From Halomonas sp. A40-4 (GTDB lineage Bacteria > Pseudomonadota > Gammaproteobacteria > Pseudomonadales > Halomonadaceae), in NCBI RefSeq assembly GCF_015767635.1, contig NZ_CP065230.1, forward strand, positions 1,922,001 through 1,986,000: 64,000 nt of DNA, written 5' to 3'. Position 1 is the first letter of the stretch. Every line of letters starts with the position of its first letter. Below are positions 1 to 64,000 of the stretch, piece by piece. The position numbers were made by a program, and so were the translations under genes. A model generated the notes under the pieces. The model worked only from the letters and a program-made list of their open reading frames with translations. It ran no database searches and was not told the DNA's origin.

Positions 1-1
1 T

Positions 2-250
2 GCTGACCAGTTGGCCGTCGATGAAGGCATCGAATTGACGTCCGAGCACTGGGAAATCATCCACTTGGCGCGCGGTTTCTATCGCCGTTATGAAATGGCA
101 CCGGCAATGCGACCGCTCGTCAAAGCCACTCAGCAGACGCTGGGTAGTGACAAGGGCCGCTCTATTTACCTGATGCGGCTCTTTCCTGGCAGTACCGCCA
201 AGGTGGTAGCGCGCATTGCAGGGCTTCCCAAACCCACCAACTGCCTTTGA
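2..250 (+). CDS. tusE: TusE/DsrC-family sulfur relay protein, C-terminal part
   Basis: The reading frame is open from the window edge, so the true start lies upstream; the TTG at 11 is only the first start-like codon inside the window. The visible part has the family pattern: a LTxxHW motif near the beginning, then FYxxYExxPAMRPLVK, and the C-terminal AGLPKPTNCL with the conserved penultimate cysteine. In this family that cysteine accepts persulfide sulfur and, in TusE, passes it from TusBCD to MnmA for 2-thiolation of tRNA wobble uridine. The second cysteine that true DsrC proteins carry about eleven residues earlier is alanine here, which favours TusE over dissimilatory DsrC. The gene converges on the deacetylase-like gene with a 33-base gap. 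Confidence 0.88.
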   Translation, partial: ADQLAVDEGIELTSEHWEIIHLARGFYRRYEMAPAMRPLVKATQQTLGSDKGRSIYLMRLFPGSTAKVVARIAGLPKPTNCL

Positions 251-283
251 AAACAGCCAGGTTGCGTAACCGCTGGTCGGCCG

Positions 284-1225
284 TTAGCTCGATGCCGCAA
301 AAGGCAGGCCCAGCAATGCCTTGAGATGCGCCTCCACACCGCTTGCCAGCGATGTCGGGTTATAGCCGCCCTCCAGCGAGGAGACAAGCCGGTTATCGGC
401 ATACAGCGTGGCAATTTCCATCGCCATGTGCGTGATCCAGTAGAAGTCCTCATCCACCAGGCATACATCGCCCATGGGGTCATCACGGTGGGCATCGAAC
501 CCGGCGGACATCATCACCAGGTCAGGCTTGAAGCGGTGCAACGCCGGTAGCCATTGGCTTTCAAGCAGGCGACGGAATTCGGGCCCTTGCGTGCCGACTT
601 CCAGGGGCGTATTGACGACGTTTTGCCATTCGCTACGTAAATATCGCCATGGGTAGAAGGGATACTGGAAGCTGGTGCAGATCAGCACATCCGGATCATT
701 CTTGAAAATATCGATCGTGCCGTTGCACTGGTGGACGTCAAAATCCAGGATGGCAATGCGCTGGGCACCGTAGCGTTCCCTTGCATAGGCCGCGCCGACC
801 GCGATGTTGTTGTAAAAGCAAAACCCCATCGCCTCGGCGGCTTCGGCATGATGCCCAGGCGGACGAATCGCACAAAACACATTATCGGCTTGGCGCTTGA
901 AGACCTGATCGATCCCTTTGATAACCGCACCAGCGGCATAACGAGCGGCTTTCAGGCTATCCGGGTTCATCAGGGTGTCGTTATCAAGCGATACGATGCC
1001 TTGCTCGGGCAGACATTTGGTAAGGGCGTTAAGATGACGTGTGGCGTGCACTCGATTGAGTGCCGCTTCATCCGCTTCCCTGGCATCGGCCTGCATGGTT
1101 TGCTGCAATAAGCCTGACAATGCCAGACGCGCTCGAATCGCCTCCAGTCGATGAGGGTTTTCAGGATGTTCCGGCCCCATATGATGCAATAAGCAGTCCG
1201 GGTGGGTAAGGTAGGCAGTGATCAT
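284..1225 (-). CDS. Histone deacetylase-superfamily hydrolase (AcuC/HdaH-like)
   Basis: A 313-residue protein of the arginase/deacetylase fold, probably a zinc amidohydrolase acting on acetylated lysines or acylpolyamines. Visible family motifs are HPENPHRL near residue 20, the histidine pair in RPPGHHAE near 125, the zinc-ligand stretch DFDVHQCNG near 163, a second aspartate ligand in SAGFDAH, and the C-terminal EGGYN that carries the usual transition-state tyrosine. The DVH motif is followed by QCNG, where relatives usually have HGNG. The gene is divergent from pat (protein lysine acetyltransferase), so an acetylation/deacetylation pair is possible, but that is inference from neighbourhood. 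The natural substrate cannot be read from sequence. ATG start; the 104 bases to pat hold both promoters. Confidence 0.85.
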   Translation of the reverse strand: MITAYLTHPDCLLHHMGPEHPENPHRLEAIRARLALSGLLQQTMQADAREADEAALNRVHATRHLNALTKCLPEQGIVSLDNDTLMNPDSLKAARYAAGAVIKGIDQVFKRQADNVFCAIRPPGHHAEAAEAMGFCFYNNIAVGAAYARERYGAQRIAILDFDVHQCNGTIDIFKNDPDVLICTSFQYPFYPWRYLRSEWQNVVNTPLEVGTQGPEFRRLLESQWLPALHRFKPDLVMMSAGFDAHRDDPMGDVCLVDEDFYWITHMAMEIATLYADNRLVSSLEGGYNPTSLASGVEAHLKALLGLPFAASS

Positions 1226-1329
1226 TCAAGCGCTCCATGGTAGCTAGTATCACCTTAATCGCGACACGCTGATAGGCGACAGTGTCCATAAGTCTTACAT
1301 CGCGCTGCACCGTTCCAGGAGAGGCAAAC

Positions 1330-4077
1330 GTGAGTACACGTTTCTTGCACCATTTTTTCGAACCCCGCACGCTTGCCGTCATTGGCGCATCCGAGAACCC
1401 AGCGTCGCTTGGGGGCTTGGTGCTTCGCAATATTCATGAAGGCGGGTTCAAGGGGCGACGTTGGGCGGTTAATCTGAAAGGCTATGATCAGGTCTTCGGT
1501 GACCCCTGTGTCAAGCGCGTTGACGACTTGCCTGAGGTGCCTGACCTCGCCATCATCTGCTCGCCCATTGACGGGGTGCCCAAATTGATCCACCAGTTGG
1601 GCAAGTTTGGGGTCAAAGCCGCCCTGGTACTTTCCGGTGGCGCTTATCTGGATCGCGACACGGGCAATAAAGGCTCGATACGCGAGCGCATGCTGAAGGC
1701 TGCCCGTGAATCCGGCATCCGCGTGCTGGGGCCTGAGTGCATGGGCCTTATCGTGCCAGCTAAAAAACTCAATGCCTCATATGCCAGTCAGCCGGTCAAG
1801 GCAGGCCGAGTGGCGTATCTTGGCCAGTCAGGCATGTTGGCCAACGCCATGATCGATTGGGCAGCCGGGCGCGATGTGGGGTTTTCGCACCTGATTACCG
1901 TGGGTGACAGTGTCGATGTGCTATTGCCGGATCTGATCGATTACGTAAATCAGTTCTCTCCGGCGCAGGCAATTCTGCTCCATCTTGAGCGGATTTCCGA
2001 CGCGCAGCATTTCATGACCGCGGTACGCGACGCCTCGAGAAACCGGCTCGTGCTGGCCATCAAGAGCGGAAGAACCTTTGCTTCGGATATTTCCGGCATG
2101 GCCCCGACGCCGGGTATTGCCAATCGCGATGTCGTGTTTGACGCGGCTTTTTCACGCGCCGGGGTAGTGCGTGTCGACGACTCCGACGAGTTGCTGGATG
2201 CCCTGGAAACCCTCTCGCGCATGAAACCATTACGTGGCGACCGCCTGGCGGTGGTGTCTAACGGTTTGGGGCCTGCCATGCTGGCTATCGACAAGCTGGT
2301 CAGCGCCGGAGGCAAGCTGGCCGAGTTCAGCGATGAAACACAACAAGCGTTGCATCAAAGCCAGGTCGATTTCAGCAAACCCGGTGAAAACCCCGTTGAC
2401 CTGGGCGGTAATGCCACGCCCGAGCGGTTTGTCGAGGCGCTGAAAATTGTCGCCGCAGATGCCAATGTGGATGCGGTCCTCGTGGTGCATGCACCAACGC
2501 GCCTGGCGCCTTCGCTGGTCACCGCACAAGCGCTGATTGCCAACCGCAAGGCCTTCCGTCGTAATTTATTGACCAGTTGGATGGGGCTCAAAGAGGCGTT
2601 GAATGCTCGCCACGAATGCAACCTGGCCGGCATTCCCACTTATATTTCGCCCGAAAAAGCGGTGAAAGCCTTCATGCATATGGTGGACTACCAGCGCGTT
2701 CAACAGCTGCTGCAGGAAACACCGCCCAGCCTGCCGTTTTCCACCAGTGCTGATATTCGCGCAGAGTGCCGGACATTGATCAGCGAGGCGAAGGCCGAGG
2801 GCCGTCAGACGTTAAGCCACTCGGAAACGGCGCAAGTGCTTGAGGCTTACGGCATTCCTGCAGCGACCAGTTATTACCTTACCAGTGCCGAGCAGGCGTT
2901 GGACATTGCCGGGCAGATTGAAGGACCCAAGGCGCTGAAGGTGGTGCATGAGGGCAATTGTCGACCCTATCGCTATCGCAAGCACCCGCATAAGATTTCG
3001 GCAGGGCTGCTTCAGGATCTTGAAACCCCCGAGCAGGTGGCGGATGGCGTTCGCCAACTGGGCGAAAAGGTGAACGAAAAGTACCCCGAATACGCGATCC
3101 ATGAATACTGCCTGCAGCCCATGCAGCGCGGCAAGCATTCCATGCAGGTGTGCGCGGGCATTACCCGGGACCCGGTATTCGGCCCGCTGATCGTGTTTGG
3201 CATTGGTGGCTATAAAGTCAATGTACTTGCTGACCGCCAAGTCGCTTTACCGCCCCTCAACATGAGCCTGGCGGCGGATGTGGTCAATCGCACCCATGCC
3301 GCATCGTTGATCCGCGAACACTCGTCAGACCCCGACCGGGATACCCAGCACTTATGCCAACTGCTGGTAAAGCTGTCACAAATGGCCTCGGATCTGGGCG
3401 AGCTGCGTGGGCTTGAACTTAACCCATTGCTGCTCAACCGGGACGGCATGCTGGCCGTCGACTTTGCCATGGACCTCGGCCCCCCGGCACGCTTTGCCAT
3501 CATGCCTTATCCGGAAGAGCTGCGTGAATGGCTGACGTTGAAAAACGGCTGGCAAGTCGAGGTGCGGCCGATTCGTGCCGAAGATGCGCCGTTGATTACC
3601 AATTTTCACCGCCAACTTTCCGAAGAAAGTATTCGTTTCCGCTATTTTCATAACAAGTCGGATTTAACCCAGCGCGATCTTTCGATGTTGTCGCACATCA
3701 ATTACGACCGCCAGATGGCGTTTATTGCCGAACATCAACGCGATGATGGCAGCAAGGAAATGCTCGGGGTGGTGCGTGTCTGGAATGATCCGGATAACAT
3801 TCGAACGGAATTTTCAGTCATTATTCGCGACGACATGCAGGGCCTGGGGATCGGCAGCCTGTTAATGAAAAAAATGGTCGCTTATTGCACCCACATTGGC
3901 ACCCTGGAAATGGTGGGCAAAATCATGCCGGATAATCATCCCATGCGGGCACTGATGAAACACCTGGGCTTCACTTGTCGTTACAACATGGAAGAACAGG
4001 TAATTGATGCCATCATGCGGCTCAACGAGCCCGAAAGTGAATGGCAGCGCCACCGGCTGGAAAGCCTGCCGGACTAG
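1330..4077 (+). CDS. pat: Protein lysine acetyltransferase Pat (NDP-forming acyl-CoA synthetase-like plus GNAT domain)
   Basis: A 915-residue fusion of the PatZ/YfiQ type. From the N terminus there is a CoA-binding Rossmann domain (LAVIGASENPASLGG), a succinyl-CoA-ligase-like region, an ATP-grasp region around residues 490-710, and a C-terminal GNAT domain of about 150 residues with the acetyl-CoA loop GLGIGSLLM. Family members acetylate lysines of metabolic enzymes such as acetyl-CoA synthetase and thereby control carbon flux; the synthetase part is generally regulatory. I chose the GTG at 1330 because AGGAGAGG lies just upstream; an in-frame ATG at 1282 would add 16 residues without a clear ribosome site. 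Its divergent neighbour is a deacetylase-like gene. The gene symbol is by family, not by proven orthology. Confidence 0.88.
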   Translation: MSTRFLHHFFEPRTLAVIGASENPASLGGLVLRNIHEGGFKGRRWAVNLKGYDQVFGDPCVKRVDDLPEVPDLAIICSPIDGVPKLIHQLGKFGVKAALVLSGGAYLDRDTGNKGSIRERMLKAARESGIRVLGPECMGLIVPAKKLNASYASQPVKAGRVAYLGQSGMLANAMIDWAAGRDVGFSHLITVGDSVDVLLPDLIDYVNQFSPAQAILLHLERISDAQHFMTAVRDASRNRLVLAIKSGRTFASDISGMAPTPGIANRDVVFDAAFSRAGVVRVDDSDELLDALETLSRMKPLRGDRLAVVSNGLGPAMLAIDKLVSAGGKLAEFSDETQQALHQSQVDFSKPGENPVDLGGNATPERFVEALKIVAADANVDAVLVVHAPTRLAPSLVTAQALIANRKAFRRNLLTSWMGLKEALNARHECNLAGIPTYISPEKAVKAFMHMVDYQRVQQLLQETPPSLPFSTSADIRAECRTLISEAKAEGRQTLSHSETAQVLEAYGIPAATSYYLTSAEQALDIAGQIEGPKALKVVHEGNCRPYRYRKHPHKISAGLLQDLETPEQVADGVRQLGEKVNEKYPEYAIHEYCLQPMQRGKHSMQVCAGITRDPVFGPLIVFGIGGYKVNVLADRQVALPPLNMSLAADVVNRTHAASLIREHSSDPDRDTQHLCQLLVKLSQMASDLGELRGLELNPLLLNRDGMLAVDFAMDLGPPARFAIMPYPEELREWLTLKNGWQVEVRPIRAEDAPLITNFHRQLSEESIRFRYFHNKSDLTQRDLSMLSHINYDRQMAFIAEHQRDDGSKEMLGVVRVWNDPDNIRTEFSVIIRDDMQGLGIGSLLMKKMVAYCTHIGTLEMVGKIMPDNHPMRALMKHLGFTCRYNMEEQVIDAIMRLNEPESEWQRHRLESLPD

Positions 4078-4128
4078 CCGCTGGGCATGGCTAGCCCGCC
4101 ACCTTGGCCAGCCACAGGGCAGAGGGGC

Positions 4129-4773
4129 TCAGGGCGCCATGCGGAAAGAGTTCCACTCGCCGCCTTCGCGACGCTCAAAGCGTATACGGTCGTGCAAGCG
4201 ACTGGGTTGGCCCTGCCAGAATTCGATCATATCGGGATTCACGCGGTAACCGCCCCAGTGGTTGGGACGCGGAATTTCTTGCCCTTCATAGGCTTGTTCA
4301 AAACGCTTTTGCCGTTCTTCAATCCAGTTACGGTCCGGTATCACTACACTCTGGGTGGCAATCCAGGCACCTAACTGGCTGCCACGTGGGCGGCTGGCGA
4401 AATACGCGTCGGACTCTTCAGCGGCCACCTGCTCGACGGCTCCCTCAATACGCACCTGGCGGGAAATCGATGGCCACCAGAAGGTAAGCGCCGCGTAGGG
4501 CACATTGTTGAGTTCGCTTCCCTTGTGGCTATGGTAATTGGTGTAAAACACCATGCCGCGCTCGTCGAACCCTTTCAAAAGCACCACGCGCGCGTGAGGG
4601 CGCCCCTGGCTGTCGACGCTTGCCAGCGTCATGGCATTGCTGTCTTTGCCTTCCTTTTCGATAGCCAGATTGAACCATTCATCAAACAACACGAGGGGAT
4701 CATCAGGGGCCTGGGATTCATCGAGTTGGCCACCTTCATAATCACGCCTGATATCCGCTATGTCGCGTGCCAT
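4129..4773 (-). CDS. pdxH: Pyridoxamine/pyridoxine 5'-phosphate oxidase
   Basis: FMN-dependent enzyme making pyridoxal 5'-phosphate from PNP or PMP in vitamin B6 synthesis and salvage. Diagnostic segments are RVVLLKGFDERGMVFYTN (FMN and substrate contacts), HKGSELNNVPYAALTFWW, a SRPRGSQLGAW motif, and the C-terminal IEFWQGQPSRLHDR. Length (214 residues) fits the family. I prefer the ATG at 4773 because GGAGAG precedes it at normal spacing; ATG at 4788 or TTG at 4791 would add 5-6 residues. It is the last gene of a leftward run after the DUF2069 gene (65-base gap) and converges on pat. No terminator with a T-run is obvious in the gap to pat. Confidence 0.95.
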   Translation of the reverse strand: MARDIADIRRDYEGGQLDESQAPDDPLVLFDEWFNLAIEKEGKDSNAMTLASVDSQGRPHARVVLLKGFDERGMVFYTNYHSHKGSELNNVPYAALTFWWPSISRQVRIEGAVEQVAAEESDAYFASRPRGSQLGAWIATQSVVIPDRNWIEERQKRFEQAYEGQEIPRPNHWGGYRVNPDMIEFWQGQPSRLHDRIRFERREGGEWNSFRMAP

Positions 4774-4838
4774 TGCTAGGCTCTCCATCAAGAATTTTTT
4801 ACATGGTGTCGGGTGTGGTCACAAAGCTCAAGCCCTGA

Positions 4839-5878
<1,040 letters not shown>

Positions 5879-6349
5879 TTAGGGTACCAGAGCAATGTGG
5901 GCAGCGGGTAATGCCAAACGCATACCTTGCGCATTGGGCAGCCGTTGATAGACCCAGGCCCGGGTTCCGTCGGCCAGCTGCTTTTCCACGCGCTCGTAGC
6001 GAATCCCCAGGCGTTCGTAACGGTCAAGGCGGGCCAGTTGATCCGCGGTCACACGCAAACGCAAGCCATCAACCTGGCTGTCCGGCAATGGCGATAAATC
6101 AAGGCCATTACGCTGATAACCTTCGAGGGTGGCCGCTTGAGGGTTGCCCGAGCCCCCCATGACGATCCAGCGCACGGGGGCATAACGTAACGTGCCATAT
6201 ACAAACACGTGGTGGGAGCGCTGTTCGATATCCGCAAGATGGTCGGGCCGGTCATAGAACCAGGGGCTGAGCATGGTCAGCCAAAGCCACCCGGCAAGGC
6301 CCAGCAGCAGTATTGTACATAGCAACAACAGGCGTTTTACCCAGGCCAT
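5879..6349 (-). CDS. Membrane-anchored gamma-glutamylcyclotransferase-like protein (AIG2 family)
   Basis: A 156-residue protein with one N-terminal hydrophobic helix (about residues 5-27) followed by a gamma-glutamylcyclotransferase-like domain starting at VFVYGTLR. The later LDRYERLGIRYERV matches the conserved acidic turn of this fold. Relatives cleave gamma-glutamyl-amine or peptide linkages to 5-oxoproline, yet many bacterial members have no assigned substrate. The helix could be an uncleaved anchor, which would place the domain at the periplasmic face; I see no lipobox. It heads the run with wrbA, DUF2069 and pdxH. Divergent from smrA with a 132-base intergenic region. Confidence 0.75.
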   Translation of the reverse strand: MAWVKRLLLLCTILLLGLAGWLWLTMLSPWFYDRPDHLADIEQRSHHVFVYGTLRYAPVRWIVMGGSGNPQAATLEGYQRNGLDLSPLPDSQVDGLRLRVTADQLARLDRYERLGIRYERVEKQLADGTRAWVYQRLPNAQGMRLALPAAHIALVP

Positions 6350-6481
6350 GGTGTTTCCTTATGTAGCAGGCAGAAAGCGTAGCGTGGCGTGCGTCAGCGT
6401 GGAACACAAGCGTAACAAGACGCTTAAGCAATCAGTGCGTGTTTGGTAGGATAAAAAGCCTATCCTGTCGGAGAGCCTGCC

Positions 6482-7072
6482 ATGAACCAGCCACTTCGTG
6501 ATGAAACAGACTTTCGGGCGCTTGTGGGCGACGTGAAACCGCTAGCGGATAAAAACCGCGCAGATACCGGTGATGCGCGCAAGCGTCCTTCCGAGGCCCA
6601 ATTGGCAAGGCGCGAACGCGCTGAAGCAGAGATTGATGAGCGTAACTTTCTATCCGATGATTTTGTCGACCTGATACCCCCCTTTGACCCCATCGAGTAC
6701 CGCCGGGAGGGAATCCAGCAGGGGGTGGTTGATAAACTCAAGCACGGCGGCTACCCGGTCCAGGCACAGCTTCACCTGCTCAGACGGCCTCTGGCCGAAT
6801 GCCGGAGACTGGTATTTCCCTTTATTCAGGATGCTTATGCGCACGACCTGCGTTCGGTACTGATTGTCCACGGGCGTGGGCGGGAGATCGACAGCCCGGC
6901 CAATGTGCTGCGCTCCTATATTGGCAAATGGCTGATCCAGTTTGACGAAGTACAGGCCTATATTTCCGCCCAGCCGTCGGAAGGTGGGCTGGGGGCTACC
7001 TGGGTCATGCTACGCAAGAGCGATCGGGCGAAAGCCAACAACCGTGAACGGCAACAGAAGCGTCGTGGCTAG
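6482..7072 (+). CDS. smrA: Smr-domain protein SmrA (putative DNA endonuclease)
   Basis: A 196-residue protein that recalls E. coli SmrA (YdaL) along its length: LHLLRRPLAECRR, then FIQDAYAHDLRSVLIVHGRGR, then RSYIGKWLIQFDEVQAY. The Smr domain (about residues 90-185) is a nuclease-like fold also found in MutS2; the short SmrA type has reported nicking activity but no settled role. The N-terminal 80 residues are charged and likely flexible, and the C terminus is basic (NRERQQKRRG). Start supported by GGAGAG about eight bases upstream. It stands alone on the plus strand and ends before a strong bidirectional hairpin. Confidence 0.88.
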   Translation: MNQPLRDETDFRALVGDVKPLADKNRADTGDARKRPSEAQLARRERAEAEIDERNFLSDDFVDLIPPFDPIEYRREGIQQGVVDKLKHGGYPVQAQLHLLRRPLAECRRLVFPFIQDAYAHDLRSVLIVHGRGREIDSPANVLRSYIGKWLIQFDEVQAYISAQPSEGGLGATWVMLRKSDRAKANNRERQQKRRG

Positions 7073-7098
7073 CCAGCGACACATAAGCCGTCAAAACA

Positions 7099-7125
7099 AA
7101 AGGGGCAGCCGTTGGCTGCCCCTTT
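7099..7125. terminator. Bidirectional Rho-independent terminator
   Basis: A perfect stem with arms 7099-7110 and 7114-7125 (core AGGGGCAGCC / GGCTGCCCCT) and a three-base loop, flanked by A-rich and T-rich bases, lies between the convergent smrA and DUF934 genes and can serve both. Confidence 0.85.
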
Positions 7126-7146
7126 GCGTTTAGATGACTGACGCAC

Positions 7147-7689
7147 TTAGTGGCTAGCGTTAAGGCGTTTTTCAAACAGTGCCTGGCGTTCTTCGACATC
7201 CGGCTGGTAGCGCACACTGAAAAAGCTCAACGCCCGCAGGGCATCTTCGGGATGCTGGTCATCGCGCAGCGCCATGGCGGTAAAGCCACAGCGGCGCATG
7301 TATTCCAACTGGTCGACCAGCACATCGCCAACTGCGCGCACTTCACCGTTGTAGCCGAAACGCTCGCGTAACAGCCGGGCAAGGCTGTAGCCACGGCCGT
7401 CGGTGAATGCCGGAAAATGAATGGCGACGGCCGGGGCCGAACGGATCTCATCGGCCAGGGTCGCCGTCAGTTCGCAATCGCTTGCCAGCAGCGGTGCTAG
7501 CTCGGTGTCTTCCTGATGAGCCTTCCAGAGCGCCAGCGGTACAAAAGCAGGGCGTTGCTCGGGAAGTGCCTCAGCGTCGTAAGACACGCACCAGGCATTT
7601 TCCGCCGCCAGTTCGCCATTGGCGATCAGATGATCGGCATGAACCGGCGTCATCTCAACCGCCTCGGCCTGTTTGTCATTAGGCGGCAT
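7147..7689 (-). CDS. DUF934 protein linked to sulfite reductase
   Basis: A 180-residue protein of the DUF934 family, which in many proteobacteria sits directly after cysI and is annotated as probably involved in sulfite reduction. Typical stretches are AVAIHFPAFTDGRGYSLARLLRER and GEVRAVGDVLVDQLEYMRRCGF. No cofactor motif is evident; the role (assembly or electron delivery to sulfite reductase) is inference. The ATG at 7689 lies inside the end of cysI, overlapping it by 11 bases, with AAGGAG upstream; a GTG at 7695 is the alternative start. The overlap argues for coupled translation with cysI. The gene ends at the bidirectional terminator. Confidence 0.85.
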   Translation of the reverse strand: MPPNDKQAEAVEMTPVHADHLIANGELAAENAWCVSYDAEALPEQRPAFVPLALWKAHQEDTELAPLLASDCELTATLADEIRSAPAVAIHFPAFTDGRGYSLARLLRERFGYNGEVRAVGDVLVDQLEYMRRCGFTAMALRDDQHPEDALRALSFFSVRYQPDVEERQALFEKRLNASH

Positions 7690-9334
7690 ACACACGCTCC
7701 TTGAAGGGTTTCAGTCCAATACGGCGATAAGTGTCCAGGAAGCGTTCATCTTCATGGCGCTGGGCCACGTAGACTTCCAGCACTTTCTCGACAACCCCGG
7801 GGACGTCTTCACGGAAGAAGGAGGGGCCAAGAATCTTGCCCAATGAGGCATCATCGGTCGAATTGCCGCCAATCGATACCTGGTAGTACTCCTCGCCCTT
7901 TTTATCGACGCCCAGAATGCCGATATGGCCCACGTGGTGGTGGCCACAGGCATTCATGCAGCCGGAAATATTCAGATCCAGCGGCCCCAGGTCGTAAAGG
8001 AAATCGAGGTCTTCAAACCGTTCCTGCAATGCCTGGGCGATGGGAATCGACACCGCGTTGGCCAGGCTGCAGTAATCGCCGCCAGGGCAGCAGATGATGT
8101 CGTTGAGCGTGCCCACTGTCGGGTTGGCCATGCCCAGTGTTTCAAGCTCTTGCCAAAGGGCTTCCAGCTCGTCGACCGGCACGTCGGAAAGTACCAGGTT
8201 CTGCTCATGGGTAACCCGGACTTCACCGAAGCTGTAACGGTCCGCGAGGTCGGCGATGGCGTCCATCTGGTCAGCCGTCACGTCGCCAGGGGCATGCTCG
8301 CGACGCTTGAGCGATAGCGTCACGGCCTTGTAGCCGTAAACCTTGTGGTCAGCCACGTTATTGGTCACGAAGCGTGAAAAGCCTCGATTTTCCTGACGAA
8401 GGCGCTCGTAATCCTGCACAGCACTTTCAGCCACGCTGCGACGTTCCGGTTCGGGGAAGTGGCTTTTGGCTGCCTCCACCGCCGCCGCATTGAGCGTCTG
8501 GGGGCCGTCTTTCAAATGCGCCCACTCTTCCTCGACGCGACGGCGGTACTCTTCGATGCCCAACGCCTTGACCAGAATCTTGATCCGCGCTTTGAACTTG
8601 TTGTCGCGACGCCCGAACTGGTTGTACACCCGGACGCACGCTTCCAGATAGGTCAGCAGGTGCTGCCAGGGCAGGTCGTCGCGCACCACATCGCCGATCA
8701 TCGGCGTGCGGCCCAGACCACCACCCGCAAGGACTCTTACGCGCAATTCGCCTGCCTCGTTGTACCACAGACGCAGGCCGATATCGTGAACCTGGATGGC
8801 CGCACGGTCCTGGGAAGCACCGCTGACGGCGATCTTGAACTTGCGCGGCAGATAGGCAAATTCAGGGTGCAGCGTCGACCACTGGCGAATCAGCTCGCAC
8901 CAGGGACGCGGATCTTCCACTTCATCGTTGGCAATACCGGCAAATTGATCGCTGGTGGTATTGCGAATGCAGTTGCCGCTGGTCTGGATCGCGTGCATCT
9001 GGACGTTGGCCAGATCCGCCAGGATATCCGGCACGTCTTCCAGGGCAGGCCAGTTGAGCTGCAGATTCTGGCGCGTGGTGAAGTGACCGTAGCCACGGTC
9101 GTAGCGACGGGTAATACTCCCCAGCGCACGCAGCTGATGGCCAGCCAACATGCCGTACGGGATCGCAATACGCAGCATGGGCGCATGGCGTTGGATATAG
9201 AGACCATTCTGCAAACGCAGTGGACGAAACTCTTCTTCTCCCAAACGCCCGTCGCGGTAGCGATCCATTTGATCGCGAAACTGAGCGACGCGCTCATCTA
9301 CCAGCGTTTGGTCATGAATATCATAGCGATACAT
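7679..9334 (-). CDS. cysI: Sulfite reductase hemoprotein (CysI-type)
   Basis: A 551-residue siroheme/4Fe-4S enzyme that reduces sulfite to sulfide in assimilatory sulfur metabolism. Siroheme-binding repeats are seen at YGHFTTRQNLQLNW and again at FGEVRVTHEQNLVL. The cluster cysteines are in CCPGGDYC and SGCMNACGHH, the canonical C-x5-C and C-x3-C arrangement. No flavoprotein CysJ gene follows, so electrons may come from ferredoxin or from a CysJ encoded elsewhere. Upstream is a 124-base AT-rich gap before the end of the MATE gene, which should contain the promoter. DUF934 overlaps its 3' end. Confidence 0.95.
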   Translation of the reverse strand: MYRYDIHDQTLVDERVAQFRDQMDRYRDGRLGEEEFRPLRLQNGLYIQRHAPMLRIAIPYGMLAGHQLRALGSITRRYDRGYGHFTTRQNLQLNWPALEDVPDILADLANVQMHAIQTSGNCIRNTTSDQFAGIANDEVEDPRPWCELIRQWSTLHPEFAYLPRKFKIAVSGASQDRAAIQVHDIGLRLWYNEAGELRVRVLAGGGLGRTPMIGDVVRDDLPWQHLLTYLEACVRVYNQFGRRDNKFKARIKILVKALGIEEYRRRVEEEWAHLKDGPQTLNAAAVEAAKSHFPEPERRSVAESAVQDYERLRQENRGFSRFVTNNVADHKVYGYKAVTLSLKRREHAPGDVTADQMDAIADLADRYSFGEVRVTHEQNLVLSDVPVDELEALWQELETLGMANPTVGTLNDIICCPGGDYCSLANAVSIPIAQALQERFEDLDFLYDLGPLDLNISGCMNACGHHHVGHIGILGVDKKGEEYYQVSIGGNSTDDASLGKILGPSFFREDVPGVVEKVLEVYVAQRHEDERFLDTYRRIGLKPFKERVYAA

Positions 9335-9458
9335 GGGGCACGGTCCTGCTAAAGCGAAGTTGTCACGTTGAAACGGGACGAATCAGTGTCGCCACCTTAA
9401 CGCGGGCATCATATTCTACAAAAGAATATATAATTATCTTTTTATCTCAAAATGGTAT

Positions 9459-10784
9459 TTACGCTAGCGACGCCGCCCACCGGCGACGTTGCCATATCCA
9501 GAAAAAAGCAGCTGAGTTAATGATGCGATACATCAACTGCATTAGCCAAATGCCGAGCAGCCCATAGCCGAGACTGACGCCAACCCACCAGGCCAGCGGT
9601 AAAAAAAGCAGCCACTGCAGGCTCAACGTCAACAGCATGACGGTTCGCTGAGCGCCCGCGCCCATCAGGGCCTGGGCGAGTACCAATGCGGCGACGTCAA
9701 TGACCATCATCAGGCCCGTTAACTGAAGCGGCAAGGTACCAAGCTTAATCAATTCCGGCGCCTTGAAAAACAGGCCAAGCAGTTTGTCCGGCATCCATAG
9801 CATGGGCAGGGCCAGTACGACCAGCAGCAGTGCAGCTACCCAGAGCGCGTCAAGACCCCAGCGGTGAGCTTCTTGCTCGGCGTCCCGCCCCAGGGCTTCA
9901 CCCACCAGGCTCATTGCGGCAACCCCTACACCCACGCCCGGCAATATCAGCAATAGCGACAGGTTGATCAGCACGTGCCCCACCGCAACACTCGCGGTGC
10001 CGAGCTGGCTCAACAGCCAGAAAAGCACGGCATAGCCAGCGGCAAACCAAAGCTGCTGGGCCGAGTGCGGCAACGCCAGCCGGGCCGTGGTTCGCAGCCC
10101 CTGTATGTCAGGTCGTAACGGGGCCCATGTCAGAGCACTGCTGTGGCGGGCGGTGATGCCTATCCAGAGCAACAGCCCCACGCCCACCGACAAGCTGGTG
10201 GCAACGCCAGCACCACTGGCGCCCAGTTCGGGAAGCCCGGCAAGGCCAAAAATCAATCCCGCGCTGAGCACCACGTTAAGCAGGTGAACCGCCACAATAA
10301 TGCGCAAATACAGGCGAGTGTACTGACGGCCATTCCAGTAACCACGAAAGCACAGGGTGAGCGCAATCGCCGCCAGCGACAGCACACGCCAGCGAAAGTA
10401 ATCAACTGCCACGTCATGAACGTCCGGCGTCGGCGAGATCCACTGCATAATCAAAGGCGCCTGCCACCATGCCAGCAGCGCCAGTAATGTGCCACTGATC
10501 AAGCCAAGCAGCAGGCCCGCCTGCAGCGGCAGGGAGAGGCCTGAATGACCCGCGCCCAGGCGCTGGGCGGTTTGGGATTGAACGCTGGAGGACAGCCCGA
10601 ACACCAGGGCGGTCATCATGAACATGGCGTAACCGCCAAGGCCAACACCCGCCAACGCCGTTTCGCCTAGACGGCCCACCAAGGCGGCATCGACCAGGTT
10701 GAGCATGCTCTGCGAGAGCATGCCCAGTATGACCGGCCAAGCCAGACGAACCACTATGCCGTGGCGGTGGGCGACGTAGGGCAC
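9459..10784 (-). CDS. MATE-family multidrug/cation efflux transporter
   Basis: A 441-residue polytopic membrane protein with about twelve hydrophobic segments in two homologous halves. The opening RLAWPVILGMLSQSMLNLVD and the following LVGRLGETALAGVG are typical of the MATE (DinF/NorM) superfamily, which exports cationic drugs or toxic metabolites using Na+ or H+ gradients. A Na+-driven mechanism would suit a halophile but is not shown by sequence. The GTG start at 10784 is two bases after the metH stop, so it is probably co-transcribed with metH and translated by coupling; the pairing has no evident functional reason. Confidence 0.9.
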   Translation of the reverse strand: MPYVAHRHGIVVRLAWPVILGMLSQSMLNLVDAALVGRLGETALAGVGLGGYAMFMMTALVFGLSSSVQSQTAQRLGAGHSGLSLPLQAGLLLGLISGTLLALLAWWQAPLIMQWISPTPDVHDVAVDYFRWRVLSLAAIALTLCFRGYWNGRQYTRLYLRIIVAVHLLNVVLSAGLIFGLAGLPELGASGAGVATSLSVGVGLLLWIGITARHSSALTWAPLRPDIQGLRTTARLALPHSAQQLWFAAGYAVLFWLLSQLGTASVAVGHVLINLSLLLILPGVGVGVAAMSLVGEALGRDAEQEAHRWGLDALWVAALLLVVLALPMLWMPDKLLGLFFKAPELIKLGTLPLQLTGLMMVIDVAALVLAQALMGAGAQRTVMLLTLSLQWLLFLPLAWWVGVSLGYGLLGIWLMQLMYRIINSAAFFWIWQRRRWAASLA

Positions 10785-10786
10785 AG

Positions 10787-13700
10787 TCAGCTCGGGTCGT
10801 AGGAAAGCACTGGTGACAGCCAGCGCTCCATTTCCTCGAGCGGCATCTGTTTACGCTCAGCCAATACCTTGACCTGGTCTTGGGTAATCTTGCCGGTTGA
10901 AAAATATTTGGACTGCGGATGCGAGAAATACCACCCTGATACCGCCGCGGCAGGCCACATGGCAAAGTTTTCGGTCAGCGCCAGTCCGGTATTGGCGGTG
11001 GCGTCAAGCAGTCTGAACAGCGTTGCCTTCTCGGTGTGGTCAGGGCAGGCCGGGTAGCCGGGGGCAGGGCGGATACCCTGGTATTTCTCGGCAATCAAGG
11101 CGTCATTATCGAGCGACTCCTCGGGCACATAGCCCCAGAACTCCTTGCGCACACGTTCGTGCATGCGCTCGGCAAAGGCTTCCGCCAACCGGTCCGTCAG
11201 GGCCTGAACCATGATGGCGTTATAGTCGTCCCCCGCCGCTTCATATTCTTTGGCCAGTTCATCGACCCCGTGCCCGGTGGTCACTGCAAAGCCACCAATC
11301 CAGTCCGCTTTGCCGCTGTCCTTGGGGGCGATGAAATCCGCCAGGCTGTAACAGATGCCGTCGCGCCCTTTGGTGGTCTGCTGACGTATATGGTGAAGTC
11401 GTTCGACGACATCGGTACGGGATTCATCGGCGTAGACTTCAATGACGTCGTCGTCGACAGTATTTGCCGGCCAGAAGCCAATCACGCCCCGTGCCTGGAC
11501 GCGCTTTTCATCAAGCAGCTTGCGCAGCATCACCTTGGCATCTTCAAACAGGTTGCGGGCGGCTTCACCGACCACCTTGTCATCCAGAATCTTGGGGAAC
11601 TTCCCTGCCAACTGCCAGCTCATGAAGAAGGGTGTCCAGTCGATCCGCTCGACGAGTTCATCAAGCGGGTAATTATCGAAGGTTTGTAGCCCCAGTTGAT
11701 GAGGTTTGCCCGGTGTGTAGCTGGCCCAGTCGGTCCGGAAACGCCGCTTACGCGCCTGGGTGTAGTCAAGGTCGGCGGCTTTGGGGCGACGCTTGGCATT
11801 GCGTTCACGAACCTTTTCGTACTCTTCGCGTATTTCGGCGATGTAGGGCGTCTTGAGGGACGGGGTAAGCAACCGGCTGGCCACCCCAACGGCCCGGGAC
11901 GCATCGGTCACATAAATCACCGGATGGTCATACTGGGGTTCGATTTTAACCGCCGTATGCGCTTTCGAGGTCGTTGCACCGCCAATCAGCAGTGGCAGGT
12001 CCATGCCGCGACGCTTCATTTCCTTGGCGACGTGAACCATTTCATCCAGGGACGGCGTGATCAAACCGGACAGCCCGATGATATCGGCGTTGTGATCCTT
12101 GGCGGCCTGGAGGATTTTCTCGGTGGGCACCATTACGCCAAGGTCAATAACCTCGTAGTTGTTGCACTGTAGCACCACGCCGACGATATTCTTGCCGATA
12201 TCGTGGACGTCGCCCTTGACCGTCGCCATGACAATCTTGCCCTTGGCCTGGGTGTCAGCGCTTTTTTCGGCCTCGATATAGGGAATCAGATAGGCGACGG
12301 CCTGCTTCATGACGCGAGCGGATTTGACCACCTGGGGCAGGAACATCTTACCCGCGCCAAACAGGTCGCCGACCACGTTCATGCCGTCCATCAATGGCCC
12401 TTCAATGACCTCGATGGGGCGTTCCGCCTCGGCGCGTGCCAGTTCGGTATCGTCTTCGATATGCGCTGTGATGCCTTTGACAAGGGCATGTTCGATACGC
12501 TTGTTGACCGGCCAGCTGCGCCATTCCAGGTCTTCTTTTTTCGCCGCGCCGCTGCCATCGCCTTTATAGTTATCGGCAATATCGAGCAGACGCTCGGTAC
12601 CGTCGCTGCGACGGTTGAGCACCACGTCTTCCACGGCGTCGCGCAGTTCGGTCGGCAGATCGTCGTAAACGGCCAACTGACCGGCATTGACGATCCCCAT
12701 GGTGAGCCCCGCACGAATGGCGTGGTACAGAAAGACCGAGTGAATCGCTTCGCGTACCGGATTATTACCCCGGAACGAGAAGGAGACGTTGGAAACGCCC
12801 CCGGACAGCATTGCATGGGGCAGGTGTTCGCGAATCCACTGGGATGCCTCGATGAAATCAACGGCGTAGTTGTTATGCTCTTCGATACCCGTGGCAATGG
12901 CGAAAATGTTGGGGTCGAAAATGATATCTTCCGCCGGGAAACCGATTTCATCCACCAGCAGGCGGTAGGCGCGCTCACAAATCTCGGTCTTGCGGGCGAA
13001 GGTATCAGCCTGGCCTTCCTCGTCGAACGCCATCACGACGATGGCGGCCCCGTAGCGCCGGCATTTGGTCGCCTGCTCGCGGAAAGCTTCTTCGCCTTCC
13101 TTGAGGGATATGGAGTTGACCACGGCCTTGCCCTGCACGCACTGAAGGCCGGCTTCGATGATTTCCCATTTGGACGAGTCGATCATGATAGGCACACGGG
13201 CGATGTCGGGCTCGCCGGCGATCAGGTTCAGAAAGCGCACCATGGCTTCCTGAGACTCCAGCATGCCCTCATCCATGTTGATATCGATGATCTGGGCGCC
13301 GTTTTCCACCTGCTCCAGCGCGACTTCCAGCGCGGTGGTGAAATCTTCTTCCACGATCAGTCGCTTGAAGCGCGCCGAGCCGGTCACATTGGTGCGCTCG
13401 CCGACATTCACAAACAGCGAGTCGGCCTCGATGTTGAACGGTTCAAGTCCCGATAACCGGCATGCGCGCGAACGCTCTGGCACCTCCCGGGGCGCCAAAC
13501 CGTGAACGGCTTCGGCAATGGCGCGGATGTGTTCCGGCGTCGAGCCGCAACAGCCGCCGATAATGTTGACCAGGCCGCTCTGTGCAAACTCGCCGACGAT
13601 GGCCGCCATTTCTTCAGGCGTTTGGTCGTATTCGCCAAATTCGTTGGGCAGGCCCGCGTTGGGGTGGGCCGATACAAAGGTGTCGGCCTTGGTGGAAAGC

Positions 13701-14482
13701 TCTTCGACGTACTGGCGTAATTCCTCGGCACCCAACGCGCAGTTTAGGCCCACGGAAAACGGCTCGGCATGGCGAATCGAATTCCAGAAAGCTTCCGTGG
13801 TTTGCCCCGACAGCGTCCGCCCGGAAGCATCGGTGATGGTGCCGGAAATCATCACTGGCAACCGCTTACCAAGGGACTCGAACAGTTCATCAAGGGCGTA
13901 GATCGCGGCCTTGGCATTCAGCGTATCGAAGATGGTCTCGATCATGATCAGATCGGCGCCGCCTTCGATCAGCGACTTGGCTGCTTCAAGGTAATTGTCG
14001 CGCAGCTCATTAAATGTGACGTTACGCTTGGCAGGGTCGTTGACATCCGGCGACAGCGACGCGGTTCGCGAGGTAGGGCCCAGCACACCCGCCACATATC
14101 GCGGTACGCCGGTCTCTTCGGCAACGGCGTCACACACTTCCCGGGCCAGCCGTGCCGATTCCCGATTCAGCTCCGGCACAATATCTTCCATGCCATAGTC
14201 AGCCTGGGAGAGGCGCGTGCTGTTGAAAGTGTTGGTTTCAATAATATCGGCACCGGCCTCGAGATAATCGCGGTGAATGCGGGTCACCACGTCGGGGCAG
14301 GTCAGCGCCAGCAAGTCATTGTTGCCTTTCAGGTCCGACGGCCAGTCACTGAAACGCTGGCCACGAAACTCCTCCTCGCTCAGCTCGGCATTCTGCAACA
14401 TGGTCCCCATGCCGCCATCCAGGATATGGATACGTTGATTCAGGCGTTGGGAGAGGGTGGCAATCAAATCACTAGCAGCCAT
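10787..14482 (-). CDS. metH: Cobalamin-dependent methionine synthase
   Basis: A 1231-residue four-module enzyme transferring the methyl group of methyltetrahydrofolate through cobalamin to homocysteine. In order: homocysteine domain with zinc cysteines in GLNCALG and GGCCGS; pterin domain ([17 protein letters not shown] onward); cobalamin domain with the axial-histidine motif DVHDIGKN and the [14 protein letters not shown] stretch; and the AdoMet activation domain ending at the C terminus ([15 protein letters not shown]). Length equals that of the E. coli enzyme to within a few residues. The gap upstream to nfuA (272 bases) shows no cobalamin-riboswitch-like structure that I can recognise. 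Cells using it need B12 uptake or synthesis; no such gene is in this window. Confidence 0.98.
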
Positions 14483-14598
14483 GGCAGGGGGATGTCTCCA
14501 GCGTCACAGTCAAAAAAGGTTTTTTTATCGTCGGCAATCGCCGTTCAAATGAACCAACGGCGCACTATGATAACAAAGGGTTCCAGGCGGGGCAGCAA

Positions 14599-14638
14599 TG
14601 TATTGTTTATGAATGCCATAGGCCCCATTAACAATACA
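14599..14638. repeat. Inverted repeat in the metH-nfuA divergent region
   Basis: TGTATTGTT at 14599-14607 is perfectly repeated in inverse as AACAATACA at 14630-14638, separated by 22 bases. It lies about 120 bases before the nfuA start and about the same from metH. It may be a regulator site, but the long spacer makes chance plausible. Confidence 0.3.
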
Positions 14639-14754
14639 CCGGAAATAGCCTAGTAAAACAGTCGGGATTGTGTCGGCGCGCTGTTTTGCTTACCATAGAC
14701 ACAAAATGACATGTGAAGTGGCCTCGCCACTGCCACGGGAGGAAAACAACCCTC

Positions 14755-15378
14755 ATGACCACGACAGCAGAAGCCGATACCAACGTCGATACCCAAGGTA
14801 TTGATATCACGAACAGTGCGCAGGATTACTTGGCGGAATTGCTGGAAAAGCAAAACGTCGAAGGCATCGCCGTGCGCATTTTCATCACCCAGCCAGGTAC
14901 ACCTTACGCCGAAACGTGTCTGGCCTATTGTCGCCCGGGCGAAGAAGAGCCGACTGACGAAAAGCTTGAGCTCGAAAAAATCAATGTGTTTCTCGACAAG
15001 AACAGCTTGGCGTTCCTTGAAGAAGCCGTGGTCGACTTTAACGCCGACCGCATGGGCGGTCAGCTGACCATCAAGGCCCCAAACGCCAAAATGCCCAAGG
15101 TCAACGCGGACAGCCCACTTGAAGACCGCGTCAACTATGTTCTGTACAGCGAGATCAACCCAGGTCTGGCCTCTCACGGCGGAGAAGTCAAGCTGGTCGA
15201 ACTGACCGAGCAGAACATGGCGGTGCTGGCCTTCGGCGGTGGTTGCCAGGGGTGTGCGGCCGTTGACCTGACCCTCAAGGACGGCGTCGAAAAAACGCTT
15301 ATGGAACGTATTCCCGAGCTTGGCGGCATTCGTGATGTGACCGACCATTCGGACACCACCAACGCTTACTACCGGTAA
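14755..15378 (+). CDS. nfuA: Fe/S biogenesis protein NfuA
   Basis: A 207-residue protein with an N-terminal degenerate A-type (HesB/IscA-like) domain and a C-terminal Nfu domain. The Nfu CxxC is at residues 164-167 ([11 protein letters not shown]); a pair of such cysteines from two subunits holds a transferable 4Fe-4S cluster. It delivers clusters to apo-proteins under iron or oxidative stress. I chose the ATG at 14755, after GGGAGG; the frame continues upstream to 14713 without a good ribosome site. Divergent from metH and followed by a hairpin terminator. Confidence 0.95.
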
Positions 15379-15403
15379 GCGATAGCGTCCCAACAGCATT
15401 ATG

Positions 15404-15425
15404 ATGCCCAGCACCCGCTGGGCAT
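15404..15425. terminator. Hairpin terminator between nfuA and the KfrA-like gene
   Basis: A perfect nine-base-pair stem, ATGCCCAGC (15404-15412) and GCTGGGCAT (15417-15425), with loop ACCC. It is followed on the plus strand by TATCGTTT, a modest T-run, and sits between converging genes. Confidence 0.7.
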
Positions 15426-15458
15426 TATCGTTTAAGAGTGCCCGTTGATGCTAGCCGT

Positions 15459-16505
15459 CTACTCAAGGCTATCTTTATCTTCGCGCTCACTCTCCTGATC
15501 ACGCGACAGTGATGTCGGCAGGTCGGTTAACTGTCGCTGCATGGCGTCCATTCTTGACCAAAGCTGCTCCTGCCAGGCCTTTTCGCGAGCGTCATGCTGC
15601 CGCGCTTCTTCGGCTAATGCCGATTCTGCATCGTCGAGTTTCTTGATCGCCTCTTGGTAGCGTTGCTCCAGCGCATTCAGCGCTGCCTGAAGCTGCTGTT
15701 GAGCTTGCTGCTCGGCATGCGCCTCCAACTGATACTGATAGATTGATTTTTCCAGCGTTTTAACCTCTTGGGCCAGTTTCTCGTTGCGTTTATCAGCCTG
15801 TTTCAGCCGCTGCTGGTAGGCGCTTTCTTCCTGTGCCCGCTCCTGTCGGGCGCTGTCCAGCAAGCTCATTAGGCGATCTTCGGCGGCTTCATGGCGCTGC
15901 TCTTCCTGAGTCAGGCGCGCCTGCCATTCGGCTTGCTGTTGGCTGAGCTGATCGGCATGTTGCGCCTGATGCTCACCCAACTGTTGCTGGGCTCGCTCAT
16001 AGGCGGACTGCCACTTGGCCACCTCTTCACGTGCCTCTCTTGCTTGAGTCCGCCACTGGGCTTCATCGGCTTGGCTGGCCGCCAGGTCTCGACTAAGCCC
16101 CTCGACGCGCGTTTCTGTATGACGCAGATGTTCCGCCAGGGCGCTTTCACGCTGCTCCGCATTGGCGGCCCGCTGGTCGGCGTCGTTGGCTTCAAGCTTT
16201 GCAGTCTCAACCTGGCGGTCGGCTTCTTCACGGTAATGGCATAACGCATCGTGCGCCGCCTCCCTGGCTTCCTTCCATAGTTCACTGGCAACGCTGACCA
16301 CTGCCTCAGGCAACCCTTTGGGCGGTGGTACGTCACGGTTGTGCTCACGCTCAAGACGCCACTGGCGGAAATGTTCACTGATGGTGGTGAAGCTACCCGT
16401 ACCGAGCACTTCACGAATGCGCTGCACGCTGGGCGTATCGCCTCGGCTGAGCAACGTATCGATGGCCTGCTGTACATCTTGATATTGAACGCCGCTGCGT
16501 GCCAT
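15459..16505 (-). CDS. KfrA-like DNA-binding protein with long coiled coil
   Basis: A 348-residue protein. Residues 1-60 (VQQAIDTLLSRGDTPSVQRIREVLGTG then FTTISEHFRQWR) match the KfrA_N helix-turn-helix domain known from plasmid KfrA proteins, which bind their own promoter and form filaments. The rest, roughly 75-330, is almost uninterrupted charged heptad repeat rich in Q, E, A and R, hence coiled coil, ending in an acidic tail. The start has AAGGAG seven bases upstream. It is divergent from a tyrosine recombinase, and the shared region carries a promoter for this gene plus two symmetric sites. Autoregulation or DNA organisation is the likely role, by analogy with KfrA; whether it acts with the recombinase is unknown. 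Confidence 0.8.
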   Translation of the reverse strand: MARSGVQYQDVQQAIDTLLSRGDTPSVQRIREVLGTGSFTTISEHFRQWRLEREHNRDVPPPKGLPEAVVSVASELWKEAREAAHDALCHYREEADRQVETAKLEANDADQRAANAEQRESALAEHLRHTETRVEGLSRDLAASQADEAQWRTQAREAREEVAKWQSAYERAQQQLGEHQAQHADQLSQQQAEWQARLTQEEQRHEAAEDRLMSLLDSARQERAQEESAYQQRLKQADKRNEKLAQEVKTLEKSIYQYQLEAHAEQQAQQQLQAALNALEQRYQEAIKKLDDAESALAEEARQHDAREKAWQEQLWSRMDAMQRQLTDLPTSLSRDQESEREDKDSLE

Positions 16506-16537
16506 TTGCGAGCTCCTTATTGGGGTTAGTGGCCGTC

Positions 16538-16566
16538 ATTATCCCGCCCCGGGTCATACAAGGCAA
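16538..16566 (-). promoter_or_regulatory. Putative sigma-70 promoter of the KfrA-like gene
   Basis: On the minus strand a -35 TTGCCT (16561-16566) and a -10 GATAAT (16538-16543) are 17 bases apart. A start near 16531 would give a leader of about 25 bases. A 14-base palindrome abuts the -35 element. Confidence 0.6.
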
Positions 16567-16579
16567 TATTACGTAATAT
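16566..16579. repeat. 14-bp perfect palindrome next to the KfrA-like promoter
   Basis: ATATTACGTAATAT reads identically on both strands and shares one base with the predicted -35 hexamer. Its placement fits an operator for the KfrA-like protein or another dimeric regulator. Confidence 0.5.
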
Positions 16580-16611
16580 GTAAAGTGTAATTTATTTATT
16601 TTAAATGGGTA

Positions 16612-16643
16612 AAATTCAAGATTACCCGTATAATCTTGAATTT
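16612..16643. repeat. Inverted repeat with 13-bp arms and 6-bp spacer
   Basis: AAATTCAAGATTA (16612-16624) and TAATCTTGAATTT (16631-16643) are perfect inverse copies around the spacer CCCGTA. The inner 11-6-11 geometry equals that of Xer/dif-type core sites, and the recombinase gene starts 97 bases to the right. The plus strand also carries TATAAT at 16629-16634, across spacer and right arm, so an operator over the recombinase promoter is the alternative reading. Confidence 0.6.
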
Positions 16644-16740
16644 ATAAGGTATAAAAGGCAGACTTGGCGCACCCGTTAGCAACTGGGCCGAATAAGAAGG
16701 GAAGAGGGACGATTAGGGTGAGAGAGGAGCAGGGTCGCCA

Positions 16741-17898
16741 ATGGAAACGCGAGATAATACAGCTATCGCCAACCCGATATCGCCGCTGGAAAACCTCAGC
16801 GGTTCGCCGGTTTTGCCACACATTACCGCCAACACGGATGTGGAAGCGGTGGCGGCGTGGCTCGCCGAGTACCAGGACAGCCCGCAAACCTGGAAGTGCT
16901 ATCGTCGGGAAGCCGAGCGCTTGCTGCTGTGGCTCAAGGCCCAGAATTTGACGCTTGGCCAGGTAAACCGTGACGTGCTGCGTCACTTCGAGAACTTCCT
17001 GGCCGATCCGCAGCCAAGCGCGCAGTGGGCGGGGCCTACCAAGCCCCGTCATCACCCGCAATGGCGCCCGTTTCGAGGTGGTCTTTCCCCGGCCAGTCGC
17101 CGGCAAAGCCTGATCATTCTGCAGGGGTTATTCAGTTGGCTGGTAGAAGCAGGCTGGGTGCGCCATAACCCATTTCGCCTGATGCGCGATAAATCGCGTC
17201 GCTTGAACAACCAGTCGCCGCGGATTGAGCGCTATCTGGAGCGCGAGCTATGGGGGTGGCTCTGGCAGTGGCTTAACCAGCCAGCGGGGAAGGGCGAACG
17301 CGACCGTTACGAAATGGCCAGGCGACGTTTTATCTTTGGTTTTGCGTACCTGCTGGCTCCCCGCGTGAGTGAAATGGCCGATGCCCGTATGGGCGATTTT
17401 CATCAAAGCGAGGGCCGTTGGTGGTGGTCCGTCGTTGGCAAGGGCAATAAGGTCGCCCATATTCCGCTACCCGCTGACATGCTGGAATGCCTGGCTGAAT
17501 GGCGACAAACCCTGGGACTCGCTACCACGCCACCCCATCACGACGATACGCCGGTACTTCGCGCTTTGGACAAGAAGCGGGGGATTGGTCATAACCAGCT
17601 CTACCGTCTGATACGTGAGACTTTCAACGAAGCGGCCAACGCGCTGGAAGCGGCTGAAGGAAGCCCTGCTAATATCGCGGCGTTGCGTCGCGCAACCCCC
17701 CACTGGTTGCGCCATACGTCCATTACCCATCAAGCCCAGGCAGGCATCAGCCTGCGGCATCTGGCCGACAGTGCTCGCCACTCGCGCCTGGATACCACGG
17801 CGCGCTATCTGCACAATGAGGCTATCGAGTGGCACCAGCAACAGCAGCGCCATCAGATTGAGCCGAGAGTCACCCAAGACGACGCTGAGACGTTATAA
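16741..17898 (+). CDS. Tyrosine site-specific recombinase (phage-integrase family)
   Basis: A 385-residue recombinase with an N-terminal SAM-like core-binding domain (about 35-150) and a C-terminal catalytic domain. All catalytic positions are visible: R208 in APRVSE, lysine in the GKGNK turn (235-237), H321 and R324 in HWLRHT, H347 in ARHSRL, and the nucleophile Y356 in TTARYLH. It is longer than XerC/XerD (about 300) because of an N-terminal extension and an insert near residues 95-115, so it is probably not the housekeeping Xer protein. The start follows GAGAGGAG. No phage genes, excisionase or tRNA attachment site surround it, and base composition looks like that of its neighbours, suggesting a resident gene rather than a recent island. 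Confidence 0.85.
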   Translation: METRDNTAIANPISPLENLSGSPVLPHITANTDVEAVAAWLAEYQDSPQTWKCYRREAERLLLWLKAQNLTLGQVNRDVLRHFENFLADPQPSAQWAGPTKPRHHPQWRPFRGGLSPASRRQSLIILQGLFSWLVEAGWVRHNPFRLMRDKSRRLNNQSPRIERYLERELWGWLWQWLNQPAGKGERDRYEMARRRFIFGFAYLLAPRVSEMADARMGDFHQSEGRWWWSVVGKGNKVAHIPLPADMLECLAEWRQTLGLATTPPHHDDTPVLRALDKKRGIGHNQLYRLIRETFNEAANALEAAEGSPANIAALRRATPHWLRHTSITHQAQAGISLRHLADSARHSRLDTTARYLHNEAIEWHQQQQRHQIEPRVTQDDAETL

Positions 17899-17936
17899 TG
17901 GGCGGCATACGTGACACCAACGCTAAAGGAATCACC

Positions 17937-18356
17937 ATGAGCACGTCCGGTGCCGAGTTAGCCCAGCAGGAACTGATCGAAGAGTTCGACATGTTTGATA
18001 ACTGGATGGACCGTTATCAATACATCATTGATATGGGCAAGCAGCTCCCCCATTACCCAGACGAGTGGAAAACTGACGAGTATAAAATTCAGGGGTGTCA
18101 GTCGAACGTGTGGATGCACCATGAACAGCAAGACGACAAGCTGATCTTCAAGGCGACCTCTGATGCGGCGATAGTCTCGGGCTTGATTGCCGTGCTGCTG
18201 CGTATTTACAGCGAAAGAACCGCTGCCGAGGTGAGCGTCACAGAGCCGCATTTCATGACGGATCTGGGCCTGGACAAGCACCTGTCGCCAACGCGTAGTA
18301 ACGGCTTGCATGCCATGTTGGAGCGCATTTACCAGGTTGCCCGGCAGAGCGCTTAA
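17937..18356 (+). CDS. sufE: SufE/CsdE-family cysteine desulfurase partner
   Basis: A 139-residue sulfur acceptor. The active cysteine lies in [10 protein letters not shown] near residue 59, the hallmark of SufE/CsdE, and the pattern [16 protein letters not shown] before it is also typical. It takes persulfide from a SufS-type cysteine desulfurase and stimulates it for Fe-S cluster or other sulfur delivery. No suf genes are adjacent, so it could be CsdE rather than SufE. The ATG at 17937 has TAAAGGA upstream. It begins 38 bases after the recombinase, and its stop overlaps the stop of yidD on the other strand. Confidence 0.9.
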
Positions 18357-18682
18357 TCACGCCGGGAGTGATGGTGACCATCGGTGTGAGCGTGTTCCTC
18401 GTCTTCCCGGCACAAGGCTTCGCTGCGCCCGCCGGGTACGGGGTCCATCCCGCCGTTGCTTCCCGGGTGGCATTTCAGAATACGCTTCATCGCCATCCAG
18501 CTACCTTTGAACGGCCCGTGTACCTGAATGGCTTCAATGGTATAAGACGAACAGCTTGGCCAAAAACGACAGCGCGGGCCGAGCAGGGGGCTTAACGTAT
18601 ATTGATAAGTGCGCACCATGACAACCAGGCAATGACCGACCAGCCAACGAACGGCACTAACCAGTGCGCGCCAAGCCGTCAT
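18353..18682 (-). CDS. yidD: YidD, membrane protein insertion efficiency factor
   Basis: A 109-residue protein with the YidD signature [21 protein letters not shown], then [24 protein letters not shown] and DPVPG. YidD is a small membrane-associated helper encoded usually within rpmH-rnpA-yidD-yidC. Here it is away from that locus and overlaps hisI by four bases (ATGA at 18679-18682). After the conserved core the protein carries an acidic, histidine-rich tail ([13 protein letters not shown]) not usual for the family. The presence of hisI and zur upstream hints that this tail may relate to zinc, which is inference only. Confidence 0.92.
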
Positions 18683-19137
18683 GGTGATGGCTTGGCGTAG
18701 AGCTCGGCGGGGTCAATAAGTGGCTCGCTGTTGACCGTCACGCCTTCACTTGAAAGTGACAGGTAAAAGCAGCTTCGCCGACCCGTATGGCAGGCAGGTC
18801 CTGTTTGGTCCACCTGGAGCAGCAGCGTGTCTCCATCACAGTCGAGGGCCGCTGATACGAGATGCTGCTGCTGGCCGGAAGACTCACCTTTTCGCCATAA
18901 TTTGCCGCGCGAGCGTGAGTAATAGCATACCCGCTGCGTTTGCAGTGTTTCTTCCAGGGATGCGCGGTTCATCCAGGCCATCATCAATACTTCGCCGGTA
19001 TCGTGCTGTTGGGCGATGGCTGGCATCAATCCGTCCGCATTAAAAGCGGCGGCATCGAGCAACGCCGTGACTGAGAGAAGGGTATCCGCGGGAGATGCCG
19101 ACTCAAGGTCTTTGAGTAATGAATTTTTGGAGGACAT
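18679..19137 (-). CDS. hisI: Phosphoribosyl-AMP cyclohydrolase
   Basis: A 152-residue stand-alone HisI catalysing the third step of histidine synthesis, opening of the purine ring of PR-AMP. The three zinc-site cysteines of the family are present in DCDGD, ACHTG and SCF, and LWRKGESSG is the conserved loop; the usual SGHxQ is SGQQQ here. There is no fused or adjacent HisE. The gene is coupled to zur: a GTG at 19143 overlaps the zur stop as GTGA, while the ATG at 19137 has GAGGA at better spacing and is preferred. A separate hisI beside zur recalls HisI paralogs found in zinc-limitation regulons. Confidence 0.93.
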
Positions 19138-19139
19138 GT

Positions 19140-19607
19140 TCACGATTCCTCATGGGGTTGGCAGCGCTGGCATAGCCCCTGTAGCTCAATGGTTTGGCGC
19201 TCTACATTGAAGCCTTGACGCTGGGCGAGGGCAGCCAGTTGATCGCTGATTTCATCCAGGTGGAGTTCTTCCACGTAGCCACACTGTCGGCAGATAAGCA
19301 GTTGAAAGCCATGGGCATGCTCCGGACATGCGCAGGCAACATAGGCGTTTTGCGATTCGATACGGTGCACCAGTCCCTGCTCGATAAGAAACTCGAGGGC
19401 ACGATACACCGTCGGGGGTCGAGCAGCCGCGTGCTCTGTGGAGAGTTTATCAAGTAGATCATAGGCCTTTAAGCCGCCGCCATGACGCGCAATCAGTTCA
19501 AGCACACGGCGCCGAATAGGCGTAAAGCGCACCCCCCGCGTGTGGCATTGGGATTCTGCCTGTTGTAATAGCACATTGGCGTGTGTCATAGACGTCTCGT
19601 TGACCAT
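19140..19607 (-). CDS. zur: Fur-family regulator, Zur-like
   Basis: A 155-residue metalloregulator: winged helix in residues 25-90 (FTPIRRRVLELIARHGG, then RPPTVYRALEFLIEQGLVHRI) and a metal-binding dimer domain. The cysteine pairs CRQCG and CQRC form the structural zinc site, and ACPEHAHGFQLL plus ELHLDEI hold further metal ligands; this pattern fits Zur better than Fur. It should repress zinc uptake or zinc-sparing genes when zinc is ample. ATG at 19607 or 19589 may be the start. It lies upstream of hisI and yidD in one coupled unit; no clear Zur box was found by eye. Confidence 0.85.
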   Translation of the reverse strand: MVNETSMTHANVLLQQAESQCHTRGVRFTPIRRRVLELIARHGGGLKAYDLLDKLSTEHAAARPPTVYRALEFLIEQGLVHRIESQNAYVACACPEHAHGFQLLICRQCGYVEELHLDEISDQLAALAQRQGFNVERQTIELQGLCQRCQPHEES

Positions 19608-19616
19608 GGTGAGCGC

Positions 19617-19646
19617 AGTTCACGCGCTGAAGAGTAGTTTACGCGC
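19617..19646. repeat. Pair of 11-base direct repeats before zur
   Basis: AGTTCACGCGC (19617-19627) and AGTTTACGCGC (19636-19646) differ at one base and are 19 bases apart, about two helix turns, just upstream of the zur start. They might be a regulator site; chance is not excluded. Confidence 0.3.
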
Positions 19647-20637
19647 TTGCAGGAGGCGTGTCAGGTGGGTCAATCAATTCACTCACGCGGGCAAAATGAT
19701 GCTGTGCAAACGCCACACGCTTCTCGGCCGGCACACCATCGGGCTGACGTTCAATAAGGTCCAGGCGGCGGCGCAGCCCTTCACCGTTGGTCATCTGGAT
19801 GGCAAGACCGGGGCGGGCATTGAGCTCTAATAGCATCGGGCCATGCTGGCGGTCGAGCACCATGTCGGTTCCCAGGTACCCCAAGCCGGTCATTTCATAA
19901 CAACCGGCCGCTAAGTTAAGCAAGGTTTCCCACTGCGGAACTTTGAGACTAGCAAGATCATGCCCTGTATCGGGGTGGACAAAGCAGGGACGATCAAACT
20001 GAACGCCGCGAAGGGCAGCGCCCGTTGCCATATTAAGCCCCACCCCGACAGCCCCCTGATGCAGGTTGGCCTTGCCATCCGACGCCGCCGTGGAAAGTCG
20101 CATCATGGCCATGACGGGGTAGCCTTTAAAGACGATGACACGAATATCGGGCACGCCTTCATAGGTGTAGGCCATCAGGCTTTCATCAAAGTTGATCAGT
20201 GTCTCGACAACGGCGACATCGGGTGAGCCGCCAAGCGAATAGAGTCCTGACAGAATATTCGATACATGGCGCTCGATGTCGGTGATCGACAGGCGAGCAC
20301 CGCTGGGCTTGATAAAATCGTCGCCCTCAATCTTTTCAACCACCAGAATCCCTTTGCCGCCGCTGCCTTTGGCCGGCTTGATCACAAAGCCATGGTGGCC
20401 TGCCAATATGCGTCCGATATGTTTGACCCCAAACTGCGTCGTCACCGTGCCGATTAACGCCGGAGAGGTAATTCCATAACGCTGCGCCAGTAGCTTGGTT
20501 TTCAGCTTGTCATCGACCAGCGGGTAAAGACGCCGATTGTTGTAACGCCCGATATAACGGATGTTACGCCGGTTCATGCCAATGATGCCTTTGTCACGCA
20601 GTTGCGTCGGCCATGTCCAATTGCTCAGCAAGCTCAT
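19639..20637 (-). CDS. Alpha-L-glutamate ligase-like ATP-grasp protein (RimK-related)
   Basis: A 332-residue ATP-grasp protein of the RimK-related type that is typically found beside inactive-transglutaminase membrane proteins. ATP-binding features: GFVIKPAKGSGGKGILVV near residue 85-100, the DIRVIVFKGYPVMAMMR strand, and MLLELNARPGLAIQ with the metal-binding E and N near 270. Relatives are proposed to form amide bonds between an amino acid and a carboxylate or peptide, but no substrate is established. The start at 20637 overlaps the stop of the 7TM gene by four bases (ATGA), so the two are co-translated. The zur gene follows 31 bases downstream. Confidence 0.85.
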   Translation of the reverse strand: MSLLSNWTWPTQLRDKGIIGMNRRNIRYIGRYNNRRLYPLVDDKLKTKLLAQRYGITSPALIGTVTTQFGVKHIGRILAGHHGFVIKPAKGSGGKGILVVEKIEGDDFIKPSGARLSITDIERHVSNILSGLYSLGGSPDVAVVETLINFDESLMAYTYEGVPDIRVIVFKGYPVMAMMRLSTAASDGKANLHQGAVGVGLNMATGAALRGVQFDRPCFVHPDTGHDLASLKVPQWETLLNLAAGCYEMTGLGYLGTDMVLDRQHGPMLLELNARPGLAIQMTNGEGLRRRLDLIERQPDGVPAEKRVAFAQHHFARVSELIDPPDTPPASA

Positions 20638-22157
20638 GAGGGTTTGTCTTCCTCGGTAATGGGCTTGAAGCGCCTCAGTTCCAGCAGGCGGTAACCGGTG
20701 TAATTACCGAGCAAAAGAATCAGCGCCATCAAGATAAACTGAACCCCCAGGAAGTTGAAGGTGATGTGTCGCACCCACGGATTGTTCATGGCCAGGAACG
20801 CAATGACGGCTGTCAGCAAGCTCCCGCCGCCCTGTATCAGGACCTGCTTGGGACCTTCTTCTTCCCACAGAATCGACATCCGCTCGATCGTCCAGGCCAG
20901 AATGATCATCGGGAAAAAGGTAATGGTGAGTCCGGCGTTCAAGCCCATCCGGTACGCCAGCACCGAGAACACCGAGATGATGGCAATGACGGTGATGATC
21001 ACCGCCGAGACCCTGGCAACCAACAATAAATTCAAGTAAGACAAGTAATTGCGGATTATCAGGCCTACCGATACGACCAGCAGAAAACCAATTAATCCGG
21101 TTGCCAGACTGGTCTGGATGAAGGCGAGGGCAATCAGTACAGGCATGAAGGTGCCCGAGGTTTTGATGCCTACCAGTACGCGCAGGAAGACGACGACCAG
21201 CGCCCCAATCGGGATAAGCAAGATGGTTTGGAATAGGGCCTGTTCTTCCAGCGGGAGGCTGTGAATCGAGAAATTCAGCAGCGTATCGTTGGAGTTGTGG
21301 TTACGTACCGCCGCGGATGCGGGCTGATAGTGGGTCATCATCGAGAAGCTGACCCGGGAATTGGTCCCGCCTTGTACCTCAAGTACAGCGTCACCGGTCG
21401 TTTCCCATAGCAGCAGGTTGTCAGGCTTGCCTTGGACACCGGTAATGGGATGAAAAAGCGACCATGTTTCATCGTTTTCATCGAAGACCTGAATCCAGGT
21501 GCTCAGCGTTTGTCGGCGACGGCCATCGTCAAGTAGCAAGCCGCTAACCCCTCGAGCTTTCACACCTGCCTGGTTAAGCAGGCGAACAACCAGTGGGGCA
21601 GGGTCCATCTCGCCAAGCAGAAGGCGAGCATTTTCATCCTGGCGTTCTCCGTTTGTATCGCGAATCAACTCCCGGGCAAAGGTGGCGTTATTGGCACTTC
21701 GCTCCCAGGCTTCCTCGATAAGCTGCTCAGCAGCTGAGTCGTAAGGACTTTCCCATTCGACGGCAGGAGGAAGCTCAGGTGCAGCCTGCACCGGCGCTTG
21801 CGCCTCGGGCGATACCAGCATTTGAACGGAATAATACAGCTGCTGTTCACCATCAGCCTCGCGAATCGTCCACTCCGCACGCCGACCTGCTTCATCTGCC
21901 TGGTAAGCCAGCCCATAACCGGAAGACGCTGTGTTCTCGGTGAGTATGCGGTATCCGGCCTGCTGGGTCGGCAGTGCAAGATCAACCTCTACAGGCCCAC
22001 CCTGAGCATCAAAGGTAATGACGGCCTCGATTTCCCATACCTGGCGCTGCTCACCTGGCACCCAGGGTATTTCAAACTGCAGGTGACGATGTACACTCAT
22101 CGCAATGCCGGCTGCGAGCAATAAACCGACAATAAAATAAAAGGGTAGCCGTGACAT
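20634..22157 (-). CDS. Inactive transglutaminase-like protein with C-terminal 7TM domain
   Basis: A 507-residue protein: one N-terminal helix (residues 4-20), a periplasmic region of about 300 residues including a transglutaminase-like fold (LLNQAGVKARGVSG onward), and a C-terminal block of about seven helices from roughly residue 305. In place of the catalytic Cys-His-Asp triad I read no suitable cysteine, and LSTWIQVFDENDETWSLFHP where active enzymes carry H and D, so it is the inactive type. The preferred start at 22157 has AAAGGA seven bases upstream. It lies between the retropepsin-like lipoprotein gene and the RimK-like gene, a combination conserved across gammaproteobacteria. Confidence 0.85.
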   Translation of the reverse strand: MSRLPFYFIVGLLLAAGIAMSVHRHLQFEIPWVPGEQRQVWEIEAVITFDAQGGPVEVDLALPTQQAGYRILTENTASSGYGLAYQADEAGRRAEWTIREADGEQQLYYSVQMLVSPEAQAPVQAAPELPPAVEWESPYDSAAEQLIEEAWERSANNATFARELIRDTNGERQDENARLLLGEMDPAPLVVRLLNQAGVKARGVSGLLLDDGRRRQTLSTWIQVFDENDETWSLFHPITGVQGKPDNLLLWETTGDAVLEVQGGTNSRVSFSMMTHYQPASAAVRNHNSNDTLLNFSIHSLPLEEQALFQTILLIPIGALVVVFLRVLVGIKTSGTFMPVLIALAFIQTSLATGLIGFLLVVSVGLIIRNYLSYLNLLLVARVSAVIITVIAIISVFSVLAYRMGLNAGLTITFFPMIILAWTIERMSILWEEEGPKQVLIQGGGSLLTAVIAFLAMNNPWVRHITFNFLGVQFILMALILLLGNYTGYRLLELRRFKPITEEDKPS

Positions 22158-22193
22158 TAAGATTCCTTTCAAAAGTGACAGTGGCGACTGTCG

Positions 22194-23033
22194 TTATTCT
22201 TCACTATCGTCCGAGTCGGCCGCTTCGTCCTCAGCCGCTTCGTCGGCGGGCTCACCACCTGGGAATTCAGGTCGATCGAAGCGATAAGTTTCAGCCACAT
22301 CAATAAGGGCAATATCGAGTAAAAAACGACGACCAAGCAGAACAGGGTAGTCCAGGTGACTGCGGTTACTAAGGGTGAACTCCACATTTTCGCTAAGCGG
22401 ACCCAGGGTTAGCAGCAGGGAAATCACCAGACGCGATTCTTCTCCGGAGGCCTGTACGATACGGACGCGACGCTCGATAGGCGCTTCAATCCACTCATCG
22501 CGGATACTTTCAACCACGACATCTTCTTCATTAAGCGCCAACTTGAAGCGTACCCAGTCTTCACCGTCACGTTCAAAGGGCGTGATGTCACGGGCAGATA
22601 GCGATGATGTATTGGCGCCTGAGTCCACTTGGGCCTGGAGATAGGTACCGATACTCGGCAATCCCACCCATTCATTGCGGCCAAGCAGCGTTTTATTTTC
22701 AAGCAGGTCGTTTTCAACGTTGCATTCTTCACGAACCACGATGGATTCTTGGTTGTGCGCATCCAGTTGCTGCACGTCGTTACGTAGGCGACGAAGCAGG
22801 CTGCCAACTTCACGCACATCGGCGGTGAAGACTTCCTGCTGGTCAAGCTGGCGTTGCTGCAAGGAAGCGGTCTCGCTGCACTGCTGGGACAACTGGGTCT
22901 GTAACCTATCCATGCGCATGTTGAATGCTGCTTCATCAAGAGGCGGAGGGCCTTCGGGAGCAGGCTTCGGCAATGCACAGCCAGACACCAAAACAGCCGA
23001 ACCTACTATCAACCAAACAACACCTTTACGCAT
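22194..23033 (-). CDS. Retropepsin-like (RimB-type) aspartic protease lipoprotein
   Basis: A 279-residue predicted lipoprotein. The N terminus MRKGVVWLIVG is followed by the lipobox VSGC near residue 18. After a proline-rich linker and a coiled coil of about 80 residues comes the RimB/ATP-dependent zinc protease homology domain: GLPSIGTYLQAQVDSGANTSSL, whose DSGA is a single aspartic-protease half-site, and DYPVLLGRRFL. A highly acidic tail ends it. Such half-site enzymes act as dimers. The older name zinc protease is probably misleading. I took ATG 23033 rather than upstream starts because it begins the signal peptide. It is first in the three-gene cluster and starts 99 bases from the dif-like site. 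Confidence 0.82.
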   Translation of the reverse strand: MRKGVVWLIVGSAVLVSGCALPKPAPEGPPPLDEAAFNMRMDRLQTQLSQQCSETASLQQRQLDQQEVFTADVREVGSLLRRLRNDVQQLDAHNQESIVVREECNVENDLLENKTLLGRNEWVGLPSIGTYLQAQVDSGANTSSLSARDITPFERDGEDWVRFKLALNEEDVVVESIRDEWIEAPIERRVRIVQASGEESRLVISLLLTLGPLSENVEFTLSNRSHLDYPVLLGRRFLLDIALIDVAETYRFDRPEFPGGEPADEAAEDEAADSDDSEE

Positions 23034-23131
23034 AACATGGACATCCGTGATCAATAAGAAGATGAATGATAAGGAGTAGTGAGACCGGTTGTCCAACAAC
23101 CGCGTGGTGTTATTTACCGGCAATCCATTCA

Positions 23132-23159
23132 ATTTAACATAATATATATTATGCGAACC
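23132..23159 (-). other. dif: Chromosome dimer resolution site dif (XerCD target)
   Basis: The 28 bases match the reverse complement of E. coli dif (recalled sequence) at 26 of 28 positions. Along the plus strand: XerD-type arm ATTTAACATAA (23132-23142), central region TATATA (23143-23148), XerC-type arm TTATGCGAACC (23149-23159). The differences are one base in the centre and one in the outer XerC arm. It is intergenic, between the divergent retropepsin-like and DUF3833 genes. XerC and XerD with FtsK would resolve chromosome dimers here, so the replication terminus should be close. Confidence 0.9.
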
Positions 23160-23246
23160 GAAAGGATAGATTGGCTTTAGCCACAATTCCTGCGATAGTC
23201 TTGACAGTAATTATACATGCCACGTTGTCTATATAGGAAAAACGCG

Positions 23247-23795
23247 ATGAGAAAACCTGTACACGCTACCGTTATCGCCCTCTTGGTTGTTTTCCTTGCC
23301 AGCTGTTCGAGTGTCGACGTCGAAGATTACGCCGATACAGAACCGCGACTGGATATTGCGGAATACTTTACCGGCTCAACACGCGCCTGGGGCATGGTAC
23401 AGGATTACAGCGGCGAGGTTCAGCGCCGGTTTACCGTGACCATCGATGGCCGTGTTGAAAACGGCACGCTCATTCTGGATGAAGACTTCGTGTTTGCCGA
23501 TGGCGAGACAGACAAGCGCGTATGGCGCTTCGAGCGTATCGATGAGCATCGTTGGGTGGGTACTGCCAACGACGTCGAGGAGCCTATTGAAGCCCGCCAG
23601 TACGGTTATGCGTTCCACATGAATTACCCACTTGATGTGGCGATCGGCGATAGAACGATAAACTTCACCATGGATGACTGGATGTACTTGCAACCGGATG
23701 GACGATTGATCAATCGTACCGCGATGAAAAAGTTTGGTTTAACCCTGGGTGAGATCACGCTGGTTTTTCAGCAAGCAACGCCGCGATCAAAATAA
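23247..23795 (+). CDS. DUF3833 family lipoprotein
   Basis: A 182-residue predicted lipoprotein: basic start MRKPVHATV, hydrophobic stretch, and lipobox LASC near residue 20, followed by mature residues SSVDVEDYADTEP. The mature part (for example LDIAEYFTGSTRAWGMVQDYSGEV and FTMDDWMYLQPDGRLINRT) matches the DUF3833 family of calycin-like envelope proteins with unknown role. ATG 23247 has AGGA eight bases upstream; an ATG at 23217 is less likely because it adds residues before the signal peptide. The gene begins 87 bases right of dif and ends before a strong terminator shared with ectC. Confidence 0.85.
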   Translation: MRKPVHATVIALLVVFLASCSSVDVEDYADTEPRLDIAEYFTGSTRAWGMVQDYSGEVQRRFTVTIDGRVENGTLILDEDFVFADGETDKRVWRFERIDEHRWVGTANDVEEPIEARQYGYAFHMNYPLDVAIGDRTINFTMDDWMYLQPDGRLINRTAMKKFGLTLGEITLVFQQATPRSK

Positions 23796-23830
23796 TAGTC
23801 GCTTTGATGCATCAGCCTCTGCCGCACCCA

Positions 23831-23860
23831 AAAACAGCCTGCTGATCAGCAGGCTGTTTT
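23831..23860. terminator. Bidirectional Rho-independent terminator after ectC and DUF3833
   Basis: A 30-base perfect palindrome: AAAACAGCCTGCTGA followed by its exact inverse, giving a GC-rich stem flanked by an A-run and a T-run. It terminates both the DUF3833 gene from the left and the ectABC operon from the right. Confidence 0.92.
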
Positions 23861-23909
23861 AGTACTAAGGTTTTAGTACGGTGTGCCAAAAAAGCTTGAG
23901 CCCCATGGC

Positions 23910-24302
23910 TCAATCATCGGCTGGTGCGTACGAGCCATCTTCACGGTGTACTTCGTTGCCTGTGATTGGCGGTGTGAACACACAGGCCAGATGCATCGTT
24001 TTATGAGCACGCAGCAGGTGTTCGTCATGCTGGTCAAGAATGTAGATGTCACCGGGCTTGATCGGCCAGATTTTGCCATCTGCCAGGGTTTCTACCTCAC
24101 CCTCACCTTCGATGCAGTAGACGGATTCATAGTGATGCTTGTAATGAATATGCGTTTCGGTGCCTTCGAAGATGCGCGTAATGTGGAACGAGAAGTTGCC
24201 ACCATCACCAGCCAGTACCAGGCGCGTGCTGTCCCAGTTTCCGTTTTCAGCTGTCACTAAGCGATCTGTTTGGCGAGCTTCTTCAATGTTGCGAACGATC
24301 AT
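23910..24302 (-). CDS. ectC: L-ectoine synthase
   Basis: A 130-residue cupin enzyme closing the ring of N-gamma-acetyl-diaminobutyrate to ectoine, the last step of compatible-solute synthesis. Characteristic stretches are [38 protein letters not shown] and [19 protein letters not shown], holding the metal-ligand Glu, Tyr and His positions. Size matches characterised Halomonas EctC proteins. It follows ectB by 74 bases and is the last gene before the palindromic terminator. No ectD (hydroxylase) gene follows, so 5-hydroxyectoine is not made from this locus alone. Confidence 0.97.
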
Positions 24303-24376
24303 ACGTGTGCTCCAGTTCAGAGGCGGCCCGGACGGTACCGCGTACGTTATATCTTAGCGGAAGATCAGTAGCGTTG

Positions 24377-25669
<1,293 letters not shown>

Positions 25670-25719
25670 TCAGTTTGCCAAGCGAAAGGAAACAAAGGTA
25701 ACGCGAGCGGGAAAACCGG

Positions 25720-26298
25720 TCAGATGTTGTGGGTATTGAACGGACCAATACGCACCAGGTTTTCCGGATCGTGCTCGCCCCCGAGTTGTTCGGTTGAAAA
25801 GTACTCGCGGCTGTTCAGTGGTGCCTGCCAGCGGCCTGCCAGCCGTTTGAACAAGCCCCATGAAGCCTGGTTATCGGGCGTGATCGTCGTTTCAAGGTGG
25901 TGGACATCGGCCAATTCCGGGCGCGACATGATGGCTTCGACCAGGCGACGTGCCAGCCCGGTTCCCCTGGCCTTTTCACCCACGGCCACCTGCCATAAAA
26001 AATACGTATCCGGCGCATTGTCCTTTACATAGCCAGACACAAAACCAACGATTTCACCTTCTTCATTGGTCGCAACGGCACAGGTGTCACGGAATTGGGT
26101 GGCTAGCAGAAGATAGGCATAGGCGGAATTTACATCCAGCGGGGGGCACGCTTTTATCAATTCATATACCCCCCAGCCGTCTTCGGCATTAGGCTTGCGA
26201 ATGTACAGCGGGGTGTCCGCATGGCCAACAACGGCATCGGCGACGGTCGGTCGTGCCAAGTCTGCTGAAGGGGTAAACGGCGGTATTGGGGTGCTCAT
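25720..26298 (-). CDS. ectA: L-2,4-diaminobutyrate N-gamma-acetyltransferase
   Basis: A 192-residue GNAT enzyme acetylating diaminobutyrate in ectoine synthesis. The acetyl-CoA site is seen in WQVAVGEKARGTGLARRLVEA; other family stretches are DGWGVYELIKACPPLDVNSAY and LETTITPDNQASWGLFKRLA. The length equals that I recall for Halomonas elongata EctA, which together with ectB and ectC supports placement in the Halomonadaceae. It is the first gene of the operon, with a good sigma-70 promoter 33-61 bases upstream of the start codon. No ectR regulator or ask-ect gene is attached. Confidence 0.97.
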   Translation of the reverse strand: MSTPIPPFTPSADLARPTVADAVVGHADTPLYIRKPNAEDGWGVYELIKACPPLDVNSAYAYLLLATQFRDTCAVATNEEGEIVGFVSGYVKDNAPDTYFLWQVAVGEKARGTGLARRLVEAIMSRPELADVHHLETTITPDNQASWGLFKRLAGRWQAPLNSREYFSTEQLGGEHDPENLVRIGPFNTHNI

Positions 26299-26330
26299 GG
26301 TTATGCTTCGCTGTTGCGATTTTGGATGTG

Positions 26331-26359
26331 ATTATAACAGCTGCTTATGAGCAATTCAA
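26331..26359 (-). promoter_or_regulatory. Sigma-70 promoter of the ectABC operon
   Basis: On the minus strand -35 TTGAAT (26354-26359) and a perfect -10 TATAAT (26331-26336) are 17 bases apart, predicting a start near 26324 and a leader of about 26 bases. Ectoine operons are osmotically induced; no additional operator was recognised. Confidence 0.75.
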
Positions 26360-26505
26360 AAATCATGTTATTCAACTCCCTATTTTCGATAATTATTTAT
26401 TATACGAGAAGCCTGTCCTTGGCGAACTGGATGCCGTTACCCCTCTACTGCCTATGATGAGTTTAGCTTAAAGACGGTGGCTGCCCAGGGCATATTGAAG
26501 CGCCA

Positions 26506-27891
26506 CTATCTCCGGGAAGGCGTACGCATCGTGACAAATTCTTCAGCGCCGGTGGGATGAATCCCGACCGTATTATCAAAGTCTCTTTTGGTTAATCCTG
26601 CGCGCACTGCAATGGCAATTCCCTGGATGACTTCCCCCGCGTCGTCACCGACCATGTGGGCACCGACAACCACATCGGTCGCATCATCCACCACGAGCTT
26701 CATCAGGGTGCGTTCCTGGCTGCCTGACAGCGTATGCTTCATGGCTCGAAAGTCAGTGCGATAAACGCGGATGGCGCCAAATTGCTCCCGTGCAGCTTCT
26801 TCCGAAAGGCCGACCGTGCCAATGTTGGGGTGGCAGAAAACGGCCGTTGGCACGCGGGTGTAGTCCAGGGGAGCAGGCGCCGGGCCACCGAAGTGGTGGT
26901 CAGCTAATTGCATGGCTTCCGCAATGGCGACCGGGGTCAGCTCGGGCGTATCAATCAGGTCCCCAAGGGCAAGAATTGACGGGACCTCAGTTTCAAAGCG
27001 TTCATTGACCGATAGCTTGCCCTGCTCATTTAGCGAAAGGTCTACCGATTCCAGGCCCAGTCCGGACACGTTGGCACGGCGCCCTGTCGCAGCCAGAACG
27101 GCATCCACTTCAAGAGTATCCCCATTGCTGAGCGCAACCTGGTAGCCAGTGTCAGTTTTCTCGATTGTCTCGATATTGGTATCAAAATGGAGATGGACAC
27201 CTTGGCGGTCCATTTCCTGACGCGTGAACTCACGCACCTCGTTATCAAAGCCTTTCAGGAATAGGTTGCCGCGGTAGATCAGATGCGATTCGCTGCCTAG
27301 CCCATTAAAAATACTGGCAAACTCAACGGCAATATAGCCACCGCCTAGCACCAGGAACCGCTCCGGCAGACGTTCAAGATCAAAAATCTGGTTGGAAGTC
27401 AGGGCATGCTCATTGCCAGGGAACGTCGGTACCCAAGGCCAGCCGCCGGTAGCCAGAAGGATACGCTCGGCCGTCACATGCTGCTCGTCGCCCTGCTGAT
27501 CGGTAATCACGACCGAGTGCTCACTGTTCAGGCGGGCTCGGCCGTTATAGAGGTTGACGCCTGCGGTCTCAAGCAAACGCTGATAGATGCCATTGAGTCG
27601 TTTGATCTCGCTGGTTTTATTGTCCCTTAGCGTCGCCCATTCAAAACGCGCCTCGCCAGGCAGTTGCCAACCGAAACCACTGGCATCATCGAACGCGCTA
27701 TGGAAATGGGACGCATAGGCATAAAGTTTTTTAGGCACGCACCCCACGTTGACGCAGGTGCCGCCTAGATAGAGATCCTCTACAATGGCGACGCTGGCCC
27801 CCTTGGCAGCGGACATGCGTGCAGCCCGCACGCCGCCGGACCCGGCGCCAATCACCAATAAATCGTAGTCGTAACCTGCAACCTCTGACAT
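26506..27891 (-). CDS. gor: Glutathione-disulfide reductase
   Basis: A 461-residue FAD/NADPH disulfide oxidoreductase regenerating glutathione. The FAD site GAGSGGVRAAR is near residue 15, the redox cysteines are C46 and C51 in GGTCVNVGCVPKK, the second nucleotide site is LVLGGGYIAVEFASIF, and the active-site histidine-glutamate pair lies in GIHPTGAEEF. The dinucleotide motif is followed by LIYRGNLFLKGFD, whose arginine fits NADPH preference. It is transcribed leftwards towards the ectoine operon with a 207-base gap that contains the ect promoter, so it appears to be its own unit. Confidence 0.95.
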   Translation of the reverse strand: MSEVAGYDYDLLVIGAGSGGVRAARMSAAKGASVAIVEDLYLGGTCVNVGCVPKKLYAYASHFHSAFDDASGFGWQLPGEARFEWATLRDNKTSEIKRLNGIYQRLLETAGVNLYNGRARLNSEHSVVITDQQGDEQHVTAERILLATGGWPWVPTFPGNEHALTSNQIFDLERLPERFLVLGGGYIAVEFASIFNGLGSESHLIYRGNLFLKGFDNEVREFTRQEMDRQGVHLHFDTNIETIEKTDTGYQVALSNGDTLEVDAVLAATGRRANVSGLGLESVDLSLNEQGKLSVNERFETEVPSILALGDLIDTPELTPVAIAEAMQLADHHFGGPAPAPLDYTRVPTAVFCHPNIGTVGLSEEAAREQFGAIRVYRTDFRAMKHTLSGSQERTLMKLVVDDATDVVVGAHMVGDDAGEVIQGIAIAVRAGLTKRDFDNTVGIHPTGAEEFVTMRTPSRR

Positions 27892-28042
27892 TTCAAACTC
27901 CTATATCGTCAACACGGCGAATGTTGACCCGCTGTCGAGAGAAGGTTAAAACCTTCCTCTGATTAATGTACGTGATGGCTGCCATTATTAACGATGAGCA
28001 TGCCGGACGTAATGATGAAAAAATTAAGTAATCGGAGACCCA

Positions 28043-28690
28043 ATGTCTGACCCTATTGAGACGTTACTAGAGAACAATCGCGCCTGGGCGAAGCGCATGT
28101 GCGACGAAGACCCTGATTACTTTAAACGACTCTCCGAGCAGCAAAATCCTGATTATCTCTGGATTGGCTGTTCCGACAGCCGGGTGCCCGCCAATCAGAT
28201 CATTGCTTTGCCCCCTGGCGAGGTATTTGTCCATCGCAACGTCGCCAACCTGCTGCATCATACCGATATGAATGCACTTTCAGTGGTGCAATTTGCTGTG
28301 GATGTGCTCAAGGTCAGCCATATCATGGTGGTTGGGCATTACGGCTGCGGGGGAATCAAGGCAGCGGTAATGGGTGGCGAATGCGGCGTCGTCGACTATT
28401 GGCTACACTCGGTTCGCGAGCAATACAATCAACATCGTCGTTCGCTTGAACATCTCCCGCTTGACGAGCAAATTGACCGCATGTGTGAGCTGAATGTAAA
28501 AGCGCAAGTCAATAGCCTGTGTCGCACCAAGATCCTTCAACGTGCCTGGCAGCGTGGGCAGCAGATTTCGGTTCATGGTTGGGTCTATGGCTTGAGCGAT
28601 GGACACGTAAAAGACCTCAATTGCACCATCAACGGCCTTGAACAAGTCGAAACGTTATACCGCATTGACCGTCTTCAGACCGATGATTGA
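28043..28690 (+). CDS. can: Beta-class carbonic anhydrase
   Basis: A 215-residue zinc enzyme interconverting CO2 and bicarbonate for biosynthetic carboxylations. The zinc ligands and partner residues are C43 and D45-x-R47 in GCSDSRVPANQ, and the histidine and cysteine of VVGHYGCGGIKAA near 99-102. The C-terminal VHGWVYGLSDGHVKDL is also typical of the E. coli Can (YadF) subgroup. The start is ATG with GGAGAC upstream. It is divergent from gor and convergent with msrA, where a GC-rich hairpin separates them. Confidence 0.95.
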   Translation: MSDPIETLLENNRAWAKRMCDEDPDYFKRLSEQQNPDYLWIGCSDSRVPANQIIALPPGEVFVHRNVANLLHHTDMNALSVVQFAVDVLKVSHIMVVGHYGCGGIKAAVMGGECGVVDYWLHSVREQYNQHRRSLEHLPLDEQIDRMCELNVKAQVNSLCRTKILQRAWQRGQQISVHGWVYGLSDGHVKDLNCTINGLEQVETLYRIDRLQTDD

Positions 28691-28697
28691 CTGCCTC

Positions 28698-28722
28698 TCG
28701 CCCGCGGGTTCTGCGCGGGCGA
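28698..28722. terminator. GC-rich hairpin between can and msrA
   Basis: Arms TCGCCCGCG (28698-28706) and CGCGGGCGA (28714-28722) pair perfectly around a seven-base loop, eight bases after the can stop. No T-run follows on either strand, so it may be a weak terminator or an mRNA 3'-end stabiliser. Confidence 0.5.
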
Positions 28723-28739
28723 CAGTAACATCCAGCAGG

Positions 28740-29378
28740 TTATCCGATAGGGCAGCTGACACCCGTACCCTTGATGCCACAATAGCCATTGGGGTTTTTG
28801 TATAGATATTGCTGATGATACGCCTCAGCATAATAAAAAACGTCCAATGGCTTGATTTCAGTGGTGATATCGCCTTTTCCAGCGGCGTGAAGCGCCTCCT
28901 GGAATACCTTGGCACTTTCCTCGGCTGCCTGATGCTGCGCCGTTGTCGTCGTGTAAATCGCTGAGCGATACTGAGAGCCAACATCATTACCCTGGCGGTT
29001 TTTCTGGGTAGGGTCGTGCTGCTCCCAGAAAACATTCAGCAATGTTGCCAGTGAGACCTGGCTCGGGTCGTAAATAATTCGTACGGCCTCGGTATGGCCG
29101 GTACGCCCCGTGCAGGTTTCTTCATAAGTCGGGTTGGGTGTTTGCCCCCCGGCATAACCTGCCGCCGTCACATAGACCCCCGGCAAATCCCAGAAAAGAC
29201 GCTCCACGCCCCAGAAACAGCCCATGCCCACAACCAGTTCCTCAGTCTCTGAAGGAAAAGGCGGGTGCAGAGGGTGGCCGTTAACGGCATGGTGATCACT
29301 GGTCGCAATGGGTGTCTCGCGACCCGGCAGAGCGAGCTCCGCCTGGCGAGTGGCATTATGGGTGTCAAATATAGACAT
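28740..29378 (-). CDS. msrA: Peptide methionine sulfoxide reductase MsrA
   Basis: A 212-residue repair enzyme reducing methionine-S-sulfoxide. The catalytic cysteine is C54 in [12 protein letters not shown], followed by the family motifs AGYAGG and the substrate-pocket stretch [11 protein letters not shown]. Resolving cysteines are in [10 protein letters not shown] and SCPIG at the C terminus. The N-terminal 45 residues resemble those of the E. coli-type long MsrA. It begins ten bases after tamB on the same strand and is probably co-transcribed with tamAB, a recurrent neighbourhood in proteobacteria. Confidence 0.96.
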
Positions 29379-29388
29379 GCTGCTTACC

Positions 29389-32300
29389 TCATTGCTGATC
29401 GAAAATAGTTGGGTTACCAGAACGACTGAAGGTGTAGATCAGATCGACTGCCTGATTGGCCCCGGAAACCGCCTGTACATAAAGGTTGCGCCACAAAGTG
29501 TAGCGTAACGTTAGTTCTGCAATGGGTGAAAAAATTCCCACCCCGTAGCTTATCCGGATATCGTCAGTCAGTTGTCCACTCAATGCCACCTGGCTATCTT
29601 CACCGGAACCTGCCGTATCCAGCGTCAAATCGTCGATGCCAAAGGCCTCGCCAATAGAGCCAACCGCCCCACCCGTGCGACCCAACGACATGCCAATCAG
29701 CGCGGTTGTTAAAGCGCTGTCGACACCACCGCCTGAAGCCTCCGGAGCTCGCCCTCTCAACACGTAGGAAAGCGCACGGCTCTCATTCATGGGGGGCTCG
29801 GAAAAAATGGCAATATTAGGCTGTTCAGCATTACCCGTTACACGAAGGCCGGCAATGACATCGTCTTGGGTCACATCCGGGTTGCGTATGGCCTCAAAGT
29901 CGAGAATGGGCAGCCCAGGTGGGCCACTGAACAGCAGTTGGCCGCGGCGAATGAGCAGGTCCTGGCCAAATGCCTGGAAGCGTCCGTCGATCAGGTTGAC
30001 CTCGCCAAATAGTTGTAGCGAACCGCTATCCTGACGAACTTCTAATGTACCTCCCAGCCGAGATTCCAGCCCATAAGCTGAAATCATCATGTCGCGACCT
30101 AACGTCAGGGTAATTAACACATCCAGCTCCATGCCATCACTGGCCAGCTCATCCGCCGCACTGGGGCCGTCTTCTCCACGTTCTGCCTGGCGGCGTGCCT
30201 CCTGGGCCGCCTGCCTATCCTGGCGCTCGGTAATAATCACTTCATCGGGGCTGGGTGAGATGGCAGACGACGGCAGGTCTCCCACTTCTAGCCGTGCCCA
30301 TGGCAAGTCAACATTGCCGCGGACTTGCAGTCGCTCGGGAGTGACCCGGATACGAATATCCGGGGCGGCTTCCAATCGCCCAAACTGCGGTAATACCACC
30401 AGTATGGGTGATTGGGTTGCGTTGAGGTCTACGCCCACTCGCCAGTCATCATCCGCTGGCCAGTTGGCATTCCCGTCAATATCAAGCTGGCCTCGCTCGG
30501 CTGCCAGGAACCCATCAATCGTCCCTTCTTCGCCCTCGAACGTTATGTTCACCTCGCCATCTTGTACATCGACAGGAATATCGGGGCCATTTACCTGGAT
30601 GCCAAGCAGCGCAAGCTCGCCCTGCAAGTCCGGCTGAGTGGTGGTGCCAGAAATATCGATGCGGCCATTCAAATCCCCCGCAAGCTGCTCAAGGGATACC
30701 ACCATGGGCCGATACGGAGCCAGTGATACGCCATTGGCTTCAAGCGAGCCGGACAGCTCCCCCGCGCCGAGTGGGTCCAAGACCGATAGCGCAAGTTCGA
30801 TATCCCCCGCCTCTTCAAGCGATAGCAGCACCCTGCCATCCGCCTCGGCCTGTGTGGCGGATACCTGAGTATCCAATGAGATACGCGGCAGCTCAACGGG
30901 CTGGCCATAATCATTAACCGCCGTGACTGCCAGTTCGCCTAGCACCTCGACATCGGCTTGCCAACGCTGGCCTCCCTGGCTCCATTGGGCGGCCAGGTCC
31001 GCGGTTGTATCACCATCGACCTGCCATGCTTCGGGTAACCAGGGTTCCAGCGCTTCGATAGGAATATCACGCACGCTAAGCGCCGCTTGCCCCTGGTCAG
31101 GCGATGCGACCGTCGGTTGGTCAGCGCATACCCGGCCACCCTGCTCGCGAACCAGGCAAAACGGCGTCAAACGGGCCTCACTGCTGGCGAGATTGAAAAC
31201 GATCTCAAGCGGATCTTCCAGTCGAATATCGCCTGCCTCGGTGTCAATTTCCAGCGGTGTCAGACGCGCCTTGTAGCGCTGAGCAGCCTGGTCGAACTGA
31301 CCACTGAGGCTGATCAAGGCGCGTTCCAAGGCGCCGTTCGGCTGACCATCCACATTGATCTCCAGTTGATGCGATGACAGGCGTCCATCCAGCATTAGAT
31401 TCGCTGCAGCCAGCGACTGACCGCCGGCAACCAGATTCTCGAGTGCCAATGAAACATCCAGTTGTGGATCTTCCAGCCCTTCCACATTAGCGTTCAGGCG
31501 CAACTGTTCAATGCGGTTTTGGGCAAACCGCAGCACGTCGCCGTTGAGCGTCGCTTGAAGCTGGGGTTGCTCCAGGCTACCCCGAGCTTCAATGTCGCCG
31601 CGGATCGTACCAGCAAGATCAGGGGAAAGCGTTTGCAGCTCGCGCAGATCAATATCGGCGTCCACGGCAAGCGCGTCAGGCTGAACCGAACCGCTCGCCG
31701 ACAAGCGATTCTCACCCTGACGAAAGCTCAAACGCTCAATGTTGGCCTGCAAGTCACTGTTGGCATCAAAGGCAGCATCAAGCTGCAGTGGGTAGTCACG
31801 CAGGTCACCGCTCAAGCTTAAATTCGGCACATCAACCAACCAACGTGTGTCCTGCTGACGAACGGTGAAAGCGAGTTCGCCGTCGATATCGCCTTCTAAC
31901 TGGTCAATAAACAAGGCGGGATCAAATTGCTCGAGCCCAACCCGGGCATTAACCGTCAGCGGCGACGTCCAGTCGACACGGCCTTCGCTTGTCAGTTGAC
32001 TATCGCCTGCGACGAGCGTCAATGGCTGCCAGATGAAATGTGCCGTATCGCCTTTTCCGTTCACCGTGATGTCGGTTTCGGGCAATCCAGGGCCCTGAGC
32101 CTTCAAACCCAGCTGTAGTTGATAAGCGTCGAGGTTACCGCTGGCCTCCAGGTCCATATCATTGATGACAAACCCCTCACTTGAAGAGGTTTCTTGAGGA
32201 TTTTCGTCAATCGCCGCATTGGCCGGCAGCGGCCATGTCAGCTCATTACTTTGCAGGTGCGCCTTAAAGGGGAGCACCGGGTCCAGGGCATTCACCTGGC

Positions 32301-33435
32301 CTTCCAATGACGCGTTAATGGCCCCTTCCGCGTCAAACTGTGCCGTCAAGTCGCTTAGATTTCCCGACAGATCCAGTGTGAATGCCTGACCCTTCAGTGC
32401 CGGTAACGGTTCCTCCAGAAACAGTGTGGTTTCAGCCCGTAATTCCAGCGGATAGTCGTCACGCAGTGCAACATTACCCGCCAGGTTAAACGTTGCATCG
32501 GCAGACGACACCGCGAAGTGTTCGATTACAATGTCATTACCCTGGGCTCCAACCCCGAGACTTAATCGTTCGACGAGATAGCTGAAGCGACCCGCCACCT
32601 CGATATCATTAACCGTCAGCGTAGCGAGGTGAATATCGACAGGCAGACGAACCTCGGGCAATTCGATGGGAGAGCGATCTGAGGCTACGGACTCAGTGGT
32701 CGCGCCAGTCGTTTCTGCAGGTGGATTTTGTAACGCGATCGAGGCATCAATAGCCGCAGCGGTTAACCCTATTTCACCCTCTGCTGGCGCCAGGCGTGCC
32801 CCCACTGACGGCGGCAAATAAAGCCGTGGGTTTTCCCAGTGCGTCGGGGCAATATCAACCTGTCCGGCGCTTGCACTTAACGAGGTGCGAAAAGAGGTCC
32901 AAGCGAACCGGGTCCCATCAGGTAGTTGCAGGGCGACATCATCCAGCACCAGTTCCCTGAGCTCGACGGGAAAGGGAAAACGGAATGGAGACGTGCCCTC
33001 TGAACCTGCCGCCTCTGCGGGGGCTTCTTCATCACCGCCGCCGCCAGACAGGCGAATATCAACGCCTTCCAGGCGTAGCGTATCCAGGCACAGCTTGCCG
33101 GACAGGACACAGTCATCCGCCCATGCAAGCTCAAGCTCGTCAATCCGAACCTCTGCGCCTGGGGCGTCAAGCCGGAAACCGCTAAGCCGGAACTCATCGA
33201 GTACACCGCCCACGTGTTCTTCGACGCTGAACCAGCCGCGATCCTGGCCCTGGGATAGCAATACGCCGGTTCCCCACGGTGACAGCGCGACCCCCAACAA
33301 TAGCGCTATGGCGCCAAACAGCCATAGTGGGAATAGCAACACCAGCCGCAGCATACTCCAGCACAGTAACCACAGGCGGTAGCGACGTGATAACGCTCGG
33401 CGACCAGTCGCAGGCGTTTGCTTAGCTTGAGACAC
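29389..33435 (-). CDS. tamB: TamB, inner-membrane partner of the translocation and assembly module
   Basis: A 1348-residue AsmA-like bridge protein. One N-terminal membrane helix (about residues 27-55) is followed by over a thousand residues of repetitive beta-strand sequence predicted to form a long hydrophobic groove. The last third is the DUF490/TamB domain, from [20 protein letters not shown] to the end, with LILYTFSR-like strands that contact TamA. It spans the periplasm and works with TamA in outer-membrane protein insertion and lipid transport. It is about 90 residues longer than the E. coli protein. The start lies nine bases after the tamA stop. Confidence 0.93.
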
Positions 33436-33444
33436 ATCGCTCTC

Positions 33445-35301
33445 CTAGAATTCGGGTCCAATCGAAAAGTGCAAACGCCAGTTATCGTCGGCGTCGTCAA
33501 AAGGATGCGCCACGTCCAAGCGAATAGGGCCAACCGGGGACACCCACCTAACTCCTAAGCCCGCGCTTTTTTTCAGATCAGCGGGGCCCCAGTTGTCAAA
33601 GGCATCCCCGGCATCGATAAAGGCGGCTCCCCACCATGCACCGGTCACGCGGCGCTGGTACTCGAGGCTGGAGGTAAGTTTTTGCTGGCCACCACGCAGT
33701 TTGCCTTCATCGTTACGGGGCGAGAGTCCTTCGTAGGAATAACCGCGTACGCTGCGATCGCCGCCGACAAAGAACCGCAGGGACGGGGGAATCTTATCGA
33801 AATTTTGGGTCTCGATGGCCCCGACACTGACGCGTGCCAAAAAGCGGTTATCATCGCCGTAGGTGCGAATCCATTCGGTGTCACCCGTTAGGCGTAAAAA
33901 CTGGGCGTCCGATCCCCAGACCGGATCAGAGTACTCCACCGAAAACTGCTGGCGGTCCCCCCACAGAGGAAAGCGCTGTGGCCTGGTGCGCGTACGTGAC
34001 CATTGAATGCCGGGGTAGAATAACCACACTTGATCGGCCTCCCCCCCTTGGTTGAAATCCTCATAGGTCGTTCGAAAGTACAGCGACTGTACCCAGTCAT
34101 TGTCGAACTCCCAGCGCCGAGCGATTTCAACGGTACCTTCCAGCGAGTCGGTATCGCTGTCATCGACGTTGCGGACACCGTATTGAAGGCGATAGCTATC
34201 ACGCAGCGGGTCTTCGAGGGGAACGTCGTAGACGCCGGTAAAGCGCTGCTCAGGCGCTGACAGGTAGAGATCGTGATCCAGGCTATGGCCATAGCGGTTG
34301 ATCCATGGCTGGTCCCAGCCGAACCGTAACCGTGCGCCTACGTCAGTGGCGAAGCCTATGCCTGTTTCAAACTGGTGCCGATTGGCAGGCTCTACACTGA
34401 CATCGATGGGCAGGGCTGTGTCGTCGGTTTGTTGCGTGCTCAACGCGCTGACAAGTGCGGCACTGGTAATCCTTGGCCGCTCAGGCTGCGATTCGGTTGC
34501 CGATACCCACCATGGGTCACCACCACCAGGTGGGGCGAGTGTCAGTTCTTGGGCAGTTTCCAGGCGTGGCTTGACGGATACTGAGCTAAACCATCCGGTC
34601 TCGGCAAGACGTTGGTTAAAACGCGCAAGGGATTCAGCCAAATAAGGTTCATTCACCTGGTACGTGCGCATCTGCTGCAGACGTTCGGGTTGAATGTGGC
34701 TCCCAGTGATCATCGTCTTGCCAAACCGGTAACGCGGGCCACTGTCAAAATCCATATACAGCCGGGCACTTTGCAAGTAGGGGCGAACTTCCATTCGACG
34801 CTCAGTAAATCCCCAGTCGAAGTAGCCTCGTTCAATCGCCAAACCGGAAAACTCACCCCGCAGTCGATCCCAGGGCGCGTGGCGCAGGGTATCTCCCACT
34901 TTCAAGGGGAATCCCGCCAACGCCTCATTGAATGGCTCATCCTGAGCGGCGTCACCGAGTATGTTGATATCCAGTGTTTCGATGGTGACCTGGGGGCCTG
35001 GCTCAATGGTCAGGTGTGGATTACCCTCCGCTGGTAAGTCGATGGAAATATCGGGTTCATAATAACCGTAAACGCGCATCGCTTCCTGGGTGCGTTGGCG
35101 GATTTCACCCACCAGACGGCTTTCGGTGTACTCGTCTCCTTCGAGATTCTGCAGATAGGCGCGAATATTGCCCTCTACCTCATCTTCCACACCTTCAAGC
35201 GTCGCGCTCAGTGCCCATACGGCGGGTGCAGCCATCCCCAGCGGCAATGTTACCAAGTGTGCGATGACCGCTGCTGAAAGCCACTGCCGTTGTCTTCCCA
35301 T
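33445..35301 (-). CDS. tamA: TamA, outer-membrane Omp85-family protein
   Basis: A 618-residue outer-membrane protein: signal peptide to about residue 31 (cleavage near VWALSA), three POTRA-type domains (about 33-280), and a 16-stranded Omp85 barrel. Barrel hallmarks include GGDRSVRGYSYEGLSPRN, the conserved loop-6 V/IRGY motif, and GPIRLDVAHPFDD near the end. The last residue is phenylalanine, the usual outer-membrane protein signal. With TamB it forms the TAM complex. A leftward operon tamA-tamB-msrA is indicated by gaps of nine and ten bases. Confidence 0.94.
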   Translation of the reverse strand: MGRQRQWLSAAVIAHLVTLPLGMAAPAVWALSATLEGVEDEVEGNIRAYLQNLEGDEYTESRLVGEIRQRTQEAMRVYGYYEPDISIDLPAEGNPHLTIEPGPQVTIETLDINILGDAAQDEPFNEALAGFPLKVGDTLRHAPWDRLRGEFSGLAIERGYFDWGFTERRMEVRPYLQSARLYMDFDSGPRYRFGKTMITGSHIQPERLQQMRTYQVNEPYLAESLARFNQRLAETGWFSSVSVKPRLETAQELTLAPPGGGDPWWVSATESQPERPRITSAALVSALSTQQTDDTALPIDVSVEPANRHQFETGIGFATDVGARLRFGWDQPWINRYGHSLDHDLYLSAPEQRFTGVYDVPLEDPLRDSYRLQYGVRNVDDSDTDSLEGTVEIARRWEFDNDWVQSLYFRTTYEDFNQGGEADQVWLFYPGIQWSRTRTRPQRFPLWGDRQQFSVEYSDPVWGSDAQFLRLTGDTEWIRTYGDDNRFLARVSVGAIETQNFDKIPPSLRFFVGGDRSVRGYSYEGLSPRNDEGKLRGGQQKLTSSLEYQRRVTGAWWGAAFIDAGDAFDNWGPADLKKSAGLGVRWVSPVGPIRLDVAHPFDDADDNWRLHFSIGPEF

Positions 35302-35354
35302 ACATTTTCCCTAACCTAATCATCGGCGTGCTGCCTTTCAGCAGGTCGTGTCAA

Positions 35355-36170
35355 TTAACGCAACATTTCAAGTTGTGCACTGAATGCCAGTTGCGCTTGG
35401 CGAACCTGGCGTAAATCGTTTTCGAGTTCATCCAGTCGCTGTGACAATCGACTCTCTAGTGTTTCGTTGTCGCTCTTTGCACTCTCTAGCTCACTTAGCG
35501 ATGCTTCAAAGCGTGACCATTTCTCTTGTCGCTCGGCGTCGCGGGCACTGAGGCGTTCGTCAATATCGTTCGCCAAAGCGGCCACTGACGTCTCCAACGC
35601 TTCCAACTCTTCGCGGCTTTGAGCCTCTACATGAGCGATTTCCTCGGTTAACGATCTACGCCCCGATGTCCCAGCTTCTTCCAACGCATCCAGCGACGTG
35701 TGTATGGCGGCAAGCTGGCTATCGCGAAGAGCCGCTCGCTCGCGCTGTTCCTCCAGTCGCTCAAGCAATGGATCAATGGTGTCACTGGCAACAGTGCTTT
35801 CATTTTCGGTAAGTACGTCGTAAAGCTCATTACGAGTATCCGTTAGCGCTATCGACAATTGTTCCTGCTCTTGGAACAAGGTACTCATCTGAGCTTGGAC
35901 AAAGGTTAACGTATCTTGTACATCACTGTCACCCGAGTCTAGTCTAGCGTGCATGTTCGATACCTCACCACTGACCCGCTGCAACTCCTTCTGAAGCCGC
36001 TCGCGCTCGAGGTACAGACCAATCGCGGCCGCCACCAACAGGCCAATCAACAAAAACATGCACAGCCAAAGCGGCCATAGCGAAGGCCCCTTACGATGCT
36101 TGACATGCTGCGATGCAATACTCTGATCGGCATCCGGTACAATGCGCGAAGATGGGGCTCTATCGGACAT
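35355..36170 (-). CDS. Single-pass membrane protein with long coiled coil, unknown function
   Basis: I do not recognise a named family. The 271-residue protein has a basic, proline-containing N terminus, one membrane helix at about residues 32-53 (SLWPLWLCMFLLIGLLVAA), then about 210 residues of acidic heptad-repeat sequence ending in FSAQLEMLR. Topology should be type II with the coiled coil in the periplasm. General shape resembles HemX-like or TolA-like anchors but no motif supports either. It starts nine bases after the UDP-glucose-dehydrogenase-like gene on the same strand, so it is in the galU operon; tamA follows 53 bases downstream. Confidence 0.8.
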   Translation of the reverse strand: MSDRAPSSRIVPDADQSIASQHVKHRKGPSLWPLWLCMFLLIGLLVAAAIGLYLERERLQKELQRVSGEVSNMHARLDSGDSDVQDTLTFVQAQMSTLFQEQEQLSIALTDTRNELYDVLTENESTVASDTIDPLLERLEEQRERAALRDSQLAAIHTSLDALEEAGTSGRRSLTEEIAHVEAQSREELEALETSVAALANDIDERLSARDAERQEKWSRFEASLSELESAKSDNETLESRLSQRLDELENDLRQVRQAQLAFSAQLEMLR

Positions 36171-36179
36171 GCAGTTTCC

Positions 36180-37472
36180 TCACAACGACGTTGGATCGGC
36201 GCGCCGACCTATTCCTCGATACTGTAACCCACAGCTGGCCACAAATTCAGGATCATAAATATTTCGGCCGTCCAGTATCAGCTTATCGCCAAGCTGTGAA
36301 GCCAAGTGTTTCCAGTCTGGATTCCAGTAGATTTTCCATTCTGTTACCAACATTAACGCATCGGCATCTTCACAGGCATCGTACGGGTTATCGACAAAGG
36401 TAACCAAATCATTCCTTGGGCCAACGGCCGCCATTAATGCAGGCGTGGCCGCAGGGTCGTGAAGCTTGACGTGAACCCCTTGCGCCCAGAGGGCGTTCAA
36501 TAACGTCAGTACCGGCGCATGATCAATACGTGCTGTGCCTGGCTTAAAAGCGGCTCCCCAGATGGCAATCGTCTTCCCTTCAAGCGCGCCGCCGTAGTAG
36601 GACCATAGCTTTCTGAATAATGTCTCTTTCTTCTGTTCATTGATATCCAGCACGTGTTCAAGCAATGCAGACTGTCGCCCGCTGGCGACCTGCACGTCGG
36701 CAAGCCTCATCAAATCCCGCGAGAAGCTTGGCCCGCCAAACCCACAGCCTGGATAAAGGTATTCATACCCGATACGTGAATCGGCCCCCATTCCCTGCCT
36801 TACATGCTCGACATCAACGCCCAGGGTATCTGCCAGCCCCGCAATTTCGTTCATGTAGCTGATGCGCGTCGCCAACATGCCGTTAATGGCCAGCTTGGTT
36901 AACTCAGCGGCACGCGTGGGCATCACCTGAAAAGCATCACGGCGTCGATTGAAGGCTCTCAGTAACTCTCTTAGCTTTTGCTCGGCCAGTTGATCATCAC
37001 AACCCAATAGCCAACGGCCAGGGCGTGTAAACGACGCCCAGGCTCGCCCTTCTTCCAGCGTATCTGGCAAGGCAACGCCCACAGCGCACTCCCCTGTCAG
37101 GCGCTGTAACCGTTCGGTATCACCGACCGGGAAGGTCGAGTTATTGACCAGTATGCTATCGGTCTGCCATCTCAGCGCGGGGTGCTGCAGCAAAGCGGCT
37201 GCCGACTCGCGCTGTGATGGTGAGAGTGCTAACCACAGCACATCGACAGCCAGATGCGTTTCCGGCTGGGCGATAACCGTTAAAGCGCCACTCTCCAGAG
37301 CTTGCTGTATCTGCTCAACGAGTTGTGGTTCGCGGCGTAGCCAATCCTCGTTGAGTAGCGTCGACCACGGTGTATCTCCATGGGGAAGCCATGCCACCAC
37401 ATGGCCCACAGAGGACAAGGCCGCCACCGCGGTTGCGGTGCTTAATTCACTACCGTACAGGAGCACCCGCAT
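36180..37472 (-). CDS. UDP-glucose 6-dehydrogenase-like protein with altered active site
   Basis: A 430-residue protein aligning over its length with nucleotide-sugar dehydrogenases: STFPVGDTERL, KLAINGMLATRISYMNEIAGL (keeping K193 and N197), GADSRIGYEYLYPG, and the C-terminal UDP-binding half (IWGAAFKPGTARIDHAP). Several key positions differ. The N-terminal NAD loop reads GSELST instead of GxGxxG; the family GGSCFPKD is GGPSFSRD, so serine 249 replaces the catalytic cysteine while the aspartate remains; and PEFLREG reads PDTLEEG. An active Ugd would oxidise UDP-glucose to UDP-glucuronate. This one may be inactive, regulatory or changed in specificity. Three bases separate it from galU. Confidence 0.85.
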   Translation of the reverse strand: MRVLLYGSELSTATAVAALSSVGHVVAWLPHGDTPWSTLLNEDWLRREPQLVEQIQQALESGALTVIAQPETHLAVDVLWLALSPSQRESAAALLQHPALRWQTDSILVNNSTFPVGDTERLQRLTGECAVGVALPDTLEEGRAWASFTRPGRWLLGCDDQLAEQKLRELLRAFNRRRDAFQVMPTRAAELTKLAINGMLATRISYMNEIAGLADTLGVDVEHVRQGMGADSRIGYEYLYPGCGFGGPSFSRDLMRLADVQVASGRQSALLEHVLDINEQKKETLFRKLWSYYGGALEGKTIAIWGAAFKPGTARIDHAPVLTLLNALWAQGVHVKLHDPAATPALMAAVGPRNDLVTFVDNPYDACEDADALMLVTEWKIYWNPDWKHLASQLGDKLILDGRNIYDPEFVASCGLQYRGIGRRADPTSL

Positions 37473-37475
37473 CGA

Positions 37476-38366
37476 TTAGGCTCCCTGATGGTAGCGCGCG
37501 AGCAATGCTTTAAACTCATCACCCAAGTCAGGGTGCCTGCGTGCATAGGCCAGCGTTGCCTCCAGGTATCCCAGTGGTTGTCCGCAATCGTACGTCGTCC
37601 CTTGCATACGATAGGCCTGAACGCCCTGCTGCTCACGAAGCGTTTCAATGGCATCGGTGAGCTGAATTTCCCCACCAGCGCCGGGTGGCGTCTTGGCAAG
37701 AATAGGAAAAATCGCGGCGGGCAAGGCATAGCGGCCGATGACCGCCAGATTCGAGGGAGCCTGGTCACGCGCCGGCTTCTCAACCATGCCAACCAGGTCG
37801 GCAGAGCTGGCGGGAGCCGGCACATCACCTGCGGGGGCAACAATGCCGTATTTTTCCACAAGCTCCCACTTGACTTCCTCGACCATCAGCTGAGCGGTAC
37901 CCTGCTGGTCGTAAGCCTCGAGCATTCCTTGCAGATCGCTGCGCGGGGTGTCGCTGTTGTCCACCAACACATCCGGCAATAGCACGGCAAAGGGTTCATC
38001 GTCGCCAATAACTGGCTGTGCGCAAAGTATGGCATGTCCCAGTCCCAAGGGCTCACCCTGGCGTATACTGATGATATTGACGTCATCAGGCACCATTTCC
38101 CTGAGCGAGGCCAACAGATCATGCTTCCCCTTTGCTTCCAGGCTCGCCTCTAATTCAGCATGGGTGTCGAAATGGTTTTCGATGGCGCCCTTATTACTGC
38201 TGGTGACAAACACGATATCGCGAATACCTGCGGCAATTGCCTCCTCGACCACGTATTGAATGACTGGCCGATCCACAATGGTGATCATTTCCTTGGGAAT
38301 GGCTTTGGAAGCGGGCAGGCAGCGGGTACCGAATCCCGCAACAGGCAATACAGCCTTACGAATCAT
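37476..38366 (-). CDS. galU: UTP--glucose-1-phosphate uridylyltransferase
   Basis: A 296-residue nucleotidyltransferase producing UDP-glucose for envelope polysaccharides. The nucleotide-binding motif AVLPVAGFGTRCLPASKAIPKEM opens the protein, with the lysines typical of GalU; LPDVLVDN and VEKPARDQAPSNLAVIGRYALP are the metal and sugar-binding segments. ATG 38366 is at the expected place. It is the first gene of a leftward unit with the dehydrogenase-like gene and the coiled-coil gene, and is divergent from ubiG across 146 bases that should hold both promoters. Confidence 0.96.
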   Translation of the reverse strand: MIRKAVLPVAGFGTRCLPASKAIPKEMITIVDRPVIQYVVEEAIAAGIRDIVFVTSSNKGAIENHFDTHAELEASLEAKGKHDLLASLREMVPDDVNIISIRQGEPLGLGHAILCAQPVIGDDEPFAVLLPDVLVDNSDTPRSDLQGMLEAYDQQGTAQLMVEEVKWELVEKYGIVAPAGDVPAPASSADLVGMVEKPARDQAPSNLAVIGRYALPAAIFPILAKTPPGAGGEIQLTDAIETLREQQGVQAYRMQGTTYDCGQPLGYLEATLAYARRHPDLGDEFKALLARYHQGA

Positions 38367-38512
38367 AAGAGGTCCTTTTCATGCGTTCCGGCTCAGGAGT
38401 GGTTAGAATGCCTATCATACTGAACGCGCGTTGGGTTTCCAGTTCGCCGTTACACTGCAAGTATCAGGCCACGGTCTTTCCCATGCTTGCTCAATGTTGA
38501 TGGAGTCAAAAC

Positions 38513-39256
38513 ATGTCAGCGACACCAAAGGATAGCATTGCTCACCAATACCAAGGCAATGTTGATAACGCCGAAGTGGCGAAATTTGAAGCACTTGCCA
38601 GTCGCTGGTGGGACCCGCAGAGTGAATTTAAACCCCTGCACGATATAAATCCCTTACGACTCGACTTTATCGATGCCAGGGCAGGATTAGCGGGCAAGAA
38701 AGTGCTGGATGTTGGCTGCGGCGGCGGTATTTTAAGCGAAGCCATGGCCCGCCGTGGTGCAAAGGTGACCGGTATTGACCTGGGTGAAGCACCCTTGGGC
38801 GTTGCCCGCCTGCATGCTGAAGAGCAAGGCGTGACGATTGATTACCGCAACATCAGCGTGGAAGCACTGGCGGATGAACAGCCAGGCCAGTATGACGTCG
38901 TCACCTGCATGGAAATGTTGGAGCATGTTCCTGACCCGGCGTCGGTCGTGCATGCTTGTGCGGCCTTGGTGAGACAGGGTGGCTATGTGTTTTTCTCTAC
39001 CCTTAACCGCACGCCGAAGTCCTACGCCTTTGCCATTCTCGGTGCCGAGTACGTGCTGAAGCTACTGCCTCGGGGAACGCACGACTATGCGAAATTCATC
39101 CGCCCCTCGGAAATGGCGAGTTGGAATCGGCATAGCGGTCTGGAAGTGCGCGAACAGATCGGGCTGACCTACAACCCCCTGACCCGACGCTATCGGTTGA
39201 CCGAAAACGATGTCTCGGTCAATTACATGATGTATTGCCGTAAGGTGCAGGCATAA
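38513..39256 (+). CDS. ubiG: Ubiquinone biosynthesis O-methyltransferase UbiG
   Basis: A 247-residue class I SAM methyltransferase carrying out both O-methylations of ubiquinone synthesis. The SAM motif is [26 protein letters not shown]; further signatures are [25 protein letters not shown] near the N terminus and [11 protein letters not shown]. The stop and the following ATG overlap by one base (TAATG at 39254-39258), so mupP is translationally coupled. The ubiG-mupP pair is conserved in Pseudomonas and relatives. Confidence 0.97.
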
Positions 39257-39924
39257 TGCCTGTCTGCTCATCGCCCCGTGCCGTGCTGTTTGACCTTGAC
39301 GGCACCCTGGTGGATACCGCGCCGGACTTAGCTGTCGCCACCAATGCATTGCGTCAACACCACGGTTTGACACCGCTACCGTTCGCCACGATTCGCACCC
39401 AGGTGTCAAATGGCGGTAACGCCTTGGTGAGCCTGGCGCTGGGCAGTGATCTTGGCGTTACTCATCAGGCAGAGGCTCGTCAGTTTCTGCTGGACGCCTA
39501 TGAAGCCTCGGTTGCGGTTCACAGCCGGGTATTTTCACCTCTGGATCAATGGCTCGCTGAATGGCAATGCCAGGAACGCCCCTGGGGGATTGTCACTAAC
39601 AAACCCCGTCGCTATACCACGCCGTTGCTCGAGGCCTTGTCGCTGACGCCGGGTGCCCTGCTTTGCGCGGATGATCTGACCGTCAAAAAACCCGATCCCA
39701 CTCCGCTGATCGAGGCCGCTCGGCGATTAGGTGTCAAACCACAGCATTGCTGGTATGTCGGCGATCATCTCAGAGATATGCAAGCCGCCAGAGCAGCCGG
39801 CATGACGGCGGTGGCGGTTGGCTACGGGTATATTGCGGAAGGCGATGATTATCGTCTGTGGCCAGCACACTGCTGGTATCAGCAGTGTACTGAGCTGGTC
39901 GATGCGCTGCCTGATATCGCTTGA
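39256..39924 (+). CDS. mupP: HAD phosphatase, MupP-like (N-acetylmuramic acid 6-phosphate phosphatase)
   Basis: A 222-residue HAD hydrolase: nucleophile motif LFDLDGTLVDTAPDL, motif II VTNKPRR, motif III with KKPDPTPL, and motif IV VGDHLRDMQAARAAG. By sequence alone it could be phosphoglycolate phosphatase (gph). Position directly after ubiG is that of MupP in Pseudomonas, where it dephosphorylates MurNAc-6-phosphate in the cell-wall recycling route that bypasses early UDP-MurNAc synthesis. The annotation as MupP therefore rests on context. Translation is coupled to ubiG. Confidence 0.8.
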   Translation: MPVCSSPRAVLFDLDGTLVDTAPDLAVATNALRQHHGLTPLPFATIRTQVSNGGNALVSLALGSDLGVTHQAEARQFLLDAYEASVAVHSRVFSPLDQWLAEWQCQERPWGIVTNKPRRYTTPLLEALSLTPGALLCADDLTVKKPDPTPLIEAARRLGVKPQHCWYVGDHLRDMQAARAAGMTAVAVGYGYIAEGDDYRLWPAHCWYQQCTELVDALPDIA

Positions 39925-39938
39925 ACAACCCTCAAAGG

Positions 39939-40703
39939 TCAAGTCTGCTTGGGGGGTTGGGCATCGATTTTTTGACCATGGGTGCCTGCGCTATCGGGCC
40001 CCATCAACCACAGGTACGTGGGCATAATGTCGTCGGGGGTACGCAAGTTGGCGGGGTCTTCACCAGGATAAGCATTACGCCGCATTTGCGTCCGGGTAGC
40101 GCCTGGATTAAGGGTGTTAATGCGCAGGTGGGGCTCACTATCCAATTCGTCGGCCAGTACCTCCACGAACCCTTCGGTGGCAAATTTGGATACGGCGTAG
40201 GCCCCCCAGTAGGCACGGCCTTTGCGGCCGACACTGGAAGAGGTAAAGATGACCGAGGCATCGTGGGAGCGTTGCAACAACGGCAATAGCGCCTGGGTCA
40301 TCCAGATGGGGCCATTGATATTGACCTGCATGACCTGCTCCCAGAGTGCGGCATCGTACTGCGCAAAAGGGGTAATACGACCCAGTAGACCGGCATTGTG
40401 CAGCAGACCGTCCAGACAGCCGAACTCTTTTTCGAGGGTGTCGGCCATGTCGTGAAAATCCTTGAGCGTGGCGCCCTCAAAATTGAGCGGAAAAATGGCC
40501 GGTTGAGGGCCTCCGTCCGCCTCGATTTCATCGTACACACGCTCTAACTTGGCAATGGTGCGGCCAAGCAGGATCACGGTCGCACCATGGCGGGCGTAAC
40601 TTAGCGCCGCCGCACGCCCTATGCCGTCACCTGCGCCAGTGACCAACACGACACGGTCACGGAGCAAATCGGGCGCTGGCTGATAATCAATTTTACATGT
40701 CAT
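39939..40703 (-). CDS. yciK: YciK-family short-chain dehydrogenase/reductase
   Basis: A 254-residue SDR with the cofactor motif VTGAGDGIGRAAALSYARHG, NAG at HNAGLLGRITP, catalytic serine in TSSSVGRKGRAYWGAYAVSKF with the YxxxK pair, and the YciK-type C terminus (TYLWLMGPDSAG). The substrate is unknown. In Pseudomonas this gene follows mupP on the same strand; here it is inverted and converges on mupP with 14 bases between the stops, while lying 27 bases downstream of cpoB, so it may be read through from the tol operon. Confidence 0.9.
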   Translation of the reverse strand: MTCKIDYQPAPDLLRDRVVLVTGAGDGIGRAAALSYARHGATVILLGRTIAKLERVYDEIEADGGPQPAIFPLNFEGATLKDFHDMADTLEKEFGCLDGLLHNAGLLGRITPFAQYDAALWEQVMQVNINGPIWMTQALLPLLQRSHDASVIFTSSSVGRKGRAYWGAYAVSKFATEGFVEVLADELDSEPHLRINTLNPGATRTQMRRNAYPGEDPANLRTPDDIMPTYLWLMGPDSAGTHGQKIDAQPPKQT

Positions 40704-40730
40704 CGCAGACCCTCCTGGCGGCTTTTGCCA

Positions 40731-41522
40731 TCAACTGCCCTGGCGAAGAAAATCATCGGCCAGCCCCGCCGCACTGCTTTGTGGATAATCATCCTGCACT
40801 TTTTCGAGGAACGCACGACTTTCTTCCGCTTCGCCCTGCCGGGCCTTGACCAAGCCAAGCTTGTACAACGCATCCGGCACCTTGCTGCTACCATCATAGT
40901 TGTCAATCACGCGGGTGAACGCTTGCTCGGCGGCATCCAGTTCGCCTTCCGCGGCATACAGCTCACCCAGCCAGTAATGGCCGTTGGCGGTCAAGCTGGT
41001 ATCGGGATAGGCTTCCACAAAGGCTTCAAAGGCGGCGATAGCTTCGTCGAAACGGCGCGCCTGTACATGTGCGAAGGCGTCCTGATACGTCTGCCGCGCA
41101 TCCTCACTCACATCGCTTGGTGAGGGAGTATTGGCAACTTCCTCGGCGGCGTCAGGCTCCACCTCGGGTGTCGATTCCTCGATTTGACTCTGCCCAATGC
41201 TCATCAGGCGGTCTTCAATATCAAGGTATTGCTGCTGTGATTGGCGGCGAAGTTGCTCCAATTGGTGACGCAGCTCTTCAATTTCACCACGAAGACGCTG
41301 AATTTCCTGCTGGTGCTCCTGCACCGTGTTGAATAAGACGAGGCTTCCATTGGAGCCTCCGCCCTGGGTCTGGGCTTGTTCATAAAACCCGCCGCCTGAA
41401 CCTGAAAGGTCTTCGACAACGGGCTGTTGGGCAACACTGGCAAGGGGCAATACGGATAACGGGAGCACTAAGGCTCCCGCACCGCACAGCCTCTCAATGT
41501 AACGCTTGAGACTGTGATTCAT
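40731..41522 (-). CDS. cpoB: Cell division coordinator CpoB (YbgF)
   Basis: A 263-residue periplasmic protein: signal peptide (about residues 1-31, ending ASVA), an N-terminal coiled coil (HQQEIQRLRGEIEELRHQLEQ) that trimerises and binds TolA, an acidic linker, and a C-terminal TPR domain (DAFAHVQARRFDEAIAAFEAF, YWLGELYAAEGELDAAEQAF, LYKLGLVKARQGE). It links Tol-Pal constriction with PBP1B peptidoglycan synthesis in E. coli. It is 51 bases after pal at the end of the tol-pal operon. Confidence 0.95.
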   Translation of the reverse strand: MNHSLKRYIERLCGAGALVLPLSVLPLASVAQQPVVEDLSGSGGGFYEQAQTQGGGSNGSLVLFNTVQEHQQEIQRLRGEIEELRHQLEQLRRQSQQQYLDIEDRLMSIGQSQIEESTPEVEPDAAEEVANTPSPSDVSEDARQTYQDAFAHVQARRFDEAIAAFEAFVEAYPDTSLTANGHYWLGELYAAEGELDAAEQAFTRVIDNYDGSSKVPDALYKLGLVKARQGEAEESRAFLEKVQDDYPQSSAAGLADDFLRQGS

Positions 41523-41573
41523 GATGACTCCAAAATGACGAATCCTAATGCGTGTTGATTATCACGCGGGTCA

Positions 41574-42119
41574 TCAATAATTGAACACAACGCGACGGTT
41601 TTGTGAATATGCAGCCTCGCTGCTACCACGTTCAGCCGGACGCTCTTCCCCATAGCTCACCACGCTCATTTGCGAGGATGAAACGCCTTGAATGTTCAGA
41701 AAGCGCTCGACGGCGTTGGCACGGCGTTCACCGAGGGCCATGTTGTATTCACGGGTACCGCGTTCATCGGTATGCCCGTGCAAGACGACGTTGACATCCG
41801 GGTTTGAACGCAGATAGCGCGCGTGGGCCATCACGACAGATTCGTATTCGCTTTTAATCGTGTCGCGATCGTAGTCGAAATAGATGGTTTTGACATCCGG
41901 AATACGCGAGTCGGCCTGTTGACTGCGATCAGCGCCTGATGTGGCGCTGCCATACTGACCGCTCGTTCCGGTGCCCGAGGTGCTGCTGGCGCTTCCATCG
42001 CGGCCATCCTGGCTGCCGTATGAATCACCGTCTTGAGTGCCGCCGGTGCTTGAACAGCCTGCGATAACGGCGATAGAAAGCGCGACTGCCAATGAGCGAG
42101 CCAACGGTTTAAGTTGCAT
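41574..42119 (-). CDS. pal: Peptidoglycan-associated lipoprotein Pal
   Basis: A 181-residue outer-membrane lipoprotein. The lipobox is VIAGC near residue 22; a long Gly/Ser-rich, low-complexity linker (about 23-70) precedes the OmpA-like domain with IYFDYDRDTIKSEY, VVLHGHTDERGTREYNMALGERRANAV and SYGEERPAERG, which bind meso-diaminopimelate in peptidoglycan. The linker is longer than in E. coli Pal. It lies 34 bases after tolB and works with TolB to tether the outer membrane. Confidence 0.96.
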   Translation of the reverse strand: MQLKPLARSLAVALSIAVIAGCSSTGGTQDGDSYGSQDGRDGSASSTSGTGTSGQYGSATSGADRSQQADSRIPDVKTIYFDYDRDTIKSEYESVVMAHARYLRSNPDVNVVLHGHTDERGTREYNMALGERRANAVERFLNIQGVSSSQMSVVSYGEERPAERGSSEAAYSQNRRVVFNY

Positions 42120-42153
42120 AATCAGACTCCTTGCCTGAAAACATGAATGGATT

Positions 42154-43443
42154 TCAGTTGTTTAAAAACGGTGACCATGCGGGGTCACGCACATCACCTT
42201 GGGCAGCGGGCAACCTGAATGACGAACGGCCATCGGCAGAAACGGCACTCAGCACCCCGTTGTTACCCTGTTGGGTAGCGAAGATTACCATGGTCCCGTT
42301 CGGTGCAACACTGGGTGATTCATCACTAGTGGAATCACTCAACGTGACCAGGCGACCACTGTCGATTTCCTGACGTGCGACTTGAAAACCACGGTCAGAA
42401 CGGTGGATCAAAAACAGGTTTTCGCCATCCGGCGAGAAACGCGCCCGAGCGTTATAATTACCCGTGAAAGTCATACGCTCCGTTTCACCGCTACCGAGCG
42501 TATGCTGATAAATTTGCGGCCCACCGCTACGGTCGGACGTGAACACCAGACGGCGACCATCCGGCGACCATGCAGGTTCGGTATCGATACTGTTGCTATC
42601 CGTAACGCGAGTGAGCGAACGGTCGGCGATTTCCATGACATAAATATCGGGCTGACCGTCTTTTGACAAGGACATGGCCAACCGGCGGCCATTTGGCGAC
42701 CAGGCGGGTGCCCCGTTAATCCCCTCAAACGATGTAATCCGCGCACGATTACCGCTACTCACTTCCTGAATATAGATCTCCGGGCGTCCACTCTCGAAAG
42801 ATACATAAGCAAGCTTGCCACCGTCCGGTGACCAGGCAGGGGACAAGATGGGCTGGTCGGACGTCAAAATCTGCTGGCTATTGCGCCCGTCTGCATCGGC
42901 TACGTACAGGCCATAGTCGGTGTTATCGCCAACCCCTTGCGCGGTGACATACGCAATTCGCGTCGAGAAAGCACCGCGAATGTCAGTAATCTCCTCAAAA
43001 ATCTGGTCGCTGATATAGTGCGCGGCACCACGCAGATCATTTTCACTGGCCGTCACGGTTTCGCTCATCATGCGCCGCTGGCCGCTGATGTCCATCAGGT
43101 CATATTGGATTCGATAGCCAGTGTCTGTCCGTTCGGTTCTGCCAACGACCAGATAACGAACATCCAATGACCGCCAGGTGCTGTATTGAACATCCTCTGC
43201 CTCGTTGGGTTGCTCAAACATCGAACCGCGATCCAGGGGATCAAAAAAACCGCTGCGATCAAGATTGTCATGAATGATTTGTGCCACGTCTTCGGGCATA
43301 CCCTCTGGACCCTCGAACGGCACCACGCCTATGGGTAGCGCCTGATCACTGCCGCGGGTAATTTCGATGGTTAAATTGGCGCTAGCAACTGTGCTCATTG
43401 CCAGCAACAGACAGAATAGCCATACCTTGCTTATGGTGTGCAT
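42154..43443 (-). CDS. tolB: Tol-Pal system protein TolB
   Basis: A 429-residue periplasmic protein: signal peptide ending near ASA (residue 22), an N-terminal alpha/beta domain ([21 protein letters not shown]), and a six-bladed propeller with repeated [15 protein letters not shown]-type units, of which several are visible ([33 protein letters not shown]). It connects Pal with TolA. Its ATG overlaps the tolA stop by one base (TGATG). Confidence 0.97.
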
Positions 43444-44567
43444 CAGCGAACATCCCCCGGGGTAAATCGCAGATTGAATTGACGTAAATTGCGCTGCTGT
43501 CCAGCCGGCAGCTCACGCAGCTCAACGAACGGTGCTGCATGTTCGATTGCCTGCATCGCCGATCGATCAAAGTTGCCATCGCCGCTTGACGATACCACCG
43601 ACGTGGTCAGCACTTCGCCTGACGGCCCTAACCTGACTTCAAGCGTAGCACTCATCGAGTCGCTTGCGTCTGACGGAATTATCCATGCCTGCTCGACGGC
43701 GCGCTTAACAATCGTCAGGAAGCTATTGGCGGCTTGCTCGGCTTGTTGTGCTGCAGCAGCGGCCTGGGCTTCACCTTCCAACTGTCGCTGCATTGCGGCT
43801 TCTGCCTCTTCCTGAAGGCGCTGTTCTTCGGCTTCGCGTTGACGCTCGGCCTCGGCTTCTGCCTCTTCCTGACGGCGTTGCTCTTCCGCTTCGCGTTGAC
43901 GCTCGGCCTCGGCTTCTGCCTCTTCCTGGCGGCGTTGCTCTTCGGCTTCCCGCTGACGCTCGGCCTCGGCTTCTGCCTCTTCCTGGCGGCGCTGTTCTTC
44001 GGCTTCCCGCTGGCGCTGGGCCTCGGCTTCTGCCTCTTCCTGGCGGCGCTGCTCTTCGGCGGCCTCCTGACGGCGTTGCTCTTCAGCTTCCCGCTGACGC
44101 TCGGCCTCGGCTTCTGCCGCTTCCTGGCGGCGCTGCTCTTCAGCTTCCCTTTCACGTTCGGCTTCAGCTTCGGCTGCCTCCTGGAGGCGTTGGGCTTGCG
44201 CTTCTGCTTCTGCCCTGGCAGCTTCCAGGGCTTCTTCGGCAGCAGCAGCTTCAGCCGCTTCCTGTGCAGCCTGTTCGGCAGCGGCCTGCTCTTCGGCGGC
44301 TGATGTATCGGGTTCTTCTATTGTCTCCTCAGCTTCCTCAGCCCCCTCCATGGCAGCTGACTCATCATTGGCCTGCTGGGCCCGGTTCGTGAACGCCTCT
44401 GTGCTGATCAGGGTTGCCTGTACAATAGAAGAGGAATCTGGCTCGGCGTCACTATCTGGCCATTCAACCAACGAGAACAACACGATCAGCAGGTGCACGG
44501 CAATCGCAAACACCGCTGGCCAAAGGTAGCCAATATCTTGAGGATCACGAGGTTTTTTTACAGCCAT
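43443..44567 (-). CDS. tolA: Cell envelope integrity protein TolA
   Basis: A 374-residue type II membrane protein: one helix near residues 13-33 ([20 protein letters not shown]), a long Glu/Ala/Gln/Arg helical region with regular 19-residue repeats ([19 protein letters not shown]), and a C-terminal domain ([20 protein letters not shown] onward) that contacts TolB, Pal and CpoB. It transmits energy from TolQR across the periplasm. I prefer ATG 44567, with AAGGA upstream and Pseudomonas-like N-terminal length; ATG 44588, overlapping the tolR stop, is the alternative. Confidence 0.94.
43801..44040 (-). repeat. 57-bp tandem repeats inside tolA
   Basis: Units begin at 43801, 43858, 43915, 43972 and 44029, each opening with TCTGCCTCTTCCTG on the plus strand, and encode 19-residue helical repeats of TolA. 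Neighbouring units differ by few bases. Degraded copies extend towards 44160. Confidence 0.88.
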
Positions 44568-44580
44568 GCCCTGTGCGTCC

Positions 44581-45018
44581 TTACTCATTCTGTGGTGGCT
44601 CAGAAATGAGCCCCACATTGGCCACGCCCGAGCGCTGCAGATTACTCATCAACACGACCACTTCACCATAAGCCACATTCTGGTCGCCACGAACCATCAC
44701 CGGCGTGTCAGGCTGCTGCTCTATAATAGCGCTAACCCGGCGAGTGATATCATCAGCAGAGACCTGGGTCGAATCGTCTCCGAGGCTAAGGTAGTACTGT
44801 CCTTCGCGATCGATGGAAATAATGATCGGGTCGTTGTCTTCCTGACTTTCTATTGGCTCTGAACTGACCTGGGGCAATTCAACGTCCACTCCCTGATTCA
44901 ACATCGGAGCGGTAATCATGAAAATGACCAGCAACACCAGCATGACATCGATAAAGGGGACAACGTTGATTTCACCCATAGGCTTACGCTGTCCGCCGCG
45001 TTTAAACGGTCCTTGCAT
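44581..45018 (-). CDS. tolR: Tol-Pal system protein TolR
   Basis: A 145-residue ExbD/TolR protein: cytoplasmic start with KPMGEINVVPFIDVMLVLLVIF, where the helix carries the aspartate conserved for proton use, then a periplasmic domain (GQYYLSLGDDSTQVSADD) and the C-terminal QNVAYGEVVVLMSNLQRSGVANVGLIS. With TolQ it forms the proton-driven motor energising TolA. Twelve bases separate it from tolQ. Confidence 0.97.
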   Translation of the reverse strand: MQGPFKRGGQRKPMGEINVVPFIDVMLVLLVIFMITAPMLNQGVDVELPQVSSEPIESQEDNDPIIISIDREGQYYLSLGDDSTQVSADDITRRVSAIIEQQPDTPVMVRGDQNVAYGEVVVLMSNLQRSGVANVGLISEPPQNE

Positions 45019-45030
45019 GGGGCAACTCCC

Positions 45031-45732
45031 TTAGCTTGACGCGCTGTCGCGCCCTTGCAGATTGCGGTGCAAGATAGCGTGGAACTCTTCAGCGAAATCC
45101 TCGTACTTGCCCAACAAGCGACTGGCGTTGTTGGAAAGCCGGTTGTAGAAAATCACGGCAGGTATCGCGGCGAAAAGGCCCATTGCCGTGGCAATCAATG
45201 CCTCTGCGATCCAGGGGGCGACCGTTGCCAATGTGGCTTGCTGGGTCATGGAGAGCGATTGGAAGGACCCCATGATGCCCCACACAGTGCCAAACAGGCC
45301 TATATAGGGGCTGGCAGAAGCCACTGTCGCGAGAAAGACAAGATGCTGGGTCAGGCGGTCTTCCTCACGTGACCATGCGACGCGCATGCTGCGCTGAACA
45401 CCTTCCAGAACCGTTGTGGTATTACGGGTCTTGGGCATCAGGCGATTGAATTCACGAAAGCCTGCCTGAAAGATGTGTTCAGCCCCGTGGCGGGGATCGT
45501 CAGCAGGGATTTCACGGTAAAGCTCATTCAAATCAACGCCTGACCAGAACGTTTCTTCAAACTGGGTATATTCTTTTTGCGCACGGCGCAGGGCAATGCC
45601 GCGTTGAAAAATCACCACCCATGAAAGAATGGACCCCACTGTTAATAGCAACATGACCAGCTGAACAACGACGCTGGCATTCATAATCAGGTGTGGAATA
45701 GACATGGCATTATCGTTCACAAGTGCCCTCAT
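45031..45732 (-). CDS. tolQ: Tol-Pal system protein TolQ
   Basis: A 233-residue MotA/TolQ/ExbB protein with three membrane helices: residues 17-40 (ASVVVQLVMLLLTVGSI), about 135-160 (ASPYIGLFGTVWGIMGSF), and about 170-195 (IAEALIATAMGLFAAIPAVIFYNR), the last two lining the proton channel. The start at 45732 gives a leader comparable to Pseudomonas TolQ; an ATG at 45705 is also possible. The gap to ybgC is 40 bases. Confidence 0.95.
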   Translation of the reverse strand: MRALVNDNAMSIPHLIMNASVVVQLVMLLLTVGSILSWVVIFQRGIALRRAQKEYTQFEETFWSGVDLNELYREIPADDPRHGAEHIFQAGFREFNRLMPKTRNTTTVLEGVQRSMRVAWSREEDRLTQHLVFLATVASASPYIGLFGTVWGIMGSFQSLSMTQQATLATVAPWIAEALIATAMGLFAAIPAVIFYNRLSNNASRLLGKYEDFAEEFHAILHRNLQGRDSASS

Positions 45733-45772
45733 CAATCATCAGTAATGTGGTGTTAGGTGCCCGCATCGTGCG

Positions 45773-46165
45773 TTACATAAGCGATTTGAGCGCAGACGGC
45801 CATGCCATAGGGCGCAGATCCTGCGCACTCAAGCACGCTATCTCGACCGTGGCGGCGCAAAGACGTTCATTTTCCCGCCATACGTGCTGCTCAAATGTCA
45901 TCCGGCAGCGGCCAACACTGACGACATCGGCACTTACGTCAAGCGCATCATCTAGTCGCGCAGGCTTGGTGTAATGACAGGACAAGCGATATACCACTAG
46001 CTGAGTGCCTGCGTCCAGCAACGTTTGCTGGTCGATCCCCAGGGATCTCAGCCATTCACTGCGGGCACGTTCCATAAACTTCAGGTAGTTAACGTAGTAG
46101 ACAATCCCCCCCGCGTCTGTATCTTCCATGTAAACGCGGACCGGGTAACGCGGCGACTGGTTCAT
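45773..46165 (-). CDS. ybgC: Acyl-CoA thioesterase YbgC
   Basis: A 130-residue hot-dog-fold thioesterase. The YbgC motif [25 protein letters not shown] contains the catalytic aspartate. It hydrolyses short acyl-CoA or acyl-ACP and is the usual first gene of the tol-pal operon, with a proposed link to phospholipid metabolism. Its ATG overlaps the ruvB stop (ATGA at 46162-46165), so here the tol operon is physically joined to ruvCAB, as in Pseudomonas. Confidence 0.95.
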
Positions 46166-47199
46166 GGACGCTGCTCTCCCTGGGCCTCGATGGACGCCTC
46201 ATGGGGAACACGCTCAAAATGCAACCAGGCCTGCCGCGTGACGACGCGCCCGCGAGGCGTGCGCATCATCAGTCCCTGCTGGATCAAATACGGCTCGATG
46301 ACGTCTTCAATGGTATCGCGTTCCTCACCGATGGCGGCTGACAGTGAATCGACACCTACTGGCCCGCCGTCGAATTTATCGATCATTGCCAATAACAGCC
46401 TGCGATCCATATGGTCCAACCCATGGTGGTCCACATTAAGCATGTTTAGCGCCGCGTCTGCCAGACTTGCATCTACGGTGCCATCGCCCTTCATTTCGGC
46501 ATAGTCGCGGACTCGGCGAAGCAAGCGGTTGGCAATTCGGGGGGTGCCCCTTGAGCGACGGGCAATTTCAACGGCACCGTCATGATGAGTTTCAACGCCA
46601 AGCAGCTTGGCTGAACGGGTCACGATCTCTGTCAACTCGGTCAGGTTATAAAACTCCAGCCGTTGAACGATGCCAAAACGATCACGCAACGGCGAGGTGA
46701 GGAGCCCTGCTCGAGTGGTGGCGCCCACCAACGTAAAGCGCGGTAAATCCAGCTTGATCGAGCGTGCAGCAGGCCCCTCACCAATCATGATATCGAGCTG
46801 AAAATCTTCCATCGCCGGATACAGCACTTCCTCGACAACGGGCGATAAGCGATGGATTTCATCGATAAACAGGACTTCCCCAGGCTCCAGGTTGGTGAGC
46901 ATTGCCGCCAGGTCACCGGCCCTTTCAAGCACCGGGCCCGACGTCGACTTGAGCCCCACGCCCATTTCCGTGGCAATAATGTTGGCCAAGGTGGTCTTGC
47001 CCAAGCCTGGTGGGCCGAACACCAATGTATGGTCAAGGCTATCTTCACGCAGCCGGGCGGCCCCAATAAAAATTTCCAACTGCTCGCGAACGCGGGGTTG
47101 GCCAATATAGTCCTGGAGCCGTTTAGGGCGAATCGCATGGTCAATGCGACCTTCACCCTGCTCTGGCTCAGCGGCAATCAGTCGATCGTGCTCTAGCAT
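46162..47199 (-). CDS. ruvB: Holliday junction branch-migration helicase RuvB
   Basis: A 345-residue AAA+ motor. Walker [12 protein letters not shown], Walker [12 protein letters not shown], sensor 1 [21 protein letters not shown] with the arginine finger, and the C-terminal winged helix ending in [11 protein letters not shown]. RuvB hexamers on both sides of RuvA drive migration of Holliday junctions. It follows ruvA by 32 bases. Confidence 0.98.
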
Positions 47200-47231
47200 A
47201 AGCGTTCATTTACGTCCTTGGTTGTACGCGT

Positions 47232-47843
47232 TCAGCCCTTCATGCGCTGGGTAAGTGCCGCCTTGATGAGGGCCTCGGTCGACTGAGAACCATCAAGGTC
47301 GGCCAGCATTTTCGTGGCCTCGGTCGGTTTGTAGCCAAGACTCACGAGCGCCGACTCGGCGTCCGCCAAGCTGTTTCGGTGATGAGTAGCCTGTCCATTG
47401 GCGGCTTCGAGAGGAAGCGTGGTATCGCGGCCATTTTCCCACTCAGGAAAGCGGTCACGCATTTCTATGATCAAGCGCTCGGCGGTTTTTTTACCCACGC
47501 CTGGAAGTTTGGTGAGCGCCTTGCTGTCATCATCGCGCACACAACGCATAAAGGCGTCTTCATCCATACCCGACAAGATGGCCAAAGCCAGTTTGGGCCC
47601 CACACCATTCACTTTGATCAGGGCGCGAAACAGGGCACGTTCATGCTCGCGACCAAATCCATATAGCAGATGGGCGTCGTCCCGTATCGTGAGATGAGTA
47701 TATAAAAAAATGCCTTCACCCACCGGCGGCAGCGCTACCAGCGTTGTCATCGACGTTTCCAGCTCGTATCCCACGCCATGTACATCCACCACGATCCAAG
47801 GCGGCTGCTTCTCAATTAACTGGCCTTTAAGCCGTCCAATCAT
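47232..47843 (-). CDS. ruvA: Holliday junction-binding protein RuvA
   Basis: A 203-residue junction-binding protein: domain I OB-fold (MIGRLKGQLIEKQPPWIVVDVHGVGYELE), domain II with two helix-hairpin-helix motifs (LIKVNGVGPKLALAILSG and LTKLPGVGKKTAERLIIEM), an acidic-rich linker, and C-terminal domain III (VSLGYKPTEATKMLADL) that contacts RuvB. It lies 79 bases after ruvC on the same strand. Confidence 0.98.
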   Translation of the reverse strand: MIGRLKGQLIEKQPPWIVVDVHGVGYELETSMTTLVALPPVGEGIFLYTHLTIRDDAHLLYGFGREHERALFRALIKVNGVGPKLALAILSGMDEDAFMRCVRDDDSKALTKLPGVGKKTAERLIIEMRDRFPEWENGRDTTLPLEAANGQATHHRNSLADAESALVSLGYKPTEATKMLADLDGSQSTEALIKAALTQRMKG

Positions 47844-47922
47844 ATCTATGCTCGCGCTAAGCCAAACCAGTCGCCACTATAAAGCCACTCTGTACAAGTG
47901 ACCAGTGGTTGGCGGCTGATTA

Positions 47923-48477
47923 TCAGAGTCGCCAGCGCCCGGAGGAACGGCGACGCCCTCCTCCTTGCGTGGTTAGCGCCTTGGGTCCTTGGCTGGCGTA
48001 GGCATGGGTCAGTGCAATCGCGAGTGCATCAGCCGCATCCGCCTGCGGTGAAGCCGCCAGATGCAAGATAGCCGTTACCATATGTTGCACCTGCAACTTA
48101 TCGGCGCCGCCCTGACCGGTTACCGCCTGCTTGATCTGCCGCGCGGCATACTCATCAACTGCCAGACCATGGTTGGCCATACAGACCAGCGCCACCCCTC
48201 TTGCCTGCCCCAGTTTGAGCGCTGAGTCGGGATTTTTTGCCATGAAAACGCGCTCAATGGCCACAGCATCTGGGCGGTGCAATCCGACCACCTCCCCTAG
48301 CCCTGCGTAGATTTGAGCCAAACGCTGCTCGAGCGGACCTTCAGCGGTACGAATGCAGCCGCTAGCAACATACCGGGGAACAAGCCCTACCAGCTCAATG
48401 ACACCATAGCCGGTAATGCGCGAACCAGGGTCAATGCCCAGGATACGCAACGGATTGGATAAGGCAGGTGTCTGCAT
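47923..48477 (-). CDS. ruvC: Crossover junction endodeoxyribonuclease RuvC
   Basis: A 184-residue RNase H-fold resolvase. Catalytic aspartate in [17 protein letters not shown], glutamate in [22 protein letters not shown], and the last acidic pair in [14 protein letters not shown]. The C-terminal tail is unusually basic ([13 protein letters not shown]). ATG 48477 is preferred over an in-frame start at 48510 because the latter lies across the aspS terminator hairpin and adds non-conserved residues. First gene of ruvCAB. Confidence 0.95.
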
Positions 48478-48502
48478 ATAACAGCACTCAAGTCGTCCAA
48501 AC

Positions 48503-48529
48503 AAAAACACCGACGCCTGGGCGCCGGTG
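48503..48529 (-). terminator. Rho-independent terminator of aspS
   Basis: On the minus strand CACCGGCGC, loop CCAG, GCGTCGGTG (one G-U pair) is followed directly by five T. It lies 22 bases after the aspS stop and before ruvC, so ruvCAB should have its own promoter or rely on read-through. Confidence 0.85.
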
Positions 48530-48551
48530 CAAGGTGGTATATGAAGAGCGC

Positions 48552-50333
48552 TTATTCGGCCGTGGTATCCGCTTTGGCTTTCTGACGCAAACGGATATTA
48601 AGGTCTTTGAGCTGCTCTGAGCTGACTTCGCCCGGGGCGTCGGTCATCAAACAAGCGGCACTTTGGGTTTTCGGGAACGCGATCACTTCGCGGATGGTCT
48701 TGGCACCCGCCATCAGCATCACCAGGCGGTCCAGGCCAAAGGCCAAACCACCGTGAGGCGGCGCACCGTACTGGAGGGCGTCCAGCAGGAAGCCGAACTT
48801 TTCCTGGGCTTCTGCCTGGCCAATTCCCAGGATGTCAAACACCGTACGCTGCATGGTTTGATCATGAATACGGATCGAGCCGCCGCCAAGCTCGGTACCA
48901 TTCAGCACCATGTCGTAGGCGCGCGACAAGGCGTTCGCCGGGTCATCCTTGAGTGCTTCAGGCGAGCATGACGGGGCAGTAAAGGGATGATGCAGCGGGC
49001 TGAGGCGGCCGTTATCGTCCTCTTCGAACATCGGGAAGTCGACGACCCAGAGAGGAGCCCAGTCTTGGGTATACAGGTCGAGGTCTGCCCCCAGCTTGAC
49101 GCGCAATGCGCCGATCGCTTCGTTGACGATACGCGTTTTGTCAGCACCGAAGAAAATAATGTCGCCATCTTTGGCGTCGACACGGTCGAGCAGATCCTCT
49201 ACCACATTCTCCATGAACTTGACGATCGGCGACTGCAGCCCGTCAAGGCCTTTCGCGCGCTCGTTGACCTTGATCCAAGCAAGCCCCTTGGCGCCGTAGA
49301 TACCGACGAATTTGGTGTATTCGTCGATTTCCTTGCGTGAAAGTGATGCACCGCCAGGAACCTTCAACGCTGCAACGCGGCCATCTGCCGCATTTGCCGG
49401 GCCGGAGAACACCTTGAAGTCAACCTGTTGCATCAAGTCATCGACATTGGTCAATTCAAGGGGAATACGCAAGTCGGGTTTGTCTGAGCCAAAGCGGTCC
49501 ATGGCTTCCTGCCACGTCATGCGCGGAAACGCGGCCAGTTCGACATCGAGCACTTCCTGGAAGAGTTGACGAATCATGGACTCGGTAATGTCCATGATGT
49601 CGTTTTCTTCAACGAACGAGGCCTCGATGTCGATTTGGGTGAACTCGGGCTGGCGATCGGCACGCAGATCTTCGTCGCGGAAACACTTGGCAATCTGGTA
49701 GTAGCGGTCAAACCCCGCCACCATCAACAGCTGCTTGAAGAGCTGCGGCGACTGCGGCAGTGCAAAGAAGTTGCCCGCATGGGTACGGCTCGGCACCAGG
49801 TAATCGCGCGCCCCTTCGGGCGTCGCACGGGTCAAAACCGGGGTTTCGATATCCAGAAATCCCTGATTTTCGAGGAACGCGCGTACGGTGTGTGAAATAC
49901 GCGAGCGCAGCCGTAGCTTGTCGATCATATCGGGGCGGCGCAAATCGATATAGCGGTGCTTGAGGCGGACCTCTTCACCGACTTTGCCATGCTCGTCGAG
50001 CTGGAAAGGCGGCGTCACCGCGGTATTAAGCACTTCGACGTCTTTTGCCAGTACTTCAATCATCCCGGTGGGCATATTGGGATTCTGCGTACCTTCGGGG
50101 CGCAGACGAACCCGCCCGGTAATGCGCAGAACGAACTCATTGCGAGCACGGTCGGCATTGGCAAACGCGTCGGCGGTATCTGGGTCCACGACGAACTGAG
50201 CGACGCCATCGCGATCGCGCATATCGAGAAAGATAACCCCACCATGGTCACGGCGGCGATGCACCCACCCGCATACGGTGACCGTCTGGTCTACCAATGT
50301 TTCGTTTAGCTGGCCGCAATAATGACTGCGCAT
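48552..50333 (-). CDS. aspS: Aspartyl-tRNA synthetase
   Basis: A 593-residue class IIb synthetase. N-terminal OB-fold anticodon domain ([26 protein letters not shown]), class II motif 2 ([20 protein letters not shown]), a GAD insertion domain around 280-420, and motif 3 ([27 protein letters not shown]). Whether it is discriminating or also charges tRNA-Asn cannot be settled here; the bacterial-type GAD domain is present. It follows the FmdB-type gene by 66 bases and ends at a strong terminator. Confidence 0.98.
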
Positions 50334-50399
50334 GTTTCATCCTGTTGTGTTTCGTGGCAAAAGGTAATTGTAGGACCTTGATCGGTCTGACGACGTCGG

Positions 50400-50684
50400 C
50401 TAGGCCGCCGTGTCTTTTTTCTTGGCCGCCGGACTGGCGCTATTCTGACCACCTGTCTCGGGCGTTGCGCTTTTGGCATCAGCAGCTAAATTCTTTTTAC
50501 TGCCGGTTTTAAAATCAGTTTCATACCAGCCGCCGCCCGCCAAGCGGAAACCGGCAGCGGATACCAGCCGCGACAAGCTGGCGCTTTCGCACGCAGGGCA
50601 ATCCGTTAACGGATCGGCGCTGATTTTTTGCAATTTATCCATGCGATGGCCGCAGGCCTTGCACTCATATTCATAGATGGGCAT
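50400..50684 (-). CDS. FmdB-family zinc-ribbon protein
   Basis: A 94-residue protein beginning MPIYEYECKACGHRMDKLQK with a second pair CPACES, a four-cysteine zinc ribbon of the FmdB/CxxC_CxxC_SSSS family; GGGWYETDFK is also typical. The C-terminal third is low-complexity, rich in Ala, Ser and Lys. Function is unknown; in many proteobacteria it directly precedes aspS, as it does here. Confidence 0.92.
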   Translation of the reverse strand: MPIYEYECKACGHRMDKLQKISADPLTDCPACESASLSRLVSAAGFRLAGGGWYETDFKTGSKKNLAADAKSATPETGGQNSASPAAKKKDTAA

Positions 50685-50866
50685 GTTGATGACTCCAGAT
50701 AAAGCTCAACTCCGACAAAACAGCAACATGAATGCTGCCAAGCTGCAATATGCGGCCCGTCGGGATAAATTCCAAGGCGATGATTATTCACGCCAGCTTA
50801 TTATACCCTTTTGTGCCCCCTGCCGAGCAAGGCTAGACGCCACCGGCAGACAGTGGAGGTCAGAAA

Positions 50867-51808
50867 ATGCCAAATGCAGTCATATTGGATGCCGAGAGTC
50901 TTGGTCCGCAAATCGATCTAACCGCTATCCGTCAGTCGGTATCGCACCTTGAGGTGTTCGGTCAAAGCACGTCTCAACAGGCTCGTGAGCGCCTGGCCAA
51001 TGCCGATATCGCCATTGTCAATAAAGTTGTCCTGGATGCGGAGACATTCAATCAGTTGCCCTCGCTGAAATTGATCTGTGTGCTGGCTACCGGGCTTAAC
51101 AATATCGATCTGGAAACTGCCAATGCCAGAGGGATAGCCGTTAAGAACGTTGCCGCTTATGGCACCGCCAGTGTGTCGCAGCACACCTTGATGCTGATGC
51201 TGACGTTGGCAAACAGACTGCCGCTTTATCAACGGGATGTTGCCGCGGGCGCCTGGCAAAACAGCGACTTTTTCTGCCTGCAGCATTATCCGACGATGCA
51301 GTTATCGGACAAGCACCTGGTGATGGTAGGCCAGGGCGAACTTGGTTCGGAAGTAGCACGTCTGGCTGAAGCACTGGGGATGCGCGTCACCTTTGCAGCC
51401 CGCCCGGGGAATGAAGCGAACGACGCCCGTCCGTCACTCGACGACCTGCTGCCAGAAGCCGACGTTATCAGCCTTCACTGCCCGCTAAATGACGCCACCC
51501 ATCACCTGATCAATGCAGGACGCCTGGCCATGGCCAAACCTTCGTTAATGCTGATTAACTGTGCCCGTGGAGGCGTTATCGACGAACATGCCGCGCTCTC
51601 GGCACTCAGGGATGGGCATATAGGTGGGCTTGCCGTCGACGTGCTACCCAATGAGCCGCCACGCGAAGGACACCCACTGCTAGCCGCGCTGGATGAACCA
51701 CTCAACCTGGTTGTCACGCCCCATAATGCCTGGATTACGCCAGAGGCCAGGCAAAACATTGTCAGCCTGACCTCTGAGAACATCCAGCAGTGGCAGGCAA
51801 ACCGCTAA
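50867..51808 (+). CDS. NAD-dependent D-2-hydroxyacid dehydrogenase (HprA-like)
   Basis: A 313-residue dehydrogenase. The NAD fold is seen in LVMVGQGELGSEVARLAEALGMRVTFAAR, where the loop ends in Ala-Arg and could accept NADP. Catalytic arginine is in LINCARGGVIDE, glutamate in LPNEPPREGHPLL, and histidine in TPHNAWITPEARQN. It resembles glycerate/hydroxypyruvate dehydrogenases (HprA group), but the substrate is not certain. It is a single plus-strand gene whose stop overlaps the acylphosphatase stop by four bases. Confidence 0.9.
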   Translation: MPNAVILDAESLGPQIDLTAIRQSVSHLEVFGQSTSQQARERLANADIAIVNKVVLDAETFNQLPSLKLICVLATGLNNIDLETANARGIAVKNVAAYGTASVSQHTLMLMLTLANRLPLYQRDVAAGAWQNSDFFCLQHYPTMQLSDKHLVMVGQGELGSEVARLAEALGMRVTFAARPGNEANDARPSLDDLLPEADVISLHCPLNDATHHLINAGRLAMAKPSLMLINCARGGVIDEHAALSALRDGHIGGLAVDVLPNEPPREGHPLLAALDEPLNLVVTPHNAWITPEARQNIVSLTSENIQQWQANR

Positions 51809-52080
51809 TAAGTCGCAAAATGATCCGGGGCGTGGCACTGATCCAGCACGTTAAATTCGACATGGGTCACCTGCGCCCCGTCAGGGCCTTTCCATAACCA
51901 CTCGCTGACGGTTTTTACATCCTCTGGACCGCCGCAAAGCAATACTTCAACACGACCGTCAGGCAAGTTTTTCGCATAGCCGGTTAAACGATACTGCAGC
52001 GCCTGATGTTGGGTAGAGCGCCGAAACAAAACGCCTTGCACTTTTCCCGTCACCCAAGCACGTACACAACAATCTGCCAT
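51805..52080 (-). CDS. acyP: Acylphosphatase
   Basis: A 91-residue small enzyme hydrolysing carboxyl-phosphate bonds. The phosphate loop VTGKVQGVLFRR holds the catalytic arginine and LTGYAKNLPDGRVEVLLCG holds the catalytic asparagine. The usual GVxFR has leucine as x. It lies 14 bases after the YihY gene on the same strand and is probably co-transcribed. Confidence 0.93.
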   Translation of the reverse strand: MADCCVRAWVTGKVQGVLFRRSTQHQALQYRLTGYAKNLPDGRVEVLLCGGPEDVKTVSEWLWKGPDGAQVTHVEFNVLDQCHAPDHFATY

Positions 52081-52094
52081 TGTCGTCTCCTGTT

Positions 52095-53003
52095 TTAGCC
52101 GTCATCATTTTCCTGATATTTGATAACAACAGCGCTATTGCGTGGCACCAACGGTCGACCTCTGCGCAAAAGAAGTGAGCGGGTAAAGGCGGCGCCAAAG
52201 AGCAAAATGAGGGATGAATAATAAACCCACAGCAGCACCATCACCACAGAACCAGCCGCACCGTAAGTAGAAGCCGTTGCCGTATAAGCAAGATAGACAG
52301 CGATGACACTCCGGCCAATGGTAAATAATACGGCGGTTACCACAGCACCTATCAAAACATCCTGCCAACTTAATACCACATCGGGCAATACCTTGAAAAT
52401 AGTGGCGAAAAGCAAAGCAACAACCAATAGCGAAACCAGCGATTCGGCCACTTGGCTCAGCAGGCCTACATAAGGTAGCAGGTTATCTGCCGCACCGAGC
52501 GCACCCCGGATGGCCACACCCAACACTAACGAGACCAGCAATATAAACCCGATCGACAGCACAACCGTTAACGAGAGTATACGATTTTTAATGAACACCA
52601 GCGCCCCGTTGGCTGTCGGCTTGGCGGTGACGCCCCAGATCGTATTGAGCGAGAACTGCATCTGAGCAAACACCGTTGTGGCACCCACGACAAGTGCGCC
52701 CACGCCGAGTATCGTCGGCATTATCCCCGCTTCCTGAATGCGCGATTGAGCGACGGCTTGTTCCACTACCGCTGCGGCATCACTGCCGATCGTGCCTTGC
52801 AGTTGTGCCACGATCTGACCCTGCGCCGCTTCCTCACCCAGTACAAGGCCAATGACGGTGACCGCAATAATAATGGTGGGGGCCAGTGAAAAGAGGGTGT
52901 AAAACGCCAAGGAGCCTGCATAACTGAAGGCGTTGCGCTTCAACCATAATGACGCCGAGTCCCTGAGCACGTTGCCCCAAAAATATGCGCTGCGTTTGAG
53001 CAT
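52095..53003 (-). CDS. YihY/BrkB-family inner-membrane protein
   Basis: A 302-residue integral membrane protein of the YihY/virulence factor BrkB family. The N-terminal AFSYAGSLAFYTLFSLAPTIIIAVTV is the typical first segment, followed by about five further helices and a segment TASTYGAAGSVVMVLLWVYYSSLILLFGAAF with the conserved glycine-rich helix. Long supposed to be a ribonuclease, the family is now regarded as a transporter or lipid-handling protein; its function is not settled. Divergent from the NMN adenylyltransferase gene. Confidence 0.9.
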   Translation of the reverse strand: MLKRSAYFWGNVLRDSASLWLKRNAFSYAGSLAFYTLFSLAPTIIIAVTVIGLVLGEEAAQGQIVAQLQGTIGSDAAAVVEQAVAQSRIQEAGIMPTILGVGALVVGATTVFAQMQFSLNTIWGVTAKPTANGALVFIKNRILSLTVVLSIGFILLVSLVLGVAIRGALGAADNLLPYVGLLSQVAESLVSLLVVALLFATIFKVLPDVVLSWQDVLIGAVVTAVLFTIGRSVIAVYLAYTATASTYGAAGSVVMVLLWVYYSSLILLFGAAFTRSLLLRRGRPLVPRNSAVVIKYQENDDG

Positions 53004-53158
53004 GAAAACTCCCTAATCAATTGATACAGGGCCAACTCTCCATGGCCTATTATAATTAGCATACCCAATCATACCGTTGGCTGCAGAGCTAGATTGCGCC
53101 GCCTCGCCAAGCCCACCATAATGCGGGGCCATGATTGACAGACAAAGGACAGCCTCGC

Positions 53159-54262
53159 ATGCCAACTGATGCCTCACACCCGAGCCAGGCGTATGACTTT
53201 GACTGCCTCGTCTTTATTGGCCGTTTTCAGCCCCCTCACCTGGGGCATCTGGCGGTTATTCGTGAAGCACTGAAACAAGCGCGTCAGGTTATCGTGTTGG
53301 TCGGCTCCTCCTGGCAGGCACGCTCGCTGCGGAATCCATGGCGTTTTGAAGAACGGCAGATGATGTTGCGCTCAGGTTTTGACGAGGAGGATAACCAGCG
53401 ACTGGAAATCACACCGTTACTGGATGCGCTTTACAACAACGACGTCTGGGTTCGCGATGTTCAGCGTAAAGTAAGGGACTTGACCGCGCCGGCAAATGCC
53501 AGACTGCCACGGATCGGTCTTATAGGGGCTAGCCGGGGACAATCCAGCTACTACCTATCACTATTCCCGCAATGGGAGTCGGTGAGTGTCCCGTTGGTCG
53601 AAGGTATTTCAGCAAGCCAGATCCGTGAACGTCTGTTTCGCTCGCCTGGGTCCACCGACGACTACCTCAGTACAGGTGCCTACCACGACCTACCCCCTGG
53701 CGTGGTTGATCGTGTGGCGCTTTTTTGCCGGGGAAGCGACTACGAACAACTGCTGGAGGAGCAGCAACTGCTGGACCAGTATCGTAAAGCCTGGCAACAA
53801 GCGCCCTACCCTCCCATTTTTGTTACCGTCAATGCCGTGGTGGTCCAGTCAGGCCATGTGCTACTGGTACGCCGTACTGCAGCACCGGGTAAGGGGCTGT
53901 TCGCATTACCAGGTGGCTTTATCAATCCCCATGAACGATTGCTTGACGCCTGCCTGCGGGAATTGCGTGAGCGTATCCGTCTGAAAGTACCTGAGCCGGT
54001 TTTGAAGGGCTCATTGAGAGGCCAGCGCCTGTTTGATGAACCTCACCGCAGTTGGCGTGGCCGAACGCTGGCTGAAGCCTTCTACTTTGCCTTGCGCCCC
54101 GACCAGCAGTTGCCGCAATTGAAACCCGTCAAGGGCGGTGACCATGCCCGCTGGGTCGCCCTTGCCGACCTTCAGCCCGATAGCCTGTTTGAAGACCATT
54201 TTTTTATCATTCAAAATTTTCTTGGCCTGCCTGCCGACTTTACGAGCGAGTCAGCGCACTAA
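53159..54262 (+). CDS. Bifunctional NMN adenylyltransferase/Nudix hydrolase
   Basis: A 367-residue two-domain protein like cyanobacterial and Francisella NadM-Nudix. The N-terminal adenylyltransferase domain (about 15-185) shows VFIGRFQPPHLGHLAVI and VEGISASQIRERLF, the two nucleotide-binding motifs; it forms NAD from NMN and ATP. The C-terminal Nudix domain (about 205-355) shows FALPGGFINPHERLLDACLRELRERIRL, a box that departs from the consensus REUxEExGU at two places. Start at ATG 53159 with AAAGGA nine bases before; TTG 53135 lacks this. Salvage use in NAD synthesis is inference. Confidence 0.88.
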   Translation: MPTDASHPSQAYDFDCLVFIGRFQPPHLGHLAVIREALKQARQVIVLVGSSWQARSLRNPWRFEERQMMLRSGFDEEDNQRLEITPLLDALYNNDVWVRDVQRKVRDLTAPANARLPRIGLIGASRGQSSYYLSLFPQWESVSVPLVEGISASQIRERLFRSPGSTDDYLSTGAYHDLPPGVVDRVALFCRGSDYEQLLEEQQLLDQYRKAWQQAPYPPIFVTVNAVVVQSGHVLLVRRTAAPGKGLFALPGGFINPHERLLDACLRELRERIRLKVPEPVLKGSLRGQRLFDEPHRSWRGRTLAEAFYFALRPDQQLPQLKPVKGGDHARWVALADLQPDSLFEDHFFIIQNFLGLPADFTSESAH

Positions 54263-54266
54263 TTCA

Positions 54267-55187
54267 TTACCCCTGCAGAAAGTCCCGGGGCAGCTTCATC
54301 ATTTGCCGCCACAAGCGCTCTACACCAGGCTTGTGGACCAGTGAACAACGGTACAGCCGGATTTCCAGCGGGATATCCCAGTTGGCATCGGCAGCACGCA
54401 CCAAACGACCGCTCTTTAGTTCTTCGCGAATACAAAAATCGGGGATCCATGCCATGCCTACCCCTTGAAGCACCATCCCCTTCAGCCCCTCCGCCATGGC
54501 GGTTTCATAGACGGTGCGCAGTTTCATACGCAAGGGGTCGTTTTTCAGCAGCATGCGTACACTGCGCCCCAAAAAGGCACCCTGCGTATAAGCCAGGTAG
54601 GGCACAGAGTCACCTTCTTGAAGTGAAAACAATGGTTTGCCCTGGGCATCGGGTAATGACACGGGGAGCATATTGACGTTGCCAATCGAAAAAGACGGGA
54701 ACACTTCAGCATCCAGCTGCATGGTGGCGAATGGATCATAGTAGGCCAGCATGAGGTCACAGTTGCCTTCACGAAGCACGTGAATGGCCTCTCCGACATT
54801 CATCGCGACCAATCGGGTAGGCAGCTCACCGAGGCCTTTTTGCAGTCGCGATATCCAAGGCGGATAAAAGCTCAGCGCTAACGAATGCGCGGCGACGATA
54901 TCCAGCGCCTCATTGGCAATCGAGAGCCCCCGTAAATGGCCTAACGATTCGTTAAGCTGCTCAACAAGGTTTCGCGCGGTAACCAGAAACAGCTGTCCTT
55001 CTGAGGTCAAGCCCACCGGCGTCGTTGAACGGTCAACCAACGTCACCCCCACCGCCTGCTCTAAAGCCCGGATACGCCGACTGAACGCTGGCTGAGTCAC
55101 GTGCCGCTGCCTGGCAGATGCTGAAAAACTCCGGGTATTGGCCAATGCGACGAAATCTTCCAACCATTTTGTTTCAAGGTTCACCAA
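54267..55187 (-). CDS. LysR-type regulator, HypT/YjiE-like
   Basis: A 306-residue LysR regulator. The winged helix is in LEDFVALANTRSFSASARQRHVTQPAFSRRIRALEQAVGVTLVDR, which strongly recalls E. coli HypT (YjiE), the hypochlorite-responsive regulator; the effector domain shows AAHSLALSFYPPWI and LREGNCDLMLAYYDPF, again similar. Methionines that sense oxidant in HypT cannot be mapped reliably by eye. It converges on the Nudix gene with four bases between stops and is upstream of nothing on its own strand except cls behind it. Confidence 0.8.
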   Translation of the reverse strand: MVNLETKWLEDFVALANTRSFSASARQRHVTQPAFSRRIRALEQAVGVTLVDRSTTPVGLTSEGQLFLVTARNLVEQLNESLGHLRGLSIANEALDIVAAHSLALSFYPPWISRLQKGLGELPTRLVAMNVGEAIHVLREGNCDLMLAYYDPFATMQLDAEVFPSFSIGNVNMLPVSLPDAQGKPLFSLQEGDSVPYLAYTQGAFLGRSVRMLLKNDPLRMKLRTVYETAMAEGLKGMVLQGVGMAWIPDFCIREELKSGRLVRAADANWDIPLEIRLYRCSLVHKPGVERLWRQMMKLPRDFLQG

Positions 55188-55239
55188 CGACTCCTTGTCA
55201 CCCTAGTTATTTGAATTGATCTGGCACGGAGCCTTCAGT

Positions 55240-56658
55240 TTACTGAATGGGCGCCGTTAAATAGGCCGCCCGTGATACCACTTTTTTCCACCAGGGACGC
55301 TGGGCAATCTCATCCAGGCTGATACGACGACATCTTGCGAAATCGTTCTCGAGCATCAAGCTAACCTGGGCAGCAACGGACGGGCTGGGCATAAAAGCGG
55401 TGATTTCAAAGTTTAACCGGAAAGAACGGTTGTCCATATTCACTGTACCGACCGTTGCCGCCTTGTCGTCAACAAGCATCACTTTCTGGTGGAGAAAACC
55501 AGGAAGATAACGGTATATTTTCACACCAACGCGCAACATATCGGGCAGGAATGAAAAGGCCGACAGGAAAACCAGCAAGTGATCAGGCCGTTCGGGTATC
55601 ATGACCCGGACATCCACGCCACGCATGGCGGCTAGCCGAAGCGCATCCTGAACACCCTGGTCCGGCACAAAATAGGGGCTGGTAACCCATAGCCGCTCTT
55701 CGGCACTCTGTATTACCTGCTGTATGAGCAGGCTTGCTGTGTCCTGGCGATCTGCAGGTCCCGAGGGGACCACGACCACGTGATGGTTACTGGCGAAGGT
55801 TTTCACGGGCTGCCAATCCAGGGTTATCACTTCGCCTGTCGCCCAATGCCAATCTTCCCAGAAGGCTTCCTGAAGCCCCAGAACACTCGGACCTTCAAGC
55901 TTGAGATGCGTATCGCGCCAGGGGCCACGATTAGGATCCTCGCCCAGATACTCCACGCCGACGTTAAACCCGCCAAGCCAACCTTCATGCCCATCGACCA
56001 CCATCACTTTACGATGATTGCGAAAGTTCAGTTGGAAAGGATGCTTAAGCCCCCTGGAGGATCGAAACGCACTGACTTCGATACCTGACTGGGCCAAATC
56101 ATTTAAATAGCGATCGCTGAGCTTTCGGCTGCCCATCTCGTCGTATAGGAAATAGATATTGATACCACGCCGCACAGCCTGCTGAAGGTACGCCATCAAT
56201 CGGCGGCCAAGCCGATCATCCCGGACGATGAAAAATTGCAGAAGAATATAGCGCTGGGCACGCTCAATGCCCGCAAACAGGCTTTCGAAGGTCTCCTCGC
56301 CGTCAATCAGCAAGGTTGCCTGGTTACCCTGGGTCATTGGCATCATGGCCAACTGTTCAACGGCTCGAATATCGGCGCTTTTAGCCGTCACACCATAGGG
56401 GTCAATGTTGGCGCGATAACGTACCAGCATGCGGCGTAAAATATTGTCACGCACCCCGCGGGCCGTCACGTAGCCATAAAACCGTGGCCGTCCAAATAGC
56501 CAATAGGCAGGTACGGCAACGTAAGGAAACGTGAGTAGTGAGATAATCCAGGCGACCGCGCCCTGGGAGGTCCGGCTGGACATCAGCGCCATCACCGCTG
56601 AAACAATCCCCAGCACATAGATCAACAAGATGCCGGTCCCTAGCAACCACGAGGTCAT
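55240..56658 (-). CDS. cls: Cardiolipin synthase
   Basis: A 472-residue phospholipase D-family enzyme joining two phosphatidylglycerols to cardiolipin. Two N-terminal membrane helices (residues 2-24 and about 34-53) precede two HKD motifs, HRKVMVVDGHEGWLGGFN and HQKVMLVDDKAATVGTVNMD, with DTHLKLEGPSV between them. ATG 56658 has TGAGGA at good spacing; the upstream extension to 56805 would overlap fumarase and lacks support. Cardiolipin often rises with salt stress, which would suit a halophile. Confidence 0.94.
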   Translation of the reverse strand: MTSWLLGTGILLIYVLGIVSAVMALMSSRTSQGAVAWIISLLTFPYVAVPAYWLFGRPRFYGYVTARGVRDNILRRMLVRYRANIDPYGVTAKSADIRAVEQLAMMPMTQGNQATLLIDGEETFESLFAGIERAQRYILLQFFIVRDDRLGRRLMAYLQQAVRRGINIYFLYDEMGSRKLSDRYLNDLAQSGIEVSAFRSSRGLKHPFQLNFRNHRKVMVVDGHEGWLGGFNVGVEYLGEDPNRGPWRDTHLKLEGPSVLGLQEAFWEDWHWATGEVITLDWQPVKTFASNHHVVVVPSGPADRQDTASLLIQQVIQSAEERLWVTSPYFVPDQGVQDALRLAAMRGVDVRVMIPERPDHLLVFLSAFSFLPDMLRVGVKIYRYLPGFLHQKVMLVDDKAATVGTVNMDNRSFRLNFEITAFMPSPSVAAQVSLMLENDFARCRRISLDEIAQRPWWKKVVSRAAYLTAPIQ

Positions 56659-56715
56659 AGTGGTGTCCTCATTATGGGTGTCAATTCCATTGCGATGCGC
56701 TGGCCGAGAATGGAC

Positions 56716-56742
56716 ATAGGCCCCGCCACTGGCAGGGCCTAT
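56716..56742. terminator. Hairpin between fumarase and cls
   Basis: ATAGGCCC (56716-56723) pairs with GGGCCTAT (56735-56742), and GCC/GGC extend the stem inside after one mismatch. It is 33 bases after the fumarase stop. No T-run follows on the minus strand, so termination may be weak. Confidence 0.45.
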
Positions 56743-56774
56743 ATCGCCTGAAACACGCGACTCCTTTCCAACAT

Positions 56775-58280
56775 TCAAGCCGTCTGGGCGATAATGTCCT
56801 TCCACTTGGCAGGCCCGGTCTGGTGCACCGAGGTTCCTGCACTATCCACGGCGACGGTAACCGGCATATCTTCCACTTCAAACTCATAAATGGCTTCCAT
56901 GCCGAGATCCTCGAAGCCAACCACGCGGGATTTCTTGATTGCCTGGGCAACAAGATAAGCAGAACCGCCTACCGCCATCAGATAAACCGCCTGGTTATCG
57001 CGGATGGCGTCAATCGCCGCCTGCCCTCGCTCGGCCTTGCCCACCATGCCCAGCAAGCCTGTTTCTTCGAGCATGGTGCGGGTGAACTTGTCCATGCGTG
57101 TGGCGGTGGTAGGACCTGCAGGGCCGACCACTTCGTCACCTATCGGATCCACCGGGCCCACATAGTAGATAAACCGTCCTTTCATATCGACCGGTAACGG
57201 CTCGCCCTTGGCAATCATATCTACCATGCGTTTGTGGGCCGCATCACGCCCGGTCAGCAGCTTGCCATTCAACAAGAGCGTATCGCCGGGCTGCCAGGTT
57301 TTGACATCGTCGGGAGTCACCGTATCCAGGTTGACACGTTTGACGTTGTCGCCGGCTTCACGGGTAATTTCCGGCCAATCTTCCAACTTGGGGGCAGGTA
57401 GCGCCACGGGGCCAGAGCCGTCCAGTGTGAAGTGGGCATGGCGAGTGGCCGCGCAGTTGGGAATAATGGCGACCGGCTTATTTGCCGCATGCGTCGGATA
57501 ATCCTTGACCTTGATATCCAGCACAGTCGTCAAGCCACCCAAGCCTTGTGCGCCAATGCCACTTTTATTGACCTTGTCGAACAGCTCGAGACGCAGCTCC
57601 TCGGCGCGATTGCTGGCCCCTCTTGCCTGCAAGTCTTGGATATCGATAGGATCCAGCAGTGCCTCTTTCGCAATTTCCATGGCTTTTTCGGCCGTGCCGC
57701 CAATCCCGATACCCAGCATACCAGGCGGGCACCAGCCAGCGCCCATTTTAGGCAATTGCTCAATGACCCAATCCACCACGCTGTCAGAGGGGTTGAGCAT
57801 GGCAAACTTGGATTTTGCTTCGCTACCACCGCCCTTGGCTGCCACATGGATATCGACTTTATCGCCCGGCACAAGCTTATGGTGGATAACCGCCGGGGTG
57901 TTGTCCTTGGTATTCTGACGCTTTCCATCAGGGTCCGCCAGGACAGACGCTCGCAAAATATTGTCGGGTAGCTGATAGGCGCGACGCACCCCTTCATTGA
58001 CCATGTCATCCAGGCTCATCCCAGCGTCCCAGGTGACATTCATACCCACGTGAACAAACACCGTGACGATACCGGTATCCTGACAAATTGGGCGATGACC
58101 GGTGGCACACATACGCGAATTGATCAAAATCTGGGCAATCGCGTCCTTGGCGGCAGGGTTTTCTTCACGCTCATAGGCAGCCGCCATGGCATCGATAAAG
58201 TCTTTGGGATGGTAGTAAGAGATGTACTGCAGTGCATCGGCAACGCTTTGAATCACGTCGTCCTGGCGAATCACGGTCAT
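56775..58280 (-). CDS. Class I fumarate hydratase (4Fe-4S)
   Basis: A 501-residue iron-sulfur fumarase of the single-chain FumA/FumB type. Cluster cysteines are expected in RMCATGHRPICQDTG, AGWCPPGMLGIGIGGT and IPNCAATRHAHF. The N-terminal half is the alpha domain and the C-terminal half, from about 320 (GRFIYYVGPVDPIGDEVVGPAGPTTATRMDKF), the beta domain. It hydrates fumarate to malate in the TCA cycle. ATG 58280 has GAGGAG ten bases upstream. Oxygen-labile clusters of this class fit the nearby oxidant-responsive type regulator only loosely. Confidence 0.95.
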   Translation of the reverse strand: MTVIRQDDVIQSVADALQYISYYHPKDFIDAMAAAYEREENPAAKDAIAQILINSRMCATGHRPICQDTGIVTVFVHVGMNVTWDAGMSLDDMVNEGVRRAYQLPDNILRASVLADPDGKRQNTKDNTPAVIHHKLVPGDKVDIHVAAKGGGSEAKSKFAMLNPSDSVVDWVIEQLPKMGAGWCPPGMLGIGIGGTAEKAMEIAKEALLDPIDIQDLQARGASNRAEELRLELFDKVNKSGIGAQGLGGLTTVLDIKVKDYPTHAANKPVAIIPNCAATRHAHFTLDGSGPVALPAPKLEDWPEITREAGDNVKRVNLDTVTPDDVKTWQPGDTLLLNGKLLTGRDAAHKRMVDMIAKGEPLPVDMKGRFIYYVGPVDPIGDEVVGPAGPTTATRMDKFTRTMLEETGLLGMVGKAERGQAAIDAIRDNQAVYLMAVGGSAYLVAQAIKKSRVVGFEDLGMEAIYEFEVEDMPVTVAVDSAGTSVHQTGPAKWKDIIAQTA

Positions 58281-58358
58281 GGACAAACTGCTCCTCGGTT
58301 ATCGTCTTGTCGGCGGCCTAAGCGGTGATGGGAATAGCGGCCTGTTTAACGTGTAAAC

Positions 58359-58364
58359 ATTATA
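58359..58364 (-). promoter_or_regulatory. Consensus -10 element upstream of fumarase
   Basis: TATAAT on the minus strand, 79 bases before the fumarase start. No convincing -35 lies at 16-18 bases, so an activator may be needed or the match is chance. Confidence 0.35.
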
Positions 58365-58461
58365 CCGTATTGGCATTATTCCGGCAGCAACACTGTATGT
58401 CTGCAATTCTAGGTGTGTGTGTTGGTTTAATTGTTTTCAAACAGAAAGATAACGGTATAAA

Positions 58462-59289
58462 TCATGGTGTATCTATTTGACAGCCGGGGCACCAGTAAAG
58501 CCGCCGGGAGCCGACCATCATACGCTCGATAACGCGACCGCAACGATGGCAGGAAAGTCCCGCTCGCTCAAAAACACTGAAGCGCCATTGGCGACGCGGT
58601 TCACCGGCGGCGATGGCGTTTTCAACCCAGGCCTTTGTATTGGTTACCCCCGCCTGCTGGTAGGCCTGTCGAGTTATGTCGATAATAAAAATAGCCAACT
58701 GCTGGCGCTGCCGCTCGGCTAAATCAACCGGGCGCTGTTTGGGGTGGCAATGGGCAAAAAAAAGAATTTCCGAGCGCAGATAATTGCCTAACCCCGCGAC
58801 AAAGCCCTGGTCGAGAAGTAATGCACCCAGGCTACGTCGGTGAAACTGCTTAAGGCTCATGCGCTGCTGTACTTGCAGCGGGGTCACCTTCTGGCTCAGG
58901 AGGTCAGGCCCGAGCCGGGATAAAAACGGGTGTTCTGTGAGATTGTCTTCGTGCCAGAGTGAAATATCGGAAGCACTATACAGACTGGCGCAGCGCCCAT
59001 CTGTGGTTATTCGAACACGCAGCGAGCGCCGGGTGCTGGGGGGCTTATCTTCTTTGTGAAGCTTCCAAACCCCATACAGTTGATTGTGGGAGTAAAGCAC
59101 GCGCTGGTCGGCAAACCAGATCAGCATTGCCTTGCCCCGAGTATCTACCCGCGAAACCCGCACCCCAAGCAGTGACGCTGCCTGCTCGGCAAGTTCCGGG
59201 AAGGCGAACCAGGCATCGTCAATCACCTGGCCGCCTATCTGCTGCTCAATGCGATCTGCCGCACGACGGATTTCCGGACCTTCAGGCAT
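58462..59289 (-). CDS. nei: Endonuclease VIII (Nei)
   Basis: A 275-residue DNA glycosylase/AP lyase removing oxidised pyrimidines. MPEGPEIRRAADRI supplies the N-terminal proline nucleophile and catalytic glutamate; LYSHNQLYGVWKL, DQGFVAGLGNYLRSEILF and the C-terminal zinc finger (CHRCG and WCPGCQ) match E. coli Nei closely. It starts three bases after uvrB, giving a two-gene repair unit. The ATG follows after the uvrB end without a strong Shine-Dalgarno of its own, suggesting coupling. Confidence 0.96.
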   Translation of the reverse strand: MPEGPEIRRAADRIEQQIGGQVIDDAWFAFPELAEQAASLLGVRVSRVDTRGKAMLIWFADQRVLYSHNQLYGVWKLHKEDKPPSTRRSLRVRITTDGRCASLYSASDISLWHEDNLTEHPFLSRLGPDLLSQKVTPLQVQQRMSLKQFHRRSLGALLLDQGFVAGLGNYLRSEILFFAHCHPKQRPVDLAERQRQQLAIFIIDITRQAYQQAGVTNTKAWVENAIAAGEPRRQWRFSVFERAGLSCHRCGRVIERMMVGSRRLYWCPGCQIDTP

Positions 59290-59292
59290 GCC

Positions 59293-61317
59293 CTACCCTA
59301 GCGCCAGCTGTTTTTCTTTCATCTTGTGCAACTGGTCGCGCAAGCGTGCCGCTTCCTCAAACTCAAGGTTTTGCGCCGCTTCAAACATGGCATCTTCGAT
59401 TTTGCTGATCGCGGCAAGGAAATCGTGCTTGTCCATGCTCGCGGTATCGTACTCGGCCGTACTCTCGGCCACTTTGCGATCACTACCCCGCTTGCGGTTG
59501 CTTTTCTTGCCCGGTGCCTGTGCGGCTTCCATGATATCGGTTACCGAGCGGGTAATCGTGGTTGGGGTAATACCATGGGCTTCGTTATGCGCCTTCTGTT
59601 TGTCACGCCGACGCTCGGTTTCATCCATCGCCCTGCGCATGGAATCGGTAACCCGGTCGCCGTAAAGGATAGCTTTCCCCTGGGCGTTACGTGCGGCGCG
59701 GCCAATGGTCTGGATCAATGAGCGCTCGTTACGCAGAAAACCTTCTTTATCGGCATCAAGAATGGCAACCAATGAGACTTCCGGGATATCCAGCCCTTCA
59801 CGCAGCAGGTTGATCCCCACCAGCACGTCGAATTTCCCCAACCGCAGGTCGCGGATGATTTCCACCCGCTCGACGGTATCGATATCCGAATGCAGATAGC
59901 GGACGCGGATGCCATGCTCGTCCAGGTATTCGGTCAAGTCTTCTGCCATACGCTTGGTGAGGGTGGTCACCAGCACGCGTTCGCCCACCTCGGTGCGAAG
60001 CCTGATCTCGGACAGCAAATCGTCAACCTGCGTGCTTGCCGGACGCACTTCAATCTCGGGGTCCAGCAAGCCCGTCGGCCGCACGACCTGCTCGACAACC
60101 TGGCCTGCATGCTCGGCTTCATAAGGGCCCGGTGTCGCCGAGACAAAAATCGTTTGCGGTGAAATGGCTTCCCATTCTTCAAACTTCATCGGCCGGTTAT
60201 CGAGTGCAGACGGCAAGCGGAATCCGTACTCCACCAGCGTTTCCTTGCGCGACCGGTCACCTTTGTACATCCCGCCTACCTGGGGCACGCTGACGTGGGA
60301 TTCATCAATAAACAGCAGCGCATCGTCTGGCAGGTAATCGAAAAATGTCGGCGGTGGCTCGCCGGGGGTGCGGCCCGATAAATAGCGAGAGTAGTTTTCG
60401 ATACCGTTGCAGTAACCCAATTCGAGCATCATCTCGATATCGTACAGCGTGCGCTGCTCGAGCCGCTGCGCCTCGACCAGACGCTCGTGCTTGCGCAGCC
60501 ACTCCAACCGCTCTTTAAGTTCTGCCTTGATATCGTCAATCGCGCCTAGAATCGTTTCTCGAGGCGTAACATAGTGGGATTTCGGGTAGATGGTCATGCG
60601 CGGGACTTGCCCGCGCACGTCGCCCGTCAAAGGATCAAAGAGCCGGATCGAGTCGATTTCATCGTCAAACAACTCCACCCGCACGGCTTCTTCTTCGGCA
60701 TCTGCCGGGAAAATATCGATCACATCGCCTCGCACCCGGTAAGTACCGCGGCGAAAATCCATATCGTTACGCGTGTACTGAAGTTCCGCGAGACGACGGA
60801 GGAAAGCACGCTGGTCGATCAACTCGCCGCGGGTAAAATGCAAGCGCATCTTGAGGTACTGGTCAGGGTCGCCCAGGCCATAAATCGCTGACACCGATAC
60901 GACAATCAACGCATCCCGGCGCTCCAGAAGTGCTTTCGTCGCCGACAGGCGCATTTGCTCGATGTGGTCGTTGATGGAGGCATCTTTTTCAATGAAAGTG
61001 TCCGACGACGGCACATAGGCTTCCGGCTGGTAGTAATCGTAGTAGGACACGAAGTATTCAACGGCGTTATCCGGGAAAAACGCTTTGAACTCACCGTATA
61101 GCTGCGCCGCCAACGTCTTATTGGGCGCCATGACAATCGTTGGCCGCTGCTGTTGCGCGACGATATTGGCCATGGTGAAGGTTTTCCCCGAGCCGGTGAC
61201 ACCGAGCAGCGTTTGATGGGCAAGTCCCGACTCTAGCCCCCCCACCAGGCCCTTGATAGCGTTGGGCTGGTCGCCTGCGGGCTCAAATTTCGATTGCAAC
61301 CGGAAATCCTTGCTCAT
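59293..61317 (-). CDS. uvrB: Excinuclease ABC subunit B
   Basis: A 674-residue helicase-like damage-verification subunit of nucleotide excision repair. Walker [14 protein letters not shown], the beta-hairpin with [23 protein letters not shown] (Walker B), the RATNA-type motif VI in [13 protein letters not shown], and a C-terminal UVR motif ([25 protein letters not shown]) that binds UvrC. ATG 61317 has AGGAG six bases upstream and is preferred to GTG 61323. Followed by nei. Confidence 0.97.
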
Positions 61318-61344
61318 CGTCACTCCTGATCAGGGTAAGGCGAG

Positions 61345-61755
61345 CTACGTGGTGCTCGTCGTAATCTCCACGGTCGATGTGGTCATCAACCGTTGGATGG
61401 GGCAGCGGTGGCTGATATCTTCCAGCCGGGCACGCTGCTCAGGATCATCAATGCCGTGAAAGGTCATCATCACCGCCAGCTTGTACTCACCTTTCCTTTC
61501 CTGGCTGTCATCGCGCTGAACAGTGACGGTAATGCCTTTCAGAGGCCATTGCTTTCGCTTGGCATACATCTGTACGGTAATTGCCTTACAGGTTCCAAGG
61601 GCAATATCAAAATAGTCATGGGGGTCAGGCGCGCTGCCGTCACCGCCCACGACGGGCGGCACATCGGCGGCCAGATCCTCAAGGCCGTCAACCTCGACGC
61701 GCTGGCGGAAAGCGCTGTTGCGCTCACTGATCACCGTAATCGGCTTGTGCATCAT
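61345..61755 (-). CDS. OsmC-family protein
   Basis: A 136-residue OsmC/Ohr-like protein. The two cysteines that serve as peroxidatic and resolving residues in this family appear as ALGTCKAITVQMYAKRK and HRCPIQRLM. It resembles the YhfA-like branch more than OsmC or Ohr proper, so peroxidase activity is probable but not assured. Its ATG overlaps the stop of the small HMA-like gene (ATGA), so the two are translated together. It lies 27 bases upstream of uvrB. Confidence 0.88.
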   Translation of the reverse strand: MMHKPITVISERNSAFRQRVEVDGLEDLAADVPPVVGGDGSAPDPHDYFDIALGTCKAITVQMYAKRKQWPLKGITVTVQRDDSQERKGEYKLAVMMTFHGIDDPEQRARLEDISHRCPIQRLMTTSTVEITTSTT

Positions 61756-61949
61756 GTTACCTTTATGCCCAGCTTGAGCTTTTCAACGGCCTTGATGAGC
61801 GCCTCACGCTTTACGCGACCGTCCACTTCAGCGCCATAGCGACCCACTTCAGCGCTGTCCACGCCTTCGAGCATCATCAGCGCGGTGGTAATCTGATTGA
61901 CCTGTTCAGCGGATTTCACACCGTGAAAGGTTAGTGATTGCTGTGCCAT
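61752..61949 (-). CDS. Small HMA-fold-like protein without metal-binding cysteines
   Basis: A 65-residue protein whose pattern of beta-alpha-beta (QQSLTFHGVKSAEQVNQITTAL, LEGVDSAEVGRYGAEVDGRV, ALIKAVEKLKLGIKV) fits heavy-metal-associated domains, including the LEGVDSAEV signature. The metal-binding CxxC, expected after the first strand, is replaced by HGVKS, so copper binding of the usual type is not possible. It may be a protein-interaction partner of the coupled OsmC-like protein. No cysteine at all is present. The role is unknown. Confidence 0.72.
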   Translation of the reverse strand: MAQQSLTFHGVKSAEQVNQITTALMMLEGVDSAEVGRYGAEVDGRVKREALIKAVEKLKLGIKVT

Positions 61950-62158
61950 CGGCTAGCCTTGTTTCAAATACATTTTACCGTCACGGGTCAATGCCAACTG
62001 GATTGGCTCTCCGAGCGAATTGATATTGTCCTATGCAAAACTGATACAGACAACGAGTCTAGCACGCGGCAGGACCCTTGCAATTGCGGTCCATTGCCCA
62101 TACTTAAGACAATATTGATTCGCAACACGATCCAGCCACCCCTTCAACAGGAGTTGTC

Positions 62159-63121
62159 ATGGCGACCGTTCCCTCAATCGATGCCCTTAACAGCGGTATT
62201 CGCCTTAACCATTTAGCGGCATTGGATATCCAAGGACCCGATGCCGAGAAATTCTTGCAAGGGCAAACCAGCGCTCAGGTCAGCCTTGCCGACGGGCGTT
62301 TTGCGCCGCTTACCTGTTTCTGCACGCCAAAGGGACGCATGCTGGCAAATGCCCAGTTGATGAAGGTTGGTGACAGTCATTATCGGCTACTTCTCAGCGC
62401 GTCGCTGCTTGAAACGCTGAGCAGCCACCTAAAAAAATTTGCCGCTTTTTATAAAGCGGAGCTAACCCCACTTCCCGGGCTATTGCTGGTCGGCGTGGGA
62501 GAAAATGCCCGCTCAGTTGCGGAAACGCTGGACCTCCCCTTGCCCAACGCGCCTGGCACTCAATCCACAAACCCACACGCCAGCGTGCTGTGCTATCCAG
62601 GCGATACACCACGCTGGCTGTTCTGTCTGGAAGACGACACTCTTATCGAGACACTTGACGATGAAGGCGGACGGGCCGCCTGGCAATTGGCTGACATCCG
62701 CAGCGGCCTGGCATGGCTGACCGAGGCACAGCAGGACCATTTCCTGCCGCAGATGCTCAATTGGGAAGCGCTGGGCGGTATCAGCTTCAAAAAAGGCTGT
62801 TACACCGGTCAGGAAGTCGTTGCCCGGGCTCATTTTCGTGGTCAGGTAAAAAAACGCCTGGTGCGTGCCGAACTTTCGAATATCGAGGCGCCAACAACCG
62901 GGGACACGATTATCAATGAAGCCAATAAGGCCGTCGGCGAAGTCGTTACCAGCGCTCTTAGCGAAACAGGCAGCATTGAGCTTCTGGCTGTCATGAATAC
63001 CAAGGTGATGGAAGAGGCCATGCCCGTTTATATCGGGGAGGCCCGCTTGACACTACTCGATCTTCCCTACGCTATCGAGCGGCTCGACCCCGAGCAGCTC
63101 GCCATGGGCCTGGCGAATTGA
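62159..63121 (+). CDS. ygfZ: Folate-binding Fe-S repair protein YgfZ
   Basis: A 320-residue GcvT-like tetrahydrofolate-binding protein that helps maintain certain Fe-S enzymes such as MiaB. The hallmark KGCYTGQEVVAR with C214 is present, preceded by GPDAEKFLQGQTSAQV near residue 26. Start supported by AGGAG seven bases upstream. It is a single plus-strand gene and ends eight bases before the tatD stop on the other strand. Confidence 0.95.
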   Translation: MATVPSIDALNSGIRLNHLAALDIQGPDAEKFLQGQTSAQVSLADGRFAPLTCFCTPKGRMLANAQLMKVGDSHYRLLLSASLLETLSSHLKKFAAFYKAELTPLPGLLLVGVGENARSVAETLDLPLPNAPGTQSTNPHASVLCYPGDTPRWLFCLEDDTLIETLDDEGGRAAWQLADIRSGLAWLTEAQQDHFLPQMLNWEALGGISFKKGCYTGQEVVARAHFRGQVKKRLVRAELSNIEAPTTGDTIINEANKAVGEVVTSALSETGSIELLAVMNTKVMEEAMPVYIGEARLTLLDLPYAIERLDPEQLAMGLAN

Positions 63122-63128
63122 ACGCTGA

Positions 63129-63905
63129 TTAATCGACCGCAACGGGTAAGCGAAACAGGCGGGCGGCATTGGCGCTGCTGATGGCGGCGACATGTTCGCG
63201 TGCTTGTCCGCGTAATTCGGCCACGACATTGCAGACGTCACTTACTCGGCAAGGTTCATTGCGCTGTCCCTGGTAGCAACTTAGCGGCATGTCGGGGCTG
63301 TCCGTTTCCAGCACAAAACTGTCATCGGGCAATGCCTTGATAACCCGGTGCAATCGCTTTGCCCGGTAATAGGTCGCCGCGCCCCCCAGACCCAGGACAT
63401 AACCAAGATCCACAAACTTCCTGGCCTGCTCGTAAGACCCGGCAAAGGCATGGATCAACCCGGTTCTGGAAAGCGTGCGTTGACGAAGCCGTTTGGCGAC
63501 GGTGTCGTTGGCTTTGACACAATGCACGACCACCGGCAAGGCATGCTGCTTGGCCAAGGTTAATTGGGCATCAAAGTACGCCCATTGGGCATCAAGGGTA
63601 GTGTCAAAGCGAGCGTCAATCCCGCATTCACCGACGGCGACCAGCTCGGAGCGCTCTTTCAGCAAGCACTCGAGCTCAGCCAGATCCTGGTCACGGTGTT
63701 CACCCGTAAAGTAGGGATGAAGCCCTGCGCAAACGCTGACATCCTGACATCGCTGTCCCAGCGCCAGCACGGCTTGCCAGCGAGCACGCGTCGTCCCCGG
63801 CACGATGAAGTGCTTGACCCCCACGCCTCTTGCGGCTGACATGACTGCATCACGATCAGGGTCGAACACCGCAAAATCAAGATGGCAGTGGGCATCAATC
63901 AGCAT
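63129..63905 (-). CDS. TatD-family metal-dependent hydrolase (YjjV-like)
   Basis: A 258-residue TIM-barrel hydrolase. Metal ligands are in MLIDAHCHLDF (HxH), GECGID (Glu), VVVHCVKAN and LIHAFAGS (His), and ETDSPDMP (Asp). Members are DNases or D-aminoacyl hydrolases; the exact substrate is open. The start follows GAGG by six bases and lies 20 bases after the end of the next gene, consistent with the prfC-tatD (yjjV) neighbourhood of gammaproteobacteria. Confidence 0.92.
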   Translation of the reverse strand: MLIDAHCHLDFAVFDPDRDAVMSAARGVGVKHFIVPGTTRARWQAVLALGQRCQDVSVCAGLHPYFTGEHRDQDLAELECLLKERSELVAVGECGIDARFDTTLDAQWAYFDAQLTLAKQHALPVVVHCVKANDTVAKRLRQRTLSRTGLIHAFAGSYEQARKFVDLGYVLGLGGAATYYRAKRLHRVIKALPDDSFVLETDSPDMPLSCYQGQRNEPCRVSDVCNVVAELRGQAREHVAAISSANAARLFRLPVAVD

Positions 63906-63925
63906 GGTCGCCTCGTATTGCCCGG

Positions 63926-64000
63926 CTAGTGCTCGCGCGTCGGCTGGAAGCGAATATCCGGCCAGCGCTCCTGGGTCATTTGCAGGTTGACGCGGGTCGG
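63926..64000 (-). CDS. prfC: C-terminal end of a gene, probably peptide chain release factor 3
   Basis: Only the last 24 codons are in the window; the gene continues to the right. The end ERWPDIRFQPTREH resembles the C terminus of RF3, the GTPase that recycles RF1 and RF2, and the TatD/YjjV neighbour supports this. The fragment is too short for certainty. Confidence 0.6.
   Translation of the reverse strand, partial: PTRVNLQMTQERWPDIRFQPTREH

Follow-up and report, generated by a model that had tools for sequence, protein, structure and literature searches.

Among the recombination systems in print, the closest to the locus described here is XerL/dif of the Legionellales (PMC9765430, available to us in part), with which it is likened by description. 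Both have a single tyrosine recombinase outside XerC and XerD, a site whose inverted arms run without interruption (10 and 12 bp in the Legionellales, 11 bp in Halomonas), a catalytic tyrosine far into the protein (Y387/Y389 in XerL, Y356 of 385 residues here) and a link to plasmids, which the available text gives for one genus of the Legionellales. The differences are of location and company. In L. pneumophila, xerL and dif are >400 kb apart and XerCD is lacking, whereas in Halomonas the gene and the site are adjacent and an XerCD-dif system is found 6.5 kb away. Halomonas also has a KfrA_N partner, while the word kfrA is absent from the available text of PMC9765430. The XerL ortholog search in that paper used a Legionellales database. 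XerS/difSL and XerH/difH, also compared by description (PMC2731167 and PMC9765430, both available in part), resemble the Halomonas locus in that the recombinase gene adjoins a dif-like site near the terminus. However, they replace XerCD, while Halomonas keeps XerCD too, and their sites are only partially dyad-symmetric (PMC9765430). For proteobacteria that lack dif/Xer, Carnoy and Roten did not settle what resolves dimers (PMC2731167, in the part available). Neither a terminus recombinase in Halomonadaceae nor a KfrA-linked chromosomal resolver was recognised in the literature searched, which included few subscription papers and preprints.

The window, that is, the whole stretch of 64,000 nucleotides that was analysed, comes from Halomonas sp. 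A40-4 (NZ_CP065230.1, positions 1,922,001 to 1,986,000), whose genome is one contig of 4,150,502 bases (4.15-Mb chromosome). The features of the dif locus, with arms named by analogy with E. coli, are as follows.

22194..23033, minus strand: retropepsin-like gene (Zn_protease PF05618 / RloA-RimB-like; below the NCBIfam cut-offs), left neighbour of dif
23132..23159, minus strand: dif, 28 bp, match to E. coli dif, single copy
23132-23142, minus strand: XerD arm of dif, TTATGTTAAAT
23143-23148, minus strand: centre of dif, TATATA
23149-23159, minus strand: XerC arm of dif, GGTTCGCATAA
23217..23795, plus strand: DUF3833 gene, right neighbour of dif

The minus-strand reading of 23132-23159 is GGTTCGCATAATATATATTATGTTAAAT and dif of E. 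coli MG1655 is GGTGCGCATAATGTATATTATGTTAAAT. The two agree at 26 of 28 positions and the two mismatches are at position 4, in the XerC arm, and at position 13, in the centre, which reads TATATA here and TGTATA in E. coli; the 11-6-11 plan and the conserved XerD arm are both present. A TATATA centre of dif has already been published for Hahella chejuensis (PMC2731167, in the part available). The sequence-only reading had claimed 26/28 identity to E. coli dif with a 6-bp centre and a place in an intergenic gap between divergent genes. The MG1655 comparison confirmed the former, and dif indeed sits in a non-coding gap at 23034-23216 between the retropepsin-like gene (minus) and the DUF3833 gene (plus). 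A TTG-start frame (start 23186) overlaps dif, and the whole Pfam match is held by the frame from the ATG at 23033. Dinucleotide shuffling of the window, repeated 100 times, never produced a match to the dif pattern (≤3 mismatches). A whole-genome scan at the same threshold gave one copy in 4.15 Mb, at 1,945,132-1,945,159, as expected of a site unique to each genome.

The cumulative GC skew reached its maximum at 1,929,568 (1.745-2.145 Mb examined), 15.6 kb from dif and 9 kb from the second site described below, which is thus the nearer of the two; skew maxima are broad and do not discriminate between these two places. In 20 sampled stretches of 20 kb, skew was positive in 10/10 left of dif and negative in 9/10 right of it, the sole exception being the last 20 kb before dnaA (bases 74-1606 of the chromosome). 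Within 200 kb, 41 of 44 KOPS (GGGNAGGG) point to dif. Two of the remaining three lie 6 and 11 kb to the right of dif, at window positions 29006 and 34408, and face away from it; the next opposing KOPS is at 53811. KOPS of the far samples face dif in 25/30 cases on the left arm and 13/22 on the right arm (13 toward, 9 away). The matS consensus was not found in the 400 kb round dif. XerC, XerD and FtsK with its gamma domain are all encoded in the genome; XerC scores 327.4 bits, just below the curated cut-off of 335.15, and its gene stands in the order lysA-dapF-DUF484-xerC.

The skew peak and the convergence of KOPS upheld the further claims of the sequence-only reading, namely that GC skew changes sign near the site and that the site is close to the replication terminus. 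Identity, uniqueness, skew, KOPS and the XerC, XerD and FtsK-gamma genes agree, and on these grounds 23132-23159 is almost certainly the dif of the chromosome, as had been proposed. It shares with E. coli dif/XerCD-FtsK 26/28 bases, single copy, a location near the skew switch, converging KOPS and the presence of XerC, XerD and FtsK-gamma in the genome, and is unlike it in the centre. An AT-rich palindrome between divergent genes could be a promoter or terminator element resembling dif by chance. This is extremely improbable, given the single genome copy, the KOPS that converge on the site and an XerD arm that is intact in all 80 genus genomes with a dif match. Judging from homology and anatomy, XerC would bind the right-hand arm and XerD the left-hand arm in the orientation of the window, and FtsK, guided by KOPS, would activate XerD at dif, so that chromosome dimers would be resolved. 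By itself, this dif is ordinary.

A dif match (≤2 mismatches) was found in 259 of 275 family genomes, and 54 of the 59 dif loci read in the family have a homolog of the retropepsin-like gene ≤1.5 kb away, with its orientation relative to dif preserved (5 without it); the expectation that dif is kept at this locus in related Halomonadaceae therefore held. In the genus, 80 of 82 genomes have a match, 77/80 with the centre TATATA and 80/80 with the XerD arm kept. Among 27 genomes of the genus (g1) with dif and dnaA on one contig, the two were on the same strand in 16 and on opposite strands in 11; a fixed handedness of dif relative to dnaA was therefore rejected. This mixed orientation, although the neighbours are mostly kept, suggests repeated inversions round the terminus in g1. 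Second matches to the dif arms, with other centres, were seen on further contigs of three genomes (G131 C6:43726, G103 C22:18862, G056 C2:71934) and could be plasmid dif or mobile-element sites.

A second module, which the sequence-only reading of dif does not mention, is located at 15459-17898, with its 28-bp site 6.5 kb from dif. Its features and the two KOPS between this site and dif are given below.

15459..16505, minus strand: KfrA_N-type DNA-binding gene (PF11740, E 1.1e-25), divergent from the recombinase gene
16569..16597, no strand assigned: TTACGTA-type repeats between the KfrA_N gene and the 28-bp site (extent by eye), a possible operator
16614..16641, plus strand: second dif-like site, ATTCAAGATTA-CCCGTA-TAATCTTGAAT, perfect 11-bp inverted arms and 6-bp centre
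16741..17898, plus strand: terminus-linked tyrosine recombinase, 385 aa
17287..17294, plus strand: KOPS GGGNAGGG within the recombinase gene, oriented toward dif
21596..21603, plus strand: KOPS GGGNAGGG in the stretch from the second site to dif, oriented toward dif

The second site has the 28 bp and the 11-6-11 plan of dif and an arm sequence other than that of dif. In 848 kb of the same genome (12 kb of which were taken in twice), the next best places had at least 4 mismatches at the 22 arm positions. The recombinase scored 64.4 bits against the XerC cut-off of 335.15 and 48.6 bits against the XerD cut-off of 329.6, and was rejected as XerC or XerD as being far under both. Residues R208, K234, H321, R324, H347 and Y356, which we take to be catalytic, are invariant in 17 aligned orthologs. 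A PDB sequence search with the recombinase gave four weak matches, three named Xer-type recombinases and one RaiA, and an AlphaFold model of it, made with 3 sequences, had a mean pLDDT of 44 and was not taken into a fold search. Intact catalytic residues and an adjoining dif-like site are the marks of a single-recombinase Xer/dif module. Such a module is placed at the terminus in the genome under study, in three genomes of genus g14 (G135-G137) and in G608 of another family; the parts read of G404, G491 and G160 did not show a terminus location. The genome under study has XerCD-dif and so falls outside the class of chromosomes in which XerS, XerH or XerL stands without it. By analogy with single-recombinase Xer systems, one recombinase would probably act at both arms of the 28-bp near-palindrome, and strand exchange would take place at the 6-bp centre.

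Orthologs of the recombinase were present in 18 of the 22 loci compared. sufE adjoins in 18/18, and hisI and a fur-like gene then follow in 17/18. ATP-grasp, 7TM and retropepsin genes follow in most of these loci, except in G121, G129 and G160. In all 16 family genomes with both coordinates listed, the recombinase gene is 3.7-9.7 kb from dif. The 28-bp site was found upstream of the recombinase in all 33 family genomes readable there, with ≤4 mismatches at the 22 arm positions in 32 and 5 in G036, and its centre is more variable than its arms. This count leaves out G104 and G016 for their upstream DNA, G139 for its locus, and G142, G159, G172 and G118, in each of which the single stretch read held no such recombinase. 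In genus g14, the inner ATAA-N6-TTAT of the second site is identical to that of dif.

Beyond the family, 390 genomes drawn evenly from the order included 22 with the recombinase at E ≤1e-70. Among those listed it was present in 17 of 18 family genomes (not in G176), and five matches were from other families. Four of the latter (G404, G491, G592 and G608) have the site and a divergent KfrA_N match, one of these below the cut-off; in the fifth (G618, on a contig of 120 kb) the palindrome differs in its arms. In G608 the site, at 2,090,080, is 6.5 kb from the skew maximum (2,083,539), no dif-like site (≤5/24 mismatches) was found in 360 kb, and ten KOPS put the switch only between 2.03 and 2.12 Mb. 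No sign change of skew was seen in the stretches read of G404 and G491. A more distant second recombinase (28% identity) is encoded near the conserved one by the terminus of G608 (C1:2087585-2088838), and G592 has a similar pair, with the second at 26% identity.

Relatives of the recombinase were found by tblastn on 1744 and 1762 plasmid records, and ten plasmid loci, chosen among the matches listed, were read. Eight have a divergent KfrA_N gene (seven annotated, and Halioglobus); for the Variovorax and C. taiwanensis loci no divergent DNA-binding gene was present in the annotation read. An 11-6-11 palindrome with ≥9/11 arm matches was found in 7 of the 10 gaps, although two of these seven scores were reached by 9 and 13 of 500 shuffles; the other three gaps had none above chance. 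Plasmid pairs such as those of Cupriavidus pENH91 and Acidovorax p1-T1 are thus alike in the divergent KfrA_N gene and the 11-6-11 palindrome. They are unlike the Halomonas module in being plasmid-borne and in their arms, except on Halioglobus pRR3-57, which carries the 28-bp site itself. Plasmid pIGAnt2 of Halomonas has a weak site (E 0.1; 8/11 in the arms, by eye), which was not counted as evidence. Very probably, a second recombination module, of a kind also carried by plasmids and made up of a KfrA_N protein, a recombinase and a site, stands near dif.

Three viral contigs (L302, L303 and L304) match the second-site pattern exactly, and a tblastn search with 19 of the recombinases found no such recombinase in the DNA read of them. 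As a lead, such contigs may borrow the recombinase of the host. The site at L304:7253-7280 is 26/28 identical to the second site of the window (compared by eye); L304 is phage-plasmid-like and encodes a Rep3 initiator besides P2-type replication (GPA) and capsid proteins. A site of this kind is also present on the P22-like contig L302 (L302:4683-4710), of which 11 kb were read without such a recombinase being found, and the site of L303 is within a longer palindrome and may be something else. A looser pattern, giving 92 viral contigs, was set aside as probably near chance.

Sixteen family genomes had no dif match (≤2 mismatches), of which G076 matched under a laxer pattern, and 12 of the 16 were examined for XerD and FtsK-gamma. 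Where both recombinases are encoded, XerD scores about 355-367 and XerC 237-250 bits against the XerD model. Nine genomes had nothing above 141 bits, namely six of g14 (G135-G139, G142), two of g16 (G159, G160) and one of g20 (G172). G076, G093 and G192 have both XerC and XerD; in G192 a diverged dif occupies the usual place, and a contig of G093 ends near that place. Canonical dif was found in none of the eight g14 genomes and XerCD in none of the six examined. At the dapF locus, no xerC stands behind DUF484 in the 8 readable XerCD-less genomes (of G138, a second dapF copy alone was read), DUF484 being directly followed by the next gene in G159 and G172; in the two dif-bearing genomes compared (G093, G192) xerC is in place. 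FtsK-gamma is kept in all six g14 genomes, and no match was found in G159, G160 and G172. The FtsK-gamma open frame is 773-812 aa in five g14 genomes and 1034 aa in the genome under study. The single stretches read of G159 and G172 contained no terminus recombinase. G160 keeps the module and is missing XerCD and FtsK-gamma; the 92 kb read hold three KOPS without polarity, the one right of the site pointing away, and no clear skew switch was seen at the second site. Near-complete g14 genomes are mostly 2.8-3.1 Mb.

In the genome under study KOPS point past the second site to dif. In 12 dif-bearing genomes (two of them, of Chromohalobacter, with nearly identical loci), 35 of 36 KOPS between the second site and the dif locus point toward dif. 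In the same interval of four XerCD-less g14 genomes, all 6 point toward the second site; three of the six probably represent a single KOPS within the recombinase gene. The old dif place of g14 was taken by proxy as just upstream of the retropepsin-like gene, and G160, whose old dif locus is missing from the data, was not part of the test. Fisher's exact p was 1.3e-6 with KOPS taken as independent. The four genomes form one clade, and therefore the switch counts as one evolutionary event. The recombinase, sufE, hisI, fur-like, ATP-grasp, 7TM and retropepsin genes keep their order and orientation in g14. The GC skew of the interval is negative in G137 and G138 but has not reversed in G135 or G136, where strand composition by itself therefore fails to account for the switch. 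Control patterns (reversed motif, p 0.21; GGGNGGGA; AGGGNGGG; GAGGNGG) gave no significant switch and few g14 matches. They are weak controls because of these few matches in XerCD-less genomes, 0 to 3 for the three control octamers. GGNAGG, which is short and contained in KOPS, gave a weak switch (p 0.004); the switch was strong with RGNAGGGS, a pattern that overlaps KOPS.

Larger fields of KOPS gave the same picture in three g14 genomes. In G135 they converge between 146,172 and 148,397, round the site at 147,370 (33/44 toward it); in G136 between 761,549 and 768,693, with the site at 762,462 (45/50); and in G137 between 4,402 and 6,479, with the site at 5,530 (9/10). It is fairly probable that in relatives without XerC, XerD and dif the module took over dimer resolution and KOPS were re-aimed at its site.

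The KOPS data also bear on a rival view, in which only dif matters, the recombinase is a domesticated plasmid resolvase that works for plasmids or is idle at the terminus, and the KOPS of g14 reflect drift after loss of dif. That so many relatives of the recombinase are plasmid genes (the 1744 and 1762 records), that KOPS ignore the second site in dif-bearing genomes, and that XerCD-less G160 has the module and no KOPS polarity would all fit it. We nevertheless consider it unlikely. Drift would randomise KOPS, yet 6/6 face the second site and the larger fields converge on it in G135, G136 and G137, and across the family the gene and site stay near the terminus with catalytic residues intact.

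Less probable still is that the 28-bp palindrome serves the divergent KfrA_N or recombinase promoters as an operator and is not a recombination core. KfrA-type proteins regulate their own genes, which together with the position of the palindrome between two divergent genes and the adjoining TTACGTA repeats speaks for an operator. The 11-6-11 plan is that of dif, however, down to the inner ATAA-N6-TTAT in g14, and its arms are better conserved than its centre. Copies of it are carried by phage contigs, where the DNA read showed no recombinase of this kind, and KOPS converge on the palindrome in three XerCD-less genomes. The matches of the recombinase to Pfam Phage_integrase and to PHROGs integrases would suit the integrase of an old prophage or island, with the 28-bp site as its attachment site. 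This is very doubtful, as the neighbours (sufE, hisI and a gene for methionine synthase) have housekeeping functions and their homologs keep this order in most of the loci compared, and phage records gave 10 matches, all below 60% identity.

Returning to the recombination module, its role may differ between genomes. In E. coli, a site as close to dif as this one is within reach of FtsK at the septum. Where dif and the second site coexist, we tentatively suggest that the latter might be a backup resolver or a site borrowed by plasmids or phages. The explanation as a whole, in which dif is accompanied by a second, plasmid-type module that replaced it in XerCD-less relatives, appears likely from the genomes compared.

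For the Halomonadaceae, we lean toward a picture in which XerCD-dif and a plasmid-derived module lie about 6.5 kb apart, the module having replaced dif in one genus, with KOPS re-aimed. The module would then be a candidate dimer resolver for one dif/Xer-less genus (g14), in whose relatives the old and the new resolution systems stand side by side. The exchange of a terminus system and the accompanying re-aiming of KOPS thereby become directly testable, and, if true, this family would show how a chromosome swaps its terminus resolution system.
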